This document shows, one piece after another, positions 1 to 57,864 of a DNA stretch of 57,864 bases; the stretch's first letter is position 1; each line of letters begins with the position of its first letter. The position numbers and the translations under genes are program-made. The DNA lies in the NCBI GenBank assembly GCA_937944245.1, contig CALDYY010000011.1, positions 1 to 57,864 on the forward strand. Reading direction: 5' to 3'. This stretch comes from an uncultured Saprospiraceae bacterium (GTDB lineage Bacteria; Bacteroidota; Bacteroidia; Chitinophagales; Saprospiraceae). The notes under the pieces were generated by a model, which searched no databases, was not told the DNA's origin, and worked only from the letters and a program-made list of their open reading frames with translations.

Positions 1-1
1 A

Positions 2-166
2 GTTATCAATGAGATAGAAAGTGAACCAGCTTATTTGCGTCGAGGAATTAACCTAGATGATGTACCGCATTCAGAAGATCAAACGCATTCTCGATGGACA
101 ATATCAGAAGATGAAGAGCCAATGATTCGCGCTAATAATTCCTTTCTACACGATAATGTAGATTAA
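2..166 (+). CDS. ftsZ: Cell division protein FtsZ, C-terminal end only
   Basis: This is the last 54 codons of a gene that enters from the left edge. The reading frame is open from the first base to TAA at 164-166 and ends in NNSFLHDNVD, preceded by a PAYLRR segment and an acidic linker. That arrangement (short PAY(L/M)RR block, variable linker, NSFLHDNVD end) is what I know as the C-terminal tail of Bacteroidota FtsZ, the tubulin-like GTPase that forms the division ring; the tail contacts membrane tethers such as FtsA. The GTPase domain itself lies outside the window, so the call rests on the tail alone. The gene is followed at once by a strong terminator and faces the leftward metal operon. 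Confidence 0.8.
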   Translation, partial: VINEIESEPAYLRRGINLDDVPHSEDQTHSRWTISEDEEPMIRANNSFLHDNVD

Positions 167-167
167 T

Positions 168-201
168 AAAAAATGAGCTAAACTTTAGCTCATTTTTTAT
201 T
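168..201 (+). terminator. Intrinsic terminator of ftsZ
   Basis: A 14-bp perfect stem (168-181 with 185-198) has a 3-base loop. Its 5' arm begins with six A and its 3' arm ends with six T, so it can work in both directions. It sits 2 bases after the ftsZ stop and also about 60 bases past the end of the convergent ABC ATPase gene. Confidence 0.9.
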
Positions 202-259
202 TTAGAATAGGAATATTTTTCATAATCAATTTATAAATATTGTTTAAACCAACAATATT

Positions 260-1009
260 TTAAACACCTAAGCGACTTATTTTGTGTAGCAAAGGTGCTT
301 GACTTTGGAAAGTTCTTGCAATATTTTCATCAGTAAATGTGGTTAACGTATCACCGACAGCAACCACTCTTTGATTTATCATAATAATCTTATCAAAATA
401 ATCTTCTACGGTAGAAAGGTCATGATGAACAATCAGGACGGTCTTCCCTTTTGCTGCCATCTCTTTAAGAATCTCAATAATTTTATTTTCCGTAGTAATG
501 TCCACTCCTACGAATGGCTCATCCAATAAGAAAATTTCAGGAGCTTGGCACAATGCACGCGCTATAAAAGCCCTTTGTTGTTGCCCTCCTGAAAGCTCAC
601 CAATTTGACGGTCTTTTAAATCTGCTATACCCATTTCTTCCAAAGCCTTCAATGCCAATGCTTTATCTGATGCGTTTAAACGTTGTAGCACTTTCTTATG
701 AGGGTATCTTCCCATCAATACTACATCCATAACAGTGGCGGGGAAAGATAAATCAATATCATTTTTTTGAGGTACATACACAACCTCTTTCCGTTTTTTC
801 TCAATAGATTCCCCCATAATACGTATGCTGCCAACATCATGTGTGATTAATCCTAAAATTGCTTTAAAGAGAGTTGACTTCCCAGCACCATTGGGACCAA
901 TCACGCCATAAATGTACCCTGATTCAAGCGTTAAAAATATATTGCTTAACACACGTTCTTGCTCATAAGAAACAGAAAGCTCTTTAATGTCAATCACGAT
1001 TGAACCCAT
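260..1009 (-). CDS. Metal-type ABC transporter ATP-binding protein (ZnuC/MntB family)
   Basis: A 249-residue cytoplasmic ABC ATPase that would power uptake of a divalent metal (Mn, Zn or Fe). Walker A is GPNGAGKST (residues 38-46), the Q-loop glutamine is near 81, the signature LSGGQQQR spans 139-146, Walker B is IFLLDEP (159-165) and the H-loop histidines lie at 195-196. The set is complete, so the protein should be active. Similarity in overall shape and the neighbouring metal-binding receptor and DtxR-type repressor point to the ZnuC/MntB/TroB family. It is the last gene of a four-gene leftward operon, 9 bases after the lipoprotein gene. No gene for the membrane permease that this ATPase needs is present in the operon, which is odd. 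Confidence 0.9.
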   Translation of the reverse strand: MGSIVIDIKELSVSYEQERVLSNIFLTLESGYIYGVIGPNGAGKSTLFKAILGLITHDVGSIRIMGESIEKKRKEVVYVPQKNDIDLSFPATVMDVVLMGRYPHKKVLQRLNASDKALALKALEEMGIADLKDRQIGELSGGQQQRAFIARALCQAPEIFLLDEPFVGVDITTENKIIEILKEMAAKGKTVLIVHHDLSTVEDYFDKIIMINQRVVAVGDTLTTFTDENIARTFQSQAPLLHKISRLGV

Positions 1010-1018
1010 AATTAATCA

Positions 1019-1435
1019 TTATAATTTATCAATTCTAGTTCTATTACTTTCTTTTCTTAATTCTAATATTTGAACCTGATTGCGTCCATCAGTAGATTTC
1101 CATTGTTGAAATTTACCTCTATCTTTAACTTGTATCCAAGTTTTTGAAAAATCAGAATCTCTACTGTCAATATGGATAAATGTTCTATCTGCTGTCCAAG
1201 AAAAAGGTAACATATCTCTTCTATTCACATCAAAAATAGCATAGCTAATATTTTTAGTCCCTGTACCATTGCGTTTGAACGTCATAGTACCGATATTGCT
1301 AAGATAAATACCTTCCTCGCCAGGTGTAGTTGTTTCGTATCTTTCTACTGCCCAAGTACCCACTAAACGATGCGAACACGAACTAAAAATAAAAATGCTT
1401 ATCCACAAAATGCCAACAACTATTTTATTATTCAT
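1019..1435 (-). CDS. Small lipoprotein, lipocalin-like, in metal operon
   Basis: A 138-residue protein with a lipoprotein signal peptide: a short basic start (MNNK), a hydrophobic stretch, and the lipobox FSSC with Cys20. The mature part starts RLVGTWAVERYE and goes on with alternating polar and hydrophobic beta-like segments, a pattern seen in the lipocalin-like lipoproteins common in Bacteroidota; I do not recognise a precise family. It lies between the metal receptor gene and the ABC ATPase gene in the same direction, so it is probably co-expressed and may take part in handling the same metal or in the envelope response to it. The function is inference from position only. Confidence 0.6.
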   Translation of the reverse strand: MNNKIVVGILWISIFIFSSCSHRLVGTWAVERYETTTPGEEGIYLSNIGTMTFKRNGTGTKNISYAIFDVNRRDMLPFSWTADRTFIHIDSRDSDFSKTWIQVKDRGKFQQWKSTDGRNQVQILELRKESNRTRIDKL

Positions 1436-1517
1436 AATTAAATAATTTGATTAAAAATAATAACATTTTAGAACTGTATATTGTTGCTTATCCATTATTT
1501 CTGATAGGGAAGCAACT

Positions 1518-2531
1518 TTATTGCTGAACAGTTTTTATAACAAAAATTAAAATACTAGCAAAAATTAAAATAATAATACCAAATAATAAAATATTATCTT
1601 TAAATTGATTTTGCCTATTTTTAATAACTGCATCCTTTTTCAATGCTTCTACTATAGTATCTGTGTTGTACTTAATCATATCATAATAACTGGGTGCAGG
1701 GCTACTGGCATCGCCAATAGAATCTGAAAATAGACTTCCACCAATGGAAATGTTATTATCAGTTGCTAATTGTTGTAGCAGTTTAGGATTCACAGTTGTT
1801 TCTATAAAGACAGCAGGTATTTTATTTTTTCTTATAACGGAGATAATTCTTCTAATGTCAGCAGTTTGTACTTCTGCTTCCGTAGAGACACCAAGCACTG
1901 GCTCTAAAGTTAAACCATAACGCCTTCCGTAATATTGAAAAGCATCATGTGAAGTAATTAAAAACCTCTGATTTTGAGGTATTTCACTAATCCTTTCAAT
2001 AACATAATTATCTAATGCTTCTAGTTGTTCTTTATAAACACCATAATTAAATTCATATTCTAATTTTCCATCAGGGTCTAGTTCAATAAGAGCATTTTTA
2101 ATATTTTCAATATAAACTAATCCATTTTGAACATTCATCCACGCGTGAGGGTCAGCAGTATTTTTGTAGCTTAAATTTTCTATCGCCTCAATGCCCGTTG
2201 TAATAATGACAATTTTAGCGGAAGTACCTGAATTATCAATTAGTTTTTTGAGCCAGCCTTCAAATCCTAATCCATTCATTAAGATTAAATCGGCTGCTTT
2301 CACCGCTTGCACATCTTTTGGCGTTGGTTCGTAGAGATGTGGGTCGCTACCAATAGGAACAATACTTTCCACTTCTATTTTGTCAGTAGCTATATTTTTT
2401 GTCATATCTGAAAAAATAGAAGCAGTAGCTAATACTTTATATTTCTCTTGTCCTTTTAGCGGATAAAAAAATAAAATACTAGAGAAAGTAAGCAGAAAAA
2501 ACCTAAAAAAAGTAAATTGATGTATTGCCAT
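1518..2531 (-). CDS. Metal ABC transporter substrate-binding protein (ZnuA/TroA family) with C-terminal membrane anchor
   Basis: A 337-residue cluster A-I metal receptor. An N-terminal signal peptide (hydrophobic FFRFFLLTFSSILFFYP, then LKGQ) is followed by the two-lobed fold. Likely metal ligands are the His in SDPHLYEPT, the His in DPHAWMNV, the His in TSHDAFQYYG, and the acidic residues of VFIETTVNP and SDSIGD. Unusually, the C-terminus carries a predicted transmembrane helix (about residues 312-332, NILLFGIIILIFASILIF), so the receptor may be anchored in the inner membrane at its C-terminal end rather than by a lipid. It lies 9 bases after the repressor gene and 82 bases before the lipoprotein gene in a leftward operon. 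Mn versus Zn specificity cannot be settled from sequence here. Confidence 0.9.
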   Translation of the reverse strand: MAIHQFTFFRFFLLTFSSILFFYPLKGQEKYKVLATASIFSDMTKNIATDKIEVESIVPIGSDPHLYEPTPKDVQAVKAADLILMNGLGFEGWLKKLIDNSGTSAKIVIITTGIEAIENLSYKNTADPHAWMNVQNGLVYIENIKNALIELDPDGKLEYEFNYGVYKEQLEALDNYVIERISEIPQNQRFLITSHDAFQYYGRRYGLTLEPVLGVSTEAEVQTADIRRIISVIRKNKIPAVFIETTVNPKLLQQLATDNNISIGGSLFSDSIGDASSPAPSYYDMIKYNTDTIVEALKKDAVIKNRQNQFKDNILLFGIIILIFASILIFVIKTVQQ

Positions 2532-2540
2532 TTTTATAAA

Positions 2541-3209
2541 CTAGCCATTTATTTTTATAAAAATATTATTACTTACTTTATCCGAAAGTAAAAGGTCAAG
2601 CATACCGTTTAACTTTATTTTTACTGATTGGTCGTACTCAAATTTCTCTACCAGTGTAACTTGAGAGTCTAGTGTTAACCCTAAACGATCCAAATACTGC
2701 AAAAAAGTAGCGGAATGTTCTTGCACACCAACTATTGTACCTTTTTCACCCATTTCTAATTTGGAAAGTAACATTTGCTGACGGGTAGTAATCCTTCCTT
2801 CCTCATCGGGAATGGGATCGCCATGAGGATCAAATTTAGGGTAGCCTAAAAATTTTTCTAATCTATTGATTAACTCTTCAGAATTAATATGTTCTAGTTC
2901 TTCTGCCATAGGATGTATTTCATCCCAAGAAAAATTAAGTTTATCTGCTAAAAAAACTTCCCAAAGTCTATGTTTTCGAACTAAATGCGTAGCAATAGCT
3001 CGACCTTCTCGTGTTAAAGTAACGCCACTGTGCTTTTCATAATGAATTAATTCTTTCTTAGCCAAGCGTTTGAGCATATCCGTTACAGATGCCGCACTCG
3101 TATCCATTCTTGTAGAAATAGCTTTATTGCTCGCTCCTTTTTCTTCTTTTTCGCAAATTTTGTATATTGCCTTTAGATAGTTTTCTTCCGTTACTGAAAT
3201 GGAATCCAT
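2541..3209 (-). CDS. DtxR/MntR-family metal-dependent transcriptional repressor
   Basis: The protein has an N-terminal winged helix (SVTEENYLKAIYKI to about residue 65), a central metal-binding and dimerisation domain (VRKHRLWEVFLADKL, the acidic stretch around HPMAEELEHI), and a C-terminal FeoA/SH3-like domain. That three-domain plan is typical of DtxR/MntR/IdeR-type regulators, which bind DNA when loaded with Mn or Fe. I chose the ATG at 3209 (MDSISVTEE) because a -7 promoter box at 3230-3237 would place the transcription start near 3223, leaving almost no leader for the alternative ATG at 3221. It heads the operon that also encodes a metal receptor and ATPase, consistent with autoregulation through the inverted repeat at 3232-3255. 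Confidence 0.88.
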   Translation of the reverse strand: MDSISVTEENYLKAIYKICEKEEKGASNKAISTRMDTSAASVTDMLKRLAKKELIHYEKHSGVTLTREGRAIATHLVRKHRLWEVFLADKLNFSWDEIHPMAEELEHINSEELINRLEKFLGYPKFDPHGDPIPDEEGRITTRQQMLLSKLEMGEKGTIVGVQEHSATFLQYLDRLGLTLDSQVTLVEKFEYDQSVKIKLNGMLDLLLSDKVSNNIFIKING

Positions 3210-3229
3210 GATACAATACATTTTTTTTA

Positions 3230-3258
3230 CAAAGCTAAGTTTTTTAGATTAGCTTAAA
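3230..3258 (-). promoter_or_regulatory. Promoter of the metal operon overlapped by a DtxR/MntR-like operator
   Basis: On the minus strand TAGCTTTG (3237-3230) matches the Bacteroidota -7 consensus TAnnTTTG. A perfect 7-bp inverted repeat, AAGCTAA (3232-3238) and TTAGCTT (3249-3255), overlaps this box. The sequence from 3244 reads TTAGATTAGCTTAA, which resembles the left part of the DtxR-box consensus TTAGGTTAGCCTAA. Binding here would block transcription of the repressor gene itself. The -33 element is poor. Confidence 0.5.
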
Positions 3259-3283
3259 AATGTTTTTCATTAACTAAACGCTT

Positions 3284-3667
3284 ATGAAAGTCTTTTATAT
3301 CATTTTGTCGCTACTTTTTTTGCTATTCGCTATTGCTCAGGTCAATGACCCTGACCCTTGGCTTTGGTTTACTTGGTATATTTTTATTAGTATTTTGCTT
3401 GCTATGGCTGCCTTCAATCGTTTTTGGAATATGGCTATCTGGATTGGTATTGGCGTTGCTTCTGTTACATTATCACTTTTTATTCCGAGTTTTATTCAAT
3501 GGATAAAGGATGGAATGCCCTCCATTGTAACGTCCATGAAAGCGGAATCGCCTTATATTGAATTAGTTAGGGAAACATTAGGTATATTGTTGAGCTTAAT
3601 AACTCTTGCTGGACTATTGCTTCATAGTAGGTTGTTTCGTCGAGCAAATGCAAAAGTTAACGCTTAA
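3284..3667 (+). CDS. TMEM220-family membrane protein
   Basis: A 127-residue protein with four probable membrane helices (about 2-18, 25-43, 46-68 and 92-114). After the first helix it has AQVNDPDPWLWFTWY, the NDPD motif typical of the transmembrane family 220 (Tmemb_220). The family's molecular role is unknown. It starts 75 bases from the divergent metal-repressor gene and has no obvious functional link to it; it shares the intergenic region holding the candidate operator, so co-regulation is possible but unproven. Confidence 0.8.
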   Translation: MKVFYIILSLLFLLFAIAQVNDPDPWLWFTWYIFISILLAMAAFNRFWNMAIWIGIGVASVTLSLFIPSFIQWIKDGMPSIVTSMKAESPYIELVRETLGILLSLITLAGLLLHSRLFRRANAKVNA

Positions 3668-3698
3668 AATCTTATTTTTAGCCGAAAATCCAAATAGA

Positions 3699-3725
3699 TG
3701 ATGAAAGTGTCTAAAACTTTCATCA
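3699..3725 (+). other. Hairpin after the TMEM220 gene
   Basis: A perfect 10-bp stem (3699-3708 with 3716-3725) encloses a 7-base loop 31 bases after the stop codon. No T-run follows, so it is not a textbook intrinsic terminator, though it may stabilise the 3' end of the mRNA. Confidence 0.5.
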
Positions 3726-3733
3726 GGCGCGAT

Positions 3734-3741
3734 TAGTTTTG
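3734..3741 (+). promoter_or_regulatory. Possible -7 element of the membrane protein gene at 3762
   Basis: TAGTTTTG fits TAnnTTTG and lies 20 bases before the ATG, giving a leader of about 14 bases. No convincing TTTG occurs at the expected -33 distance. Confidence 0.35.
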
Positions 3742-3761
3742 ATTTCATAAAAATTTAACGC

Positions 3762-4235
3762 ATGAGCCAGAAAAACAATTATTGGGATAACGGGAAAGTC
3801 AATACAGGGAGTGTTATTATCGGTGCCATCGTGCTGATAATCATGTTGTTTGCATTGTTGAGTCTAGCTAGATTAACTTATCGGTTATTGACTTTTATTG
3901 CTATTCCATTATTAATTGCTACTGCCATTATAGATTATAAGGTATTGGTTGGCTATGTGAATTGGATAGCAAACTTAATAAAGCGAAATGCAGTGCTAGG
4001 CATTGTTTTAACCGTATTGAGTTTGGTGGCATATCCTATTACGGTAAGTTTGCTTTTTGGAAGAGCTTTATTGCAAAGAACGCTACGCAATGCCATTAAA
4101 GAAAACGAAAAGCAGATAAAGCAAAAACAATTAGGTGAATATGTTGATTTTGAGGAGATTGAGACCAAAAAGTATAAAGAAAAATCTAATCAAGTTCCAA
4201 AATCCACTGATAACGATTACGAACGCTTCTTTTAA
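3762..4235 (+). CDS. Conserved-type membrane protein of unknown function
   Basis: A 157-residue protein I do not recognise. The N-terminal 15 residues are polar; then come probable membrane helices at about 17-37, 40-60 and 77-100, and finally a charged C-terminal tail of about 50 residues (KENEKQIKQKQ, EEIETKKYKEKS) that is probably cytoplasmic and partly helical. There is no catalytic motif. It stands alone between two hairpins and upstream of the amidase gene, in the same direction. The frame is open and codon use looks like the neighbours, so I treat it as a real gene. Confidence 0.7.
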   Translation: MSQKNNYWDNGKVNTGSVIIGAIVLIIMLFALLSLARLTYRLLTFIAIPLLIATAIIDYKVLVGYVNWIANLIKRNAVLGIVLTVLSLVAYPITVSLLFGRALLQRTLRNAIKENEKQIKQKQLGEYVDFEEIETKKYKEKSNQVPKSTDNDYERFF

Positions 4236-4256
4236 AGAATTTTCACATTCAAGTCC

Positions 4257-4307
4257 TTTCATTATGCACTCAAATATATTTCAAGTATATTTGAACATAT
4301 AATGAAA
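4257..4307 (+). other. Nested inverted repeat just before the amidase gene
   Basis: Two stacked perfect 9-bp stems form one hairpin: the outer arms 4257-4265 and 4299-4307, a 4/4 internal loop, the inner arms 4270-4278 and 4286-4294, and a 7-base loop. It ends 5 bases before the amidase ATG at 4313, so in RNA it would lie close to the start codon. Confidence 0.6.
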
Positions 4308-4312
4308 AATTA

Positions 4313-5974
4313 ATGATGAAATCGCTATCACTGATTGCATCTTTCCTATTTTGGGGATGTACTCATTTTGCACAATCTAACGCAGACAAAATAACAACGC
4401 AAGAAATTGCTAATGCGGAAACAATATTCGGGCTAAGTTTTACCAATGAAGAGCGCGCTTTGATGCTGCCCGATGTGCAAGAGAATTTGGAGCGCGTATA
4501 TGCCATGCGCCAATATACGATTCCGAACAGTACGCCACCAGCTATTTTGTTCAATCCAGTTCCAGCGAATACTCATTTTAGCAAAGTGCAATATCCAATT
4601 GTTTGGGATTTACCCACGAATGTGAAAATGCCTAAGAACAAAGAGGCTTTAGCATTTTACTCAGTAGCAGATTTATCCTATCTCATTAGAACAAAAGCTG
4701 TTACGAGTGTAGAACTAACAACAATTTATCTTAATCGCTTGAAAAAATACGGCGATACGCTACAATGTGTAATTAGTATTTTGGAAGAACGCGCATTGGC
4801 GCAAGCTAAGAAAGCAGATACAGAAATAGCATCAGGTAAATATCGCGGTGCACTGCACGGTATTCCTTTCGGCGTAAAGGATTTGATGGCAGTAGAAAAT
4901 ACAACAACAACTTGGGGCGCAATGCCTTACAAAGAGCAAGTAATTGAAGAAACGGCGACAGTTGTTCAAAAATTAGAGGAAGCAGGCGCAATTTTAGTGG
5001 CTAAATTAACACTTGGCGCATTGGCAATGGGCGATATTTGGTATGGAGGTGTTACCAAAAACCCTTGGAATTTGCAACAAGGCTCAAGTGGTTCATCGGC
5101 TGGTTCTGCATCTGCTACGGTGGCGGGATTAGTTGCTTTTGCTATTGGCACAGAAACACTTGGTTCTATTGTTTCGCCTTCCACGCGTTGTAGTGCAACA
5201 GGCTTGCGTCCAACTTTTGGTAGAGTAAGCCGTGCAGGCGCAATGGCGTTGAGTTGGAGCATGGATAAAATCGGTCCGATTTGTAGAACAGCCGAAGATT
5301 GTGCTTTGGTGTTTGAGGCGATGATTGGTACAGATGGGAAAGACCAAACACTGTTGGATTTGCCATTCAATTTTAATGCCACCACTCCGTTAAAAGATTT
5401 GAGAATAGGCTATTTAAAAGACCTTTTTGACGAAAGCTATGCTAATAAAGTGCAAGATAGTCTTTCTTTGGAAGTGCTAAGAAAACTAGGTGCGCAACTT
5501 ATTCCTACTACGCTGCCCAATCAAATTGACGTAGTGCCACTGCGCATGATTTTAACAGTGGAATCTGCTGCTGCTTTTGACGAATTGACCCGCTCGAATC
5601 GAGATAGTTTAATGGTACAACAGCATCGCTATGCTTGGCCTAATATTTTTAGGCAATCGCGACTGGTTTCCGCAGTAGATTATTTGCAAGCCAATCGTTT
5701 GCGTTACGAGTTGATTCAGCAAGTACACCAATGGATGCAATCTTTTGATGTAGTGGTAGCACCCAGTTTTGGAGGAACGCAATTACTAATTACCAATTTA
5801 ACAGGGCATCCTTGCGTCGTTGTCCCCAATGGTCATCAAACCAAAGGCGCACCTGCTAGCATTAGTTTTATAGGAAATTTATTTGACGAAGGTAAGATAT
5901 TGACTGTTGCAAAGGCTTATCAAAAAGCTACTGACTTTGAGGACGTTCATCCGCCTTTCTTTGCTGTTAAATAA
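4313..5974 (+). CDS. Amidase-signature hydrolase, exported (probable lipoprotein)
   Basis: A 553-residue amidase-signature enzyme that would hydrolyse an amide bond. The Ser-cisSer-Lys triad can be assigned by spacing: Lys189 (GIPFGVKDL), cis-Ser261 (GSSGSSAGSA) and nucleophile Ser285 (ETLGSI). The start MMKSLSLIASFLFWGC looks like a lipoprotein signal peptide with Cys16 as acceptor, and an extra N-terminal segment of about 110 residues precedes the catalytic domain. It is therefore a cell-envelope amidase, not the GatA subunit of the amidotransferase. The substrate is unknown. The ATG at 4313 gives the full signal; the next codon is also ATG. The gene ends 5 bases before a strong terminator hairpin shared with the convergent trpB2. 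Confidence 0.88.
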   Translation: MMKSLSLIASFLFWGCTHFAQSNADKITTQEIANAETIFGLSFTNEERALMLPDVQENLERVYAMRQYTIPNSTPPAILFNPVPANTHFSKVQYPIVWDLPTNVKMPKNKEALAFYSVADLSYLIRTKAVTSVELTTIYLNRLKKYGDTLQCVISILEERALAQAKKADTEIASGKYRGALHGIPFGVKDLMAVENTTTTWGAMPYKEQVIEETATVVQKLEEAGAILVAKLTLGALAMGDIWYGGVTKNPWNLQQGSSGSSAGSASATVAGLVAFAIGTETLGSIVSPSTRCSATGLRPTFGRVSRAGAMALSWSMDKIGPICRTAEDCALVFEAMIGTDGKDQTLLDLPFNFNATTPLKDLRIGYLKDLFDESYANKVQDSLSLEVLRKLGAQLIPTTLPNQIDVVPLRMILTVESAAAFDELTRSNRDSLMVQQHRYAWPNIFRQSRLVSAVDYLQANRLRYELIQQVHQWMQSFDVVVAPSFGGTQLLITNLTGHPCVVVPNGHQTKGAPASISFIGNLFDEGKILTVAKAYQKATDFEDVHPPFFAVK

Positions 5975-5978
5975 CAAT

Positions 5979-6025
5979 GGCGCTATGGCAAATCCTAGGA
6001 ATTTGCCATAGCGCCCCCATTTTTA
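5979..6025 (+). terminator. Terminator between the amidase gene and trpB2
   Basis: A perfect 15-bp GC-containing stem (5979-5993 with 6001-6015) has a 7-base loop and is followed by CCCATTTTTA on the plus strand. It lies in the 48-base gap between two convergent genes and should stop the rightward transcript. Confidence 0.85.
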
Positions 6026-7387
6026 TGCAATTTCAGGTGTGTTCAATTCAGATAGAGATTGGTGAATTTCCTCTGTGGTTAGTTCATGTCTAACAATATT
6101 GCCTGCAAAATAATCTTCGTAGGCTTTCATGTCAAAATTGCCATGTCCACACAAATTGAACAAGATAGTTTTACTTACGCCTTCTTCTTTGCATCGTTGC
6201 GCTTCTTGAATGGCAGTTGCAATGCCATGTGCTGCTTCTGGAGCTGGGATAATTCCTTCGGCTCTAGCAAAGAGAACACCTGCCTCAAATACTTCAATAT
6301 TATCAACGGCAACCGCTTCAATCAACTTGTCCTTCAACAACTGGCTAACGATAACACCTGCACCATGATACCTTAATCCACCTGCATGGATAGGAGCAGG
6401 TACAAAATTATGACCCAAAGTGTACATCGGCAACAGTGGTGTCATACCAACAGTATCGCCAAAGTCGTATCTAAATACCCCTCTAGTTAATTTAGGGCAT
6501 GAACTTGGCTCACTGGCAATGCAGCGAATATTTTTTCCTTCTTCAAGATTGAGTCGAAGGAATGGAAAGGATAAGCCAGCAAAGTTAGAACCTCCACCAA
6601 ATGGAGCGATGACAATATCAGGCATATCACCTGCTTTTGCCATTTGTATTACTGCCTCTTGTCCAACAATAGTTTGATGCAATTTAACATGGTTGAGTAC
6701 ACTACCCAAAGCATACTTCGTATCGTCGTTCATAGCAGCTCTTTCCACTGCTTCAGATATGGCAATCCCTAAAGAACCCGTCGTGTCTGGATACTGTGCC
6801 AGTATTTTTCTTCCTGCCTCTGTTGCGTTGGAAGGCGATGGAAATACCTTAGCGCCCCAGGTGTTCATCATTATTTTTCGATAGGGTTTATGATGATAGG
6901 ATAGCTTCACCATATAAACTTCACACTCTAAATCAAAATGGTTGCAGGCAAAAGCTAATGCACTGCCCCATTGCCCTGCACCAGTTTCTGTGGTAATCCT
7001 TTTGATGCCTTCTTGCTTGTTGTAGTAGGCTTGAGGCACAGCAGTATTTGGCTTATGCGAACCCGCAGGGCTAACACCTTCGTACTTGTAATAGATTTTG
7101 GCAGGTGTGTCTAAGGCTTTTTCTAAACCATAAGCTCTATATAAAGGTGTTGGTCGCCAAATGGAATAAACATGTCTCACTTCATCGGGAATTTCAACCC
7201 ATTTTTCTTGCGTGACTTCTTGTTTAATTAATTCCATTGGAAACAACGGCGCTAAAGCCTCTGGTCCTATGGGTTCTCTTGTGCCTGGATGTAGAGGGGG
7301 TAGTGGTTTATTAGGCATATCTGCGACAATGTTGTACCATTTTTCTGGTATCTCTTGTTCGCTCAAAATAATTTTTCGTTGCTTCAT
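6023..7387 (-). CDS. trpB: TrpB-like PLP-dependent tryptophan synthase beta chain, TrpB2 type
   Basis: A 454-residue PLP enzyme that joins indole (or a related acceptor) to serine to make tryptophan. The Schiff-base lysine is Lys112 in SHKPNTA, and the phosphate-binding loop is the GGGSN of APFGGGSNFAG. Its length, the extended N-terminus (PLPPLHPGTREP) and the motifs identify the TrpB2 subfamily rather than the TrpA-partnered TrpB1, which is about 400 residues. No trpA or other trp gene lies nearby, which fits TrpB2 proteins that act alone as indole-salvage enzymes. It has its own promoter (7409-7436). The start at 7387 gives a leader of about 15 bases. Confidence 0.92.
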   Translation of the reverse strand: MKQRKIILSEQEIPEKWYNIVADMPNKPLPPLHPGTREPIGPEALAPLFPMELIKQEVTQEKWVEIPDEVRHVYSIWRPTPLYRAYGLEKALDTPAKIYYKYEGVSPAGSHKPNTAVPQAYYNKQEGIKRITTETGAGQWGSALAFACNHFDLECEVYMVKLSYHHKPYRKIMMNTWGAKVFPSPSNATEAGRKILAQYPDTTGSLGIAISEAVERAAMNDDTKYALGSVLNHVKLHQTIVGQEAVIQMAKAGDMPDIVIAPFGGGSNFAGLSFPFLRLNLEEGKNIRCIASEPSSCPKLTRGVFRYDFGDTVGMTPLLPMYTLGHNFVPAPIHAGGLRYHGAGVIVSQLLKDKLIEAVAVDNIEVFEAGVLFARAEGIIPAPEAAHGIATAIQEAQRCKEEGVSKTILFNLCGHGNFDMKAYEDYFAGNIVRHELTTEEIHQSLSELNTPEIA

Positions 7388-7408
7388 ATTAGTTTATATT
7401 GTATGTGA

Positions 7409-7436
7409 CAAAAATAAAATCGAAATAAAGGACAAA
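7409..7436 (-). promoter_or_regulatory. Promoter of trpB2
   Basis: On the minus strand TTTG (7436-7433), 16 bases, then TATTTTTG (7416-7409). The -7 box matches TAnnTTTG; the spacer is slightly short. The predicted start is near 7402, 15 bases before the ATG. Confidence 0.5.
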
Positions 7437-7504
7437 AGATTTGTGCTGTGCTAATATCTAAAAATAGTTTTTCATTATGCTTTCTTTCCTGGACATTCTT
7501 GTAT

Positions 7505-8614
7505 TTATTTCAAATCAATGACCTTTAGTTGCTTATTTTCCCAATATTCATCCTTATGAAAGTTATAAGCCGAAGGCTGATAGTCTTCCACTAAATCTAC
7601 TTTTGCTTTATTTGGTACAGGCATTTCTAGCAAATGATAAGTAGCATTGACCAGTAAACGCCTAACGCCTTCGCTTAATAAATCGGTGGAAGCACCAATA
7701 GTAGAGGTAAATGCCATCCCCTGTTTTCCGTTGGGCAGTTGATAAGGCTTTAGCCAAGCTATGGGCATCATCGGGTCATTTGGATTGTAAGGTTCTTTAC
7801 TGGCTGGATTGATGGTAGCGATTTTGTCATCTGTTGGTCGCAGCCCGAAGAAACGGTCATTTTCATCAAAATCTCCAGTGCGGTCTATTACTTGTCCAAA
7901 TATCAGAGGCTGTACCTCTGGTAGCATAGGCAATCGCACCCCATAAACATCGGTTGCGCCCCAAATGTCGCCATTGGCTATTCCTTTTACGATAGGATGA
8001 TTAGTAGCTTCTTGCGCTACTACCCCGCGCGTGCTTTGGTGCTTGTGATGCCCATGATGCGTATGCCAGCGTTCGCCTAGTACCAATCTTCCAAAGCCTC
8101 CTTGCCAAGTATCGCCTTGTTTTTCATAGTAGTTACCCCAATGTGTGTAATGGCTAGTGGTGTCTTTAAAGTGAAAAGCATGGGTGGCTGTTCGGATACC
8201 AATAATGGGTTTGCCTGCTAATAAATATTGCTCAATATGTTTCATTTGCTCATCGGGTAATGCGCGAAAGCGAGTAAAGATAATAGCTAAATCGGCATTA
8301 GCTAAGGCTTCTAATCCCGGAATATTATGTTGAAAATTGGGTTGAATAACGCCAGGCTCTTCAGGTTTTTGTGCAAAAAGCACCGTGCATTCAAAGCCAT
8401 GATGATTAGAAAGTATCTTCGCCAGTTGAGGCAAGGCTTCTTCGGAGCGATATTCTTCATCGCCGCTAATAAGCACTATTTTTTTGCTGTTACTTTTTCC
8501 TTTGAAGGTTAGCCATTCCTTGGATTCAGGTATGGTGCTCGCTTCTTGCTTTGGTTGGGTACAAGCAAAACAAGTGAACAATAGTAGCATAAAATAAAAA
8601 GATAATGTTTTCAT
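7505..8614 (-). CDS. ThuA-domain lipoprotein
   Basis: A 369-residue protein with a lipoprotein signal (hydrophobic MLLLFTCFAC, acceptor Cys18) and a ThuA-like (class I glutamine-amidotransferase fold) domain from about residue 42 to 330, recognisable by the VLISGDEEYRSEE opening, ADLAIIFTRFRALPDEQ and GKPIIGIRTATHAF. ThuA-like domains occur in trehalose-utilisation proteins and in many exported Bacteroidota and Planctomycetota sugar-degradation clusters; their biochemical role is not firmly established. A His-rich segment (HTHHGHHKHQ, near residue 190) could bind a metal. Its ATG overlaps the stop of the upstream dehydrogenase gene in an ATGA junction (8611-8614), so the two are translationally coupled. 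Confidence 0.82.
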   Translation of the reverse strand: MKTLSFYFMLLLFTCFACTQPKQEASTIPESKEWLTFKGKSNSKKIVLISGDEEYRSEEALPQLAKILSNHHGFECTVLFAQKPEEPGVIQPNFQHNIPGLEALANADLAIIFTRFRALPDEQMKHIEQYLLAGKPIIGIRTATHAFHFKDTTSHYTHWGNYYEKQGDTWQGGFGRLVLGERWHTHHGHHKHQSTRGVVAQEATNHPIVKGIANGDIWGATDVYGVRLPMLPEVQPLIFGQVIDRTGDFDENDRFFGLRPTDDKIATINPASKEPYNPNDPMMPIAWLKPYQLPNGKQGMAFTSTIGASTDLLSEGVRRLLVNATYHLLEMPVPNKAKVDLVEDYQPSAYNFHKDEYWENKQLKVIDLK

Positions 8615-9561
8615 AGTTGATTTCGATTAAAGATGAATTTTTCGTCAATAGTTTTTCCTGTTAGTAAATCAACAGTATTTTGAGCAGTAATAACGCACAT
8701 TTCATTGTACGTTCTAGCGGTCAAACTAGCGGAATGCGGCGTTATTAATACATTTGGTTGCTGCAAAAGAGGGTCATTTGCTGCTGGTGGCTCTTGTTCG
8801 AGCACATCCGCTGCAAAGCCTCCAATTTTATTTTGTTCGAGTGCTTCCAATAACGCTATTTGGTCGATTATTTCTCCTCTGGAAGTATTGATAATGAGCG
8901 AATTAGATTTCATTTTGTGAAGTAAATTAGCATTTAATAACTGCTTTGTGGCGGGTACAAGCGGAAGATGTAAACTGATAATATCTGCTTTTCCCAGTAA
9001 GTCTTCCAGTGAATGATAAGCGTAGGGGACACCATTTTTAGGCTGAACATCCCAGTAAATGATATTCATACCAAATGCTGCTGCTAAGTGTGCCACTTTA
9101 GAACCGATGTTTCCTAAACCTAAGATGCCTAGTGTTTTGCCTCTGATTTCGTCTCCTTGATAGCGATTTCTAAAATTCCAATCGTTTTGCTTGACTGCTT
9201 CGACGGAAATATATAAATGGCGTTGTAGCATCAGCATTAAACCAAGTGCGTGTTCTGCTACGGTATCGGCGTTGCTGCCTGGCGCGTTCACGACTTTAAT
9301 ACCTTTTTGAGTGGCTACCTCAATATTTACATTATCCAAACCTACTCCGCAACGAGCAATCACTTGCAAGTGAGGGCAAGCGTTGATAAGTGCTTCATTA
9401 ACAGTGCCTTTTCCTCGTGTTACAATAGCATGAACAGGTTGTTGTATGGCTATTTCTAGTCCTGAAAATGGTGTTTCAGCAAGTAGGACTTGTGCATTTT
9501 TTGTTAAAATACTAAGTGCTTGTTCTGTAATTGTTTCTAGTAAAAGTATGTTGAATGACAT
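8611..9561 (-). CDS. D-2-hydroxyacid dehydrogenase (SerA-like)
   Basis: A 316-residue NAD-dependent dehydrogenase. The Rossmann motif is GLGNIG (148-153), with the cofactor-selecting acidic residue Asp171 at the end of beta-2, favouring NAD. The catalytic residues can be placed as Arg228 (NTSRGE), Glu257 (EQEPP) and His276 (PHSAS). The length lacks the C-terminal ACT domain of many 3-phosphoglycerate dehydrogenases, so either phosphoglycerate, hydroxypyruvate or another 2-oxoacid could be the substrate. It is coupled by a 4-base overlap to the ThuA lipoprotein gene rather than to serC, which argues against assuming a serine-biosynthetic role. Confidence 0.88.
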   Translation of the reverse strand: MSFNILLLETITEQALSILTKNAQVLLAETPFSGLEIAIQQPVHAIVTRGKGTVNEALINACPHLQVIARCGVGLDNVNIEVATQKGIKVVNAPGSNADTVAEHALGLMLMLQRHLYISVEAVKQNDWNFRNRYQGDEIRGKTLGILGLGNIGSKVAHLAAAFGMNIIYWDVQPKNGVPYAYHSLEDLLGKADIISLHLPLVPATKQLLNANLLHKMKSNSLIINTSRGEIIDQIALLEALEQNKIGGFAADVLEQEPPAANDPLLQQPNVLITPHSASLTARTYNEMCVITAQNTVDLLTGKTIDEKFIFNRNQL

Positions 9562-9687
9562 ATCGTTTTGTTTCGCAATTAATCGTATAGTTCTTGCTTA
9601 ATTTGTAATTTAAAGCAAATAACGAAATTTAAAATCAAATTACGAATAGCTTCAAAATATTACTACCTACAAAACACACTAAAATTT

Positions 9688-10737
9688 TTATTGAACTTCT
9701 TTTGCAGTTGCTCCACTATACCATCGTTTAAGCACTTGCTCGCCTAATTTACCCTGAGGAGTGTAATCCCTATATTGTCTGCTTTCTGGCTTAGGTGGTT
9801 CTGGAAACCATTTCCACATAAATCCACCATGCCACCATGTTTTTTGCCAAAAAGTGTCAAATAGCCCTTCATAGGCATTGGCTTGTGCTTGTTCATTGAT
9901 AGGCATTTCGCGCATCGTGCGTTCCAATTCCCAAGTGTTGTAGGCACATCCATCTGTACTCAAATAACCAAACTCAGTAAATATAACTGGTCGGTCAAAT
10001 TTAGTATGAAGTTTTTCTATATTTTTCAAAATAGGTTGCCAAGCCTTGCGCAAGGAAGGAATGCTTGGCGTTGCTTCTTCTACAAGAGGAAAGTAGGCGT
10101 TAATGCCTATATAATCCAAATCATTCCAGAAAGAAATCAGTTGGTATTCATCCCAGTTGGCAGCGTAAACGATTTTTCCTTGATAATGAATACGTACTTT
10201 TGCAATGAGCGAACGCCAAAAATCAGGTCTTTTTTGAACGCTGATTTTAAATTCTGTTCCAATACAAAGCATATCTACCTTGTTTTTTGTTGCAATGTCT
10301 GAAAAGAGCAGTATATATTGCTCGTAACTTTTTTCCCAAGTTTCCCATTCCTCATCGGTCTTAAAGTCCAAGTCGCCAGTCCAGCCTTGTGGTATCCAAA
10401 TTTGAGGTTTTAGCATCACGTTCAGATTGGCTTCATGGGCTAATCGAATGGTTTCTTCACATCCAGTTTTCCCTTCGCCCCACCATTGTTTGTTTTCGTC
10501 AAAATGCACAATACTATCACCCAAACGACAGAATCCGTAAGGGATAACTGCAATCCAGTCGGCTCCAACTGATGCTACAAGAGGCATAGGGTTGCTAGTA
10601 AATGGTCGAGATGGAGCAACAAAACTCAGCCCTTTCACTGGTTTTGAAGTATCTGCAATTGCCGAACGACTAAGAAATTGCTGCTGGCAATTCGTGGCAA
10701 TAAGCATCAATACAAGGTGTATAATTATCACTTTCAA
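9688..10737 (-). CDS. GH113-like glycoside hydrolase lipoprotein
   Basis: A 349-residue exported TIM-barrel hydrolase. The N-terminus is a lipoprotein signal with Cys17 (LIATNC). The barrel begins KGLSFVAPSRP and carries two glutamates at clan GH-A positions: Glu162 in CIGTEFK (acid/base) and Glu255 in VIFTEFGY (nucleophile), with DYIGINAYFPL between them. This layout resembles family GH113 (beta-mannanase-like) proteins. Substrate specificity cannot be read from the sequence; no other polysaccharide-utilisation genes are adjacent. It has a separate upstream region shared with the tRNA-like unit, which is transcribed in the opposite direction. Confidence 0.8.
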   Translation of the reverse strand: MKVIIIHLVLMLIATNCQQQFLSRSAIADTSKPVKGLSFVAPSRPFTSNPMPLVASVGADWIAVIPYGFCRLGDSIVHFDENKQWWGEGKTGCEETIRLAHEANLNVMLKPQIWIPQGWTGDLDFKTDEEWETWEKSYEQYILLFSDIATKNKVDMLCIGTEFKISVQKRPDFWRSLIAKVRIHYQGKIVYAANWDEYQLISFWNDLDYIGINAYFPLVEEATPSIPSLRKAWQPILKNIEKLHTKFDRPVIFTEFGYLSTDGCAYNTWELERTMREMPINEQAQANAYEGLFDTFWQKTWWHGGFMWKWFPEPPKPESRQYRDYTPQGKLGEQVLKRWYSGATAKEVQ

Positions 10738-10855
10738 TGGTTAGTTGCAATTTTTTTAACAAGGTATGTAATATTATGGTCTTAATTTGAAATTATTGAA
10801 TAAATTTAATTGATATTTAGTATATTTTTAAATATTTTAAGTTTTTATTAAAAAA

Positions 10856-10887
10856 TTTGCAAGAAACAATAAGAGTATTTACATTTG
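10856..10887 (+). promoter_or_regulatory. Promoter of the tRNA-like RNA
   Basis: TTTG (10856-10859), 20 bases, then TACATTTG (10880-10887), an exact match to the Bacteroidota TTTG/TAnnTTTG promoter. The predicted start is near 10894, about 32 bases before the RNA body. Confidence 0.7.
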
Positions 10888-10925
10888 CATTAACAAAGGA
10901 AGTAAAAAAGATAACTTCTTAAAAA

Positions 10926-11042
10926 TGTGAGGTGATGAAATGGCAGCCATGCCCTCCTGTCTCGGGGGTGGAGAGTTCGGAAAAAACCAGTTTTAGGATT
11001 GGCTAACCGCTCCGTGGAGGTTCGAGTCCTTCCCTTACAGCA
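10926..11042 (+). ncRNA. tRNA(Leu)-like RNA with an extra-long variable region
   Basis: The ends fold as a class II tRNA. The acceptor stem is 10926-10932 with 11033-11039 (7 bp). Positions 8-9 are TG. A 3-bp D stem (10935-10937 with 10948-10950) has a loop AAATGGCAGC, close to that of tRNA(Leu). The anticodon stem is 10952-10956 with 10964-10968 and its loop CTGTCTC would present GTC. The T arm is 11016-11032 with loop TTCGAGT. Then come G, C, A. Between the anticodon and T arms are 47 bases (10969-11015) instead of the 10-24 usual in class II tRNAs; they can form TGGAG/CTCCG (10969-10973 with 11010-11014) and an inner CCAG/TTGG hairpin. With its own promoter and terminator it is an independent unit. 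It is not a standard tRNA: GTC is an aspartate anticodon, base 37 is T, and base pair 1-72 is T-A. I do not recognise a named RNA family. Confidence 0.6.
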
Positions 11043-11045
11043 AAC

Positions 11046-11073
11046 GTTCCTTTTGGGACACTTTATATTTTTT
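11046..11073 (+). terminator. Terminator of the tRNA-like RNA
   Basis: The hairpin GTTCC-TTTT-GGGAC (11046-11059) is followed by the T-rich stretch CTTTATATTTTTT. It begins 3 bases after the predicted 3' end of the RNA. Confidence 0.7.
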
Positions 11074-11175
11074 ACTCAATAAACCATTAAACCATTTCCT
11101 GCCAATCTTGTATAGATACAGAGCATTAGTTTTTACTTATTGCTGACAACTTATCTAACTTACAAAACAGTTACA

Positions 11176-12327
11176 ATGAAGATTGGAATTGTGTGTTATC
11201 CAACTTATGGTGGGAGTGGCGTGGTAGCAACAGAAATTGGTCTTGGCTTAGCTCAAAGAGGGCACAAAGTGCATTTTATTACCTACAAACGCCCCGTTAG
11301 GTTAGCACATTTCCATGAAAATATCTTTTACCACGAAGTTACAGATGCGGAGTACCCACTTTTTGAATACCCACCTTATGATACTGCACTAGCCAGTAAA
11401 TTAGTAGATGTGGTAAATTACGAAAACCTTGATATTCTGCATGTTCACTATGCAATTCCTCATGCAGCGGTTGCGTACATGGCAAAGAAAATTTTGCTTT
11501 CGCAAGGAAGATATATTCCTGTTATTACTACTTTGCATGGAACGGACATTACTTTGGTTGGCAAAAATCCAACTTTTGCTCCTATTGTTGCTTTTTCTAT
11601 TAATAAATCAGATGGTATAACGGCAGTTTCTGAAAACTTAAAGCAAGAAACCTATGCCAACTTTGAGATCAATAAAAACATTGAGGTTATTTATAATTTT
11701 ATTGATTTTAACCGATTTAGTCGTTTAAACAAAGAGCATTTCAAAAAGGCGATTGCGCCTGAGGGTGAGCGCATTATCACGCACATTTCTAACTTCCGAA
11801 AAGTAAAACGAGTAGATAACGTGATTCGCATTTTTAAAAAAATACACGAGATTATTCCCAGCAAGTTGTTACTCATCGGTGATGGACCTGAACGGATTAA
11901 GTTAGAAAAACTTTGTCGTGAACTAGAGCTGTGCGATGCTATTCGTTTTTTAGGAAAACAATCGGCAGTGGAAGAACTACTAGCGGTCTCTGATTTATTC
12001 ATCATCCCTTCTGAAAATGAGAGCTTTGGCTTATCTGCCTTAGAAGCTATGGCTTGTGAAGTGCCTGTCATTTCTTCTAATATTGGTGGTTTACCCGAAG
12101 TAAACATACAAGGGGTAACAGGCTTTTTAAGCAACCCAGATAACATAGATGAAATGGCAAAAAATGCCATTCAAATACTAGCAAAGGATGAAGTGCTGCA
12201 ACAGTTTAGAAAAAACGCATTAGCACAAGCTAAGCGTTTTGATATTGATAATATTCTGCCTCAATACGAGCGGTACTACGAGCAAATAATTAAGACGGCT
12301 TTTCAAGAAAAACCGATGGTACGATAA
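11176..12327 (+). CDS. bshA: N-acetyl-alpha-D-glucosaminyl L-malate synthase BshA
   Basis: A 383-residue GT4 glycosyltransferase that makes the first bacillithiol intermediate from UDP-GlcNAc and L-malate in the cytoplasm. The start MKIGIVCYPTYGGSGVVATE is the conserved BshA N-terminus with the glycine-rich loop. TTLHGTDITLVGKNP, the SENESFGLSALEAMACEVP block with its EX7E-type nucleotide-sugar motif, and SSNIGGLPEV are all present. I chose the ATG at 11176 because it begins exactly at the conserved N-terminus; the frame is open 12 codons further upstream. The stop overlaps the ATG of the next gene (TAATG at 12325-12329). Other bacillithiol genes (bshB, bshC) are not in this window. Confidence 0.93.
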   Translation: MKIGIVCYPTYGGSGVVATEIGLGLAQRGHKVHFITYKRPVRLAHFHENIFYHEVTDAEYPLFEYPPYDTALASKLVDVVNYENLDILHVHYAIPHAAVAYMAKKILLSQGRYIPVITTLHGTDITLVGKNPTFAPIVAFSINKSDGITAVSENLKQETYANFEINKNIEVIYNFIDFNRFSRLNKEHFKKAIAPEGERIITHISNFRKVKRVDNVIRIFKKIHEIIPSKLLLIGDGPERIKLEKLCRELELCDAIRFLGKQSAVEELLAVSDLFIIPSENESFGLSALEAMACEVPVISSNIGGLPEVNIQGVTGFLSNPDNIDEMAKNAIQILAKDEVLQQFRKNALAQAKRFDIDNILPQYERYYEQIIKTAFQEKPMVR

Positions 12328-13427
12328 TGACATACTCCTATTTTTTTAAATTGACTGTACTGTTAGCTTATCTTTTGACATTTGTGCCTGATATGAAAGC
12401 TCAAGATACGCTGGCTATCACAAAACCATCTATTGCTGCATATCCTATTCTCTATTACACTCCTGAAACAAGATGGGGCTTTGGTGGAGCAGGTATTTTT
12501 ACTTTTCGATTCAAGGGCGAGACTGCACAATCTGCACCTTCGCAAATTCAAGCAGCATTGGCGTACACACTTAACAAACAAGTATTGGCATACACGCCGT
12601 TCCAGCTATTTTGGAAGGATGAAGAGTGGATTGCTAGAGGAGAACTCGGCTACTTTCGATATGTCTATGATTTTTTTGGGGTAGGCAACGACATTGACCC
12701 TGACTATGTAGAGCGATATAGCGTAAATTATCCAAGAGTGCGTGTTAATTTGCTCAAGCGCGTATTGCCTAATTCCTATGTGGGGCTTCGTTATTGGTTC
12801 GATGATTACAATATTGTCAAAGTGGAGCAAGATAAATTATTGAGTTCGGGTGTTGTTTTTGGTAGCGATGGTGGCGTTGTATCGGGTGCAGGTGTGGTAG
12901 CGCAATACGATTCTCGAAACAATATTTTTTATCCGTCACAAGGAATTTTCATGGAAGCAGCCAGTTTCTGGAATAGCCAACAACTAGGTAGCACTTTTGA
13001 CTTCAATCGCTATACTTTTGACATTAGCCTTTACACCCCAATTTTCAGTAATCAGAAACATATTTTAGCCTTTAATTATTTTACAGGTGCTATTTATGGC
13101 AAAGCTCCTTTTAACCAACTTATGTTTTTAGGAGGAAGTAAAAAAGGTAGGGGCTATATTGATGGTCGCTTTCGGGACGATCATTTGGCATTGGTACAAG
13201 CAGAATATCGCTTTCCTATTTTTTGGCGATTTAGTGGCGTTACTTTTGCTACTTTAGGTGGTGTCAGCGACCGATACTGGAATGCCTATACCGAGCAACT
13301 CCGATGGACAGCTGGTGGTGGCTTGCGTTTTATGATTGACCCTAAAGAAAAAGTCAATGTTCGTGTTGATGTCGGTATAGGTAAAAACTCGCTTGGTTAC
13401 TACCTTACTGTTGGCGAAGCATTTTAG
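12327..13427 (+). CDS. Outer-membrane beta-barrel protein, BamA/TamA (D15) type
   Basis: A 366-residue protein with a signal peptide (about 1-25, ending DMKA|Q) and a 16-strand-like barrel related to the surface-antigen D15 domain. Recognisable pieces are the VAQYDSRNNIFYPSQGIFMEA block, the LGGSKKGRGYIDGRFRD segment, which corresponds to the conserved (V/I)RG(Y/F) loop region, and a C-terminal strand ending GEAF. There are no POTRA domains, so it is not BamA itself; it is a short barrel seen in many Bacteroidota. Its start overlaps the bshA stop by one base, so expression is coupled, but a functional link with bacillithiol is unproven. Confidence 0.8.
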   Translation: MTYSYFFKLTVLLAYLLTFVPDMKAQDTLAITKPSIAAYPILYYTPETRWGFGGAGIFTFRFKGETAQSAPSQIQAALAYTLNKQVLAYTPFQLFWKDEEWIARGELGYFRYVYDFFGVGNDIDPDYVERYSVNYPRVRVNLLKRVLPNSYVGLRYWFDDYNIVKVEQDKLLSSGVVFGSDGGVVSGAGVVAQYDSRNNIFYPSQGIFMEAASFWNSQQLGSTFDFNRYTFDISLYTPIFSNQKHILAFNYFTGAIYGKAPFNQLMFLGGSKKGRGYIDGRFRDDHLALVQAEYRFPIFWRFSGVTFATLGGVSDRYWNAYTEQLRWTAGGGLRFMIDPKEKVNVRVDVGIGKNSLGYYLTVGEAF

Positions 13428-13451
13428 CATTATATTAGTCAGCCAATTCGA

Positions 13452-13799
13452 TTATTCTTTCTTGCTCAATAGCTTATGTTTGGCTTGTTCCATTTTTTTG
13501 GATAGCTGCCCAGTCAAGATATGCCAAAACATAATAAAATCAGAGGCTAAACTCATAGCGGGATAGGTGAAGGTGGCAGGCTTGTTTTTCTCAAAAAAGA
13601 AATGCCCCACCCAAGCAAAACCATAGCCAGCAATAGGAGCAAGCAACAAAATCATCCATTTTGCTGTAAAAATGCCATAAATCATGATGCCAATAAATAA
13701 ACTTGTACCAATGAAATGCAATGTTCGGCTGGTGTTGTCTTGGTGTTCCGTTAGGTAGTAAGGGTAAAATTCCTTTAGTGTTTTATATTCTTTTGCCAT
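13452..13799 (-). CDS. Mpo1-like (DUF962) membrane protein
   Basis: A 115-residue protein from the ATG at 13799 (MAKEYKTLKEFYPYYLTEHQ). It has the family pattern with HQ and RTLHFIGTSLF, then two or three hydrophobic helices and GHFFFEKNKPATFTYP, a second His-containing conserved block. The yeast member Mpo1 is an iron-dependent dioxygenase that alpha-oxidises 2-hydroxy fatty acids; the histidines visible here suit that chemistry, but activity in bacteria is inference. I preferred the start at 13799 over an in-frame ATG 30 bases upstream because the homologous part begins there. It converges with the barrel gene, with only 24 bases between them. Confidence 0.8.
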   Translation of the reverse strand: MAKEYKTLKEFYPYYLTEHQDNTSRTLHFIGTSLFIGIMIYGIFTAKWMILLLAPIAGYGFAWVGHFFFEKNKPATFTYPAMSLASDFIMFWHILTGQLSKKMEQAKHKLLSKKE

Positions 13800-14188
13800 A
13801 CTGACTTTGTTTAAAAATTTAATTGTCAAAAAATATCTTTATCAATCAAAGTTAAGATTATTTAGTTATACCATTAGTCGTTATTATTTTACTTTTGATT
13901 AGCAAAGTAAAATAAGCATATCCATATTTTACTTTGTGGTAGGAAAATATGAATATAGTTTTGTGCTTCAAGCTAACCCAATTTAATGCTGTTGATTCAA
14001 CAGATAATTTGTAGTTCTGAACGATACATCCCATTTTAGATGATAAAATGTGTATTATCAAGGTTTAAATTCACAATATACGCCTCTAACTAATCCTTAA
14101 CTTTTCTCTCTTTTTAAAAACCTTTTCCCCCATTATTCCCTTTAAATATCATCATTCAATCACCGTTACGCTATAATAAACTGCAATC
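13800..14188. other. Gene-poor region with two palindromes
   Basis: I see no convincing gene here. The region holds a perfect 12-bp inverted repeat with an 8-base loop (13884-13895 with 13904-13915) and a near-palindrome CTGTTGATTCAACAG (13989-14003) that looks like a protein-binding site. A minus-strand frame at 13858-14061 lacks any recognisable feature and I do not call it. Confidence 0.5.
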
Positions 14189-14704
14189 ATGGAACAGATA
14201 GATAAGCAAATTGAGGCAATGGTTTTATTGCGCAAGGCGATGCGTCAAGAGAGTCGCTGGCAGTTAATTACGGCTTTATTGCTTTTGTTATTTGGCATAG
14301 TGTTAAGCTATTTTTTCTTTAATCAGAATAGATTTCTCTCTGTTTTAGGCTTAGTGGCAGTGCTAGTAGGCGCACGATTAACGCATTTGTTTTTTCATCA
14401 ACTCAATGTGGACAAAACAAAATTAATGCACTTGCTTCATCAGCAGCCAGAGAAAATCGTGTGGGTTTACTCCGTCGTTACTGAGCGAACACCTTTTGGT
14501 TTTCAGCTTTTTAAGCATGGATTGCTTTATTTTATGCTGATCGATGGCGACAATATCTCGGTGAGTTTGCCATCTGCTCAACTTAAAATCGTTTCCGAAG
14601 GATTAAATGGAATGTTGCCTCATGCTACTTTTGGCTATACCAAAGAACGGGAAGTGCATTACCAAAAATCACCCGAGATGTTATTGAAAAAAGCAGACAA
14701 CTAA
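14189..14704 (+). CDS. Two-helix membrane protein of unknown function
   Basis: A 171-residue protein I cannot assign. A charged N-terminal helix (MEQIDKQIEAMVLLRKAMRQESR) is followed by two membrane helices (about 26-46 and 51-69) and a soluble C-terminal part of about 100 residues with beta-rich segments (KIVWVYSVVTERTPFGFQLF, ISVSLPSAQLK). This could be a membrane-bound PH-like or regulatory fold, but that is a guess. It lies 46 bases upstream of pabB in the same direction and may be co-transcribed with it. Confidence 0.7.
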   Translation: MEQIDKQIEAMVLLRKAMRQESRWQLITALLLLLFGIVLSYFFFNQNRFLSVLGLVAVLVGARLTHLFFHQLNVDKTKLMHLLHQQPEKIVWVYSVVTERTPFGFQLFKHGLLYFMLIDGDNISVSLPSAQLKIVSEGLNGMLPHATFGYTKEREVHYQKSPEMLLKKADN

Positions 14705-14750
14705 CAGTATGGATTAACTGTTGCTAAGGTTCACTAAATGTGGTTAATTT

Positions 14751-15758
14751 ATGTTTGATGCCATGAACGAGCTTGGAAAACAAAATATTCCATTCTTATT
14801 CATTATAGATTTCGAGGGTAAGCAACCTATCGTTTTACCTTTGGAAGAAGCTGCCGAGCAAGGAATTTTATTTAATGTAAAAGGCTTTAAAAATTATCTT
14901 CTGGATACTGTGTTGCCCGAACAGTGGACTTTGAGCAAGCAACCTGTAGCTTTTGAGCAGTATCAGAAGGCATTCGATATCGTACAACATCATTTGAGAA
15001 TTGGCGATTCTTTTTTGGTCAATCTTACTTTACCCACGCCAATAAATACCGATTTAAGTTTACAACAGATTTTTGAACATAGCACTGCACCTTATCGGTT
15101 GTGGTATAAAGACCAATTTGTCGTATTCTCGCCAGAGTCGTTTATAACGATTCAAAACGGAATGATTGCCTCTTTCCCAATGAAAGGGACGATTGATGCA
15201 CAAATTCCAAATGCAGCACAAATTATTCTAAACGATGCTAAGGAAAAAGCGGAACACAATACGATTGTGGACTTAATTCGCAATGACTTGAGTAGCGTAG
15301 CAGAAAAAGTGCGGGTAACGCAATTTCGCTATCTCGACCGCATTGCCACAGGTAATAGGGATTTGCTGCAAGTTAGTTCAAAAATTGTTGGGCAATTACC
15401 CGAAAACTATACTGCTTCGCTTGGAGATATTTTTCAAAAACTCTTGCCAGCAGGTTCAATTTGTGGTGCGCCAAAACCTAAAACACTAGACATTATTCGC
15501 CAAGCCGAACAGTATGAGCGCGGCTACTACACAGGTATTTTTGGTTATTACGCCAATGGAAATGTAGAAAGCGGTGTAATGATTCGATTTATTGAAAAGG
15601 ATGGGCAGCATTTACTGTACAAAAGTGGTGGAGGCATCACTGTTTTTAGCGAAGCAGAGAAAGAGTATCAAGAATTGATAGATAAAGTTTATGTCCCAAT
15701 TCATAGAAACAATTCGCATATCCAACGGCAATATCGAGAACTTGCCCTTGCACAATGA
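14751..15758 (+). CDS. pabB: Aminodeoxychorismate synthase component I
   Basis: A 335-residue chorismate-utilising enzyme that makes 4-amino-4-deoxychorismate for folate synthesis. The family core is present: SFLVNLTLPTP, MKGTIDA (with the lysine region of the PabB/TrpE family), EHNTIVDLIRNDLSSVA, GSICGAPKPKTLDII, and YERGYYTGIFGYY. The protein is short because the N-terminal domain found in E. coli PabB (453 residues) is reduced, as in many Bacteroidota. A glutamine amidotransferase partner (PabA) is not in the window. Its 3' end overlaps pabC by 68 bases in a different frame, so the two genes are tightly coupled. A second ATG at 14763 is an equally possible start. Confidence 0.92.
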   Translation: MFDAMNELGKQNIPFLFIIDFEGKQPIVLPLEEAAEQGILFNVKGFKNYLLDTVLPEQWTLSKQPVAFEQYQKAFDIVQHHLRIGDSFLVNLTLPTPINTDLSLQQIFEHSTAPYRLWYKDQFVVFSPESFITIQNGMIASFPMKGTIDAQIPNAAQIILNDAKEKAEHNTIVDLIRNDLSSVAEKVRVTQFRYLDRIATGNRDLLQVSSKIVGQLPENYTASLGDIFQKLLPAGSICGAPKPKTLDIIRQAEQYERGYYTGIFGYYANGNVESGVMIRFIEKDGQHLLYKSGGGITVFSEAEKEYQELIDKVYVPIHRNNSHIQRQYRELALAQ

Positions 15759-16311
15759 ACGCTTGCAACGCACGCAGAGGCAGCATTTTGGACAAGCTAG
15801 CGAAATTGATTTGGCAAAATGGATTGATGTGCCAAGTGCTTTTCGGCAAGGAATTATCAAATGTCGAGTATTATATGGCAAAACAATTACCGATATTCAA
15901 TTTGCTGCATACGAACCTCGTCAAGTGAAAAGTTTGCAGTTGGTGGAGCATCCAACCATTGATTATACTTTCAAATTTGAAGACCGTAGTTTACTAGCTG
16001 AATTATTTGAGCAACGAGGCGACTGTGATGACATTATGATTGTCAAAAATGGGTTCGTTACTGACAGTTACTACGCCAATCTGGTTTTTGACGATGGTTT
16101 TTCGCTTTACACCCCTCATCAACCACTTTTGAGGGGTATCCGAAGAGCGCAGTTGCTGCACGCTAGGCGCATACAAACTGCTATTATTCGCCCTTGCGAT
16201 TTAAGCGTTTTCAAAAAAGTACACCTCATCAATGCTATGTTGGATTTAGGAGATGTTGTGGTTGAACGTCCTCATTTTTTCCCCAAGCACCTCCACCAGG
16301 TGTTTCAATAA
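15691..16311 (+). CDS. pabC: Aminodeoxychorismate lyase (class IV aminotransferase fold)
   Basis: A 206-residue PLP protein that would convert aminodeoxychorismate to p-aminobenzoate and pyruvate. The start MSQFIETIRISNG and the NLPLHNERLQRT motif match short class IV aminotransferases; IIKCRVLYG follows, Lys95 in FKFEDR sits where the PLP lysine is expected, and VKNGFVTDSYYANLVF corresponds to the conserved E/D-x-x-x-N-x-F segment. It overlaps pabB by 68 bases upstream, and its last 77 bases overlap, on the opposite strand, the 3' end of the 5-oxoprolinase gene. The conserved INAMLDLGD near its C-terminus falls partly in that overlap, so the overlap appears genuine. Confidence 0.87.
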   Translation: MSQFIETIRISNGNIENLPLHNERLQRTQRQHFGQASEIDLAKWIDVPSAFRQGIIKCRVLYGKTITDIQFAAYEPRQVKSLQLVEHPTIDYTFKFEDRSLLAELFEQRGDCDDIMIVKNGFVTDSYYANLVFDDGFSLYTPHQPLLRGIRRAQLLHARRIQTAIIRPCDLSVFKKVHLINAMLDLGDVVVERPHFFPKHLHQVFQ

Positions 16312-19300
16312 TAAGGCAATCACCAGCCTTGCAACTTCGACTGTCCATGCCATTTAATTTTTCGACTGTTCCATCTTTGCGAATCAGAATTTGCGTTCCT
16401 ACCTTTCCATCGGCACCACCTGCTTTGCCATAAGGCGCAACGCTGCGATGTTGTGTGAGTAGTGTCATTTCTACTTCTTCCAAAAATTCTATTGCTCGGA
16501 TAATGCCATTGCCGCCATTCCATTTGCCAACGCCACCAGAATTATGTCTAATGGCAAAGCAATGTAAACGAACAGGATAACGGCGTTCTAGTTCTTCCGC
16601 ATCAGTTATTTTGGTGTTGGTCATATGTTGATGTATTGCGCTGCGACCATGAAAACCATTGCCTGCACCAACTCCACCGCCAATTGTTTCGTAATAGCCA
16701 AAATGCGAATTGCCAAACAAAAAGTTATTCATAGTACCTTGACTGCAAGCTGACAAATCTAATGCTTTCAACAAAGTATCTACCAAGCGTTGGCTAACTT
16801 CTGTGTTGCCACCTACCACTGCTGGGCAGTGTTCGGGGTTGTCCACAAAGTTTGGATGTAGAAAACTGTTTGGAAGTTTAAGTTCAACCTGTTCCATTAA
16901 ACCTTCATTAAGTGGAATGTCTTTGTTGCAAAGCAGCCTCAATACATAGAGTACGGCACTAAATACAATGGAAATATTGGCATTCAAGTTACGTGGATGC
17001 ACGGCAGAGGTATCTGAAAAATCAAACAAAATTTTATTTTCTGTAAATTGAATATCCACCTCAATCAAGTGTCCATCATCGAGCGTTTCTTGCGCCTGAA
17101 AGGTTTTTCCAATTCGATTTTCCATAGCTTTTGCTAAAGCCTCCTTTGCCGAGTCTTTGAGCAGTTGCATATAATAATGTACTTTTGGAAGTCCTTGCTG
17201 ATGAACGAGTTGCTGCAACTTTTCTGCACCTGTCCGCAAGGAGGCTAGTGCTGCGTTAATGTCGGCAAGGTTTTCTTGAATGGCGCGCGTGGGATAAGGT
17301 GCATTTTGTAAAATATGTTGAATGGATTGCCATTGAACAACTCCTGATTTTACCAAATAAGTAGGCAAAATAGCCACGCCTTCTTCCACTAAGCGAGTAG
17401 CATTAGGAGGCATAGAACCAGGACGATTACCACCAATTTCTGCATGGTGCGCTCGATTAATAACATAGCCAATCAGTTGATTATCAGCACTAAAAACAGC
17501 ACTTAGCATAGTTAAGTCAGGCAAATGTGAACCCCCATATTTTGGGTGATTGGTGATAATGACATCGCCTTGTTGTAAAGGGAATTTTTCCAAAATCAAA
17601 CGTGCGCATACGCCTAAGCTACCCAAATGCACTGGAATGTGCGGCGCATTAACAAGCAAATGAGCATTAGCATCCAGTAAAGCACAAGAAAAATCTAAGC
17701 GTTCTTTGATGTTGACAGAAAAAGCAGTGCGTTGCAGTTGTGCCCCCATTTCTTCTGCAATGGCTTTAAAGCGATTCGTAAATAGCTCTAATTCAATGGA
17801 TTCGTTTAAGTTAGTTAATTGTTGTTTGGCAGTAATTATCTTGGTTAGTATAGCATTTTTATCCTTTGAAATTTGAATTTGCCAATCTTCTTCAATGAAA
17901 GTAGTGGAAGTAGCATTAAGTAGAATAGCCTTTCCTTTTACTGTTGAGCCGATGGGCATTTTTTCCCAGTAGTAAACGGGAATGTTTTGTTCAGGAAAAA
18001 GTGAAGGTTTAAAAAAATGGTTTGGGAGTACTTCAACCTCTTCCAATGAAGTATGATTGTAATTGCTTTGCTGACTTTTGCTTTGTGCAATTACTTTAAT
18101 ACTTTCTACTTCAAGCACTGCATTTTCGGGGTAATGCCCAAAGAGTTGTTCGTACTTTAATTTAAATGAGGCAACTAAATCTAATGAATAAGGAACTTCC
18201 AACGCTGTGTCCTGCCCAACAAATCGCAAATAGAGTAGCGGTGTTAGCTGCTCAATGTTTTGATAATCAATACCTTCCTTTTCAAGTTGTTGGGTAACTT
18301 CTCGAAAGCAGTTAGAAATCAAATCAGGTAAATCAAGTTGGCATTTTTTATAAGGTTGTAATATTTGTTTGCTTACAATGCGTTGCACTTGCGCCATACC
18401 TATGCCATAGGCACTCAGCAAACCGCTATCAAAGGGCAAAATAATATGCTGTATTTGCAGTAAATCGGCAATTTTGCAAGCGTGCAGACCTCCTGCACCA
18501 CCAAATGCCAAAAGCGCATACGCTTGAGGGTCAAAGCCTTTAGCTACGGAAATACGTCGAATTGCCTCTGCCATTTTTTCGTTGGCAATTTGTTCCAATC
18601 CAGTCAATAACTCTAAAAGTGTAATATCTTCTTGTTGAGTGGTATGGATTTGCTGTTGAAGGTTAAGTAATTGCTGTTCGGCAGCATGGGCATCAATTGG
18701 AATACCCATAGCGGAAGCGTCTAATTTGCCTAGCAGTAAATTTACATCCGTAATGGTGAGCGGTCCACCAGCGCCATAACAAGCAGGACCAGGTTCAGCT
18801 CCCGCACTTTCAGGTCCAACAGTCAATTTTTTACCATCAAAGGCACAAATAGAGCCACCGCCAGCAGCTACCGTTTCAATCGCTAGACTTGGTGTGAATA
18901 TAAGGGCATCGCCTACTTTGGTCGTAAAATTATAGTCGTAGTTCCCACTGAATCGCGCAGTATCTGTGCTGGTGCCACCCATATCCAGAGTGAGTATCTG
19001 TGAAAAACCGAGTTGGGTAGCAATGCTTGCAGCACCTACTACACCGCCTGCCGGACCGCTCAAAAGGCTATCCTTTGGTTGAAAAAATGAAGTGGAGACC
19101 AATCCCCCTGAACTGGTCATTACCCTCAAATTGGTATTTGGATTTAACTTTTGCTTTATTTTTTGGAGATAATTTTCCAAAATAGGATGTAAATAGGCAT
19201 TCACTAAAGCAGTAGTTGTTCTGGGCAAAATTTTAATAGACGGCGATAAGGCACTGGATAAAGAAATATAAGCAACGCCTTTTTTTGCTAGTGCTTGCGC

Positions 19301-20020
19301 CAGTTGCTGCTCATGAAAAGGGTTCAAGTAACTGTGCAACAATGCGATAGCCACTGATTCTGTTTTTACAGCGGATACTATTTTGTTAATTTCATCCACA
19401 GTGAGTGGCACTAAAATATTGCCATTAGCGTCCAAGCGTTCTTTGACTTCAATTACTTCTTCGTACAGTAAATGAGGCTCGGGAATATCTAGCTGAAACA
19501 AATGGGGGCGCTGTTGTGTACCTATGTAAAGCAAATCGCGATAGCCTTCTGTAATGAGTAACGTAACTTTTGCCCCCTTCCGCTCTAGCAAGGCATTTGT
19601 TCCTTTAGTAGAGCCTAATCGCATCTCCATTTTAGGCATTTCCTTGCCCAAAGGTGTTTGCGTAGCTATTCTTGTCGCCAAAATAGGGGCTTCTTCATTA
19701 GCTGTAATCTCGAAATAGCCGTTTGTAAAGTCAATGTCGATGGTCAAGTAAAGCAAACTATGTATTGGGTCAAATTTTTCTACTTTTACGGGATTATTTT
19801 TTGTACCAAGTAACTGGAAATCATATCCTTGTAGAATATCTTGTTCTATTTGCCACGAATGTTGAATTTTAAAACAGCGCGCGGACTGCTTTTCTAGTAA
19901 TACACCTCGAAGCTTGCCACTACTCAATACTTTTATTCGCTTTTTTTCGCCATTTGGTGCAATCGCAATACAGTCCGTAAAAGTTCCTCCTGTGTCTATC
20001 CAAATTTGCCAGTCGTTCAT
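16235..20020 (-). CDS. 5-oxoprolinase, HyuA-HyuB fusion
   Basis: A 1261-residue ATP-dependent enzyme that opens 5-oxoproline to glutamate (or a related hydantoin/lactam). The N-terminal half is hydantoinase A: DTGGTFTDCIA at residues 9-19 (phosphate loop of the actin-like fold), GSTKGTNALLERKG, SGPAGGVVGAA, LDMGGTSTDTARF and the GGGSICAFDG block. The C-terminal half, from about 735, is hydantoinase B: RTAFSVNIKERLDFSCALLD, HLPDLTMLSAVF, GGNTEVSQRLVD and the glycine-rich TPGGGAWG end. Full fusion length is typical of eukaryotic-type and many bacterial 5-oxoprolinases. The 3' end overlaps pabC convergently by 77 bases, including the TPGGGAWG codons. It lies 89 bases after the esterase gene and may be the tail of that transcript. 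Confidence 0.9.
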   Translation of the reverse strand: MNDWQIWIDTGGTFTDCIAIAPNGEKKRIKVLSSGKLRGVLLEKQSARCFKIQHSWQIEQDILQGYDFQLLGTKNNPVKVEKFDPIHSLLYLTIDIDFTNGYFEITANEEAPILATRIATQTPLGKEMPKMEMRLGSTKGTNALLERKGAKVTLLITEGYRDLLYIGTQQRPHLFQLDIPEPHLLYEEVIEVKERLDANGNILVPLTVDEINKIVSAVKTESVAIALLHSYLNPFHEQQLAQALAKKGVAYISLSSALSPSIKILPRTTTALVNAYLHPILENYLQKIKQKLNPNTNLRVMTSSGGLVSTSFFQPKDSLLSGPAGGVVGAASIATQLGFSQILTLDMGGTSTDTARFSGNYDYNFTTKVGDALIFTPSLAIETVAAGGGSICAFDGKKLTVGPESAGAEPGPACYGAGGPLTITDVNLLLGKLDASAMGIPIDAHAAEQQLLNLQQQIHTTQQEDITLLELLTGLEQIANEKMAEAIRRISVAKGFDPQAYALLAFGGAGGLHACKIADLLQIQHIILPFDSGLLSAYGIGMAQVQRIVSKQILQPYKKCQLDLPDLISNCFREVTQQLEKEGIDYQNIEQLTPLLYLRFVGQDTALEVPYSLDLVASFKLKYEQLFGHYPENAVLEVESIKVIAQSKSQQSNYNHTSLEEVEVLPNHFFKPSLFPEQNIPVYYWEKMPIGSTVKGKAILLNATSTTFIEEDWQIQISKDKNAILTKIITAKQQLTNLNESIELELFTNRFKAIAEEMGAQLQRTAFSVNIKERLDFSCALLDANAHLLVNAPHIPVHLGSLGVCARLILEKFPLQQGDVIITNHPKYGGSHLPDLTMLSAVFSADNQLIGYVINRAHHAEIGGNRPGSMPPNATRLVEEGVAILPTYLVKSGVVQWQSIQHILQNAPYPTRAIQENLADINAALASLRTGAEKLQQLVHQQGLPKVHYYMQLLKDSAKEALAKAMENRIGKTFQAQETLDDGHLIEVDIQFTENKILFDFSDTSAVHPRNLNANISIVFSAVLYVLRLLCNKDIPLNEGLMEQVELKLPNSFLHPNFVDNPEHCPAVVGGNTEVSQRLVDTLLKALDLSACSQGTMNNFLFGNSHFGYYETIGGGVGAGNGFHGRSAIHQHMTNTKITDAEELERRYPVRLHCFAIRHNSGGVGKWNGGNGIIRAIEFLEEVEMTLLTQHRSVAPYGKAGGADGKVGTQILIRKDGTVEKLNGMDSRSCKAGDCLIIETPGGGAWGKNEDVQPQHLLNPT

Positions 20021-20109
20021 TGCGTTTAATTTTCCTTATGCTAAATAAGTAAATTTAAGTTGAATTAGGCTGAAGCCGCATTATCGAAAGAGTAATTCAT
20101 ATTGAATTA

Positions 20110-21039
20110 TTATTTTTTACTGTTATTTACATTTTCTACTTTTTCGAGCCAATTCATCAAAGTTTTCCTCACTTCATCATCTTGGTAAGACCACCTGGAG
20201 GCATCCAAATGGGTGGCGTTGTGTAGTATTTTGAAATCAATTTTTTCTGGAGCAATTTCTCTGTAACGTTTTACAAAAGACAGCGAGTTGCCAAAAGGAA
20301 CAAGACCGTCTGAAGTGCCATGTACGCAAAGCACAGGCAGGCACTCATCCGTTTGAAGATAGCTGATAGGACTGGCTTGTTGCGCTTGTTCACTTTGTGG
20401 ATTGCCACAGTAAAACCTCAAAAAGCGCGTGTCACGCATTTGCTTGAGGTCGAGCGGTGCAGCAAATAAAAAAATGCCTGCAAATAAATGGCGAGGAAAA
20501 TTCAGCTTTTTTAGTGCTTCTCGGTTATAGAGCATTAGTGCTGCTAAATTAGCACCTGAAGAAATCCCACCGAGTATTATTTTTTTGCCTTCAAGATGAT
20601 GTTCTTTATAAATTTCTTGAATAATAGATAATATTCCGTCCAAGTCTTCCCTAAGGTGCTTATATCCATAAAGGGGTAGTCTCCTATGAGAAGGCATAAT
20701 TACTGTATAACCTTGATTAACAAAGAGTTGAGCATTCAATCGAAATAGCTCAGGTTTACCTACACGCCATGCGCCACCATGAAAATAAACAATAACATGA
20801 TCTTTAGTGATTTCACCATCTAGTGGTTTATTTAATAAAACATATTGTCGCCAGTGTTTTCCATAGTTATATTTTTTTTCCCACATCGGCGAGGGGGTGC
20901 GCGTGAATTGGTTTGACCAAAGTGGAATTAAATCTAACGCTTCATAAAGCATTGTTCCTTTTGGGACAATCCACCATAAAATATAACCAGTTAGCGCAAT
21001 AAATAAAATACTAACTAGAAAAATCACAAATAAAATCAT
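20110..21039 (-). CDS. Membrane-anchored alpha/beta hydrolase (HSL-type esterase)
   Basis: A 309-residue hydrolase. A hydrophobic N-terminal helix (about 2-24) should anchor it in the membrane. The catalytic domain has the oxyanion motif HGGAW (87-91), nucleophile Ser160 in GISSG, Asp244 in HGTSDGLVP and His277 in NATHLDA, the complete triad of hormone-sensitive-lipase-like esterases. The substrate is unknown. Its ATG overlaps the stop of gldC (ATGA at 21036-21039), so it is translated together with that gene; the significance for gliding is open. Confidence 0.88.
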   Translation of the reverse strand: MILFVIFLVSILFIALTGYILWWIVPKGTMLYEALDLIPLWSNQFTRTPSPMWEKKYNYGKHWRQYVLLNKPLDGEITKDHVIVYFHGGAWRVGKPELFRLNAQLFVNQGYTVIMPSHRRLPLYGYKHLREDLDGILSIIQEIYKEHHLEGKKIILGGISSGANLAALMLYNREALKKLNFPRHLFAGIFLFAAPLDLKQMRDTRFLRFYCGNPQSEQAQQASPISYLQTDECLPVLCVHGTSDGLVPFGNSLSFVKRYREIAPEKIDFKILHNATHLDASRWSYQDDEVRKTLMNWLEKVENVNNSKK

Positions 21040-21395
21040 GACGTTTCTTCAGAATTTATAATGCCTGTAGATTGACCAAAATATTGAACAAATTGCTGCA
21101 TTTCAGACGCAAGTTGCCTATTTTGTGTGGCTTGATAATAAGTATCTGCCATACCTCTTAAAGTTTGGAAAAAGAAACGATCCATTTCCATAATTTGCAT
21201 ATCTTTTGTCCAAAGGTCTATTTTTAGAGTATCAAGGTGCTCTTTATCAAATAGAGAAAGCAGCATAGCTTTGCAAGGCTGCTTATCATCATGGTTTGGG
21301 GCGTCTGAAGCGTTCCATTCCATAGCAATAGGTACATTATTGTCGTCTAATCCAACTTCAATCGTAATAATGGATTTTTTTATAATATCGCTCAT
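21036..21395 (-). CDS. gldC: Gliding motility protein GldC
   Basis: A 119-residue soluble protein. The segments KSIITIEVGLDDNNVP, TLKIDLWTKDMQIMEMDRFFFQTL and MADTYYQAT match GldC of gliding Bacteroidota, where GldC (about 111 residues) supports efficient gliding and interacts with GldB without being essential for it. GldC is also common in non-gliding members, so its presence does not prove motility. It sits between a degenerate dehydrogenase gene (12 bases upstream) and an esterase gene (4-base overlap), not next to gldB. Confidence 0.88.
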   Translation of the reverse strand: MSDIIKKSIITIEVGLDDNNVPIAMEWNASDAPNHDDKQPCKAMLLSLFDKEHLDTLKIDLWTKDMQIMEMDRFFFQTLRGMADTYYQATQNRQLASEMQQFVQYFGQSTGIINSEETS

Positions 21396-21407
21396 TATTC
21401 AATTTTT

Positions 21408-22103
21408 TTATAATAGTTTGAGTTCATCCTGTTTTTTTGCCCAGTCGTTAAAATAATCAGATTGATAAAGAAACGCCCCTGATTTAAGTTGTTGTGCAGC
21501 TCTCAACATAGCAGCAGCAACAGTTTTAGCATCCACTGGTTGATATTTTGAAACTGCTCCTCCAGTTAACTTATCTAAACCATTTTTTATTTTATTGGCT
21601 AATTGCTCGCCCCAACGACTACTGCCTTCCATATCTATAACAACTGGTGGGCGAAAGATATGTACTCCCCAAAAAGGTAATTGTATTAATGATTTTTCTA
21701 AGTGCGCCCGAATACGACTATTCAAATTCAACGAATTTTCACTAGTATAAAGAGAAGAAAAAAATAATAATTGATTGACTTTGTTTTCAATAGCAATATT
21801 TGCTATGGCATAACTATAAATTTGTTTGATTTTAATGTCGCTTGGTGTGCTGGTTTTGGGTCGTTGAATGTCTAAAAAACAAAATAAATCATTTCCTTTA
21901 ATGTCGTTTTTTAGTGCTTGTATTTTATTTCTTTCGAGTACGAAGTGCTCTAATTTTTCGTGCTTTATGTTGGGTGCTTTTTTGCTAAAAACCTTTACTT
22001 TGCGGTAAACATCGTAGGACAGCAAAAGAGGAATCAACTTTTCACCTACGGTGGATTGTTCCATAAAAACCAAAGCCGTTTTATTTCCTTTATTGATTTC
22101 CAA
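21408..22103 (-). CDS. Degenerate NAD(P)-binding (atypical SDR, HTATIP2-like) protein
   Basis: A 231-residue Rossmann-type protein. The order of segments follows the HTATIP2/atypical-SDR family: an N-terminal ALVFMEQSTVGEKLIPLLL beta-alpha unit, VNQLLFFSSLYTSENS in the middle strand, HIFRPPVVI, and a C-terminal part. However, the glycine-rich dinucleotide loop (usually GATGxxG) is replaced by MEQSTVG and the SDR catalytic YxxxK is absent (NSRIRAHLEKSL at that place). It may therefore bind no cofactor or serve a structural role. It is 21 bases after the DUF4249 gene and 12 before gldC, so it belongs to the same operon. Confidence 0.72.
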   Translation of the reverse strand: MEINKGNKTALVFMEQSTVGEKLIPLLLSYDVYRKVKVFSKKAPNIKHEKLEHFVLERNKIQALKNDIKGNDLFCFLDIQRPKTSTPSDIKIKQIYSYAIANIAIENKVNQLLFFSSLYTSENSLNLNSRIRAHLEKSLIQLPFWGVHIFRPPVVIDMEGSSRWGEQLANKIKNGLDKLTGGAVSKYQPVDAKTVAAAMLRAAQQLKSGAFLYQSDYFNDWAKKQDELKLL

Positions 22104-22124
22104 TCGTTTATATTTTTATTTTTA

Positions 22125-23132
22125 CTATCGAGGCACTGTTCCACTGTAAAACGAAACAGAAGCTCCTCCCCAAAATCCTATTCCTCCTTTTATATTGGAA
22201 GGTGGTTGCGCATAAGAAGAAAACAATCCTTGATTCAAAACGTTTGATTCAACAGCGTTCCAGTAATCAAATTGTGCTTTATCAATGGTACACCATTTTA
22301 CTAAATATTCGTCTCCGATATTATAATTTCCAAAATTATTTCCTCCTGTATTAAATGTTGAATCTCTTGGTTCTCCTTTTGGTAAAGGGATTGTACCATC
22401 GTTGTTACCAAAATATTTATCTTCTAAGATAGACCTGAATCTAGAAATGGAAGCATTCCCTTTATAAAGTGGTTTATTGTTTTGTCGTGTAAAATAGCGA
22501 TAATAATTGTTGCTGAGTTCATCCCTATCTGCTACGCTTATTATCATTTGGCGAAGCGAACCTCTGCTAAAAAAAGCAGAATCGCCAGGTGGTAAACGGA
22601 AAGCTATGGAATCCAAAGGGTTATGTTGTGGAATGGTGGTGTTTGCTGTTAAGGTTTGATTGTTTACCTCTATTTTAAGTTGATAAGTTGCACCTATTTC
22701 ATAGTTTCGGATATTATCCACATAAGCACAAAAATTAGTGGTATTAAAATTTATGCCAAATAATGAATAATCTGATTCGTTTAAACCTAGTGTTTCTATT
22801 ATAATTTTTCTATTATCTTCTGATAAATCATTCAGGCAAATTTCAGTTAAATTGAAAGTTTCTCGACCATTATTTATGGATACTTTAGCATCGTGAATAA
22901 ATAAATTTTCAAATTCTTTGGGGTTGAAATCCATATTTAAAGGAATACTTTTTGTCAATAGAACGTAGGCAGGGCGACGATTAGTGAAGCTATTAGGCTG
23001 TGTGTAGGCTTCTATGTAGCCTTCTACCACTATGGTTTCATTGAAAACATTAGGAGCATTGAAAGTTTCTTCACAAGCAAGTGAGAAAAGTAAAAGTAAA
23101 AGTAAAATACTCCAAAAATATAAATTTCTCAT
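22125..23132 (-). CDS. DUF4249 lipoprotein, partner of a TonB-dependent receptor
   Basis: A protein of 335 residues from the ATG at 23132 (MRNLYFWSILLLLLLFSLAC), with a lipoprotein signal and acceptor Cys20. The mature part is beta-rich (ETIVVEGYIEAY, VLLTKSIPL, YQLKIEVNNQTLTANTTIP) as in DUF4249, a family of surface lipoproteins encoded next to TonB-dependent receptors. Such partners probably sit on the barrel as a lid or substrate-capture protein. I chose this start, not the in-frame ATG 21 bases upstream, because it forms an ATGA overlap with the receptor stop at 23129. The transported substrate is unknown. Confidence 0.85.
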   Translation of the reverse strand: MRNLYFWSILLLLLLFSLACEETFNAPNVFNETIVVEGYIEAYTQPNSFTNRRPAYVLLTKSIPLNMDFNPKEFENLFIHDAKVSINNGRETFNLTEICLNDLSEDNRKIIIETLGLNESDYSLFGINFNTTNFCAYVDNIRNYEIGATYQLKIEVNNQTLTANTTIPQHNPLDSIAFRLPPGDSAFFSRGSLRQMIISVADRDELSNNYYRYFTRQNNKPLYKGNASISRFRSILEDKYFGNNDGTIPLPKGEPRDSTFNTGGNNFGNYNIGDEYLVKWCTIDKAQFDYWNAVESNVLNQGLFSSYAQPPSNIKGGIGFWGGASVSFYSGTVPR

Positions 23133-25492
23133 TCTAGTTTTTTGCTTAGCCATTTAAAATTCCATGTAATTGAAGGAATGATGGGGAAAAAGGAAACTTT
23201 TCTTGTTTCAACGCTTGTATTGCCTGTTTCATTATTTTGACGAGGAGCATAATAATAAAAAAGTAAGTTTCGGCGGTCGTAGATATTATAAACCGAAAAT
23301 ATCCAATTGGACTGAAAAGTATTGTTTGCGCTACCTTTTGGGGTCAAGATGGCAGATATATCAAAGCGATGATATGGCTCTACTCTAGCACTATTGCGCT
23401 GTCCAAATTGATAATTAATGCTTTGATCAATCAAATAAATGCTTTCGATAGGGGTAAAAGCAATGCCAGAAGTATAGATAAAAGTGCTACTAATTTGCCA
23501 TTTGGGGTTGATAACGTAGCTCATTACTGCTGAAAAATCATGTGGACGATCATGGAAAGCAGGGTAGGGATTGCCTTGGTTGATGTCTTCAAAGGTGCGT
23601 TTGGTGCGCGACAAAGTGTAGCCAACCCAACCAGTAAGTGCACCTTTTCGCTTGCGCAATAAAAACTCTATCCCATAGGCTTCACCTTGACCAAACACAA
23701 ATTCACTTTCCACGTCTTCCGTAGGGTCGCTAACATAATTTTCTCGATAATCAATTTGATTGCCTAGTTTTTTATAATAGGTTTCTATGGAAAATTCAAA
23801 ATTATTTTCTTTGAAATTTTGAAAATATCCACTAGCTATTTGCCAACTAGATTGTGGTTTTATAATATCGGTGCTGGATACCCATATTTCTAAGGGTAAT
23901 GAACTAGCAGTATTACTAACCATATGCAGATATTGATTATTAATTGCAAAATTAGCTTTTATAGATTTTATATCAGAAAGCTGCCATCGAGTAACTATTC
24001 TAGGTTCTACTCGAAAATAATTAATAACAGATTCACCTGCATTATAAATTTTCTCTGATTGTTGAGATTGATAAGGACCTAAAAAAGTGTAAGCAGATAA
24101 TCTAGTACCTATATTTAGGCTTAAAACGGGGTTTACTTTTATGTTATCCAATAAATAAAGCGCATAATCAGTAGAAAATCTAGGTTCACCTCTATCAAAT
24201 AAAGTCATGCCAGAAGCGGTGGAAGTAACGTTACTAAAGTTAGGTGTGAGTTTATGTTTTATAATATTTAATCCAAATTTTAAATCGTGAGGAGTAGATA
24301 AATAATCAAAATCTATTTTTAAATTCCAGTCTTCGATACCTGACTTAATGTTGGCATCAATTCCAAATTCTAAGGCTCTAAAAGCATAATCATAGTTGTT
24401 ATAAATTATGCTTGTATTCATGAATAAACGACTGCTAAACAAGTGATTCCATCGGAAAGTGCTTGTTAAATTGCCGTAGTCCACCCCAAAATTAGCATCC
24501 CTAAACCTAGAGGTAAACCCTAGTACATCTTTACCAAAGTAGCTACTAAAATATATTTTATCTTTTGGCGATAGGGTATAATTGATTTTAGTATTCAAAT
24601 CATAAAAATAATAGTTAGTACCTTCAAAATCAGAGCTTTTTAAAAAAGGTCGAGCTAAATCATAAGCGTAAGTCCTTCTACCAGAAATAATAAAAGAACT
24701 TTTTTCTTTTTGAATTGGTCCTTGAATGGTAAAACGAGAAGCAATAACGCCTATTCCTCCTTCAATAGAAGTGTTTTGGTTATTACCTTCTTTCATGCGA
24801 ATATCTAGTACAGAAGAAAGGCGACCACCATAATTGGCAGGCATACCACCTTTTACGATAGTAGTATTTTTTATAGCATCGGCATTAAAAACGGAGAAAA
24901 ATCCTAGTACATGCCCAGCATTATACACTACGGCTTCGTCCAGAAGTATTAAATTTTGGTCTTGTCCACCCCCTCTGACGAAGAAGCCTGTATTCCCCTC
25001 TGCTGCTGAAGTAATACCTGGAAGTAACTGTACTATTTTGAGTAAATCAACTTCTCCAAGTAATGCAGGCATTTGTTTCACTTCTTTGGTAGGAAGTTGA
25101 ATAACACCCATTTCTGTATTTTCGATATTAGCATTATCGTTTTCCGCAGTTACCGTAATAGAAGTGCTTAAAGAAGCACCTTCAGGGGTAAGTTTAATAT
25201 CTGCTTTTTTATTTTCAGTAAGGTCTATTTTTAAAATTTGATTTTTATAACCAATAAAAGAAAAAATAATATTGTGTTCGCCTGTGGGCAGTTGGATAGA
25301 ATAGAATCCGTAATTGTTGGAAGATGTGCCCTTAGCCTGATTTTCTTGTAAAAATACATTTGCACCAATTAAGGTTTCACCTGAACTTTCATCTTTGATA
25401 TAGCCACTCAGCGTGTAAACGCTTTGTGCAGTTGATAAAAAACTAAGAAAAATGTAACATAGTGTCAATAATGAAATATAGTGAAAGTTCAT
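23129..25492 (-). CDS. TonB-dependent outer-membrane receptor with carboxypeptidase-like N-terminal domain
   Basis: A 787-residue receptor: signal peptide (about 1-22), a carboxypeptidase-regulatory-like beta sandwich (about 25-105, LSGYIKDESSGETLIGANVFL), a plug domain (about 125-225, KQMPALLGEVDLLKIVQLLPGI and GFFVRGGGQDQNLILLDEAVVY), and a 22-strand barrel to the end. The plug motif VRGGGxDQNLILLDE is typical of SusC-like and FecA-like Bacteroidota receptors; the DUF4249 partner instead of SusD suggests a non-glycan substrate. It heads a five-gene leftward operon running to the esterase gene, with a candidate promoter at 25533-25540. Confidence 0.92.
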   Translation of the reverse strand: MNFHYISLLTLCYIFLSFLSTAQSVYTLSGYIKDESSGETLIGANVFLQENQAKGTSSNNYGFYSIQLPTGEHNIIFSFIGYKNQILKIDLTENKKADIKLTPEGASLSTSITVTAENDNANIENTEMGVIQLPTKEVKQMPALLGEVDLLKIVQLLPGITSAAEGNTGFFVRGGGQDQNLILLDEAVVYNAGHVLGFFSVFNADAIKNTTIVKGGMPANYGGRLSSVLDIRMKEGNNQNTSIEGGIGVIASRFTIQGPIQKEKSSFIISGRRTYAYDLARPFLKSSDFEGTNYYFYDLNTKINYTLSPKDKIYFSSYFGKDVLGFTSRFRDANFGVDYGNLTSTFRWNHLFSSRLFMNTSIIYNNYDYAFRALEFGIDANIKSGIEDWNLKIDFDYLSTPHDLKFGLNIIKHKLTPNFSNVTSTASGMTLFDRGEPRFSTDYALYLLDNIKVNPVLSLNIGTRLSAYTFLGPYQSQQSEKIYNAGESVINYFRVEPRIVTRWQLSDIKSIKANFAINNQYLHMVSNTASSLPLEIWVSSTDIIKPQSSWQIASGYFQNFKENNFEFSIETYYKKLGNQIDYRENYVSDPTEDVESEFVFGQGEAYGIEFLLRKRKGALTGWVGYTLSRTKRTFEDINQGNPYPAFHDRPHDFSAVMSYVINPKWQISSTFIYTSGIAFTPIESIYLIDQSINYQFGQRNSARVEPYHRFDISAILTPKGSANNTFQSNWIFSVYNIYDRRNLLFYYYAPRQNNETGNTSVETRKVSFFPIIPSITWNFKWLSKKLE

Positions 25493-25532
25493 AATGCAGT
25501 AAACAGCATGTGATTAATGGATGTTTGCTTCA

Positions 25533-25540
25533 CAAATGTA
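25533..25540 (-). promoter_or_regulatory. Candidate -7 element of the TonB receptor operon
   Basis: TACATTTG on the minus strand fits TAnnTTTG. It would start transcription near 25526, about 34 bases before the ATG. No good TTTG lies at the usual upstream spacing. Confidence 0.45.
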
Positions 25541-25639
25541 GAGTATATTTATCAATGAATGATAAAATTAACGTTTCATCAGCTATATTTTGGCTGTTTC
25601 AACTATCTCCTACATTTTGAAAAGTGTATTTATATTTTC

Positions 25640-26941
25640 CTATTTAGCGTAATTATCATCCCAATTTTTGGCTTTAGGCTCGCCTAGTTTACCTAAATTT
25701 TTAGCTACTAGCATGGAAACCGCTGCATCACCTGTTACATTGGCGATAGTGCGGCACATATCTAGCGGGCGATCCACAGCAAAAATAAGGGCTAAACCTG
25801 CTTCTGGAATACCTGCCTGACCGAGTACAATCACCAACATAACTAGCCCGGCGCTAGGTACAGCGGCAGAGCCAATAGAAGCCAATGTAGCCGTAACGAT
25901 AATGCCTAGTTGAGTACTTAAGTCAAGCTCCAAACCAAAGGTTTGTGCAATGAAAACGGCTGCTACTGCTTGGTAGCAACTTGTGCCATCCATGTTCACA
26001 GTCGCGCCAATAGGCAACACAAAACTTGCCACTTCTTCTTCTACGCCTAAATGCTCTGTTACCCGCTCCATTGTTACGGGCAATGTGGCTGCACTGGAAC
26101 TGGTGGAAAACGCTAATAATTGAGCAGGAGAAATACCTTTAAAGAATTTGCCGTAACTAACTCCAGTGAAGATTCGTACCAGCGTAGGATAAAATACAAT
26201 AATTAGAAAAGCAAGCCCCAATAGTAAGGTGGCACTGTAACCAAGCAATGCTTTGAAAAGGCTAATGCTCGGGGACTCAACAATGAGCGATGACAATAGC
26301 GCAAAAACACCTATCGGTGCAGTGAGCATAATAAGGTCGATGAGTTTGAGTATTACATCGTTTAACCCATCGAAAAATGCTTTAACGGGTTGTGCTTTTT
26401 CAGCAGGAATTAAAATTAAGCCTATACCTAAGAAAATGACAAAGAAAATGACTTGCAGCATATTTGCATTTTTGGTAGCGGCATTGAAGATATTATCTGG
26501 CACAATGTCAACTAGTGGTTGTAGCGGTCCTTGGTCTTTTTGACCACTTGCTATTTCGATTCGTTTGTTGGCATCTGTGCCATAGCTGGAAAGTAAATTG
26601 TCTCGCGTTTCTGGGGTAATGAGTTTGCCTGGTTGAATAACATTGACAAGTAGCAAGCCAAGAGATACGGCGAAAACGGTAGTGAATAGGTATAACCCAA
26701 TAGTTCGGCTACCCATTCTGGAAAGCTTAGAAATATCCTGCAAATCGGAAACACCTTTTATTAAAGAGACAATGATTAGGGGTAGCGCAATAAGTTTGAG
26801 CAGGTTAATAAAAATTGTTCCAAAAGGCTTAATCCAATCTAATACAAATTTTGACCAACCTAAATAAACTGCCAAAATTCCAAAGGATACGCCAAGTACC
26901 ATTCCAATAATAATTTGCCAATGTAGGGCTAGTTTTTTCAT
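25640..26941 (-). CDS. Dicarboxylate/amino acid:cation symporter (DAACS family)
   Basis: A 433-residue inner-membrane transporter of the GltP/DctA/GltT fold with eight membrane helices and two re-entrant loops. The family marks are present: LAFSTSSSAATLPVT (HP1 serine-rich loop), VNMDGTSCYQAVAAVFIAQ (TM7 NMDGT motif, with Na-coupling Asp and Met), and ASIGSAAVPSAGLVML (HP2). The substrate is probably glutamate, aspartate or a C4-dicarboxylate driven by sodium or protons; the final helix DRPLDMCRTIANVTGDAAVS has the Asp-Arg/Cys-Arg region that sets substrate charge. The N-terminus has no separate signal. It stands alone, between the receptor operon and PBP1A. Confidence 0.92.
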   Translation of the reverse strand: MKKLALHWQIIIGMVLGVSFGILAVYLGWSKFVLDWIKPFGTIFINLLKLIALPLIIVSLIKGVSDLQDISKLSRMGSRTIGLYLFTTVFAVSLGLLLVNVIQPGKLITPETRDNLLSSYGTDANKRIEIASGQKDQGPLQPLVDIVPDNIFNAATKNANMLQVIFFVIFLGIGLILIPAEKAQPVKAFFDGLNDVILKLIDLIMLTAPIGVFALLSSLIVESPSISLFKALLGYSATLLLGLAFLIIVFYPTLVRIFTGVSYGKFFKGISPAQLLAFSTSSSAATLPVTMERVTEHLGVEEEVASFVLPIGATVNMDGTSCYQAVAAVFIAQTFGLELDLSTQLGIIVTATLASIGSAAVPSAGLVMLVIVLGQAGIPEAGLALIFAVDRPLDMCRTIANVTGDAAVSMLVAKNLGKLGEPKAKNWDDNYAK

Positions 26942-27138
26942 TTTTCAATTTGTTCTTGAGTGTTGAAAGTAAATAAAAAACAAATGTGTGAATTTTCCTA
27001 ACAGGAACTAGGCAAACGCAATAAATACGTTAGAATTATTTTTTTTAGTTTACCATTCTTTTTTGCTAATCACATTTACTTTAGAGGATATAGTGCCCTA
27101 TGTCGAGAACAAGCTAATTTTTGATTACAGCGGAAATA

Positions 27139-29706
27139 TTAGTTGTTTTCATCTTTTTTACCGCCAAATAGTTTTTCTGACCAAAGCGTTTTTAACCTTT
27201 CTCGCCGTTCATCTCTGCGTTGTAGTTTCTCTTGGCTTTTTTGTGAACGTTCTATGTCTTCTTTAGGGATCCCACCTTGCGTATTATCCCCAAAATCTCT
27301 GTTGCTGTTCTTATTGATTAAGTTATCAAAGAAATCACTACTTTTCTCTTCTCCAGCAAGTAAATCCATATCTAGTGCTTCGTCTGCGATGTATGGGTCG
27401 CAATTAAGTTGCTCTATGGTTGCTTCAGAAAGTGCAGGAAAAGTAGCATTGCGAATGTAGCCAAATGCTTTATTTTGATAGACTTTTTTCATAAAATGCC
27501 CCCAAATAGGAAGTGCGGTGCTAGCTCCCTGCCCCAAGCTCAAAGAGCGAAAGTGAATTTGCGGTGATTTTGCGCCCACCCAAGCACCGGCTACCAATTT
27601 AGAATTGAAGCCAATAAACCAACCATCGGATTGGTTTTGTGTAGTTCCTGTTTTCCCTGCCAGTTGTCCATCTAAGCCAAAATTCGTTCTCAAGCGTGAG
27701 GCTGTGCCTTGATTGACAACGGTACGAAGCATTTCTACAATCATATCGGCATGTTCTGAATTGATGACTTGCTCTGTTTTAGGTCTAGGGGCTTGATAAA
27801 GCACATTTCCTGAGCGGTCTTCTATTTTTTCTATGGTGTAAAATTCTATATGCTTTCCTCTGTTGGCGAAAGCAGCGTAAACATTGACCATTTCATATAA
27901 GGAAGCATCCACTGCCCCTAAAGCAATGGAAGGTCCTTTTGGGATTTCACTGGTGACGCCTAGCCGTTTTGCCAAATTGCGCACAGGCTCAATACCTGTC
28001 TGGAATAAAACCTCTACCGTTATGGTGTTAATAGATTTACTCAAGCCCCCTGCCATAGAATAGAATCCTTCGTATTTTCCATCAGAATTGCGAGGTTGCC
28101 AGTTGCCCCATTCTGGATAAGTGGCTTGTGTATTTTGAAAATAGCTGCAAGGGGGAATCCCTTTTTTGAGGGCTTCAGCATACACTATAGGTTTGAAAGT
28201 TGAGCCAACTTGACGCTGCGATTTAACATGGTCGTATTGAAAATAGCGGTAATCAATGCCACCTACCCATGCTTTTATTTCTCCTGTGTTGGGGTCTGCC
28301 GCTAGGAAACCTGCATGAAGTATAGACAAATAATATTTGATGGAATCCAAAGGGGACATTTCTTTAATAGCATCACTTTCTTTCCAGTCGAAAACTTTCA
28401 TCCGAATAGGCTTTTGAAAGGCGGTTTCAATTTCAGCTTTGGAAGCTCCGCGCGCCATCATATTTTGATACCTATCCGATTTTTTAATTTCGGCTTCTAG
28501 CAAGCCGTTATCTTTCCAAGGCTTTTTGCCCTCCCAGTGCTTGTCAAAAGTTTTTTGCAGTTGTACCATATGAGTTGTTACCGCATCTTCGGCATACTGC
28601 TGTAATCGAGAATCAATAGTGGTGTAAATGCGTAAACCGTCTCGATAAAGGTTATAGGGTTTGCCATCAGGTCGTCTAATTTGCTTTAAGATTTGCTCTA
28701 TCTCCAAGCGAACATGCTCCTTATAATAAATTCCTTGATTTCGATTTTGCACCTTATTGTATTTCAATTCCATTGGTAAGGCAATCAAGCGTTGTACTTC
28801 TTCTGTTTCGAGATAGCCATATTTTTGCATTTGCCGAAGCACCACATTGCGGCGCTCTTCCGAACGTTCAGGATGGCGGACGGGGTCGTATAGAGAAGTT
28901 CCTTTGAGCGTCCCAATCAACAAAGCTGCTTGTTCTGGTTGGAGTTTATCGGGTGTAGTGCTAAAAAAACGGTCGGCTGCAACTTTGATGCCAAAAACAT
29001 TATCGCTAAAGGAAACAGTATTTAGGTAAAGATTTAATAATTCTTCTTTGGAATATAAGTTTTCTAAACGGCGAGCAATAAAAATCTCTTTGATTTTATT
29101 GACAGGTAAGGAGAGTAAACTATATCTTTTGCGTGGAAATAAATTTTTAGCTAATTGCTGGCTAATGGTACTACCACCACCTGATGATTCTTTTTGTAGC
29201 AATAATGTTTTGCCAATCACACGCATGATAGCACGCATATCTACACCACTATGCTCCATAAATCGAGCATCTTCTGTGGCGATAAGCGCATGAATGACGC
29301 AAGGGGCAATGGCTTCTAGCGTGGTTTCACTACGGTTTTCTATAAAGTATTTGCCTAGCATTACCTTATTTTCGGCATATAATTCGGAAGCATTGCTACT
29401 TTGAATGTTCGCCAATTCTGTTTTGCTGGGTAAAGTACCAAATAAGCCGACATAGGTTGCCAAAACCAATCCAATGATGAGTAATACAAAAAGACCAAAT
29501 AAAACAAGGATAGCTTGAAAAATAGACTTCTTGTCCCAATGAAAATTTTTCATTGGGCGAATTGTTGATAAGGTTGTCTGGCTTGTTTCATCCGACAAAT
29601 GCTTATTGGGATTGGGCAAAATCCTATTTGTGGAACGTCGAAATAGATTTCTAACTTTACCTAAATGATACTGCAACTCCTTGTAAAGCAATATAATCAA
29701 ACGCAT
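27139..29706 (-). CDS. Penicillin-binding protein 1A (bifunctional glycosyltransferase/transpeptidase)
   Basis: An 855-residue class A PBP that polymerises and cross-links peptidoglycan. After a cytoplasmic N-terminus of about 60 residues and a membrane helix (AILVLFGLFVLLIIGLVLATYVG, split here around 66-88), the GT51 domain shows ATEDARFMEHSGVD with the catalytic Glu and SGGGSTISQQLAKNLF. The transpeptidase domain has SxxK in GSTFKP, SxN in SKSINT and KTG in AGKTGTTQ. The C-terminal 60 residues are charged and low in complexity. The ATG at 29706 gives the long cytoplasmic tail; an internal Met near residue 52 is an alternative. Neighbours give no operon partner. Confidence 0.93.
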   Translation of the reverse strand: MRLIILLYKELQYHLGKVRNLFRRSTNRILPNPNKHLSDETSQTTLSTIRPMKNFHWDKKSIFQAILVLFGLFVLLIIGLVLATYVGLFGTLPSKTELANIQSSNASELYAENKVMLGKYFIENRSETTLEAIAPCVIHALIATEDARFMEHSGVDMRAIMRVIGKTLLLQKESSGGGSTISQQLAKNLFPRKRYSLLSLPVNKIKEIFIARRLENLYSKEELLNLYLNTVSFSDNVFGIKVAADRFFSTTPDKLQPEQAALLIGTLKGTSLYDPVRHPERSEERRNVVLRQMQKYGYLETEEVQRLIALPMELKYNKVQNRNQGIYYKEHVRLEIEQILKQIRRPDGKPYNLYRDGLRIYTTIDSRLQQYAEDAVTTHMVQLQKTFDKHWEGKKPWKDNGLLEAEIKKSDRYQNMMARGASKAEIETAFQKPIRMKVFDWKESDAIKEMSPLDSIKYYLSILHAGFLAADPNTGEIKAWVGGIDYRYFQYDHVKSQRQVGSTFKPIVYAEALKKGIPPCSYFQNTQATYPEWGNWQPRNSDGKYEGFYSMAGGLSKSINTITVEVLFQTGIEPVRNLAKRLGVTSEIPKGPSIALGAVDASLYEMVNVYAAFANRGKHIEFYTIEKIEDRSGNVLYQAPRPKTEQVINSEHADMIVEMLRTVVNQGTASRLRTNFGLDGQLAGKTGTTQNQSDGWFIGFNSKLVAGAWVGAKSPQIHFRSLSLGQGASTALPIWGHFMKKVYQNKAFGYIRNATFPALSEATIEQLNCDPYIADEALDMDLLAGEEKSSDFFDNLINKNSNRDFGDNTQGGIPKEDIERSQKSQEKLQRRDERRERLKTLWSEKLFGGKKDENN

Positions 29707-29868
29707 AAGCGAACAGACCTAACTTTTTTTATAATCATTTTGATAGCAACGATTGAGCGATTTTATTTTAGAACTACATAAAACAAAGTGCTCAATGTAA
29801 CCTCAACACTTTTTTGACTAGATATATGCCTATAAGTAACTACATGAAGATAAGCAAATAATTGACGA

Positions 29869-30249
29869 TTACTCTGAAGTACCCGTTCCCATTTGATTAT
29901 TTTCGTGTAAGTCCTTAAAGATTTCCTTTAAGCGATACATTTCGTCAAGCGTATCATCCAGAAAAAACTCAAATGCAGGTATTCTTCTCATGTGCTTACG
30001 CAATCGTTGTGCTGCTACTTGTCGAAGCCGCAAGTAATTATCTTCTATATGGAGAATAACATTTTGTTTATCTTCTATGTTAAATACGCTAAGATAAACT
30101 TTAGCGATGTTGAAGTCAGGAGATATTTTTACAGAAGTTACGGTTACTAAAGGTTCAGCCCCGTAAACATAAGTTCCTTCTTGTTGCAGGATAATTCCAA
30201 AATTACGCTTAATCAACTCTGCAACCTGCAATTGTCTTTTTGATTCCAT
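29869..30249 (-). CDS. rbfA: 30S ribosome-binding factor A
   Basis: A 126-residue KH-like cold-shock and ribosome-maturation protein that binds the 5' helix of 16S rRNA in the immature 30S subunit. The start MESKRQLQVAELIKRNFG, the strand VTSVKISPDFNIAKVYLSVF and the helix RQVAAQRLRKHMRRIPAFEFFLDD are diagnostic for RbfA, and the length matches the family. It is divergent from dnaX, separated by 119 bases, and downstream genes are not part of the usual nusA-infB-rbfA cluster here. Confidence 0.92.
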   Translation of the reverse strand: MESKRQLQVAELIKRNFGIILQQEGTYVYGAEPLVTVTSVKISPDFNIAKVYLSVFNIEDKQNVILHIEDNYLRLRQVAAQRLRKHMRRIPAFEFFLDDTLDEMYRLKEIFKDLHENNQMGTGTSE

Positions 30250-30368
30250 GATGTCAAGTAGCTTTTGTATCGGTAAGATACTACTAAATTTAAAAATTCA
30301 AAGTTAATACAGCTATAAAGGTTATAAAGTTCCATGAAAACTTTGAGAAAATTGTTATTTTTGATTCC

Positions 30369-32093
30369 ATGAGTAATTTCGTCGTTTCCGCAAGAAAATA
30401 TCGTCCATCTCAATTTCGAGATGTTGTAGGGCAAGAGCATATCACATTAACTTTGAAGAATGCTCTAAAAAGTAACCATTTAGCGCATGCTTTTTTGTTT
30501 TGTGGTCCAAGAGGAGTAGGAAAAACCACTTGTGCTAGAATCCTAGCTAAGGTGTTGAATTGCCAAAATGTAACTGCTAATTTTGAGCCTTGCAATATGT
30601 GCGATAGCTGTAAATCATTTAATGAAAATGCCTCGTTTAACATTACTGAACTTGATGCAGCATCTAACAATAGCGTGGAGCATATTCGCTCGCTCATTGA
30701 ACAGGTTCGATTTCAACCTCAGCAGGGCAAATACAAAGTTTTTATTATTGACGAAGTGCATATGCTTTCTCAACAGGCGTTTAATGCTTTTTTGAAAACA
30801 TTGGAAGAACCTCCATCTTATGCTATATTTATTTTGGCAACTACTGAAAAGCATAAGATAATACCTACTATTCTTTCTCGTTGCCAAATATTTGATTTCA
30901 AGCGTATCCAAGTACAGGATATGGTTAGTCATTTGCAAAATATTTGCCAAGAGGAAAACATCACTGCTGATGCTAGTGCTTTGCACATTATTGGGCAAAA
31001 AGCCGATGGTGCTTTGCGCGACGCACTTTCTATTTTCGATAGAATTGTTAGTTTTTCGGGGCAACATATTAGCTACGAAGATGTAATCACTAATTTAAAC
31101 ATTTTGGATTATGATTATTACTTCAAAATGGTAGAGGCTTTTCTCCTCGAAGATGTGGCGAGCATAATGAATACTTTTGACCTCATTCTTAAAAATGGCT
31201 TTGAACCCGATATTTTTCTTATTGGTTTGGCAGAGCACATTCGAGATTTATTGGTTTGTAAAGATGCTGCCACGCTCCATTTACTAGAAGTAAGTGAGGA
31301 TTTAAGCGCTAGATTTCAGCAGCAGGCACAACTTGCGCCAAACAGCTTTCTCCTCACCTGCTTGAGTTTGATTAACGATTGTGATGTGAACTATAAAATG
31401 GCACGCAATAAGCGGCTTCATGTAGAGATTGCATTGATTAAGATGACCTATATTCATCGAGCGGTGAACGTTGCGAATATGGGGGCTGAATCTTCGGCAG
31501 AAAAAAAAAATCCAACTCAGCAACTCCACCTCAATAGCATAGCTGTACCTGAAGTACAGGAGGTGAATGAACCTAAAGTTGAATTAATAGCGGCAATAGC
31601 ACCGTCGCCACTAGAAAAACCTCAAACACTTGTTGAGAAGGAGGTAGCAAGCATACCTACCATAGATGAATTGATGGCAGAAGCAGAACGAGAATCATCG
31701 CTAGAATCGCTACCAAGTCAGGAGTGGAATTTGGCTAATGTACAGAAAGAGTGGAACAATTACGCTGCCACTATCACTAAAGATTCTGTCAAAATAGCGT
31801 TTCAGAATACAGAATTGGTTTTAGAGGAAAATATCATTATCGCAAAAGTGTCCTCCGAGTTAGCAGAAAATATGATTAGGCAAGAGAGTGGTTTGCTGGA
31901 GCAATTGCGTACAGCATTTCAGCAAACTAATATAGCGCTTCAGATTCAAATAGATAAAAGCAAAGCAATACCTAAACCCACTTCAGAGAAACCTAAAATG
32001 ATGACACAGAAAGATATCTTAGAAAACATGATAGAGATTAACCCTTTAGTGAAAGATTTTATTCAACATTTTGACCTTACTTTAGAAGAATAA
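30369..32093 (+). CDS. dnaX: DNA polymerase III subunits gamma and tau
   Basis: A 574-residue clamp-loader ATPase. Domain I has Walker A GPRGVGKTT near residue 45, the zinc-binding cysteines of CQNVTANFEPCNMCDSC, and Walker B VFIIDEVHML; sensor 1 is in ILATTEKHKIIPTILSRCQIF. Domain III ends near HVEIALIKMTYI (about residue 362). The tail beyond about 375 would hold the tau-specific part for helicase and polymerase contact. Exactly at this boundary is a run of ten A (31501-31510, codons for EKKN). Slipping by one base in either direction reaches a stop within 11 codons (TAG at 31535 or 31540), giving a gamma-like short form of about 386-388 residues. That is inference from sequence. Confidence 0.94.
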   Translation: MSNFVVSARKYRPSQFRDVVGQEHITLTLKNALKSNHLAHAFLFCGPRGVGKTTCARILAKVLNCQNVTANFEPCNMCDSCKSFNENASFNITELDAASNNSVEHIRSLIEQVRFQPQQGKYKVFIIDEVHMLSQQAFNAFLKTLEEPPSYAIFILATTEKHKIIPTILSRCQIFDFKRIQVQDMVSHLQNICQEENITADASALHIIGQKADGALRDALSIFDRIVSFSGQHISYEDVITNLNILDYDYYFKMVEAFLLEDVASIMNTFDLILKNGFEPDIFLIGLAEHIRDLLVCKDAATLHLLEVSEDLSARFQQQAQLAPNSFLLTCLSLINDCDVNYKMARNKRLHVEIALIKMTYIHRAVNVANMGAESSAEKKNPTQQLHLNSIAVPEVQEVNEPKVELIAAIAPSPLEKPQTLVEKEVASIPTIDELMAEAERESSLESLPSQEWNLANVQKEWNNYAATITKDSVKIAFQNTELVLEENIIIAKVSSELAENMIRQESGLLEQLRTAFQQTNIALQIQIDKSKAIPKPTSEKPKMMTQKDILENMIEINPLVKDFIQHFDLTLEE

Positions 32094-32141
32094 TGCAAGA
32101 AAACGTATTAACCTGCATTATCCTGCATGACCACGCTTAAA

Positions 32142-33074
32142 TTATAGTTCCCAATATGGGATAAACTCATGTGCGCTTGAGCCATCCTCAAAGAAATCTA
32201 AGATAACCAATGCCGGTGGAAATTCATCGTAGTTGCCGTCCCACCAACCACCGCTCACCGCACCATTGCAAAGGTATTTTACGCCCAAATAATTAACTTC
32301 GTCATGCAAATGAAGGTGTCCACTAAGTGCAATTTTTACATTTTTGTGCTTGTAAAATAAATCTTTTAAACGCTTTGCATCGGTGTGCATCCATGCACCG
32401 GGAACTTCCCAATTATTTTTTTTATTGATATTGTTGCCATCAAAAAAAGCTGCTGCTGACAAAATAGGAATATGGCTGACAATGCAAACATATTCATTGG
32501 GATTTGATTTTGCCAATTCCGCTTTCAACCATTCAAATTGTTCTTCATCTATTTTAGCTGTATAGCCACCTTTTTTATAATGAGCACTATCTAAAACAAT
32601 GAAATTCCATTTTTCTATTTTAAAACTGTAAAAGCGGTTGCTTAAATTCATTTCATTAAGACACCACTTTTTACCGTATAGCGGGTCTTTGCTTACTTTT
32701 TTTAAACTCCAACCATAAATATCGTGGTTGCCGATGCAGTGTTTGAGGTCAATTTTGTTATTTTTGTCAATAATAGATTTTACTATTTTCCATTGTTTCG
32801 CTACCTTATCTTTAGGTGTTTTCAAAGCATCCATGATTAAGTCACCACCCTGTAAAATAAAATTAGGTGCAGGTGTTAAGGCATTGACATAGGCTAAGGC
32901 TTTTTCTAAACCCTCTGCTGCCTTAGGCGATTCATTCATGTGGATGTCTGTCAAATGTGCCACTCGGATACTAGATTCTTTGGATTTAGTGCTAGCGGCA
33001 GATAAAGATGGAGAAAGCATTACGCCAGTGCTACTTATTGCTAAGTGTTTCAGAAAATTCCTTCGATTGTTCAT
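32142..33074 (-). CDS. Exported calcineurin-like metallophosphoesterase
   Basis: A 310-residue protein with a twin-arginine-type signal (MNNRRNFLKHLAISSTG, then ...LSPSLSAAS). The phosphoesterase metal motifs occur in order: HLTDIHM (D and H ligands), LQGGDLI, IGNHD, VSHIPIL and the C-terminal SGHLHLH. This binuclear-metal set is complete, so the enzyme should hydrolyse a phosphoester or phosphoanhydride in the periplasm or on the surface. The substrate is unknown. It converges with dnaX, with 48 bases between. Confidence 0.87.
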   Translation of the reverse strand: MNNRRNFLKHLAISSTGVMLSPSLSAASTKSKESSIRVAHLTDIHMNESPKAAEGLEKALAYVNALTPAPNFILQGGDLIMDALKTPKDKVAKQWKIVKSIIDKNNKIDLKHCIGNHDIYGWSLKKVSKDPLYGKKWCLNEMNLSNRFYSFKIEKWNFIVLDSAHYKKGGYTAKIDEEQFEWLKAELAKSNPNEYVCIVSHIPILSAAAFFDGNNINKKNNWEVPGAWMHTDAKRLKDLFYKHKNVKIALSGHLHLHDEVNYLGVKYLCNGAVSGGWWDGNYDEFPPALVILDFFEDGSSAHEFIPYWEL

Positions 33075-33139
33075 AATTTAAGCGATTATAAATATATAAT
33101 GATTCAATTTTTTTATAATACTGCTTTTATCATACTAAA

Positions 33140-34459
33140 TCACTCGTAAATAATCCTCACATTCTCAGATTCCAGCCTTGCTTGTGTCCACTTTTTTATT
33201 TTTTGTTTATCTTCTTTATCAACATAGCTTTTTAAGCTAAATAAAATAATAGCAGTCGGATGTGGTGTAGATATAGTATCCTTAAATTCAAAGGACTCTG
33301 CATAAGTACAGCCTTTAATTTGAGGATATAGTTGCCTAATTTCGTTTAATAGCGTTTTACCCATTTGTGATTTTTGATTTAGGCTATCAAACTGCGTTTC
33401 TCGCTCCTTTAATCTGAAATTCATTTGATTGAGCTGCTCTCTCAATTTAAAAACCTCTATATTTTTATCATCCGTATTATCAAAAGATAGCCCTTGTTTG
33501 ACAAGTATGTTTTTAGGGTCTAGATTAAAATTTTCTGCTTTTTGAGCAATTAATTCTTTTTGTTCTATGGATAAGTTTTTGCCTCCATAAATTAGATGAA
33601 TTATTTTTTTATCTGCATTAACTTCACTCTTTAACAAATAATTTCCTTCAAAAATACCCACATTATCGATATATTGATTGGCGTTTTCCGCAAATCTTTC
33701 TTTTTGTACCAAGTTATAACCAAAATAAATGCTAGGTAACAATACAATAATAATAACTGCGGAGATATAGCTATTTACACGTTTTTTTTGTACGTTATCT
33801 ACAAGAGTTCTAATGGGAAATTTTAGAATCTGAGAAATTGTAACCGAAGCTAAGGCTATAAAAACGGTGTTGATAGTGAATAAATAAAATGCGCCAAAGA
33901 AGAAATACCATTGAGCGGTAGCCAATCCGTAGCCAGCTGTACATAAGGGAGGCATCAAAGCAGTAGCAATAGCCACACCTGGAATAACGTTTCCTTTTTG
34001 TTTGCTGCTAATGGCAACAATACCTGCCAAACCACCAAATAATGCGATTATTACGTCGTATATAGTAGGGCTAGTGCGCGCCAATAGTTCCGAATGTGCT
34101 GTGGAAACAGGACTTAAGATAAAGTAAGTTGTGGAGGCAATTAAACCCATGATGACAGCAAAACCGAAGTTTTTTACAGATTGTCTAAATAAGTCAAAAT
34201 TATAGGTGGCAATACTGTAACCAATGCCGTTAATTGGTCCCATAAGCGGAGAAATAAGCATTGCACCTATGATAACTGCTGTGGAGTTCATGTTAAGTCC
34301 TACGGAAGCAATGATAATAGCAAATACTAAAATCCATAGATTTGTTCCCTTAAAAATGACTGATTTTTGAATTTCCTCATGTATCAAATCGTGGTTATCT
34401 AGTTCTGATTCTAGGTTTAGGTAGTGCAATATGTTCCTAAGAACCCCTGATAATTTCAT
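33140..34459 (-). CDS. DUF389 (TIGR00341-type) membrane protein
   Basis: A 439-residue protein with a helical membrane core, recognised as DUF389 by VIIGAMLISPLMGPINGIGYSIA, GLAGIVAISSKQKGNVIPGVAIATALMPPLCTAG-type segments and FPIRTLVDNVQKKRV (positions about 55-250). A soluble C-terminal part of about 190 residues with a coiled-coil-like stretch (FKLREQLNQMNFRLKERETQ, near 335-365) follows. The family is widespread and its role is unknown. It is preceded by a good promoter at 34515-34543. No partner gene is adjacent. Confidence 0.88.
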   Translation of the reverse strand: MKLSGVLRNILHYLNLESELDNHDLIHEEIQKSVIFKGTNLWILVFAIIIASVGLNMNSTAVIIGAMLISPLMGPINGIGYSIATYNFDLFRQSVKNFGFAVIMGLIASTTYFILSPVSTAHSELLARTSPTIYDVIIALFGGLAGIVAISSKQKGNVIPGVAIATALMPPLCTAGYGLATAQWYFFFGAFYLFTINTVFIALASVTISQILKFPIRTLVDNVQKKRVNSYISAVIIIVLLPSIYFGYNLVQKERFAENANQYIDNVGIFEGNYLLKSEVNADKKIIHLIYGGKNLSIEQKELIAQKAENFNLDPKNILVKQGLSFDNTDDKNIEVFKLREQLNQMNFRLKERETQFDSLNQKSQMGKTLLNEIRQLYPQIKGCTYAESFEFKDTISTPHPTAIILFSLKSYVDKEDKQKIKKWTQARLESENVRIIYE

Positions 34460-34514
34460 GCTTTTGAATTTGTGATAAAATGTAGCTTGCGTTTATGATA
34501 GGCATATCGTAAAG

Positions 34515-34543
34515 CAAAGATAGTAAAAGCCAATACAAACCAA
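34515..34543 (-). promoter_or_regulatory. Promoter of the DUF389 gene
   Basis: On the minus strand TTG (34543-34541), 18 bases, then TATCTTTG (34522-34515), a full match to TAnnTTTG. It predicts a leader of about 49 bases before the ATG at 34459. Confidence 0.65.
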
Positions 34544-34715
34544 TAGCGTTGTGAACACTATCTATTACTCACTGCCAGAATGATAGTAAAAAGGCTAGAC
34601 ATTTAGTTAGTTATTTTAAAACAGCTTTACTGAGCTAATTGGGTTTTCTTATTATTTACCTTGTCTGCATTCAAAATTGTACTTTCCTTTGTAGCTTAAT
34701 CAAAATGTGTAAACG

Positions 34716-35534
34716 ATGCAATCTCGACAATTAACAATTGAACAGGCTTGGGAAAATCGAAGTCTATTAGCACAACTAGAGGTGCAACAAACTATTCATG
34801 AAGTCATAGAAATGTTGGATAAAGGACAAATTCGCGTGGCAGAACCCACTAACACTGGACAATGGAAAGTGAATGAATGGGTGAAAAAAGCGGTTATTCT
34901 ATATTTTCCTATCCAACAAATGGAAACTTTAGAGGTGGGCATCTTTGAATTTCACGACAAGATTCCTTTGAAGCGTAATTTTGCATCTTTAGGAGTGCGT
35001 GTAGTGCCCCATGCTATTGCAAGATATGGCTCTTTTTTGGAGCAAGGTACAATTTTAATGCCCAGTTATGTTAATATTGGTGCTTGGGTAGGTGCTGGTA
35101 CAATGGTGGATACTTGGGCTACGGTTGGTTCTTGCGCTCAAATCGGCAAAAACGTGCATTTGAGTGGTGGGGTAGGTATTGGGGGGGTTTTAGAGCCACT
35201 TCAAGCAACACCCACTATTATTGAAGACGACTGTTTCATTGGTTCTAGATGTATTGTAGTGGAAGGGGTTCGCGTGGGTAAAGAGGCGGTGCTAGGTGCA
35301 AATGTAGTGCTGACACAATCTACGCATATTATTGATGTAACGGGAAGTGAACCAATTACTTACAAGGGTTCTGTTCCAGAGCGTTCTGTGGTGATTCCTG
35401 GAAGCTACGCTAAACAATTTCCTGCGGGCGAATATCAAGTAAATTGTGCATTAATTATTGGAACAAGGCAAGAAAGTACGGATAAAAAAGTATCTTTAAA
35501 TGCTGCCTTGCGTGAGTACAACGTAGCGGTGTAA
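34716..35534 (+). CDS. dapD: 2,3,4,5-tetrahydropyridine-2,6-dicarboxylate N-succinyltransferase
   Basis: A 272-residue trimeric left-handed beta-helix acyltransferase for the succinylase branch of lysine and diaminopimelate synthesis, using succinyl-CoA. The N-terminal helical part (IEQAWENRSLL) is followed by hexapeptide repeats: VRVVPHAIARYGSFLEQGTI, NIGAWVGAGTMVDTWATVG, VHLSGGVGIGGVLEPLQATP, DDCFIGSRCIVVEGVRVG and EAVLGANVVLTQSTHI. Length and motifs match DapD. It stands alone and ends 9 bases before a hairpin that is a better terminator for the opposite strand. Confidence 0.95.
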   Translation: MQSRQLTIEQAWENRSLLAQLEVQQTIHEVIEMLDKGQIRVAEPTNTGQWKVNEWVKKAVILYFPIQQMETLEVGIFEFHDKIPLKRNFASLGVRVVPHAIARYGSFLEQGTILMPSYVNIGAWVGAGTMVDTWATVGSCAQIGKNVHLSGGVGIGGVLEPLQATPTIIEDDCFIGSRCIVVEGVRVGKEAVLGANVVLTQSTHIIDVTGSEPITYKGSVPERSVVIPGSYAKQFPAGEYQVNCALIIGTRQESTDKKVSLNAALREYNVAV

Positions 35535-35565
35535 AACAAAAAAGTCGGATAGTAAACTATCCGAC
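35535..35565 (-). terminator. Intrinsic terminator on the minus strand
   Basis: A 9-bp perfect stem (35544-35552 with 35557-35565, loop TAAA) is preceded on the plus strand by AAACAAAAAA, which is a T-run on the minus strand. On the plus strand no T-run follows, so it acts mainly on leftward transcripts. It lies 258 bases past the nearest leftward gene. Confidence 0.65.
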
Positions 35566-35822
35566 CAAATAACAAAAAGGCATGTATATGAAAAGCTAAA
35601 TCTTAAATATCTATCGAAAAGGAATTCTTGAGAGATAAACATTTGAATTGAGTTGAATTTGCGTTTATTTTTTTAACTTGGACGATTAGCCCTCAAAAAA
35701 TACTACGCAAATATATAACATTTCTAGGCAAAAAAAAAAAAAAGATAATAAAAATCAATTTTTTTTGATAAAAAAGTTAGCTTTAATTTTTGTTGCTTCC
35801 TTAACAAGGATAAACATACCCT
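35535..35822. other. Gap with a minus-strand terminator, -7 box and poly-A tract
   Basis: The gap of 288 bases holds no gene I can support. From the right it has a run of 14 A (35730-35743), a minus-strand -7 box TATATTTG at 35717-35710 with poor -33 context, and the hairpin at 35544-35565. The interval 35566-35700 could be a long 3' untranslated region of the gene at 35823 or a small RNA on the minus strand; the sequence alone cannot decide. Confidence 0.4.
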
Positions 35823-36275
35823 TTAGTTATCTTTAATATTCATCTTACTTAGTAAACGCTCTGTATCTTCAACAAGTTTCTTAAATTTTTCATTTAATTG
35901 CTTCTTTTTATCTTGTTTAGTTGATTCATCTTTATTTTCATTGTCCGACTCAAAATTATCTACTTCTTCCTGTAAGGATTTTTTCTGCTCCTCTAATGCC
36001 TCAAGTTCACGTAAACTGTTTGTATCGGTATCTTTGATTTCCTCTTTGATGTTCTTAAATAAATTATCTACTTGTCGAGTCACATTCTCGTATTTACCTG
36101 CGTCAAATTTTTCTTTCTCGGAAATAAGTAATTCTTTAACTGCATTTCCTGCATTTTTGAATTGCTCAAATACCTTTTTTGCGCCTTCTTTTTCTGCTGG
36201 TGTTCCTAAAAAAAAGTTATATAACAAAACAGCAACAACAATGAAAAGCAACAATCTAAGCAATAATCTAAGCAT
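35823..36275 (-). CDS. Membrane-anchored coiled-coil protein
   Basis: A 150-residue protein I do not recognise. One N-terminal membrane helix (about 3-24, with arginines on the inner side: MLRLLLRLLLFIVVAVLLYNFF) is followed by a highly charged, mostly helical tail with coiled-coil character (KVFEQFKNAGNAVKEL; ELEALEEQKKSLQEEVDNF; KKKQLNEKFKKLVEDTERLL). The tail would lie in the periplasm or cytoplasm depending on topology; the Arg-rich start favours a periplasmic tail. The reading frame is open and fully helical, so it is likely a real structural or envelope protein. Confidence 0.65.
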   Translation of the reverse strand: MLRLLLRLLLFIVVAVLLYNFFLGTPAEKEGAKKVFEQFKNAGNAVKELLISEKEKFDAGKYENVTRQVDNLFKNIKEEIKDTDTNSLRELEALEEQKKSLQEEVDNFESDNENKDESTKQDKKKQLNEKFKKLVEDTERLLSKMNIKDN

Positions 36276-36465
36276 TTAACGATATTTTTTTGAATTAAAA
36301 CTAATGCAAAGTAAAGAGAAATAAGCCAATAAGTCAATAGGTTTCCTATGAAAGTAGAAATAGGCTAAATTAGTATATTACGCAATATTAATACATTACA
36401 CAATCATTTTAGTGAATAAATCTACTAAAACTAAGCATTTGAGCATACCACTTTAGCCGATGGAG

Positions 36466-37620
36466 CTATTTCAATAGTTCTACCAATTGTTCAATCATTG
36501 ATACGCCTTTTGCGAGTTGTTCTTTTTCAATAAATTCATCGGCTTTGTGGGCTTGCGCAATAGAACCAGGTCCGCAGATGATACTCTCAAACCCAGCTTC
36601 TGCAAATTGTCCAGCTTCGGCTGCATAGGATACGGTACTTACTTGTTTGTTGCCCGTTATGGTTTTTACTAAATGGACAATGGATTGGTTTTCAAGAGTA
36701 TTTAAAGGTGGCACGGGTGGGTGATGCGCCTCAGTGATGATTTTAAAATTGGCGAAAGTAGGTTGTAGTTGCTTTGTTCGTTCTTGGCAGTAGTCGTTGA
36801 AATCGGCTAAAATATCGTTGATACTATCCAAAGGAATAGTGCGCACATCCCAGAAAAAGGAAGCGTGGTCGGCAATCACATTTGGTGCAATGCCTCCTTG
36901 TATCATACCTACATGCAAGGAAGAGTGAGGCGGCGTAAAGCGTTCATCTACTCGACCTTGCGCAATTAGCGTATTCATTTTTTGTTCTAGCCAAAGCACC
37001 AATCGAGCTGCTTCGTGAATAGCACTCACTTCTTGTCTAATTCGGCTACTGTGACCTGCCGAGCCATTAACAGTAGTATGTAACACACAAATTCCTTTTT
37101 GTCCGATGATGGGTTGCAGCATGGAAGGCTCCCCAATAATGGCGTACTTTGGTTTTTCGGTGTAACTGGCCTTCAAATGCTCAATTAGCTCAGGTGCAGC
37201 CAAGCAACCAATTTCTTCGTCATAGGAAAAAGCAAAATAGATAGGTTTCTTTAAGTTGGTAGTTACCATTTTAGGTAGCACTGCTAGGCAACAAGCTAGA
37301 AATCCTTTCATGTCGCAAGCGCCTCTGGCATAGAGATTTCCATCGCCTTTATCGGTTAGTGAAAATGGGTCGCTCGTCCAGTTTTGCCCTTCCACAGGCA
37401 CGACGTCAGTATGTCCAGAAAGAATAACACCGCCATCCACAGATGGTCCAATGCGGCAATGCAAAGAGGCTTTAGTCCCTGCTTCATTAGGCACAAGTGT
37501 AGTGATAACGCCAAAACTTTCGAGGTAAGATTTTATCCAATGAATAATGCTCAAATTGCTTTCACCTCCTAAAACAGGGAAAGCTACTAAGTCAGATAAT
37601 ATTTTTTCTACGCTTGTCAT
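36466..37620 (-). CDS. argE: Acetylornithine deacetylase
   Basis: A 384-residue M20-family metallohydrolase that removes the acetyl group from N-acetylornithine in arginine synthesis. The metal site is complete: SGHTDVVPVEG (His and Asp), ARGACDMKGF (bridging Asp), YDEEIGCLAAPE (catalytic and ligand Glu), the IGEPSMLQPI region and a C-terminal His in IAQAHKADEFI. MPL-type dimer domain residues occur in VNGSAGHSSRI. It could also be a related succinyl-diaminopimelate desuccinylase, but the ArgE-type GEPS and AHKADEF motifs favour ArgE. It lies 95 bases after a YfcC-type permease gene, in the same direction. Confidence 0.88.
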   Translation of the reverse strand: MTSVEKILSDLVAFPVLGGESNLSIIHWIKSYLESFGVITTLVPNEAGTKASLHCRIGPSVDGGVILSGHTDVVPVEGQNWTSDPFSLTDKGDGNLYARGACDMKGFLACCLAVLPKMVTTNLKKPIYFAFSYDEEIGCLAAPELIEHLKASYTEKPKYAIIGEPSMLQPIIGQKGICVLHTTVNGSAGHSSRIRQEVSAIHEAARLVLWLEQKMNTLIAQGRVDERFTPPHSSLHVGMIQGGIAPNVIADHASFFWDVRTIPLDSINDILADFNDYCQERTKQLQPTFANFKIITEAHHPPVPPLNTLENQSIVHLVKTITGNKQVSTVSYAAEAGQFAEAGFESIICGPGSIAQAHKADEFIEKEQLAKGVSMIEQLVELLK

Positions 37621-37715
37621 TGTCTAAATTTATGTAATGGTAGGTTGAAAACATGAAAATAGTAATTGTGTTTAATGGTGAATATTCACAGCAACTCACC
37701 TAACAAATGTATCAA

Positions 37716-39116
37716 TCATTGATAGCCAATGGCTACGGCGATAATTAATGTTAGCCAAGCTAGTCCTAAAATCAGGACGACCACAGGTGCAATAAAGCGC
37801 AACCAACGGTCGAGCGGCACTCGGCATAGGCTTAACATGGCAATCAACCCACCTAATGTTGGGTTAATTAAGTTGGTTACACCGTCGCCAATTTGAAATG
37901 CTAAGATAGTCGTCTGTCGAGTAAGACCAAGCAATTCGCCTAGCGGAATCATTACAGGCAAGGTAGCTAAGGCTTGACCACTACCTGAAGGAATAAAAAA
38001 ATTGATGGCAGATTGCGCCACAGACATGCTTATTGCTGCTGCATACAGCGGTAAGCCTTGTAGCCATTGGGCTAGTTGATAGGAAATGGTATCGCTAATA
38101 TTGCCCATTTCCATCAATACTTTTATAGCACTAGCGTAACCTACCATGAATGCGCCGGGCGCTGCTACGGAAATACCTTTTAAAACCATATCTGTAAAAA
38201 TAGCGGTTTTCATTCTAGAAGCTATTCCAACAGCTAAGGTAATCATCAGAAACACAGCGGAAAGATCATTGATGTACCAATCTAATTGAAATACACCATA
38301 TATTACTGTTGCAATACCAAACAAGAAAACAGTAAGTACAAGCCAGTTGTTGCTTGTCATTCGGTATTCCTCAATAGGTTGAGCCAGTTCAATGCCTTGT
38401 TGGTTAAGCCCTAAGCCCAGACTTTTTTCTGGATACTGAGTGATGCGTTTTAGATAGTGAACATTAAAGTAAGCCATTACTGTCAGTGCGGAAAAGCACA
38501 ATAAACTCCTTAAAAGTGCGCCAGAAAAAAGAGGGAGTTCTGCTATTTTATGACCTGTCCCAACAGTGTAAGGATTGATAGGCGAAAGTCCAAAACCAAT
38601 TGTGATAGCACCAACAGAAATACCTGCTGCCAATATCAAATCGCCCCCTAATGCTAAACTCAAAACGGCTGCAATCGGTACAATACCAATATTATTTTCA
38701 TAGCCCACTGCAACGCCCAATCCTCCATAGGCAAAAGTCATCAGCACGACGATTAAATATTTGTGCTTCAATCCAAGATGTTTTATCAAAGTGCCAATAC
38801 TATTTTCAATGGCTTTTGAGGCTTCCAGTACACTAAACATGATTCCACCAACGAGTACAATAAATACAATTTCAACCGCTGTTTTAAAGCCAAGCGGTAT
38901 CGCTTTGAACATATCGAGAAGACCGACGGGCGTGCTAGAAATAGTCTGATAAGAATCAGGAACAATTATATTTCTTCCTTCAACAACTGCGCGTTCATAT
39001 TTTCCTGCTGGCACAACATAAGTCATTGCTGTTACCAATAAGATAATTCCAGAAAGTAGCACCAACGCATGGGGTAGTCGTTCATACCATTTCGAAAGAA
39101 GTTGCTGATTGTTCAT
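37716..39116 (-). CDS. YfcC/DcuC-family membrane permease
   Basis: A 466-residue transporter with about 12 membrane helices. Diagnostic parts are VVPAGKYERAVVEGRNIIVPDSYQ near the first loop, ISVGAITIGFGLSPINPYTVGTGHKIAELP in the middle, and FFIPSGSGQALATLPVMIPLGELLG near the C-terminus; this is the YfcC (DcuC, PF03606) family, thought to move basic amino acids or C4-dicarboxylates. Its position just upstream of argE suggests an amino-acid or arginine-pathway substrate, but this is inference. N-terminal sequence is typical of a polytopic membrane protein without signal peptide. Confidence 0.85.
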   Translation of the reverse strand: MNNQQLLSKWYERLPHALVLLSGIILLVTAMTYVVPAGKYERAVVEGRNIIVPDSYQTISSTPVGLLDMFKAIPLGFKTAVEIVFIVLVGGIMFSVLEASKAIENSIGTLIKHLGLKHKYLIVVLMTFAYGGLGVAVGYENNIGIVPIAAVLSLALGGDLILAAGISVGAITIGFGLSPINPYTVGTGHKIAELPLFSGALLRSLLCFSALTVMAYFNVHYLKRITQYPEKSLGLGLNQQGIELAQPIEEYRMTSNNWLVLTVFLFGIATVIYGVFQLDWYINDLSAVFLMITLAVGIASRMKTAIFTDMVLKGISVAAPGAFMVGYASAIKVLMEMGNISDTISYQLAQWLQGLPLYAAAISMSVAQSAINFFIPSGSGQALATLPVMIPLGELLGLTRQTTILAFQIGDGVTNLINPTLGGLIAMLSLCRVPLDRWLRFIAPVVVLILGLAWLTLIIAVAIGYQ

Positions 39117-39179
39117 GTAGTTTTTTTAAATAATTTCCTGTGAAGGTAAAAATTTAAAAAGGTTTTTATCCTAATCATT

Positions 39180-39806
39180 CTATTCCATTATGATTAACTT
39201 CTTTTTCAACGTTTCCTGCAAACCACTTTCCCATTCTGATTTCAATATACTTAATACAATGCTATCTCGTCTAGTGCCATCTGGTTTAACGCCATTGCTT
39301 CTCAAAATTCCTTCTACTTGACAACCAATGCTTTTCATGGCGTTAATACTGCGTTGGTTACGGCTATCTGCCTTAAATTCAACACGTTCCATATGCAAGT
39401 TTTCAAAAGCAAACGACAATAACAAAAATTTGCAGTGCTTATTTAACCCCGTCCCTTGAAACTGCTTTCCATACCAAGTGTAGCCAATGCTTAAACACTT
39501 ATGCTCTAGCTGAATATCATAAAATCGTGTGCTACCAGCAACTTGATGACAACGCTTGTCCCAAACAATAAAGGGATAGGCGACTCCTCTTTGTTTGGCA
39601 CTTGTCGCTGATTGAAGGTATTTTTTCATCCCTTGCTCACCAACCACTGACGATAAAGAATATTTCCACAATTCAGGTTCATTCAATGCAAATGGAAGCA
39701 AATGAACTAGGTCAGTAAATTGTAAAGGATGCAAAAGCACAACATCATTTTCTAAAACATAAGTTGCATTACTATCGAAAACGGTTGTATCGGTAGGATT
39801 CATCAC
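39180..39806 (-). CDS. GNAT-family N-acetyltransferase (RimJ/RimL type)
   Basis: A 208-residue acetyltransferase. The fold is recognised by the start VVLLHPLQFTDLVHLLPFA (strand 1 and helix), the GYTWYGKQFQGTGLNKHCKFLLLSFAF acetyl-CoA segment (Q/RxxGxG/A-like QGTGLN) and the ERVEFKADSRNQRSINAMKSIGC strand-helix typical of RimL. It would transfer acetyl from acetyl-CoA to an amine; the target is unknown. A well-spaced promoter lies upstream at 39818-39847. The gene is not near a ribosomal protein gene, so a ribosomal target is not implied. Confidence 0.88.
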   Translation of the reverse strand: MMNPTDTTVFDSNATYVLENDVVLLHPLQFTDLVHLLPFALNEPELWKYSLSSVVGEQGMKKYLQSATSAKQRGVAYPFIVWDKRCHQVAGSTRFYDIQLEHKCLSIGYTWYGKQFQGTGLNKHCKFLLLSFAFENLHMERVEFKADSRNQRSINAMKSIGCQVEGILRSNGVKPDGTRRDSIVLSILKSEWESGLQETLKKKLIIME

Positions 39807-39817
39807 TTATTTTGGTA

Positions 39818-39847
39818 CAAAGTTATCTCAAATTATTGTTTCGCAAA
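39818..39847 (-). promoter_or_regulatory. Promoter of the GNAT gene
   Basis: On the minus strand TTTG (39847-39844), 18 bases, then TAACTTTG (39825-39818): the best TTTG-N18-TAnnTTTG match in the window. It predicts a start near 39811, giving a leader of about 5 bases before the ATG at 39806. Confidence 0.7.
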
Positions 39848-39901
39848 TTTTTATTCAGTATTCACAATTTTCTGTTCCTAAAAAAGTTTCTTTCCTGTAA
39901 G

Positions 39902-39929
39902 AAATTGCTTTTCTTTGAAGAAGCAATTT
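39902..39929 (+). other. Inverted repeat before the FGE-sulfatase gene
   Basis: A perfect 9-bp inverted repeat (AAATTGCTT 39902-39910 and AAGCAATTT 39921-39929) with a 10-base loop lies 41 bases before the ATG at 39970. It may be an operator or a leader hairpin; nothing decides between them. Confidence 0.45.
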
Positions 39930-39969
39930 AAAATTTTAAAAAACTAAATTACGGTAAATCAATACTTCG

Positions 39970-40908
39970 ATGATTCAGTTTAAACATCTATTTTTTATTA
40001 CCATCATTCACCTAATTTGTACTTCAATTTACAGTCAGAAGGACTATTCAGAAGTTATTCCTGGAACAAATATTCATATTGATATGGTGTTTGTGAATGG
40101 TCGAACATTTCAAATGACCTCCGCTGACGCTAATAATATCAGCAACAGCCAAGTAACGCTACACGATTTTTGGATAGGCAAACATGAAATTACTTTCGAG
40201 CAATTCAGCATCTTTCAAAATCGAAGTAAAGATAATGAAGTCAGTATTAGTAAGCTAACCAACTTCAAAGCGGATGCCGTTTCACGACCTACGCCACCTT
40301 ATGAGGATATGTCTTTCGGGATGGGCACAACTGGTGGTTTTCCAGCGGTAAGCATGACACAGCAGGCGGCGTTGCGCTACTGTAAGTGGCTTTATTTGAA
40401 AACGGGTAATTTTTATCGCCTCCCCACTGAAGCAGAGTGGGAGTATGCTTGCAGTGAAGGAGGTAAAAAAGATAAGCCGACCAACCTTGACAAAATGGCT
40501 TGGTTTTATGACAATAGCTACGAAAAATTTCAAAAGGTAGGGCAAAAAGAACCCAATAGTTGGGGAATATACGACATGCTAGGTAATGTAGCAGAATGGA
40601 CTTTGGATAAATTCGAGGTCAACTATCACGAATTAATCGGTGCTGAAGCTACTAATCCTTGGCTTCCACCTACGGCTAAGTATGCACATACCGTGCGTGG
40701 TGGCTCTTATGACGACGACGAAAAAAATTGTTCCTGTTCAGTGCGTATCAAATCAAGCCCGCGATGGCAACGCCGCGACCCACAAATACCTAAAAGTATT
40801 TGGTGGAACACAGATGCTCCCTTTGTTGGGTTTCGTGTAGTAAGACCTGCACAACAACCTAGCCATGAGGAGATTATGGCTTTTTTTGAACAGGCGATAA
40901 AGGATTAA
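39970..40908 (+). CDS. Exported FGE-sulfatase (SUMF1) domain protein, probably not a formylglycine generator
   Basis: A 312-residue protein with a signal peptide (about 1-22, SIYS|Q). The FGE-sulfatase fold is clear: FWIGKHEITFEQFSIF, FPAVSMTQQAALRYCKWL, RLPTEAEWEYACSEGG, WGIYDMLGNVAEWTLD and VRGGSYDDDEK...GFRVVR. True formylglycine-generating enzymes have two Cys in the GGSYxCxxxxC region; here only the second is kept and the first is Asp. The related gliding proteins GldJ/GldK share this fold. I call it a structural or carbohydrate-associated member. It heads a rightward operon with a Gfo/Idh/MocA protein 55 bases on (start at 40964). Confidence 0.85.
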   Translation: MIQFKHLFFITIIHLICTSIYSQKDYSEVIPGTNIHIDMVFVNGRTFQMTSADANNISNSQVTLHDFWIGKHEITFEQFSIFQNRSKDNEVSISKLTNFKADAVSRPTPPYEDMSFGMGTTGGFPAVSMTQQAALRYCKWLYLKTGNFYRLPTEAEWEYACSEGGKKDKPTNLDKMAWFYDNSYEKFQKVGQKEPNSWGIYDMLGNVAEWTLDKFEVNYHELIGAEATNPWLPPTAKYAHTVRGGSYDDDEKNCSCSVRIKSSPRWQRRDPQIPKSIWWNTDAPFVGFRVVRPAQQPSHEEIMAFFEQAIKD

Positions 40909-40963
40909 AATTATTAGTAATTTATCATAAATAATGAAATTAATACCTATGCAGAACGAAAAA

Positions 40964-42289
40964 ATGAAACGCAGAGATTTTGTCAAAACATCTTCCCTCG
41001 CAGCAGGGGCAAGCCTCTTAATACCTTCTCTATTATCTGCTAAAGCACACATTGATGGAGATGATACCATAAAAATTGGATTAATTGGCTGTGGAGGTCG
41101 TGGAACGGGTGCAGTAGTGCAAGCCTTGCAATCAGGACAGCGCGTTAAATTAGTTGCTATGGCAGATGCTTTTAAGGATCGTTTGGATAGCTGCTACAAG
41201 CAAATTACAGACCCTAATTTTACAGATTGGTCTTCGGAAGAACCAGTTAATGTATCCAGTATGATTGATGTGCCAGAGGAACATAAATTTGTTGGCTTTG
41301 ATGCCTACAAGAAAGTTATTCCTCTAGTGGATGTTGTACTTTTAGCAGCGCCTCCAGGCTTCCGTCCACAACATTTTGAGGCAGCAATTAATGCCAACAA
41401 GCATGTATTCATGGAGAAACCATTGGCTACAGATGCTATTGGTGTGCGTAAAGTGCTTGAGGTGGCGGAGCAAGCCAAACAAAAGAAATTAAACGTAGTC
41501 GTGGGGTTGCAACGCCACTATCAAAAGAAATATCAAGTTTGGGTGGACATGCTTCAAAATGGTGTTATTGGAGATATTGTTTCTGCTCAAGTATACTGGA
41601 ATAGCGGTGGCGTTTGGGTGCGCGAGCGCAAACCTGGTATGACAGAAATGGAATACCAAATGCGTAATTGGTACTATTTCAATTGGTTATGTGGCGACCA
41701 CATTACAGAGCAGCACATTCACAATATAGATGTTGCTAACTGGGTGAAACAAGCATATCCTGTGCGTGCGCATGGTATGGGCGGGCGATTGGTCAGAAAT
41801 GGCAAAGAGCATGGCGAAATCTTTGATCACCATACTGTGGAGTTTGAATATGCAGATGGTAGCCGAATGTTCAGCCAGTGCCGACACATTGAAAACACAC
41901 ATTATCGAGTTTCAGAAGCATTTCAAGGTACGAACGGTAGTGCACCAGACCCTGGCGTTATCCTTACCAAATCGGGCTATAACGTAATGAAATACAATGA
42001 CAGAAAAGACCCTAATCCTTATCAAGTGGAGCATGACTTACTTTTTGAGGCAGTAGCAAAAGGGGAATACAAATTTGAAGACGCTGAAAATGGTGCAAAA
42101 AGTACCTTAACTTCAATCATAGGTAGAATGGCAACCTATTCTGGACAAATGATTGAATGGGATGCTGCTTTAAATTCCAACATTAATTTAATGCCAGAAA
42201 AATTAGATTGGAAGGCAATGCCAAAAGTATTGCCAAACAAAGATGGCTTCTATCCGATAGCAGTACCAGGTGTAACAAAAGTCATTTAA
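40964..42289 (+). CDS. Gfo/Idh/MocA-family oxidoreductase, exported by Tat
   Basis: A protein of 441 residues from the ATG at 40964 (MKRRDFVKTSSLAAGASLLIPSLL), a twin-arginine signal. The N-terminal Rossmann domain has GLIGCGGRGTGAV near residues 40-55 and MEKPLATD in the middle, with a C-terminal alpha/beta domain (NWYYFNWLCGDHITEQHIHNID near 235-260). Family members oxidise or reduce sugars or cyclitols with NAD(P). The ATGs at 40934 and 40949 are in frame but give longer, less typical signals. It has a zero-base junction with apbE (stop then ATG), in an operon of exported enzymes; the substrate is unknown. Confidence 0.85.
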   Translation: MKRRDFVKTSSLAAGASLLIPSLLSAKAHIDGDDTIKIGLIGCGGRGTGAVVQALQSGQRVKLVAMADAFKDRLDSCYKQITDPNFTDWSSEEPVNVSSMIDVPEEHKFVGFDAYKKVIPLVDVVLLAAPPGFRPQHFEAAINANKHVFMEKPLATDAIGVRKVLEVAEQAKQKKLNVVVGLQRHYQKKYQVWVDMLQNGVIGDIVSAQVYWNSGGVWVRERKPGMTEMEYQMRNWYYFNWLCGDHITEQHIHNIDVANWVKQAYPVRAHGMGGRLVRNGKEHGEIFDHHTVEFEYADGSRMFSQCRHIENTHYRVSEAFQGTNGSAPDPGVILTKSGYNVMKYNDRKDPNPYQVEHDLLFEAVAKGEYKFEDAENGAKSTLTSIIGRMATYSGQMIEWDAALNSNINLMPEKLDWKAMPKVLPNKDGFYPIAVPGVTKVI

Positions 42290-43219
42290 ATGCTTAAATG
42301 TCAGTGGCTTGTATTTGGGTTACTCTATGCTTTTGCCAGTGTAGGGCAACCCATGCAGCAATATGAATTTACGCAACAACATATGGGAACGAGCTTTCGC
42401 TTAGTGTTTTATGCTAAAGATAGCACAATTGCCCATTACGCGGCAGACAAAGCGTTCACGAGAATCACTTATTTGAATCAACTGCTGAGCGACTACTTGG
42501 AAGACAGTGAAATAAGTCGCCTCAGTGCTACGGCAGGAAATGGGCATATAGTTTCAATAAGTGATGAACTTTGGCAGGTGCTACATTTTTCACAAATGGT
42601 ATCAGAAGCAAGTGGAGGCGCATTTGATGTTAGTATTGGTGCATTAAGTAAACTCTGGCGCAAAGCTTTTCGGCAAGATATTTTTCCTGACGAAATGGCA
42701 ATAGAACAGGCAAAAGCTACAGTCAGTTACCATGACATTGTATTGTATCCGACTACACAATCTGTGGAATTAGCTAGAAAAGGAATGCGCTTGGATGTAG
42801 GAGGTATTGCCAAGGGTTATGCAGTGGATGAAGCCATGAAAGTTTTGGTACAACAAGGTATTACACATGCTTTAGTGGATGGCGGAGGCGATTTGAACCT
42901 TAAAAATGATCCTACTATTGCTCAAACGTGGAAAATTGCAATTCAAAACGGTAAAGTCTATGACTTAGCAAATTGTGCCATAGCTACTTCAGGCAATCAA
43001 TACAAGTTTTTGGAAAATAATGGAAAACGCTATTCTCATTTAATTGACCCAAGAACAGGTATGGGGGTAACGCATCAACACCAAGTTACCATAATTGCTG
43101 ATAATTGCATGAAAGCGGATGCATTAGCTTCTGCTTGTAGTATTTTATCGAAAGCAAAAGCAAAGCAACTTGCACGAAAGATGGATGCAAAACTGTATAT
43201 TTTGACAAAAAAAGACTAA
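42290..43219 (+). CDS. apbE: FAD:protein FMN transferase
   Basis: A 309-residue exported transferase that attaches FMN to a Thr or Ser of target proteins using FAD and Mg. The N-terminus has a hydrophobic start (LVFGLLYAFASVGQ). Typical segments are QHMGTSFRLVFYA, GGAFDVSIGALSKLW, LDVGGIAKGYAVDEA (the DxGGxxKG motif), LVDGGGDL and ATSGNQYKF...SHLIDPRTG. Motif order and length match ApbE. Its own flavoprotein target is not evident; the neighbouring Gfo/Idh/MocA protein is an exported oxidoreductase but uses nicotinamide, so the link is positional only. The ATG directly follows the upstream stop. Confidence 0.92.
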   Translation: MLKCQWLVFGLLYAFASVGQPMQQYEFTQQHMGTSFRLVFYAKDSTIAHYAADKAFTRITYLNQLLSDYLEDSEISRLSATAGNGHIVSISDELWQVLHFSQMVSEASGGAFDVSIGALSKLWRKAFRQDIFPDEMAIEQAKATVSYHDIVLYPTTQSVELARKGMRLDVGGIAKGYAVDEAMKVLVQQGITHALVDGGGDLNLKNDPTIAQTWKIAIQNGKVYDLANCAIATSGNQYKFLENNGKRYSHLIDPRTGMGVTHQHQVTIIADNCMKADALASACSILSKAKAKQLARKMDAKLYILTKKD

Positions 43220-43269
43220 AATTGCTAAGTAAATTAATACAATTCATTGATTAACAAAAAAATCGAAAA

Positions 43270-44181
43270 ATGAACAGAAGAAAATTTATTCAAAATACCA
43301 TGATAACTACGTCAGCCGTAGCTGTTTCAGGGGTGGCGGCTACCTCAACTCATGTGAGCAATAAACAAGAGTTCAAACTAAAATATGCTCCACACTTTGG
43401 TATGTTTCGCCACAGTGCAGGTGAAGATTTGATAGCTCAATTGCAATTCATGGCAGATCAAGGGTTTACTGCTTTGGAAGATAATGGTATGAAAGACCGA
43501 GATGTCGCTACGCAAGAAAAAATTGGCAAAACCATGCAAAAACTAGGCATGGAAATGGGGGTGTTTGTAGCACACAAAATTTATTGGAATGAACCCAACC
43601 TAGCAAACGGCGACAAAGCTAAACGAGAAGAATTTTTGAATGACATCAAAACTTCTGTTGAAGTAGCTAAACGAGTAAACGCTAAATGGATGACTGTGGT
43701 GCCAGGTCATCGAGCATTGCGATTGAACATGGGCTATCAAACAGCTCATGTGATTGAATCGCTGAAGCGCGCTTGTGATATACTTGAGCCACATGGCTTA
43801 GTAATGGTGTTAGAGCCTTTGAATTTCAGAGATCATCCTGGACTATTCTTATCAGAAAGCCCACAAACTTACATGATTTGTAAAGCTGTAAATAGTCCAT
43901 CTTGCAAAATTTTATTTGATATTTATCATCAACAGATTACAGAAGGAAATATTATTCCGAATATCGAAGCCTGTTGGGATGAAATTGGGTATTTTCAAAT
44001 TGGTGATAATCCGGGTAGAAAAGAGCCTACCTCGGGAGAAATTAACTATAAAAATATCTTCAAATACATTCACGGACGAAAATTTGAGGGTATTTTAGGT
44101 ATGGAACATGGAAATGCCCAACCTGAGAAAAAGGGGGAAATAGCATTGATTGAAGCCTACAAAGAAGTAGATAGTTTTTAA
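43270..44181 (+). CDS. TIM-barrel sugar isomerase (hydroxypyruvate isomerase-like), exported by Tat
   Basis: A 303-residue protein with a twin-arginine signal (MNRRKFIQNTMITTSAVAVSG). The mature protein is a xylose-isomerase-like barrel. Metal ligand candidates are Glu in VLEPLNF, Asp in LFDIYHQQI with nearby His, His in FQIGDNPGR-type loop and Glu in GMEHGNAQ. This layout matches the Hyi/AP endonuclease-2 superfamily. It may act on the same sugar-derived compound as the exported Gfo/Idh/MocA protein two genes upstream. Substrate specificity is unknown. It starts 50 bases after apbE and ends 5 bases before the ACC-deaminase-like gene, so it is part of that operon. Confidence 0.85.
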   Translation: MNRRKFIQNTMITTSAVAVSGVAATSTHVSNKQEFKLKYAPHFGMFRHSAGEDLIAQLQFMADQGFTALEDNGMKDRDVATQEKIGKTMQKLGMEMGVFVAHKIYWNEPNLANGDKAKREEFLNDIKTSVEVAKRVNAKWMTVVPGHRALRLNMGYQTAHVIESLKRACDILEPHGLVMVLEPLNFRDHPGLFLSESPQTYMICKAVNSPSCKILFDIYHQQITEGNIIPNIEACWDEIGYFQIGDNPGRKEPTSGEINYKNIFKYIHGRKFEGILGMEHGNAQPEKKGEIALIEAYKEVDSF

Positions 44182-44186
44182 ATTAA

Positions 44187-45146
44187 ATGATTGATTTTCA
44201 GTATTATAATAAGCGTTTAGGATTACAGTTGCCAAGTCCGATACAACAAGTTAAAATGCCTTTGTTAGAGAACAAAGGCATTCAGCTTTTTATCAAACGG
44301 GAAGATTTAATCCACCCTGAAATTTCAGGTAATAAGTGGCGAAAGCTAAAGTATAACTTATTGGAAGCTAAACGTCAAGCGCAAAAAACATTACTTACTT
44401 TTGGTGGAGCGTATTCTAATCATATTGCCGCCACAGCAGCAGCAGGTTATCATTTTGGATTTAACACAGTAGGTATTATCAGAGGAGAGCGTACACATCC
44501 ACTTAATCCAACACTTTCATTAGCAACAAGTTATGGTATGAAGTTGATATACCTTGACCGTAGTTCGTATAGAAATACTAATCGTAGGGAACTTGCTACT
44601 CAATTGTATCCTCAGGCTCATTATTTTATTCCAGAAGGCGGGACTAATACTTTTGCTTTGAAAGGTTGTCAAGAAATAGTGGAAGAAAGTATGAATCAAA
44701 TGCAAACGCCTGATTATTATGCACTTGCTTGTGGAACGGGGGGGACAATAGCCGGTATTATTCAAGCCTTGAATGGAAAAAGTAAAGTCATTGGTTTTTC
44801 GGCGCTAAAAAGTGATTTTCTTATTCAAGAAGTGAAGCAACTAATTAATTATCAACAATATGATAACTGGAGCATTAACACAGCATTTCATTTTGGAGGT
44901 TATGCCAAAACTACTCCACAGCTTATTCAATTTATTAATGAATTTTACAACGAGCATTATATTCCTTTAGAACCTATTTATACTGCAAAAGCACTATTTG
45001 GATTGCTTCAACTTGTTGAAAAAAAAGAAATTAAGAAAGGAACTAATATTTTATTTATTCATACTGGAGGGTTGCAAGGCATTGCTGGATTTAATGAAAG
45101 TGCCAAGATGGGAAGACAGATAAAGATAATTGGGGACTTTCATTAA
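44187..45146 (+). CDS. ACC deaminase / D-cysteine desulfhydrase family PLP enzyme
   Basis: A 319-residue fold type II PLP enzyme. The catalytic lysine is Lys50 in SGNKWRKLKYN, followed by FGGAYSNHIAATAAAG (substrate-carboxylate site) and the phosphate loop CGTGGTIAG. The family includes 1-aminocyclopropane-1-carboxylate deaminase and D-cysteine desulfhydrase; specificity cannot be decided from these motifs, and D-cysteine desulfhydrase is the more common activity in bacteria outside plant associates. It is the last gene of the rightward operon (5 bases after the TIM-barrel gene). Its last codons and stop lie in the left arm of an imperfect inverted repeat (45128-45145). Confidence 0.85.
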   Translation: MIDFQYYNKRLGLQLPSPIQQVKMPLLENKGIQLFIKREDLIHPEISGNKWRKLKYNLLEAKRQAQKTLLTFGGAYSNHIAATAAAGYHFGFNTVGIIRGERTHPLNPTLSLATSYGMKLIYLDRSSYRNTNRRELATQLYPQAHYFIPEGGTNTFALKGCQEIVEESMNQMQTPDYYALACGTGGTIAGIIQALNGKSKVIGFSALKSDFLIQEVKQLINYQQYDNWSINTAFHFGGYAKTTPQLIQFINEFYNEHYIPLEPIYTAKALFGLLQLVEKKEIKKGTNILFIHTGGLQGIAGFNESAKMGRQIKIIGDFH

Positions 45147-45199
45147 AAATGATAAAGCAAAATTACGTGTCTTACACAAACATAATGAAAGCCCCAATT
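45128..45199 (+). other. Long inverted repeat across the end of the ACC-deaminase-like gene
   Basis: Arms 45128-45145 and 45183-45199 pair over 17 bp with one bulged base; the loop is 37 bases. The left arm contains the end of the gene at 44187-45146 including its TAA stop. No T-run follows, so it is not a standard terminator. Confidence 0.55.
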
Positions 45200-45208
45200 A
45201 CCAAAAAT

Positions 45209-45230
45209 CATCAAAGTCTGTTAAAGTGTG
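45209..45230 (+). repeat. Direct repeat, diverged copy
   Basis: It starts CATCAAAGTCTG and runs on to AAAGTGTG. It matches the two exact copies in most positions and is preceded by AAAGCCC at about the same distance as copy 2. Confidence 0.55.
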
Positions 45231-45635
45231 CTTCTTTAGAATTTGGTAGTACAGCTAATAGCACTTAGCCATAAGACAAATGTAGAAATATCAAATACAT
45301 ACGTATGAGACAGTATTTAAAAAACAGCGAACCGAATATAAGGTAAGGATGACTAATAGCCAGAAACTAATATTTTGATTTACAACAAATATTGAATTTG
45401 TAATTACCGCATATATCGCATAATTTTATGTATAAAAATATGCTAAAAAAAACTAACCAAATACATAGAACAATGGAATTTAATAAAATATTCCTTTCGT
45501 AATTGTAAAAAATCAATAAAATCAACTTATCTTGTGCTGCAATTAAAAACGTTTAAGTCATTCTCTTACCATGTAGTAGGAAAATGATTTAGATAAAAAC
45601 CTTTTAAGAGGATTGAGGGCTTTTGAATCCATCTA

Positions 45636-45657
45636 ACATTAAAGTCTGCTGTAGTGC
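45636..45657 (+). repeat. Direct repeat copy 1 (22 bp)
   Basis: The 22 bases from 45636 (beginning ACATTAAAGTC, ending GTAGTGC) recur exactly at 45718-45739. A diverged copy lies at 45209-45229 (16 of 21 matched bases, and CTTCTTTAGA against GTCTTTAGG beyond). The period between the exact copies is 82 bases. Confidence 0.8.
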
Positions 45658-45717
45658 GTCTTTAGGTTTAAATTTTAGAGTCTGCAAAAAAAATGATTCA
45701 AAGCCCTATATCCCTTT

Positions 45718-45739
45718 ACATTAAAGTCTGCTGTAGTGC
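45718..45739 (+). repeat. Direct repeat copy 2 (22 bp)
   Basis: This is an exact copy of the repeat at 45636-45657. Upstream it has AAAGCCC at 45700-45706, and the diverged copy at 45209 has the same AAAGCCC at 45188-45194, so the repeated unit is longer than 22 bases. Confidence 0.8.
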
Positions 45740-45981
45740 AATTTTCAGCTTTTCTACTTCCTTTCTGATTACATCACAAATATAGGTGTCAATTTGCCTA
45801 ATCCATATGACAAGAAATCAATTTTCAATCCTCCTTTAATTATCCTATTTTTTCTTATTATCGTCCGTTAAATATTTGATTATCAAATGAATAAGTAATA
45901 AAGACTGGTTTTGTTTAATATTTTTTACGGTACTAGAAACCTTTAACTATCTTAGCTGCTAGAATAAAACCAGTAAAAAAT

Positions 45982-47238
45982 ATGAGCAACGTTCGAGTTA
46001 GAGCAGAAATTGACCCTCTAAAGTGTGTGATCGTACATCGTCCTGATAGCGGTATTGCACGAATTTCACCAAAAAGAGCAGAAGAAATGCTATTTGACGA
46101 CATTGTGCATCTGCCGAAAATGCAGCAGGAGCATGATATTTTCACTGATGTATTAGCAACCTTTATTGGGAAAGATAAGGTCTTAACCACCCATCAACTT
46201 TTGCTAGAGTCGTTGAGTTTGGATGAGGTGGCAAAAAAGGAAATGCTAGATTACATCACTGATTACGAAGAATTGCCTAGCCACTATAAAAAAATGTTAC
46301 TCGATCTTGATAATCAAGTGCTTGCAGATGTATTAGTGTCAGGTTATTTAGCGGAAAAAGATCATATCTTATTTGACCCAATTCCTAATTTTATTTTTAC
46401 AAGGGATATTGCTGTGGTGATAAATAATACGGTTATCATTACTAAACCCGCTAAAGAGGCACGCTTCAGAGAAAATTTTCTAACACGCTTTATTTTTTGG
46501 GCGCATCCTATCTTTAAAGGATTGCGCGCGCAAGGGAGAATTATCAACATGAACGATGTTAATGCTTTTCCACCAAGTAAACGTCGCGAAATGGTAGCAT
46601 TGGAAGGAGGTGATGCCATGATAATGAACGAAAATTATCTTTTCATTGGTTGTAGCGAGCGCACTAACGCCTACACGATTCAGCTTTTGAGAGATGCTTT
46701 ATTTGACAAAAAGGTGGTGAAAAATGTTGTTCAAGTTAACATACCCAATGATCGTTCTTACATGCACTTGGATACGATTTTTACACAAATTAATTATAAC
46801 CATGTCGTTGGGTTTAAACCTTTAATTCAAGATGGCTTAGGCTCAAATGTAGAAGTGCATCGCGATTATGGTCAGACTAACTATTATGCTTCACTGCATG
46901 ATTTTATCATCACAGAGTTCAATCCAAATATGAAATTCATTTGGTCTGGCGATGGAGAATCACCTTATCAAGAACGCGAGCAGTGGACTGATGGCTGTAA
47001 TTTGGTCGCATTAAAACCCGGCGTTGCTATTACTTACGATAGAAACCCAAGAACAGAAAACGCCTTTAAAGATTATGGCTATCAAATATTAGGAGCAGAA
47101 AAGTTGCTGTCCCAAGTACAAACAGGTGAGCTTGACCCACATACACTAGAGCGTACCATCATTACGCTGCCTTCTAGCGAACTTTCAAGGGCACGAGGTG
47201 GCTCACATTGTATGACTTGCCCAATAGAACGAGGGTAA
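45982..47238 (+). CDS. arcA: Arginine deiminase family protein
   Basis: A 418-residue guanidine-modifying enzyme. The fold and active-site motifs are those of arginine deiminase: VIVHRPDSGIARI, FTRDIAVVI, ALEGGDAMIM (Asp and Glu substrate ligands), YMHLDTIFTQIN (catalytic His) and the C-terminal RGGSHCMTCPIE with the nucleophilic Cys410. It would convert arginine to citrulline and ammonia. The usual arcB and arcC genes are not adjacent, so the role may be nitrogen release or acid tolerance rather than the full ADI pathway. A solitary ADI-like gene is common in Bacteroidota. The start at 45982 gives the conserved beginning MSNVRVRAEIDPLKCVIV. Confidence 0.87.
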   Translation: MSNVRVRAEIDPLKCVIVHRPDSGIARISPKRAEEMLFDDIVHLPKMQQEHDIFTDVLATFIGKDKVLTTHQLLLESLSLDEVAKKEMLDYITDYEELPSHYKKMLLDLDNQVLADVLVSGYLAEKDHILFDPIPNFIFTRDIAVVINNTVIITKPAKEARFRENFLTRFIFWAHPIFKGLRAQGRIINMNDVNAFPPSKRREMVALEGGDAMIMNENYLFIGCSERTNAYTIQLLRDALFDKKVVKNVVQVNIPNDRSYMHLDTIFTQINYNHVVGFKPLIQDGLGSNVEVHRDYGQTNYYASLHDFIITEFNPNMKFIWSGDGESPYQEREQWTDGCNLVALKPGVAITYDRNPRTENAFKDYGYQILGAEKLLSQVQTGELDPHTLERTIITLPSSELSRARGGSHCMTCPIERG

Positions 47239-47278
47239 AAATTATTGTTTTGTTAGGCTGCATTGAATTGCGAATTTT

Positions 47279-47305
47279 TATATTGCACCTAATTTAAGCA
47301 ATATA
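47279..47305 (+). other. Inverted repeat before the M28 peptidase gene
   Basis: A perfect 8-bp inverted repeat (47279-47286 with 47298-47305) with an 11-base spacer ends 3 bases before the ATG. It could be an operator or hinder translation; this is undecided. Confidence 0.4.
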
Positions 47306-47308
47306 GAC

Positions 47309-48685
47309 ATGAAAAATTCAATTCAGCCTTATTTTATGTTGACTATTTTATTGGTAGTAACTTATCATTTTCTTTTTGCTCAACCTCAAGTGGATGCACG
47401 CCTTCACGAAATTGCGGAAGCCCCTTCTGCAAAGCGCATCCAAAAAGATATTGAAAAACTCGTAAGTTTTGGTACACGCCATACTTTATCAGATACTACC
47501 TCTGAAATCAGAGGTATTGGTGCTGCTCGAAGATGGATTAAATCGGAGTTTGATAAAATTTCTGCCGAATGTGGTAACTGTTTAGAAGTTTATTATCAAT
47601 GGTATTTGGTTACTGCGGAAGGTAATCAGCGTATTCCCAAAGATACTTGGGTCGTAAATGTAGTAGCAGTCCAACGAGGTGAGCGCTATCCAGAGCGTTA
47701 TGTTATTATGTCAGGCGATATTGATAGCCGAGTATCTGACCCTTTAAATGGTGTGGACGATTCGCCCGGAGCTAACGACAACGCCAGCGGTATGGCAGGT
47801 ACAATAGAAGCTGCCCGAATATTGACAAAGTATAAATTCCCTACAAGCATTATTTATGTTGGACTTTCAGGAGAAGAGCAGGGTTTGTTCGGTGGAAAAG
47901 GTTTGGCAGAAAAAGCTAAAAAAGAAGGTTGGGATATTGTCGGGGTTTTAAATAATGATATGATTGGTAATATTGAAGGAATGAACGGCATTATTGATAA
48001 CCGCACTTTTCGCATTTTCTCTGAACCTTCACCTGCCAATGCTAACGAGCGCGACCGTGTGTGGGATAGATTTTATGGTGGCGAAGTGGACGGACCTTCT
48101 CGCCAACTAGCAAGATACATTGAAAGAATAACTAAAACGTACTGCACTAATTTAGACCCAATTTTAATTTATCGCTTAGATCGTTTCGGTCGAGGTGGGC
48201 ATCATCGTCCTTTTAATGATGAGGGGTTTGCAGGGGTACGCATTATGGAAACGCACGAGCATTACGATAGGCAACATCAAGATTTGCGCACGGAAGAGGG
48301 TATTGTTTATGGTGATGTTATTGAAAAGGTAAATTTTGATTATGCTGCCAAATTGACGGGTGTGAATGCGATAACGTTAGCAAGTCTGGCTTGGGCGCCA
48401 CCTGCACCTACTCAAGTAATGATTGGTGGTGCAGTTGAACCTTCCACCCGATTAAAATGGGAAGCGGTAAACGACCCCGATGTGATTGGGTATAAAATTT
48501 ATTGGCGCGATACTACTGCTCCGCAATGGCAATATCATCGTTTTGTGGATAAAACAGTTACGGACTATACCTTGAAAAATATTGTGATTGATAATTATTT
48601 ATTTGGTGTTGCCACTGTGGGTAAGGATGGTAATGAAAGTGTAGTGGTTTATCCTAGAACACTGATTGCTAGAGGGTTGAGGTAA
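47309..48685 (+). CDS. Exported M28-family aminopeptidase-like protein with fibronectin-like tail
   Basis: A 458-residue protein with a signal peptide (about 1-24, FLFA|Q). The M28 domain has VIMSGDIDSR, SPGANDNASG (Asp157, bridging ligand), LSGEEQGLFG (Glu189 base, Glu190 ligand), NNDMIGN and METHEHYDRQH. At the position of the first zinc His (20 residues before the bridging Asp, as in other M28 enzymes) there is Asp137. A C-terminal beta domain of about 85 residues (APPAPTQVMIGGAVEPSTRLKWEAV...) resembles fibronectin type III. It is likely a secreted peptidase; the substitution may alter metal binding. It is encoded downstream of the arginine deiminase gene with its own start region. Confidence 0.82.
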   Translation: MKNSIQPYFMLTILLVVTYHFLFAQPQVDARLHEIAEAPSAKRIQKDIEKLVSFGTRHTLSDTTSEIRGIGAARRWIKSEFDKISAECGNCLEVYYQWYLVTAEGNQRIPKDTWVVNVVAVQRGERYPERYVIMSGDIDSRVSDPLNGVDDSPGANDNASGMAGTIEAARILTKYKFPTSIIYVGLSGEEQGLFGGKGLAEKAKKEGWDIVGVLNNDMIGNIEGMNGIIDNRTFRIFSEPSPANANERDRVWDRFYGGEVDGPSRQLARYIERITKTYCTNLDPILIYRLDRFGRGGHHRPFNDEGFAGVRIMETHEHYDRQHQDLRTEEGIVYGDVIEKVNFDYAAKLTGVNAITLASLAWAPPAPTQVMIGGAVEPSTRLKWEAVNDPDVIGYKIYWRDTTAPQWQYHRFVDKTVTDYTLKNIVIDNYLFGVATVGKDGNESVVVYPRTLIARGLR

Positions 48686-48740
48686 TACATCACATAAAAG
48701 CTCAATTCTTATAACCCTTTTGGTGAGTTATCTTGTTTTA

Positions 48741-48783
48741 GAGATGAGATTTGGCATTATCGTAGTAATACCAATCTCATCTC
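48741..48783 (+). other. Strong hairpin between the M28 peptidase and mscS genes
   Basis: Arms 48741-48754 and 48771-48783 pair over 13 bp with one bulge, and the pairing continues inward (ATTA/TAAT) to a 6-base loop. No T-run follows on either strand, so it is not an intrinsic terminator. It lies 56 bases after the peptidase stop. Confidence 0.6.
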
Positions 48784-48816
48784 CAATCACACCGACTATA
48801 CAAAACATAATATTAG

Positions 48817-49749
48817 ATGGATTACACAGAACTCATTATCAGTCAACTAGAGCAATTAAAACTTTGGACGGTTACCGCTTTGCCCCTTATTATCATTTAC
48901 AGTGTTATCTTCGCGGTTCTGCTTAGGTTTATAAAATTGCTGACTAAGCAGATTTCAAATGTATTGATTAGGCGACAAGCTAGTTCAGAAAATAACGCTA
49001 GAATGGAAGCAGAGAAAAGAATTAATACCCTAACTCGAATATTAAGCCTTTCCCTTCGCATCGCTATTATTACTATTTACTTGATGATTATTCTCGGTAA
49101 AGTAGGTATCGAACTAGCTCCATTACTTGCGGGTGCTGGCATCGCAGGCTTAGCAATCGGTTTTGGTGCACAAGAACTAGTGCGCGATGTGATTACTGGT
49201 TTTTTTATCTTGTTAGAAGACCAAATTAGGGTAGGGGATGTAGTTAATATCAATGGGACTGGTGGATTGGTAGAAAAAATTGAATTGAGAACTATTCGTT
49301 TAAGAGACCTTTCTGGTAGTGTCCATTTCTTTCAAAATGGTAAAATTAACACATTAACGAATCTTACCAAAGAATGGTCGGCTACCGTTTTAGACATTGG
49401 CGTAGCTTACAAAGAAGACGTGCAAAAGGTAATTGATGTGATGAAAGCAGTAGGCGATACCATGATAAATGATGAAGCATATGCCGCCAACTTCGTTGAA
49501 CCTATTGAAGTCTTTGGATTAGATAGATTCGACGATAGCGCGCTTATTATTAAAGCACGTATAAAAACGATGCCAGGTAAGCAATGGGTAATAGGTAGAG
49601 AATATCGCAAACGTTTGAAAGTTGCTTTTGATGAACAAGGAATAGAAATTCCATTTCCACATACGACGATTTACTGGGGTGAAAAAATTGCGCCACTGGC
49701 GATTAACATGGACAGTAAAGTACCCGCTAATACTGCTAGCGCAAACTAA
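48817..49749 (+). CDS. Small-conductance mechanosensitive channel, MscS family
   Basis: A 310-residue channel with an N-terminal membrane region (three helices, about 22-42, 66-90 and 95-120) and a cytoplasmic cage. The pore-lining TM3 has the glycine-alanine pattern LLAGAGIAGLAIGFGAQELVRDVITGFFI (split around 100-128), the MscS signature, followed by the beta domain (DQIRVGDVVNINGTGGLVEKI). It opens when membrane tension rises and lets solutes out on osmotic downshock. The length and motifs match short bacterial MscS. It has no partner genes. The start at 48817 is preceded by the hairpin at 48741-48783. Confidence 0.9.
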   Translation: MDYTELIISQLEQLKLWTVTALPLIIIYSVIFAVLLRFIKLLTKQISNVLIRRQASSENNARMEAEKRINTLTRILSLSLRIAIITIYLMIILGKVGIELAPLLAGAGIAGLAIGFGAQELVRDVITGFFILLEDQIRVGDVVNINGTGGLVEKIELRTIRLRDLSGSVHFFQNGKINTLTNLTKEWSATVLDIGVAYKEDVQKVIDVMKAVGDTMINDEAYAANFVEPIEVFGLDRFDDSALIIKARIKTMPGKQWVIGREYRKRLKVAFDEQGIEIPFPHTTIYWGEKIAPLAINMDSKVPANTASAN

Positions 49750-49774
49750 TACGGATGTTTTCGTTTTACAGTGA

Positions 49775-49804
49775 TTTGGTGACAAAACATTTCTTCTATC
49801 TTCG
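49775..49804 (+). promoter_or_regulatory. Promoter of the nucleotidase-Nudix-GtrA operon
   Basis: TTTG (49775-49778), 18 bases, then TATCTTCG (49797-49804). It matches TAnnTTTG except one base and has the same spacer as two other promoters in the window. It predicts a start near 49811 and supports the ATG at 49822 over the TTG at 49816. Confidence 0.6.
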
Positions 49805-49821
49805 CCCAAAATAGCTTGGCT

Positions 49822-50367
49822 ATGAAGCGTATTGCATTAGATATGGACGAGGTAATGGCAGATATCTATGCCAAATTCTTGTATTATTTTGAACGTGATT
49901 TAGGTTGGCGACCTGAAAAAAAGGACTATTGGGGAATAAAAATTTACGAATTGGAGGGTGCAACGCATTTGAGAAAATACCTCCATGCAGTTGGCTTTTT
50001 TAGTGATGTAACGCCTATGCCGAATAGCCAAAAAGTGGTAGCCGAATTGCAGCAGCACTACGAGGTATTTGTAGTCACATCTGCCACAGAATTTAGAAAT
50101 TCACTCGTTGATAAGTGGGATTGGTTAAGCACTCATTTCCCAAGTATTCATTGGAAAAATTACGTTTTTTGTGGGGATAAAAGTATTATTGATGCCGACT
50201 ACATGATTGACGACCACGTTAGTAATTTACAGAAATTTAGAGGAAAAGGATTGCTTTATACTGCTTCGCATAATGTTCACAATAAGGATTATGTTCGAGT
50301 GAATAATTGGTTAGAGATTCGGCAATTTTTTCAAGAAGAATTAGCAAAAGAAGGTAAAACACTGTAA
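49822..50367 (+). CDS. 5'(3')-deoxyribonucleotidase-like HAD hydrolase
   Basis: A 181-residue cytoplasmic HAD phosphatase. The nucleophile motif is LDMDEVMAD (both Asp present) at the N-terminus; motif III/IV is FCGDKSIIDADYMIDDH. The short cap and the pattern match the 5'(3')-deoxyribonucleotidase (NT5C) family, which removes phosphate from pyrimidine deoxynucleotides to limit the dNTP pool. The ATG at 49822 (MKRIALDMDEV) is the start; a TTG two codons upstream is unlikely given the promoter. It is followed 5 bases later by the Nudix gene, and together they suggest nucleotide housekeeping. Confidence 0.87.
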   Translation: MKRIALDMDEVMADIYAKFLYYFERDLGWRPEKKDYWGIKIYELEGATHLRKYLHAVGFFSDVTPMPNSQKVVAELQQHYEVFVVTSATEFRNSLVDKWDWLSTHFPSIHWKNYVFCGDKSIIDADYMIDDHVSNLQKFRGKGLLYTASHNVHNKDYVRVNNWLEIRQFFQEELAKEGKTL

Positions 50368-50372
50368 CAAAA

Positions 50373-50918
50373 ATGGAATGGATAACGCTTAGTTCGACAA
50401 CCATATTAAAAGACCGATGGATAAATTTGCGTGCTGATGAGTGCCAAATGCCAAACGGCGACATTGTTGCGCCATTTTATGTGTTGCAATATGCCAATTG
50501 GGCAAATGCTTTAGCATTGACTAAAGAGCAGCAAGTTATCCTCATTCGCCAATACCGGCATGGGTTGGGCAGAACCATCGTAGAATTGCCTGGCGGAAAT
50601 TTCGACCCTTCTGAAACGCCAGAACAAGCTATTCGTAGAGAACTGCTCGAAGAAACAGGTTATGACTTTGAGCAAATTATATTGACATCAAAACTTTCGC
50701 CCAATCCTGCTAATCAATCCAATTATTGTTACTCCTTTTTGGCGTTAGGTGGTAAAAAAGTACAATCGCAAGCACTGGAGCGTTACGAAGACATTAAAGT
50801 AGAGCTTTACACTTTGGAGGAATTAGAAAACATGATTCATCGCCAAGAATTGGTACATGCGCTCCATGTTACCTCTGTTTTTTATGGACTGCAAATGTTG
50901 AAAAAATTGGATAAATGA
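50373..50918 (+). CDS. Nudix hydrolase, ADP-ribose pyrophosphatase type
   Basis: A 181-residue Nudix enzyme. The Nudix box is complete: GGNFDPSETPEQAIRRELLEETGYD (residues about 73-97; G-x5-E-x7-REUxEExGU). The upstream LTKEQQVILIRQYRHGLGRTIVELPGG segment resembles ADP-ribose pyrophosphatases. It would hydrolyse a nucleoside diphosphate linked to another group (ADP-ribose or similar). It is the second gene of a tight operon, with 5 bases to the nucleotidase and a 4-base ATGA overlap with the GtrA gene. Confidence 0.88.
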   Translation: MEWITLSSTTILKDRWINLRADECQMPNGDIVAPFYVLQYANWANALALTKEQQVILIRQYRHGLGRTIVELPGGNFDPSETPEQAIRRELLEETGYDFEQIILTSKLSPNPANQSNYCYSFLALGGKKVQSQALERYEDIKVELYTLEELENMIHRQELVHALHVTSVFYGLQMLKKLDK

Positions 50919-51328
50919 GCTATTGGCAGTCAACAATAAAACCATTATTTTTATTAAAATCCAAGTTTTTGATTACCTCTATCCTTGCTACAGTATTGGA
51001 TGTAGGGTTGTATTTATTATTATTTCACCAATTCGGACTAAGTGCTTTTACCGCTCAAGCCATTGCGTATCCTATTGCGGTGCTATTTAATTTCTTGCTA
51101 CAAAAGTGGTTTATTTTTGAATCGCACCGAAAAGCAAGCACTATTTTTGGTTTAGCAATGTTGGTTTCAGGTGTTGGTTATCTCATTTCTTTGGGGTTAG
51201 TTTACTGCCTTGACCAAGTAGCGTTTTTACATCAAAATCAGGTGATAATCAAAAGTATAGAAAAAGGAATTTTATTTTTTTATAACTTTTATTTTAAGCG
51301 TTTTGCTTTTGAAAAACGTTTTGTGTAG
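50915..51328 (+). CDS. GtrA-family membrane protein
   Basis: A 137-residue protein with four membrane helices (about 17-35, 41-60, 75-97, 103-124). The pattern FLITSILATVLDVGLYLLLF and the YPIAVLFNFLLQKWFIF block are those of GtrA/DPMS-like flippases, which help move polyprenol-linked sugars across the membrane. The usual glycosyltransferase partner is not adjacent. Its ATG overlaps the Nudix stop, so it is coupled to that gene, but a role in nucleotide metabolism is not implied. Confidence 0.85.
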   Translation: MSYWQSTIKPLFLLKSKFLITSILATVLDVGLYLLLFHQFGLSAFTAQAIAYPIAVLFNFLLQKWFIFESHRKASTIFGLAMLVSGVGYLISLGLVYCLDQVAFLHQNQVIIKSIEKGILFFYNFYFKRFAFEKRFV

Positions 51329-51482
51329 CTCACTATTAGTAAACATAAGTGCTGCTGAGACCACCATAAAAGTACAATCATGCTGTTACATTTAATCAAA
51401 ACTTAACATAGACATATCCATCAAATGTTAGGTCATGTAGGATTTGTTGCTACTTTTACCCTCCGAAAAAATAACATAAAAC

Positions 51483-52532
51483 ATGGATTCTTCGCTCTTG
51501 TTCATGTGGGTCGGCTTTATATTAGCTTCCTATTCTGTGATGGGTAATGACGTGATTCAAGCACTAGGTACTTTTTTAACTTCCAACGAACGTCGTGTAC
51601 CTTGGTACATCTTATGGCTCTTCGGTGCAGGTATTATGAGTGTAATTCTAATATTAGGATATACTGGTTCGGGGGTATGGTTAGGTGGTGATGATGTAGC
51701 TTTTGACCGTTTGGATAAATTTGTCATACCGGAACGTTATGAATGGTACTTTCTTATTCCTCCAATTGTGCTATTGTTAATCACACGTATAGGCATACCA
51801 GTGAGTACAACATTTATGATTTTAACCTTTTTTTCTATCAACGAGATACCAGGTACTATTAATGAAATGTTGGCTAATGTATTTGATTTTAATACTAAGC
51901 TAGGGGGCATGATTCAGAAATCAATCGTTGGATATATGGTCGCCTTTGTTACGGCTGCTGTTATTTACGTTGTTACTACACGCCTATTCGAGCGTTATTT
52001 CATTAAAAATCCATTGACAGAAGATAAAACATCCATCTGGGTGCCTATTCAATGGCTATCCACAGGTTTTTTATGGTCGCAATGGCTAACACAAGATTTA
52101 GCCAACATCTATGTTTACCTCGATAGCGGGCAAAATTTAAGTCCTCTTGCCTTTGTGTTTTCACTGCTCGTTCTAGTTGGATTATTAGGGTACATTTTCT
52201 GGCTTAGAGGTGGACGTATTCAAGAGGTGGTACGTAGAAAAGTTAACACTGCCGACATCCGTTCTGCCACTATTATTGACTTTATTTATGGTATCATCCT
52301 TTTTGTATTCAAGGATAATTATTTAGGGTTGTTTGAAGGAAAACTTCCGATGAGTACCACTTGGGTATTTATTGGTCTTTTGGCTGGTCGAGAGTTAGCT
52401 ATGCGTTGGCAGCTAAATGGTAAATTACAGAAAGAGGAAATCAAAGATGTTTCTTTTGATTTGTTGAAAATAATCATAGGTTTAGTTATTAGTGTTGTTA
52501 TTGTCCTTGCTATCCGTTTGTTAGTAGGATAA
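51483..52532 (+). CDS. PiT-like membrane permease, distant family member
   Basis: A 349-residue protein with about 8 membrane helices. Near the N-terminus is SVMGNDVIQALGTF (residues 18-31), resembling the GxNDxxNxxGT signature of inorganic phosphate (PiT) transporters, and in the middle TRIGIPVSTTFMIL (101-114) resembles the PVSTTH motif of the second half. It is short for PiT (usually about 400-500 residues) and the internal repeat is weak. Phosphate uptake is a reasonable guess, but a sulfate or other anion permease is possible. It stands alone with an AT-rich upstream region. Confidence 0.6.
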   Translation: MDSSLLFMWVGFILASYSVMGNDVIQALGTFLTSNERRVPWYILWLFGAGIMSVILILGYTGSGVWLGGDDVAFDRLDKFVIPERYEWYFLIPPIVLLLITRIGIPVSTTFMILTFFSINEIPGTINEMLANVFDFNTKLGGMIQKSIVGYMVAFVTAAVIYVVTTRLFERYFIKNPLTEDKTSIWVPIQWLSTGFLWSQWLTQDLANIYVYLDSGQNLSPLAFVFSLLVLVGLLGYIFWLRGGRIQEVVRRKVNTADIRSATIIDFIYGIILFVFKDNYLGLFEGKLPMSTTWVFIGLLAGRELAMRWQLNGKLQKEEIKDVSFDLLKIIIGLVISVVIVLAIRLLVG

Positions 52533-52679
52533 AAACCACTCTTCATTCCATCATAATTCATTCTATTGAGTAAACGATGGTTTTTATTGAGTGAATGACA
52601 TTGCTTAACTCATGCACAAAGCGTTAATTTGTAATGAATAGATTTACCTATTTATTAATGAGTTAATGTCCAGTGCTTG

Positions 52680-53291
52680 ATGGTTGATTACTATGACATA
52701 CTTGGAGTGCCAATTAATGCCTCTAAAGAGGAACTGAAAAAGGCTTACTTGAAAAAGTGTAAAGCTTTCCACCCTGATTTGCACGGTAGTGCTGAGTGGG
52801 CAGAGGAACAATTCAAATCCATTAATGAAGCATATGAAGTGCTTTACGATGGCTTTAAAAGACAGTCTTACGATAGCGAATTTCTGAGGTCAGCGAAAAT
52901 AGTTTCCGATATTCCAAAGCACTCCCAGACAAAGCATGAAGCTGTTTTTGTGCCGCATCCAAGTGCATCAAAGTCATTTTTACCTTTTTTGAAATGGGGA
53001 ATGGGTGTAACCGCTATATTGTTGTTTGCATTGACCTTTTTGCAGTTGCTCGAAACGCAAAAAGCTAACGTCCCCAAAGCATTGAAAGTAAATTACAAAT
53101 ACCTCGATGAAGAAAAAGCAAGATTTCTAGCATTTTGTGCAGAATATCCTAATGTTATTAGTAAAGAATCATTTGACCAAATAATAGAACAAAAAATAGC
53201 TACTGGGTTAACTTACAAGCTAAGGCTTAAAATGGCAGTGCGAGATACGTCAGGAATTTACCAGCTTTTAGAGGTGTATATTCAACCCTAG
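52680..53291 (+). CDS. J-domain protein with a membrane helix
   Basis: A 203-residue protein from the ATG at 52680 (MVDYYDILGVPINASKEEL). The J domain is complete with HPD at residues 31-33 and the conserved NEAYEVL segment; it would stimulate a DnaK partner. One membrane helix follows at about 103-121 (LKWGMGVTAILLFALTFLQLL). The C-terminal 75 residues (FLAFCAEYPNVISKESFDQ) are unknown. It lacks the zinc and substrate-binding domains of DnaJ, so it is a type III J protein anchored in the membrane. The TTG one codon upstream is unlikely to be the start. Confidence 0.82.
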   Translation: MVDYYDILGVPINASKEELKKAYLKKCKAFHPDLHGSAEWAEEQFKSINEAYEVLYDGFKRQSYDSEFLRSAKIVSDIPKHSQTKHEAVFVPHPSASKSFLPFLKWGMGVTAILLFALTFLQLLETQKANVPKALKVNYKYLDEEKARFLAFCAEYPNVISKESFDQIIEQKIATGLTYKLRLKMAVRDTSGIYQLLEVYIQP

Positions 53292-53361
53292 AAGGCAAAA
53301 AAGTTAGCGTAAGTCAACTATCTTTTCGCAAAAGCATTAAGGAAGTAAAAAGATTTACTCC

Positions 53362-54039
53362 ATGCGCATTGATATTATTACCGTATTACCTGAATTACTG
53401 CATAGCCCCTTGCAACACTCCATTATGAAACGTGCGCAAGAAAGAGGCTTGCTCGAAGTTTGTATTGAAGATTTGCGCGCATATGGATTGGGCAAGCACA
53501 AGCAAGTGGACGATTATCAATATGGTGGTGGTGCAGGTATGGTGATGATGATAGAACCCCTTTCCAACTGTGTTGAAACACTAAAAGCTCAAAGAACTTA
53601 TCAAGAAATTATTTACCTCACTCCCGATGGTGTTCGCCTTAATCAATCTATTTGTAATCAACTATCGCTAAAAGAAAATCTACTGCTCATTTGCGGTCAC
53701 TATAAAGGTATTGATGAGCGCGTTCGCGAAAAATACGTTACTCTGGAAATTTCTATTGGCGATTATGTGCTTTCTGGTGGAGAACTGGCTGCAGCTGTTT
53801 TGGTGGATAGTATTGGGCGATTGCTTCCAGGTGTACTGAATGACGAAACATCCGCACTGTTTGATTCCTTTCAGGACAACCTTTTAGCTCCTCCTGTTTA
53901 TACTCGACCTGTGGAATTTAAAGGGCAAAAAGTACCAGATATTTTGCTTTCTGGCAATTTTTCTGCTATTGAGGAATGGCGTTATGAGCAGGCATTGCAG
54001 AGAACGCAGCAGCGTCGCCCCGATTTGTTAGCGGAGTGA
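53362..54039 (+). CDS. trmD: tRNA (guanine(37)-N1)-methyltransferase
   Basis: A 225-residue SPOUT enzyme that methylates G37 of tRNAs for Leu, Pro and Arg with S-adenosylmethionine. Hallmarks are [13 protein letters not shown] at the start, [27 protein letters not shown] and the knot segment [21 protein letters not shown]. The C-terminal helical part ([20 protein letters not shown]) is present and the length matches TrmD. The usual rpsP-rimM-trmD-rplS cluster is not seen here; the upstream gene is a J-domain protein. Confidence 0.95.
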
Positions 54040-54048
54040 TAAAGACAG

Positions 54049-54098
54049 AGAACGATAACTACAAAATAGCTTAACTATTTTGTAGTTATCGTTCTTTT
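54049..54098. terminator. Strong bidirectional terminator after trmD
   Basis: A perfect 21-bp stem (54049-54069 with 54075-54095) has a 5-base loop and is followed by TTTTC. It separates two convergent genes (trmD and the barrel gene at 54106) and is the longest perfect hairpin I found in the window. Confidence 0.9.
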
Positions 54099-54105
54099 CT
54101 ATTGC

Positions 54106-55002
54106 CTAATGGTGATGATGATATTTTGCTTGTTTATGTCCCGGTTCGTAGATGAGGCGCATAAAAGAGCTAAAGCGTTGCGTTTCTCTGTAAATAGGGA
54201 TACCTGTTACAATACCAATTAGCAAGTTATCTGCTAGACCTACGCGCATCTGCGGACGTAAGGTGATGCCCATACCTGTGGCACTAACTTCTTGGTTAAC
54301 TTCGAGTCCAATAAAATTTCGTGTTCCTGGAAGCATGTAATGAAAATTGGAGTTAATTTCCCACTCTAGTTCCACTGATTTTTCTGAAAAATTTTGCTCC
54401 AAGTGAGGTCCTGTATAAATAAGAGTGTGAAAATTATTGCCCCATCGTTTGGCTGCAATAAAGAATGGATTGTAAAGATTGCCTTTGTAAAAATTTTCTT
54501 TACCATATTTGGCAAACTCCACAAACTCAAATTCGTGGATGTAACCAATAGCCATGGAAGTTTTTAATTTTTCTGATACAAAAAAGGTATATTGTGCAGC
54601 TAGCTTCAAGCTATGCAATAGACTAGATGGTGCACTACCGTTTTCCTCTGTTGGATAGTAAAATGAGAACGGAAGCTCTATCTCAAGCCCTAATCGGTCA
54701 ATAGGTGCAAACTCATATTCAACAAGAGCTTCGTAACGGTCATAAGTGCTTTTATCAAGAATACCCAAACCGACATTCCATTCTTTTTCTCCTTTTCTTG
54801 CTCCTAAATCGCGAATTAAATCAATGTACAAGGGTTCGGCGTGTAGTATCTTACTGGGGTCTTTCTTCTCTTCCACTAAATCAATGTACAGACTGTCCAA
54901 ACGTTCATTCAATACTTTTGGATCTTGTTCTTGTTCTATAGTTTGTGCTTGAGCAACAAATGTGCTTGTTATTAGAATGAGTAACAGAAACAATCTTATC
55001 AT
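54106..55002 (-). CDS. Outer-membrane protein of the HAEPLYIDLI family
   Basis: A protein of 298 residues from the ATG at 55002 (MIRLFLLLILITSTFVAQAQ, a signal peptide). The mature N-terminus has HAEPLYIDLIRDLGARKGEKEWN, shown here as two parts of a conserved block, and the rest alternates like a beta-barrel (YEALVEYEFAPIDRLGLEIELPF and later strands). Proteins with this block are common in Bacteroidota and Proteobacteria and are often misannotated as enzymes; I know of no proven role. The C-terminus is GHKQAKYHHHH, a natural His run that could bind metal. It is convergent with trmD across a strong terminator. Confidence 0.75.
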   Translation of the reverse strand: MIRLFLLLILITSTFVAQAQTIEQEQDPKVLNERLDSLYIDLVEEKKDPSKILHAEPLYIDLIRDLGARKGEKEWNVGLGILDKSTYDRYEALVEYEFAPIDRLGLEIELPFSFYYPTEENGSAPSSLLHSLKLAAQYTFFVSEKLKTSMAIGYIHEFEFVEFAKYGKENFYKGNLYNPFFIAAKRWGNNFHTLIYTGPHLEQNFSEKSVELEWEINSNFHYMLPGTRNFIGLEVNQEVSATGMGITLRPQMRVGLADNLLIGIVTGIPIYRETQRFSSFMRLIYEPGHKQAKYHHHH

Positions 55003-55150
55003 GGTAATTTCACTTTTGCTAGCTGTTGAACGCAATAAATTAAATTTTGTAACGAGCAATAACTAAATTTTAACATTTTTGTATCTCCATCAAATATTAA
55101 AAAGATATACAGTGTCTGTAAAAGTTATCAAGACTTTGGCTGTGGATGCG

Positions 55151-55158
55151 TAACTTTG
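55151..55158 (+). promoter_or_regulatory. Candidate -7 element of the geranylgeranyl reductase-like gene
   Basis: TAACTTTG fits TAnnTTTG and lies 25 bases before the ATG at 55184. A TTTG at 55135-55138 is only 12 bases upstream, so the -33 element is not convincing. Confidence 0.4.
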
Positions 55159-55183
55159 TCGGACACACAAAAATAACATTTAT

Positions 55184-56431
55184 ATGCAGATTTTAGAACG
55201 AGATATATGTATCTTAGGTGCAGGACCAGGAGGGGCAAGTGCTGCTTTACAATTTGATAATATTGGATTACCTTGTACATTAGTAGATAAGGCAATGTTC
55301 CCAAGAGATAAAATATGCGGCGATGCTCTTAGCGGAAAAGTATCTTCTATCTTAAATAGAATTGACCCAAATATTATTGGGGGATTTCAAAAAGAGAAGC
55401 AACTTCAGGTAGATTCATGGGGTATTCGATTTACTGCACCCAACTTGAAATCACTAGATGTACCTTTTAAACTAAATTTTAATCGTGATGAAGATAGCGC
55501 ACCTGGCTTTATCTCCAAGCGATTAGATTTTGACAACTACCTTGTTGAACAAGTCAAAAAACGCAAGCAAATTGAATTTTTTGAAGGCACAGAAATGACC
55601 GACTTCGAAGAACACAAAGACTATATTATACTAACCAGCAAAGATAAATCCCTTAGCATAAAAACTAAAATACTTTTAGTAGCAGATGGTGCACATTCTC
55701 GTTTTGCTCGCCATCACGCAGGTATAGAAATGGAGTTAAACCATCATAGTGCAGGACTTCGCGCCTACTACAAAGGCGTAAAGCAAATGGATGAAAACAA
55801 TTTTATTGAATTGATTTTTCTAAAAGAGTTGTTGCCTGGCTACTTTTGGATATTTCCACTGCCCAATGGGCACGCCAATGTAGGGCTTGGGATGCTTTCA
55901 AAAACGGTGAGCAAAAAACGCCTTAACTTGAAGCAAATTATGATGGAACTAATAGAAACGCACCCTTACTTGAAACATCGTTTTGAGGATGCAGAAATGG
56001 TAGATAAAATAAGAGGATACGGATTACCGTTGGGTTCAAAAAAGCGTTCCATTTCTGGTAATCGCTACATGTTGCTGGGAGATGCAGGTAGTTTGATTGA
56101 CCCATTCTCAGGCGAAGGCATCGGAAATGCTTTATATTGTGGCTTTTATGCAGCCAACCACGCTAAAAAATGTTTTGATGCCAATAACTTCTCTGCTGAT
56201 TTTATGAAAGGTTACGATAAGGATATTCAGCGAGTGATGGGGCAAGAATTGAGTTTAAGCCGAAAAATGCAGTTGGCGCTGCGCTTTCCTTGGCTGTTCA
56301 ATTTAGTGGTTAATGTGGCGGCTAGAAATCGTCGTTTGAGCGAAACACTAACTGCAATGTTCATGGACATGAATTTGAGAGAGGAACTGGTAAAACCATC
56401 TTTTTATTTCAAATTGATTTTTAATAAATAA
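55184..56431 (+). CDS. Geranylgeranyl reductase-family FAD enzyme
   Basis: A 415-residue flavoprotein. The dinucleotide motif ILGAGPGGASAALQ is at the N-terminus, the FPRDKICGDALSGKV segment with the Cys typical of geranylgeranyl reductases follows near 45, and the second FAD motif is MLLGDAGSLIDPFSGEGIGNAL near 298-320. The family reduces isoprenoid double bonds in lipids or cofactors, or acts as a monooxygenase; in Bacteroidota the substrate is not known to me. A single rightward gene with its own -7 box. Confidence 0.85.
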   Translation: MQILERDICILGAGPGGASAALQFDNIGLPCTLVDKAMFPRDKICGDALSGKVSSILNRIDPNIIGGFQKEKQLQVDSWGIRFTAPNLKSLDVPFKLNFNRDEDSAPGFISKRLDFDNYLVEQVKKRKQIEFFEGTEMTDFEEHKDYIILTSKDKSLSIKTKILLVADGAHSRFARHHAGIEMELNHHSAGLRAYYKGVKQMDENNFIELIFLKELLPGYFWIFPLPNGHANVGLGMLSKTVSKKRLNLKQIMMELIETHPYLKHRFEDAEMVDKIRGYGLPLGSKKRSISGNRYMLLGDAGSLIDPFSGEGIGNALYCGFYAANHAKKCFDANNFSADFMKGYDKDIQRVMGQELSLSRKMQLALRFPWLFNLVVNVAARNRRLSETLTAMFMDMNLREELVKPSFYFKLIFNK

Positions 56432-56486
56432 GCGACAAAACCAAAATAAAGTAGCTTACTACTTTCGTTAACAAGCCAATAAATAT

Positions 56487-56987
56487 ATGAAAATATTAAA
56501 TCATCGGCAAATTCAGCAAAAAATCAAGCGAATAGCTTACGAAATATATGAACGCAATTTCGAGGAGCAAGAGTTAATTCTAATTGGTATTAACCAAAGA
56601 GGGATGGAAGTGGCACGCTTAATTTTAGAAGAATTACTGAAAATAGCCGATGGTCTAATGATAACCGTGAGTAGGGTACAGTTGTCCCCCCAGAATCCAC
56701 TAATGAATGATATTTTACTAGAAATGCCAATCCAAGAATTGGAAGGAAAAACAATAGTGGTGGTGGACGATGTAGCCAATACAGGCAAAACGCTTTTTTA
56801 TGCTATGCGCCCAATGATGGCAGTGTTGCCAAAAAAGATTGAGACAGCAGTTTTAGTGGATAGGATGCACAAAAGTTTTCCTATCAGAACAGATTATGTA
56901 GGATTATCTTTAGCTACCACTATTGCGGAACATATTTTTGTGGATATTATTGATGCTAAAGAATATGCAGCTTACCTTCAAAATTAA
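56487..56987 (+). CDS. PyrR-like phosphoribosyltransferase
   Basis: A 166-residue protein of the type I phosphoribosyltransferase fold. The PRPP-binding motif is VVVDDVANTGKTLFYAM (residues about 91-107), and the N-terminal part LNHRQIQQKIKRIAYEIYE with LILIGINQRGMEVARLI resembles PyrR, which has uracil phosphoribosyltransferase activity and, in Gram-positive bacteria, controls the pyr operon. In Bacteroidota such proteins are usually annotated simply as phosphoribosyltransferase. No pyr genes are adjacent, so regulation is not implied. It ends 9 bases before the convergent folC. Confidence 0.8.
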   Translation: MKILNHRQIQQKIKRIAYEIYERNFEEQELILIGINQRGMEVARLILEELLKIADGLMITVSRVQLSPQNPLMNDILLEMPIQELEGKTIVVVDDVANTGKTLFYAMRPMMAVLPKKIETAVLVDRMHKSFPIRTDYVGLSLATTIAEHIFVDIIDAKEYAAYLQN

Positions 56988-56996
56988 CCATAGGCA

Positions 56997-57864
56997 TTAA
57001 ATAATCTCTGCAACTACAAAAATGCTTCCACCTATGTAAACAACATCATTTTGCTTGGCATTGGCTTTTGCTGCTGCCACTGCTGCTGATACAGAAGAAT
57101 AAGACGTGCCATATCGCTCAAAAGTTGCTGCCTTTTGGCGCAATATTTCAGCATCTAATCCTCTCGGAATATCGGCTTTAGCAAAATAATAAGTTGCTGA
57201 CTTAGGCAAATAGGGCATCATTTTGTTCAAATCTTTATCTTTAACTACACCAATAACCATATGTAATTGCTGATGAGGTAAGCTAAGCAATTCTTTCATA
57301 GATTGTTGAATACCAGCTTCATTGTGCGCACTATCACACACCACAAGTGGCGATTGCTGCATAACCTGCCAGCGACCTATGAAGTTGGTCAATTTTTGGA
57401 TGTGTTCAAGCGCAAAGCGAAGTTGCTTCTCTTGAATTTCACAAATATTTGTGGGAATTAGGTCAATGGCTTGGAGAGATGTTTGCAAATTGAGTTGTTG
57501 GTAACTTCCTGTAAGTCCAGTTTTTAGCTGCTCATATTTCAAGGCATTATCTAAGTACGCATCATAAGTTGTTGTGCTCCAGTTGGATGCTATTTTTTCT
57601 ACGCGGTAATGGTCGCTGGCAAAGTAAATAGGTGCATGATTAGCTTTTGCTGTGGTTTCAAAAACAGGGACTACCTCCTCTTGCCGTTCACCAATAACTA
57701 CTGGAATGTTGGGTTTGATGATACCTGCTTTTGACCAAGCAATTTGTGGTAGCTCATTACCTAGCATTTCTTGATGGTCGAAACTAATGTTTGTAATTAC
57801 ACTCAAAATGGGCGTAATGATATTGGTGGAATCATAAATACCGCCTAATCCAGTTTCTATGACG
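56997..57864 (-). CDS. folC: Folylpolyglutamate synthase / dihydrofolate synthase, 3' part
   Basis: A gene that enters from the right edge; 289 codons are visible and the N-terminal part with the P-loop is outside. The visible start VIETGLGGIYDSTNII matches the conserved E-(T/V)GLGGxxDxTN motif of FolC, followed by VITNISFDHQEMLGN (omega-loop and Mur-ligase motif with the catalytic His), IGRWQVM, VCDSAHNEAGI (DxAHNxxG) and a C-terminal domain. The enzyme adds glutamate to dihydropteroate or tetrahydrofolate with ATP, completing the folate route that pabB and pabC feed elsewhere in this window. The open frame runs to the window edge, so no start codon is given. Confidence 0.93.
   Translation of the reverse strand, partial: VIETGLGGIYDSTNIITPILSVITNISFDHQEMLGNELPQIAWSKAGIIKPNIPVVIGERQEEVVPVFETTAKANHAPIYFASDHYRVEKIASNWSTTTYDAYLDNALKYEQLKTGLTGSYQQLNLQTSLQAIDLIPTNICEIQEKQLRFALEHIQKLTNFIGRWQVMQQSPLVVCDSAHNEAGIQQSMKELLSLPHQQLHMVIGVVKDKDLNKMMPYLPKSATYYFAKADIPRGLDAEILRQKAATFERYGTSYSSVSAAVAAAKANAKQNDVVYIGGSIFVVAEII

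Follow-up and report, generated by a model that had tools for sequence, protein, structure and literature searches.

An uncultured Saprospiraceae contig (CALDYY010000011.1), analysed here as a window of 57,864 nucleotides, encodes on its plus strand an RNA (10926–11041) that has all the arms of a tRNA cloverleaf and a variable region of 47 nt. From its sequence and from the gene content of the genomes that carry its relatives, we predict that this RNA is a non-decoding tRNA that is charged by AspRS, amidated by GatCAB, and serves asparagine synthesis, a reading to which we give a probability of roughly 0.6. A wider proposal is tentative and in our judgement falls somewhat short of even odds: that a tRNA departed from decoding has become a covalent carrier for asparagine synthesis, that bacteria with AspRS, AsnRS and GlnRS use GatCAB in this way to replace E. 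coli-type AsnB, and that phages carry the RNA as an auxiliary metabolic RNA, to which most of the phage copies read would add a covarying palindrome for loop-loop pairing. The RNA family is common to several Bacteroidota groups and to phages and went unreported by the standard tools used here.

The gene and its family

A preliminary description of this DNA, made from the sequence alone, had placed a promoter, a tRNA-like body and a terminator together at 10856–11073, and all three parts are present, on the plus strand. The Bacteroidota-type promoter (10856–10887) consists of TTTG (10856–10859), a spacer, and TACATTTG, which fits TAnnTTTG (10880–10887). The RNA proper, from U1 to C74 (10926–11041), is recovered by a covariance model of the family, R1 (118.7 bits, E = 1.2e-30), and blastn links it to the family. 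Its 7-bp acceptor stem pairs UGUGAGG (10926–10932) with CCUUACA (11033–11039) and is followed by the discriminator G73 (11040) and C74 (11041). The D arm (10935–10950), with a 3-bp AUG/CAU stem and G18 G19, is tRNA-Leu-like; the anticodon arm (10952–10968) presents the loop CUGUCUC (10957–10963), in which G34 U35 C36 occupy 10959–10961, U37 lies at 10962 and C38 at 10963; and the T arm (11016–11032) has the loop TTCGAGT. The GTC anticodon, the T37 and the T-A first pair that had been described are confirmed. The variable (V) region (10969–11015) is exactly 47 nt, as had also been claimed, and is a short form without the GGUNGACC motif; the stem of its own that had been drawn within it is better described, from the family, as three stacked helices (10970–10973/11010–11013, 10978–10980/11007–11009, and 10987–10990/10999–11002). 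Downstream (11046–11073), a terminator-like hairpin of 5 pairs (11046–11059) is followed by a T-rich tail (11062–11073); a stricter script-based terminator test did not accept this hairpin.

In the window, ARAGORN finds no tRNA gene and Rfam no match, with three chance-level matches only at E up to 10, and at the same limit the RNA is absent among the RF00005 matches in its own genome. ARAGORN likewise reports no gene in 15 family loci, and Rfam claims no family copy in 7 further loci. A literature search by title and abstract opening, with subscription papers and preprints outside its scope, yielded no description of this RNA among the matches listed. We rejected a tmRNA or tmRNA substitute, as a normal tmRNA is encoded elsewhere in the genome (L275) and the window RNA is not among the three RF00023 matches. 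Folding the window RNA as a single sequence (z 0.24; 114 of 200 shuffles at least as stable) does not exclude chance, and relatives were therefore compared.

Of 60 related genomes from 56 genera, 29 from 27 genera gave blastn matches, and several copies stand in tandem with differing V regions. The preliminary description had suggested a covariance-model search; with R1, built from 20 copies, it finds the family in 41 of 392 Bacteroidota genomes at 86 bits or more, the next match scoring 64 bits. The gap between 86 and 64 bits set the threshold for calling a genome a carrier, and it was fixed before GatB was looked at. The 64-bit match is itself a short family member (genome G129, discussed below), and the nine lower-scoring matches examined are all tRNA-Leu. 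All 6 genomes of the family to which the window belongs are carriers, as are 11 of the 13 others in the order and 21 of the 83 in other parts of the class, together with three genomes outside the class that belong to a single family, f67 (loci L047, L048 and L050 in G331, G397 and G339). These last loci hold up to three tandem copies each, and their anticodon loop reads CAGTCTC, with A33, in six of seven copies and CAGTCCC in one. A motif search of named genomes returned at least 120 stretches, of which 80 are listed; among those listed are Chitinophaga, Niabella, Dyadobacter, Spirosoma, Cyclobacterium, Algoriphagus, Flammeovirga (5 tandem copies) and Saprospiraceae, and the listed titles that name a group all belong to what we take to be Bacteroidota. 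One set of loci took in 29 of the 30 loci of the 392-genome search and 52 of the at least 120 motif loci.

Every helix of the family is backed by covariation. Across 108 distinct sequences, in an alignment that was fitted to the model, 94.8% of cells pair and 21 of 33 pairs have changed on both sides, and none of 500 shuffles reaches either value; a MAFFT alignment of 20 copies gives 95.3% pairing and two-sided changes in 16 of 33 pairs, again with none of 500 shuffles. Sliding the helix partners abolishes the covariation signal in the 108 sequences. The acceptor, D, anticodon and T arms that had been described keep their pairing throughout, with 99.7% and 99.6% of cells paired in the acceptor and T arms (7/5) and 97.5% in the D arm, while pairing is weakest, at 77.8%, in the outermost of the V helices within the arm. 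The V helices, which the preliminary description had singled out for such a check, covary in homologues, and the V region ranges from 38 to 131 nt, the 47 nt of the window lying near the short end. Its suggestion of a degenerate tRNA does not fit, because the RNA is conserved across families and covaries.

That description had also named, as grounds for abandoning it, homologues without the arms or promoter and a confident match to a known family; homologues instead keep the arms, no Rfam family claims the RNA, and a promoter of the same type (TTG-N18-23-TAnnTTTG) is found upstream in 57 of the 155 host copies and in 1.6% of 3000 windows drawn at random. A terminator-like site lies downstream of 95 of the 155, against 5.2% of random windows, and in viral copies the two elements occur in 3 of 45 and 1 of 46, respectively. 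No neighbour gene recurs in 80 host loci, where gene clusters span at most 13 loci with one artefact aside, this sole larger cluster (52 loci) being an antisense ORF across the RNA itself. The host gene is independent and trans-acting.

The next gene downstream in the window (11140–12327) encodes what we read from its protein as a bshA-like glycosyltransferase. This neighbourhood is not recurrent among the 80 clustered loci, and linkage to the adjoining gene was rejected on that account.

Conserved positions and aspartate identity

Conservation was counted in 88 host copies picked by whole-RNA similarity, 20 of which had trained R1; in the host and viral sets that were chosen by motif, the anticodon loop is subject to selection bias. 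At the acceptor end, U1:A72, G2:C71 and G73-C74 occur in 88 of 88 copies and U3:A70 in 87, and pairs 4 to 7 vary and stay paired. In the anticodon loop, U35, C36 and C38 are invariant and G34 is present in 85, the exceptions being three host copies and, outside this set, the short member of G129 (A34). Position 33 is U in 75 copies, A in 9, C in 3 and G in 1, and position 37 is U in 77, C in 6, G in 4 and A in 1, that is, a purine in 5 of 88. Both U33 and a purine in position 37 are important when a tRNA decodes. The family has the 7-bp acceptor stem, the 5-bp T and anticodon stems, and the TTCRA-type T loop of a decoding tRNA but not its U33 and purine 37. Viral copies have U1:A72 in 45 of 46 cases, and among 15 that were found without using the loop, selected by a V-region/T-arm pattern, 13 have (C/T)TGTCTC.

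When tRNAs were scored at the nine positions G2, U3, A70, C71, G73, G34, U35, C36 and C38, the tRNA-Asp of the window's own genome matched at all nine, the next best of 30 canonical tRNAs at six, and three tRNA-Leu at none or one; the acceptor positions of one tRNA (Ala) were misread, as its 3' end differs, and its score cannot approach nine. The preliminary description of the RNA as tRNA-Leu-like therefore holds for the body, with its D arm, and fails for the identity, as the conserved positions match tRNA-Asp and the A73 of tRNA-Leu is replaced by G73 in all 88 copies.

The excerpted text of PMC9976931 gives positions 34–36 and 38 (G34, U35, C36, C38) with G73 as strong aspartate determinants, describes G1-C72 as strictly conserved in bacterial tRNA-Asp, and states that U1-A72 confers amidotransferase amidation of Asp-tRNAAsn and that G1-C72 prevents it. 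The family has the strong-determinant set but not G1-C72, carrying U1:A72 in every host copy, and it lacks with G1:C72 a pair that is said to assist in placing the acceptor end within AspRS. U1:A72 is also absent from this genome's tRNA-Asp and tRNA-Asn, and the host tRNA-Asn and three phage tRNA-Asn genes have G1:C72 in four of four cases. Eight 20-kb stretches around weak R1 matches of carrier genomes contained no further host tRNA-Asn, all eight matches being tRNA-Leu. With the positions that AspRS reads constrained and those that serve decoding drifting, the RNA looks, as far as its sequence tells, like a tRNA with a Leu-type body in which charging by AspRS has been preserved and the capacity to decode has not.

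Phage copies and their palindromes

A motif scan of IMG/VR identified 72 contigs, all 72 of which score at least 86 bits with R1, one copy being cut by the contig end. Many of these contigs are clearly phages. The representative of a cluster found about 1 kb downstream in 41 of the 72 loci matches the terminase large subunit, and that of a cluster in 26 loci matches the portal protein. A scan of 60 of the 72 viral loci showed ordinary tRNAs in 27, one locus having as many as 19, and a tmRNA in 4. Sensitive blastn against named phages and plasmids gave no match to the window RNA, one phage-type copy had no match among named phages, and none of eight viral records, possibly fragments, encodes an AspRS-type synthetase. 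A looser viral pattern returned mostly chance matches, with 15 model hits in 72 newly listed loci.

Long forms of the RNA share a GG(U/A)NGACCAC-type motif, present in 121 of 204 unique sequences and in all 47 viral ones. A palindrome of at least 6 nt begins 0 to 5 nt after this motif in 34 of 47 viral sequences (16 different palindromes) versus 5 of 74 host sequences. In the 22 nt after the motif, palindromes occur in 36 viral sequences against 12.9 expected from shuffling, and in 24 host sequences against 19.6; the viral copies are related, and these counts are not independent. The 15 later viral copies include 11 with a palindrome. The viral palindromes (L173–L244, in the V region after GACCAC) are 6–12 nt long and hold a nearly fixed place, examples being GCGCGC, TTGTGCACAA, GCCGGCCGGC and AAAGCCGGCTTT. 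As the sequence changes while self-complementarity is kept, this pattern suggests that phage RNAs may form loop-loop dimers. A few viral copies (L228, L419, L474) have palindrome-like insertions in the D loop, that of L228 being GGTGTACACC.

Viral contigs also contain a second tRNA-like family, with constant tRNA-Leu-like ends (AGTCAGG-D arm and T arm-CCTGACT-A73) around a highly variable middle that has no evident conserved anticodon arm. It was found in L190 (4587–4706, 4342–4504 and 9979–10112, all on the minus strand), in L285, and in L277–L396. At least 120 IMG/VR stretches belong to it, six copies were located in L285 by regular expression, and at least some copies pass the Rfam tRNA threshold. 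Its 3'-end pattern occurs in none of 60 related bacterial genomes.

Partner enzymes, proposed role and known systems

Because U1:A72 is a published GatCAB determinant, GatCAB suggested itself as a partner and was tested; the link to GatB, by which the presence of GatCAB was judged, was predicted from U1:A72 ahead of the 392-genome survey. In 18 genomes, GatB is encoded in 14 of 14 carriers and in 1 of 4 non-carriers. GatB is present in 318 of the 392 Bacteroidota genomes, and within the 102 genomes of the class it is found in 38 of 38 carriers versus 5 of 64 non-carriers (Fisher p = 7e-23, ignoring kinship). The association also holds within families, where GatB occurs in 11 of 11 carriers and 0 of 2 non-carriers of f20 and in 8 of 8 and 0 of 3 of f22; these five genomes, in two families and without either gene, are the informative contrasts. 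Many genomes outside the class have GatB and not the RNA, and five of seven such genomes checked are without GlnRS, a setting in which GatCAB has its usual glutamine role. The three f67 carriers all encode GatB and all lack GlnRS, so GatB there proves nothing. Within the class, GlnRS is present in 35 of 38 carriers, and the usual GatCAB job therefore seems to be taken. Each of the 18 genomes (14 of them carriers) has at least three class IIb synthetase matches, which we read by number and size as AspRS, LysRS and AsnRS.

Five genomes in the class have GatB and were scored as non-carriers: G129, G098, G211, G258 and G446. The first contains the 64-bit match noted above (L556, G129:C23, minus strand), a 77-nt member with a 7-nt variable loop and the anticodon loop CTATCTC, which has all end and loop hallmarks but G34 and is followed by a hairpin with a T run; this match was examined post hoc, after the genome had stood out in the GatB result. 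This member lacks a long V arm, so not every copy of the RNA has the large V domain. The small size of the G129 member would make it useful as a compact test substrate. G098 lacks GlnRS. The remaining three, all of family f24, encode a divergent GatB (E about 1e-93, compared with 1e-106 or better in the other GatB-containing genomes of the class) that perhaps belongs to another amidotransferase system.

E. coli-type AsnB is distributed in the opposite sense, being present in 0 of 38 carriers versus 25 of 35 non-carriers among the 73 of 102 class genomes that were searched (38 of 38 carriers and 35 of 64 non-carriers). This type ("Type I") was called from a split TIGR01536 match together with ORF length. 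NF006949 (cut-off 499) confirmed it in 3 of the 25 genomes, at 908–930 bits, and gave 228–320 bits for ten long AsnB-like proteins of carriers; a protein outside the class (L542, in G062) falls below the NF006949 cut-off and was not counted. Regions L536, L537 and L541 gave no ORF of the kind sought and were left out of that comparison. AsnB relatives above the TIGR01536 cut-off are lacking altogether in 7 of the 38 carriers, the window's genome included, and the other 31 encode long AsnB-like proteins above that cut-off, which could make asparagine.

These observations can be arranged into a putative pathway. Transcription from the gene's own promoter would yield an RNA that undergoes tRNA-like trimming and CCA addition. 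AspRS would then charge it with aspartate through the conserved G73, U35, C36, C38, G34 and G2:C71, and U1:A72 would make it a GatCAB client, consistent with the co-occurrence of the RNA and GatB, so that Asp-RNA is converted to Asn-RNA. The RNA must not decode, because asparagine on a GUC anticodon would corrupt aspartate codons, and U37, the relaxed position 33 and, in most members, the large V domain may serve to keep it off the ribosome. Asparagine would finally be released or transferred, replacing the E. coli-type AsnB with which the RNA is mutually exclusive in the genomes searched. Phage copies have the same identity elements and presumably would support asparagine supply during infection. 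Among the options raised by the preliminary description, a tRNA used outside translation is the one favoured by the evidence. If the prediction is correct, it would show how a cell can build an amino acid on an RNA and still not put the genetic code at risk.

The excerpted text of PMC4206432 reports the combination of AsnRS, GlnRS and GatCAB in 68 of 547 genera, only 18 of which are without an Asn synthetase, and suggests that GatCAB may be kept as a vestige in those delta-proteobacteria in which Asn synthetases occur as well. What GatCAB does in bacteria with AsnRS and GlnRS is an open question, and a dedicated RNA client would, if real, answer it for this group. According to the same excerpt, every surveyed genus that has all three enzymes, some Bacteroidetes included, possesses a tRNA-Asn with U1-A72, which counts against the reading of the RNA as the client unless carriers differ, as the one host read (G1:C72) does. 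In other carriers, tRNA-Asn may itself be a GatCAB client if AspRS is relaxed.

That U1-A72 is reported, in this excerpt, for the tRNA-Asn of surveyed three-enzyme genera lends some weight to an alternative that we consider unlikely, in which GatCAB serves ordinary tRNA-Asn through a relaxed AspRS, or some other client, and co-occurrence with the RNA reflects shared ancestry. The RNA would then act as a decoy or a regulator by binding AspRS or enzymes of the anticodon loop, and in phages as a means of counter-defence or a replacement for an attacked host RNA. Phages do place it near tRNAs (27 of 60 viral loci have at least one ARAGORN tRNA and 4 a tmRNA), and conservation of the GUC loop contrasts with the drift of decoding features. 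However, tRNA-Asn has G1:C72 in the carrier host that was read, the RNA and GatB are present or absent together within two families, and the strict U1:A72 would require a separate explanation.

The aspartate identity and the GatB association would also fit if the aspartylated, perhaps amidated, RNA were a donor for another tRNA-dependent enzyme that adds aspartate or asparagine to a peptide, a lipid or a wall precursor, asparagine supply not being the point. The AsnB-like proteins of 31 of 38 carriers agree with such a use, and a transferase might recognise the RNA by its covarying V domain. We nevertheless regard it as improbable, since a side pathway would not predict the mutual exclusion of the RNA and E. 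coli-type AsnB in the genomes searched, and no neighbour gene recurs in the 80 host loci.

That the RNA is an unusual tRNA(GUC) which has an extended variable arm and still works in translation is very unlikely. Its 7/5 acceptor and T arms, intact elbow, G34 U35 C36 in 85 of 88 copies, and location in phage tRNA arrays are as expected of a decoding tRNA, but U37 in 77 of 88 copies and a base other than U at position 33 in 13 of 88 are not; an ordinary tRNA-Asp(GTC) is present in the genome, as well as in viral loci L210 and L217, and an amidated form would misread aspartate codons. Finally, we give almost no credence to a bacterial Y RNA, a tRNA mimic bound by Ro60/Rsr, for all its tRNA-like body and a UUGACC in the long forms that we take to resemble one strand of the Ro-binding helix: Rfam gives no match, and this candidate is refuted for most carriers searched by the missing Ro60/Rsr (TROVE) protein, the TROVE domain occurring in 3 of 36 genomes searched and 2 of 30 carriers.

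The RNA can be compared with several known molecules. With canonical tRNA-Asp (GUC) it shares G2:C71, U3:A70, G73, G34 U35 C36 and C38, and it differs in having U1:A72 rather than G1:C72, U37 rather than A37, a Leu-like body, and a V region that can reach 131 nt. With canonical tRNA-Leu, which the weak R1 hits read turned out to be, it has in common the D arm, the position of the V stem and the GU linker, but it has G73 in place of A73, and tRNA-Leu fits none or one of the nine conserved identity positions. Allo-tRNAs, as excerpted from PMC7609411, likewise combine an unusual identity with GUC among their common anticodons, and some forms act outside translation; theirs, however, is an 8/4 or 9/3 acceptor branch with SerRS identity, in contrast to the 7/5 branch and aspartate-type positions of this family. 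The Bacillus cereus pseudo-tRNA "tRNAOther", compared by description only from an excerpt of PMC3399842, is another tRNA-like RNA reported to be non-functional in translation, in a different host.

The closest functional parallel would be the tRNA-dependent asparagine synthesis of Deinococcus radiodurans, Thermus thermophilus and probably Bdellovibrio, as given in the excerpt of PMC4206432, where AsnRS, GlnRS and GatCAB also occur together, U1-A72 is the amidation determinant, and asparagine is formed on an RNA after aspartylation. Those systems use ordinary tRNA-Asn as the carrier and charge it with a second AspRS or a non-discriminating one, whereas the carrier proposed here is a dedicated RNA that does not decode and has an aspartate anticodon, so that an AspRS of ordinary specificity would suffice.
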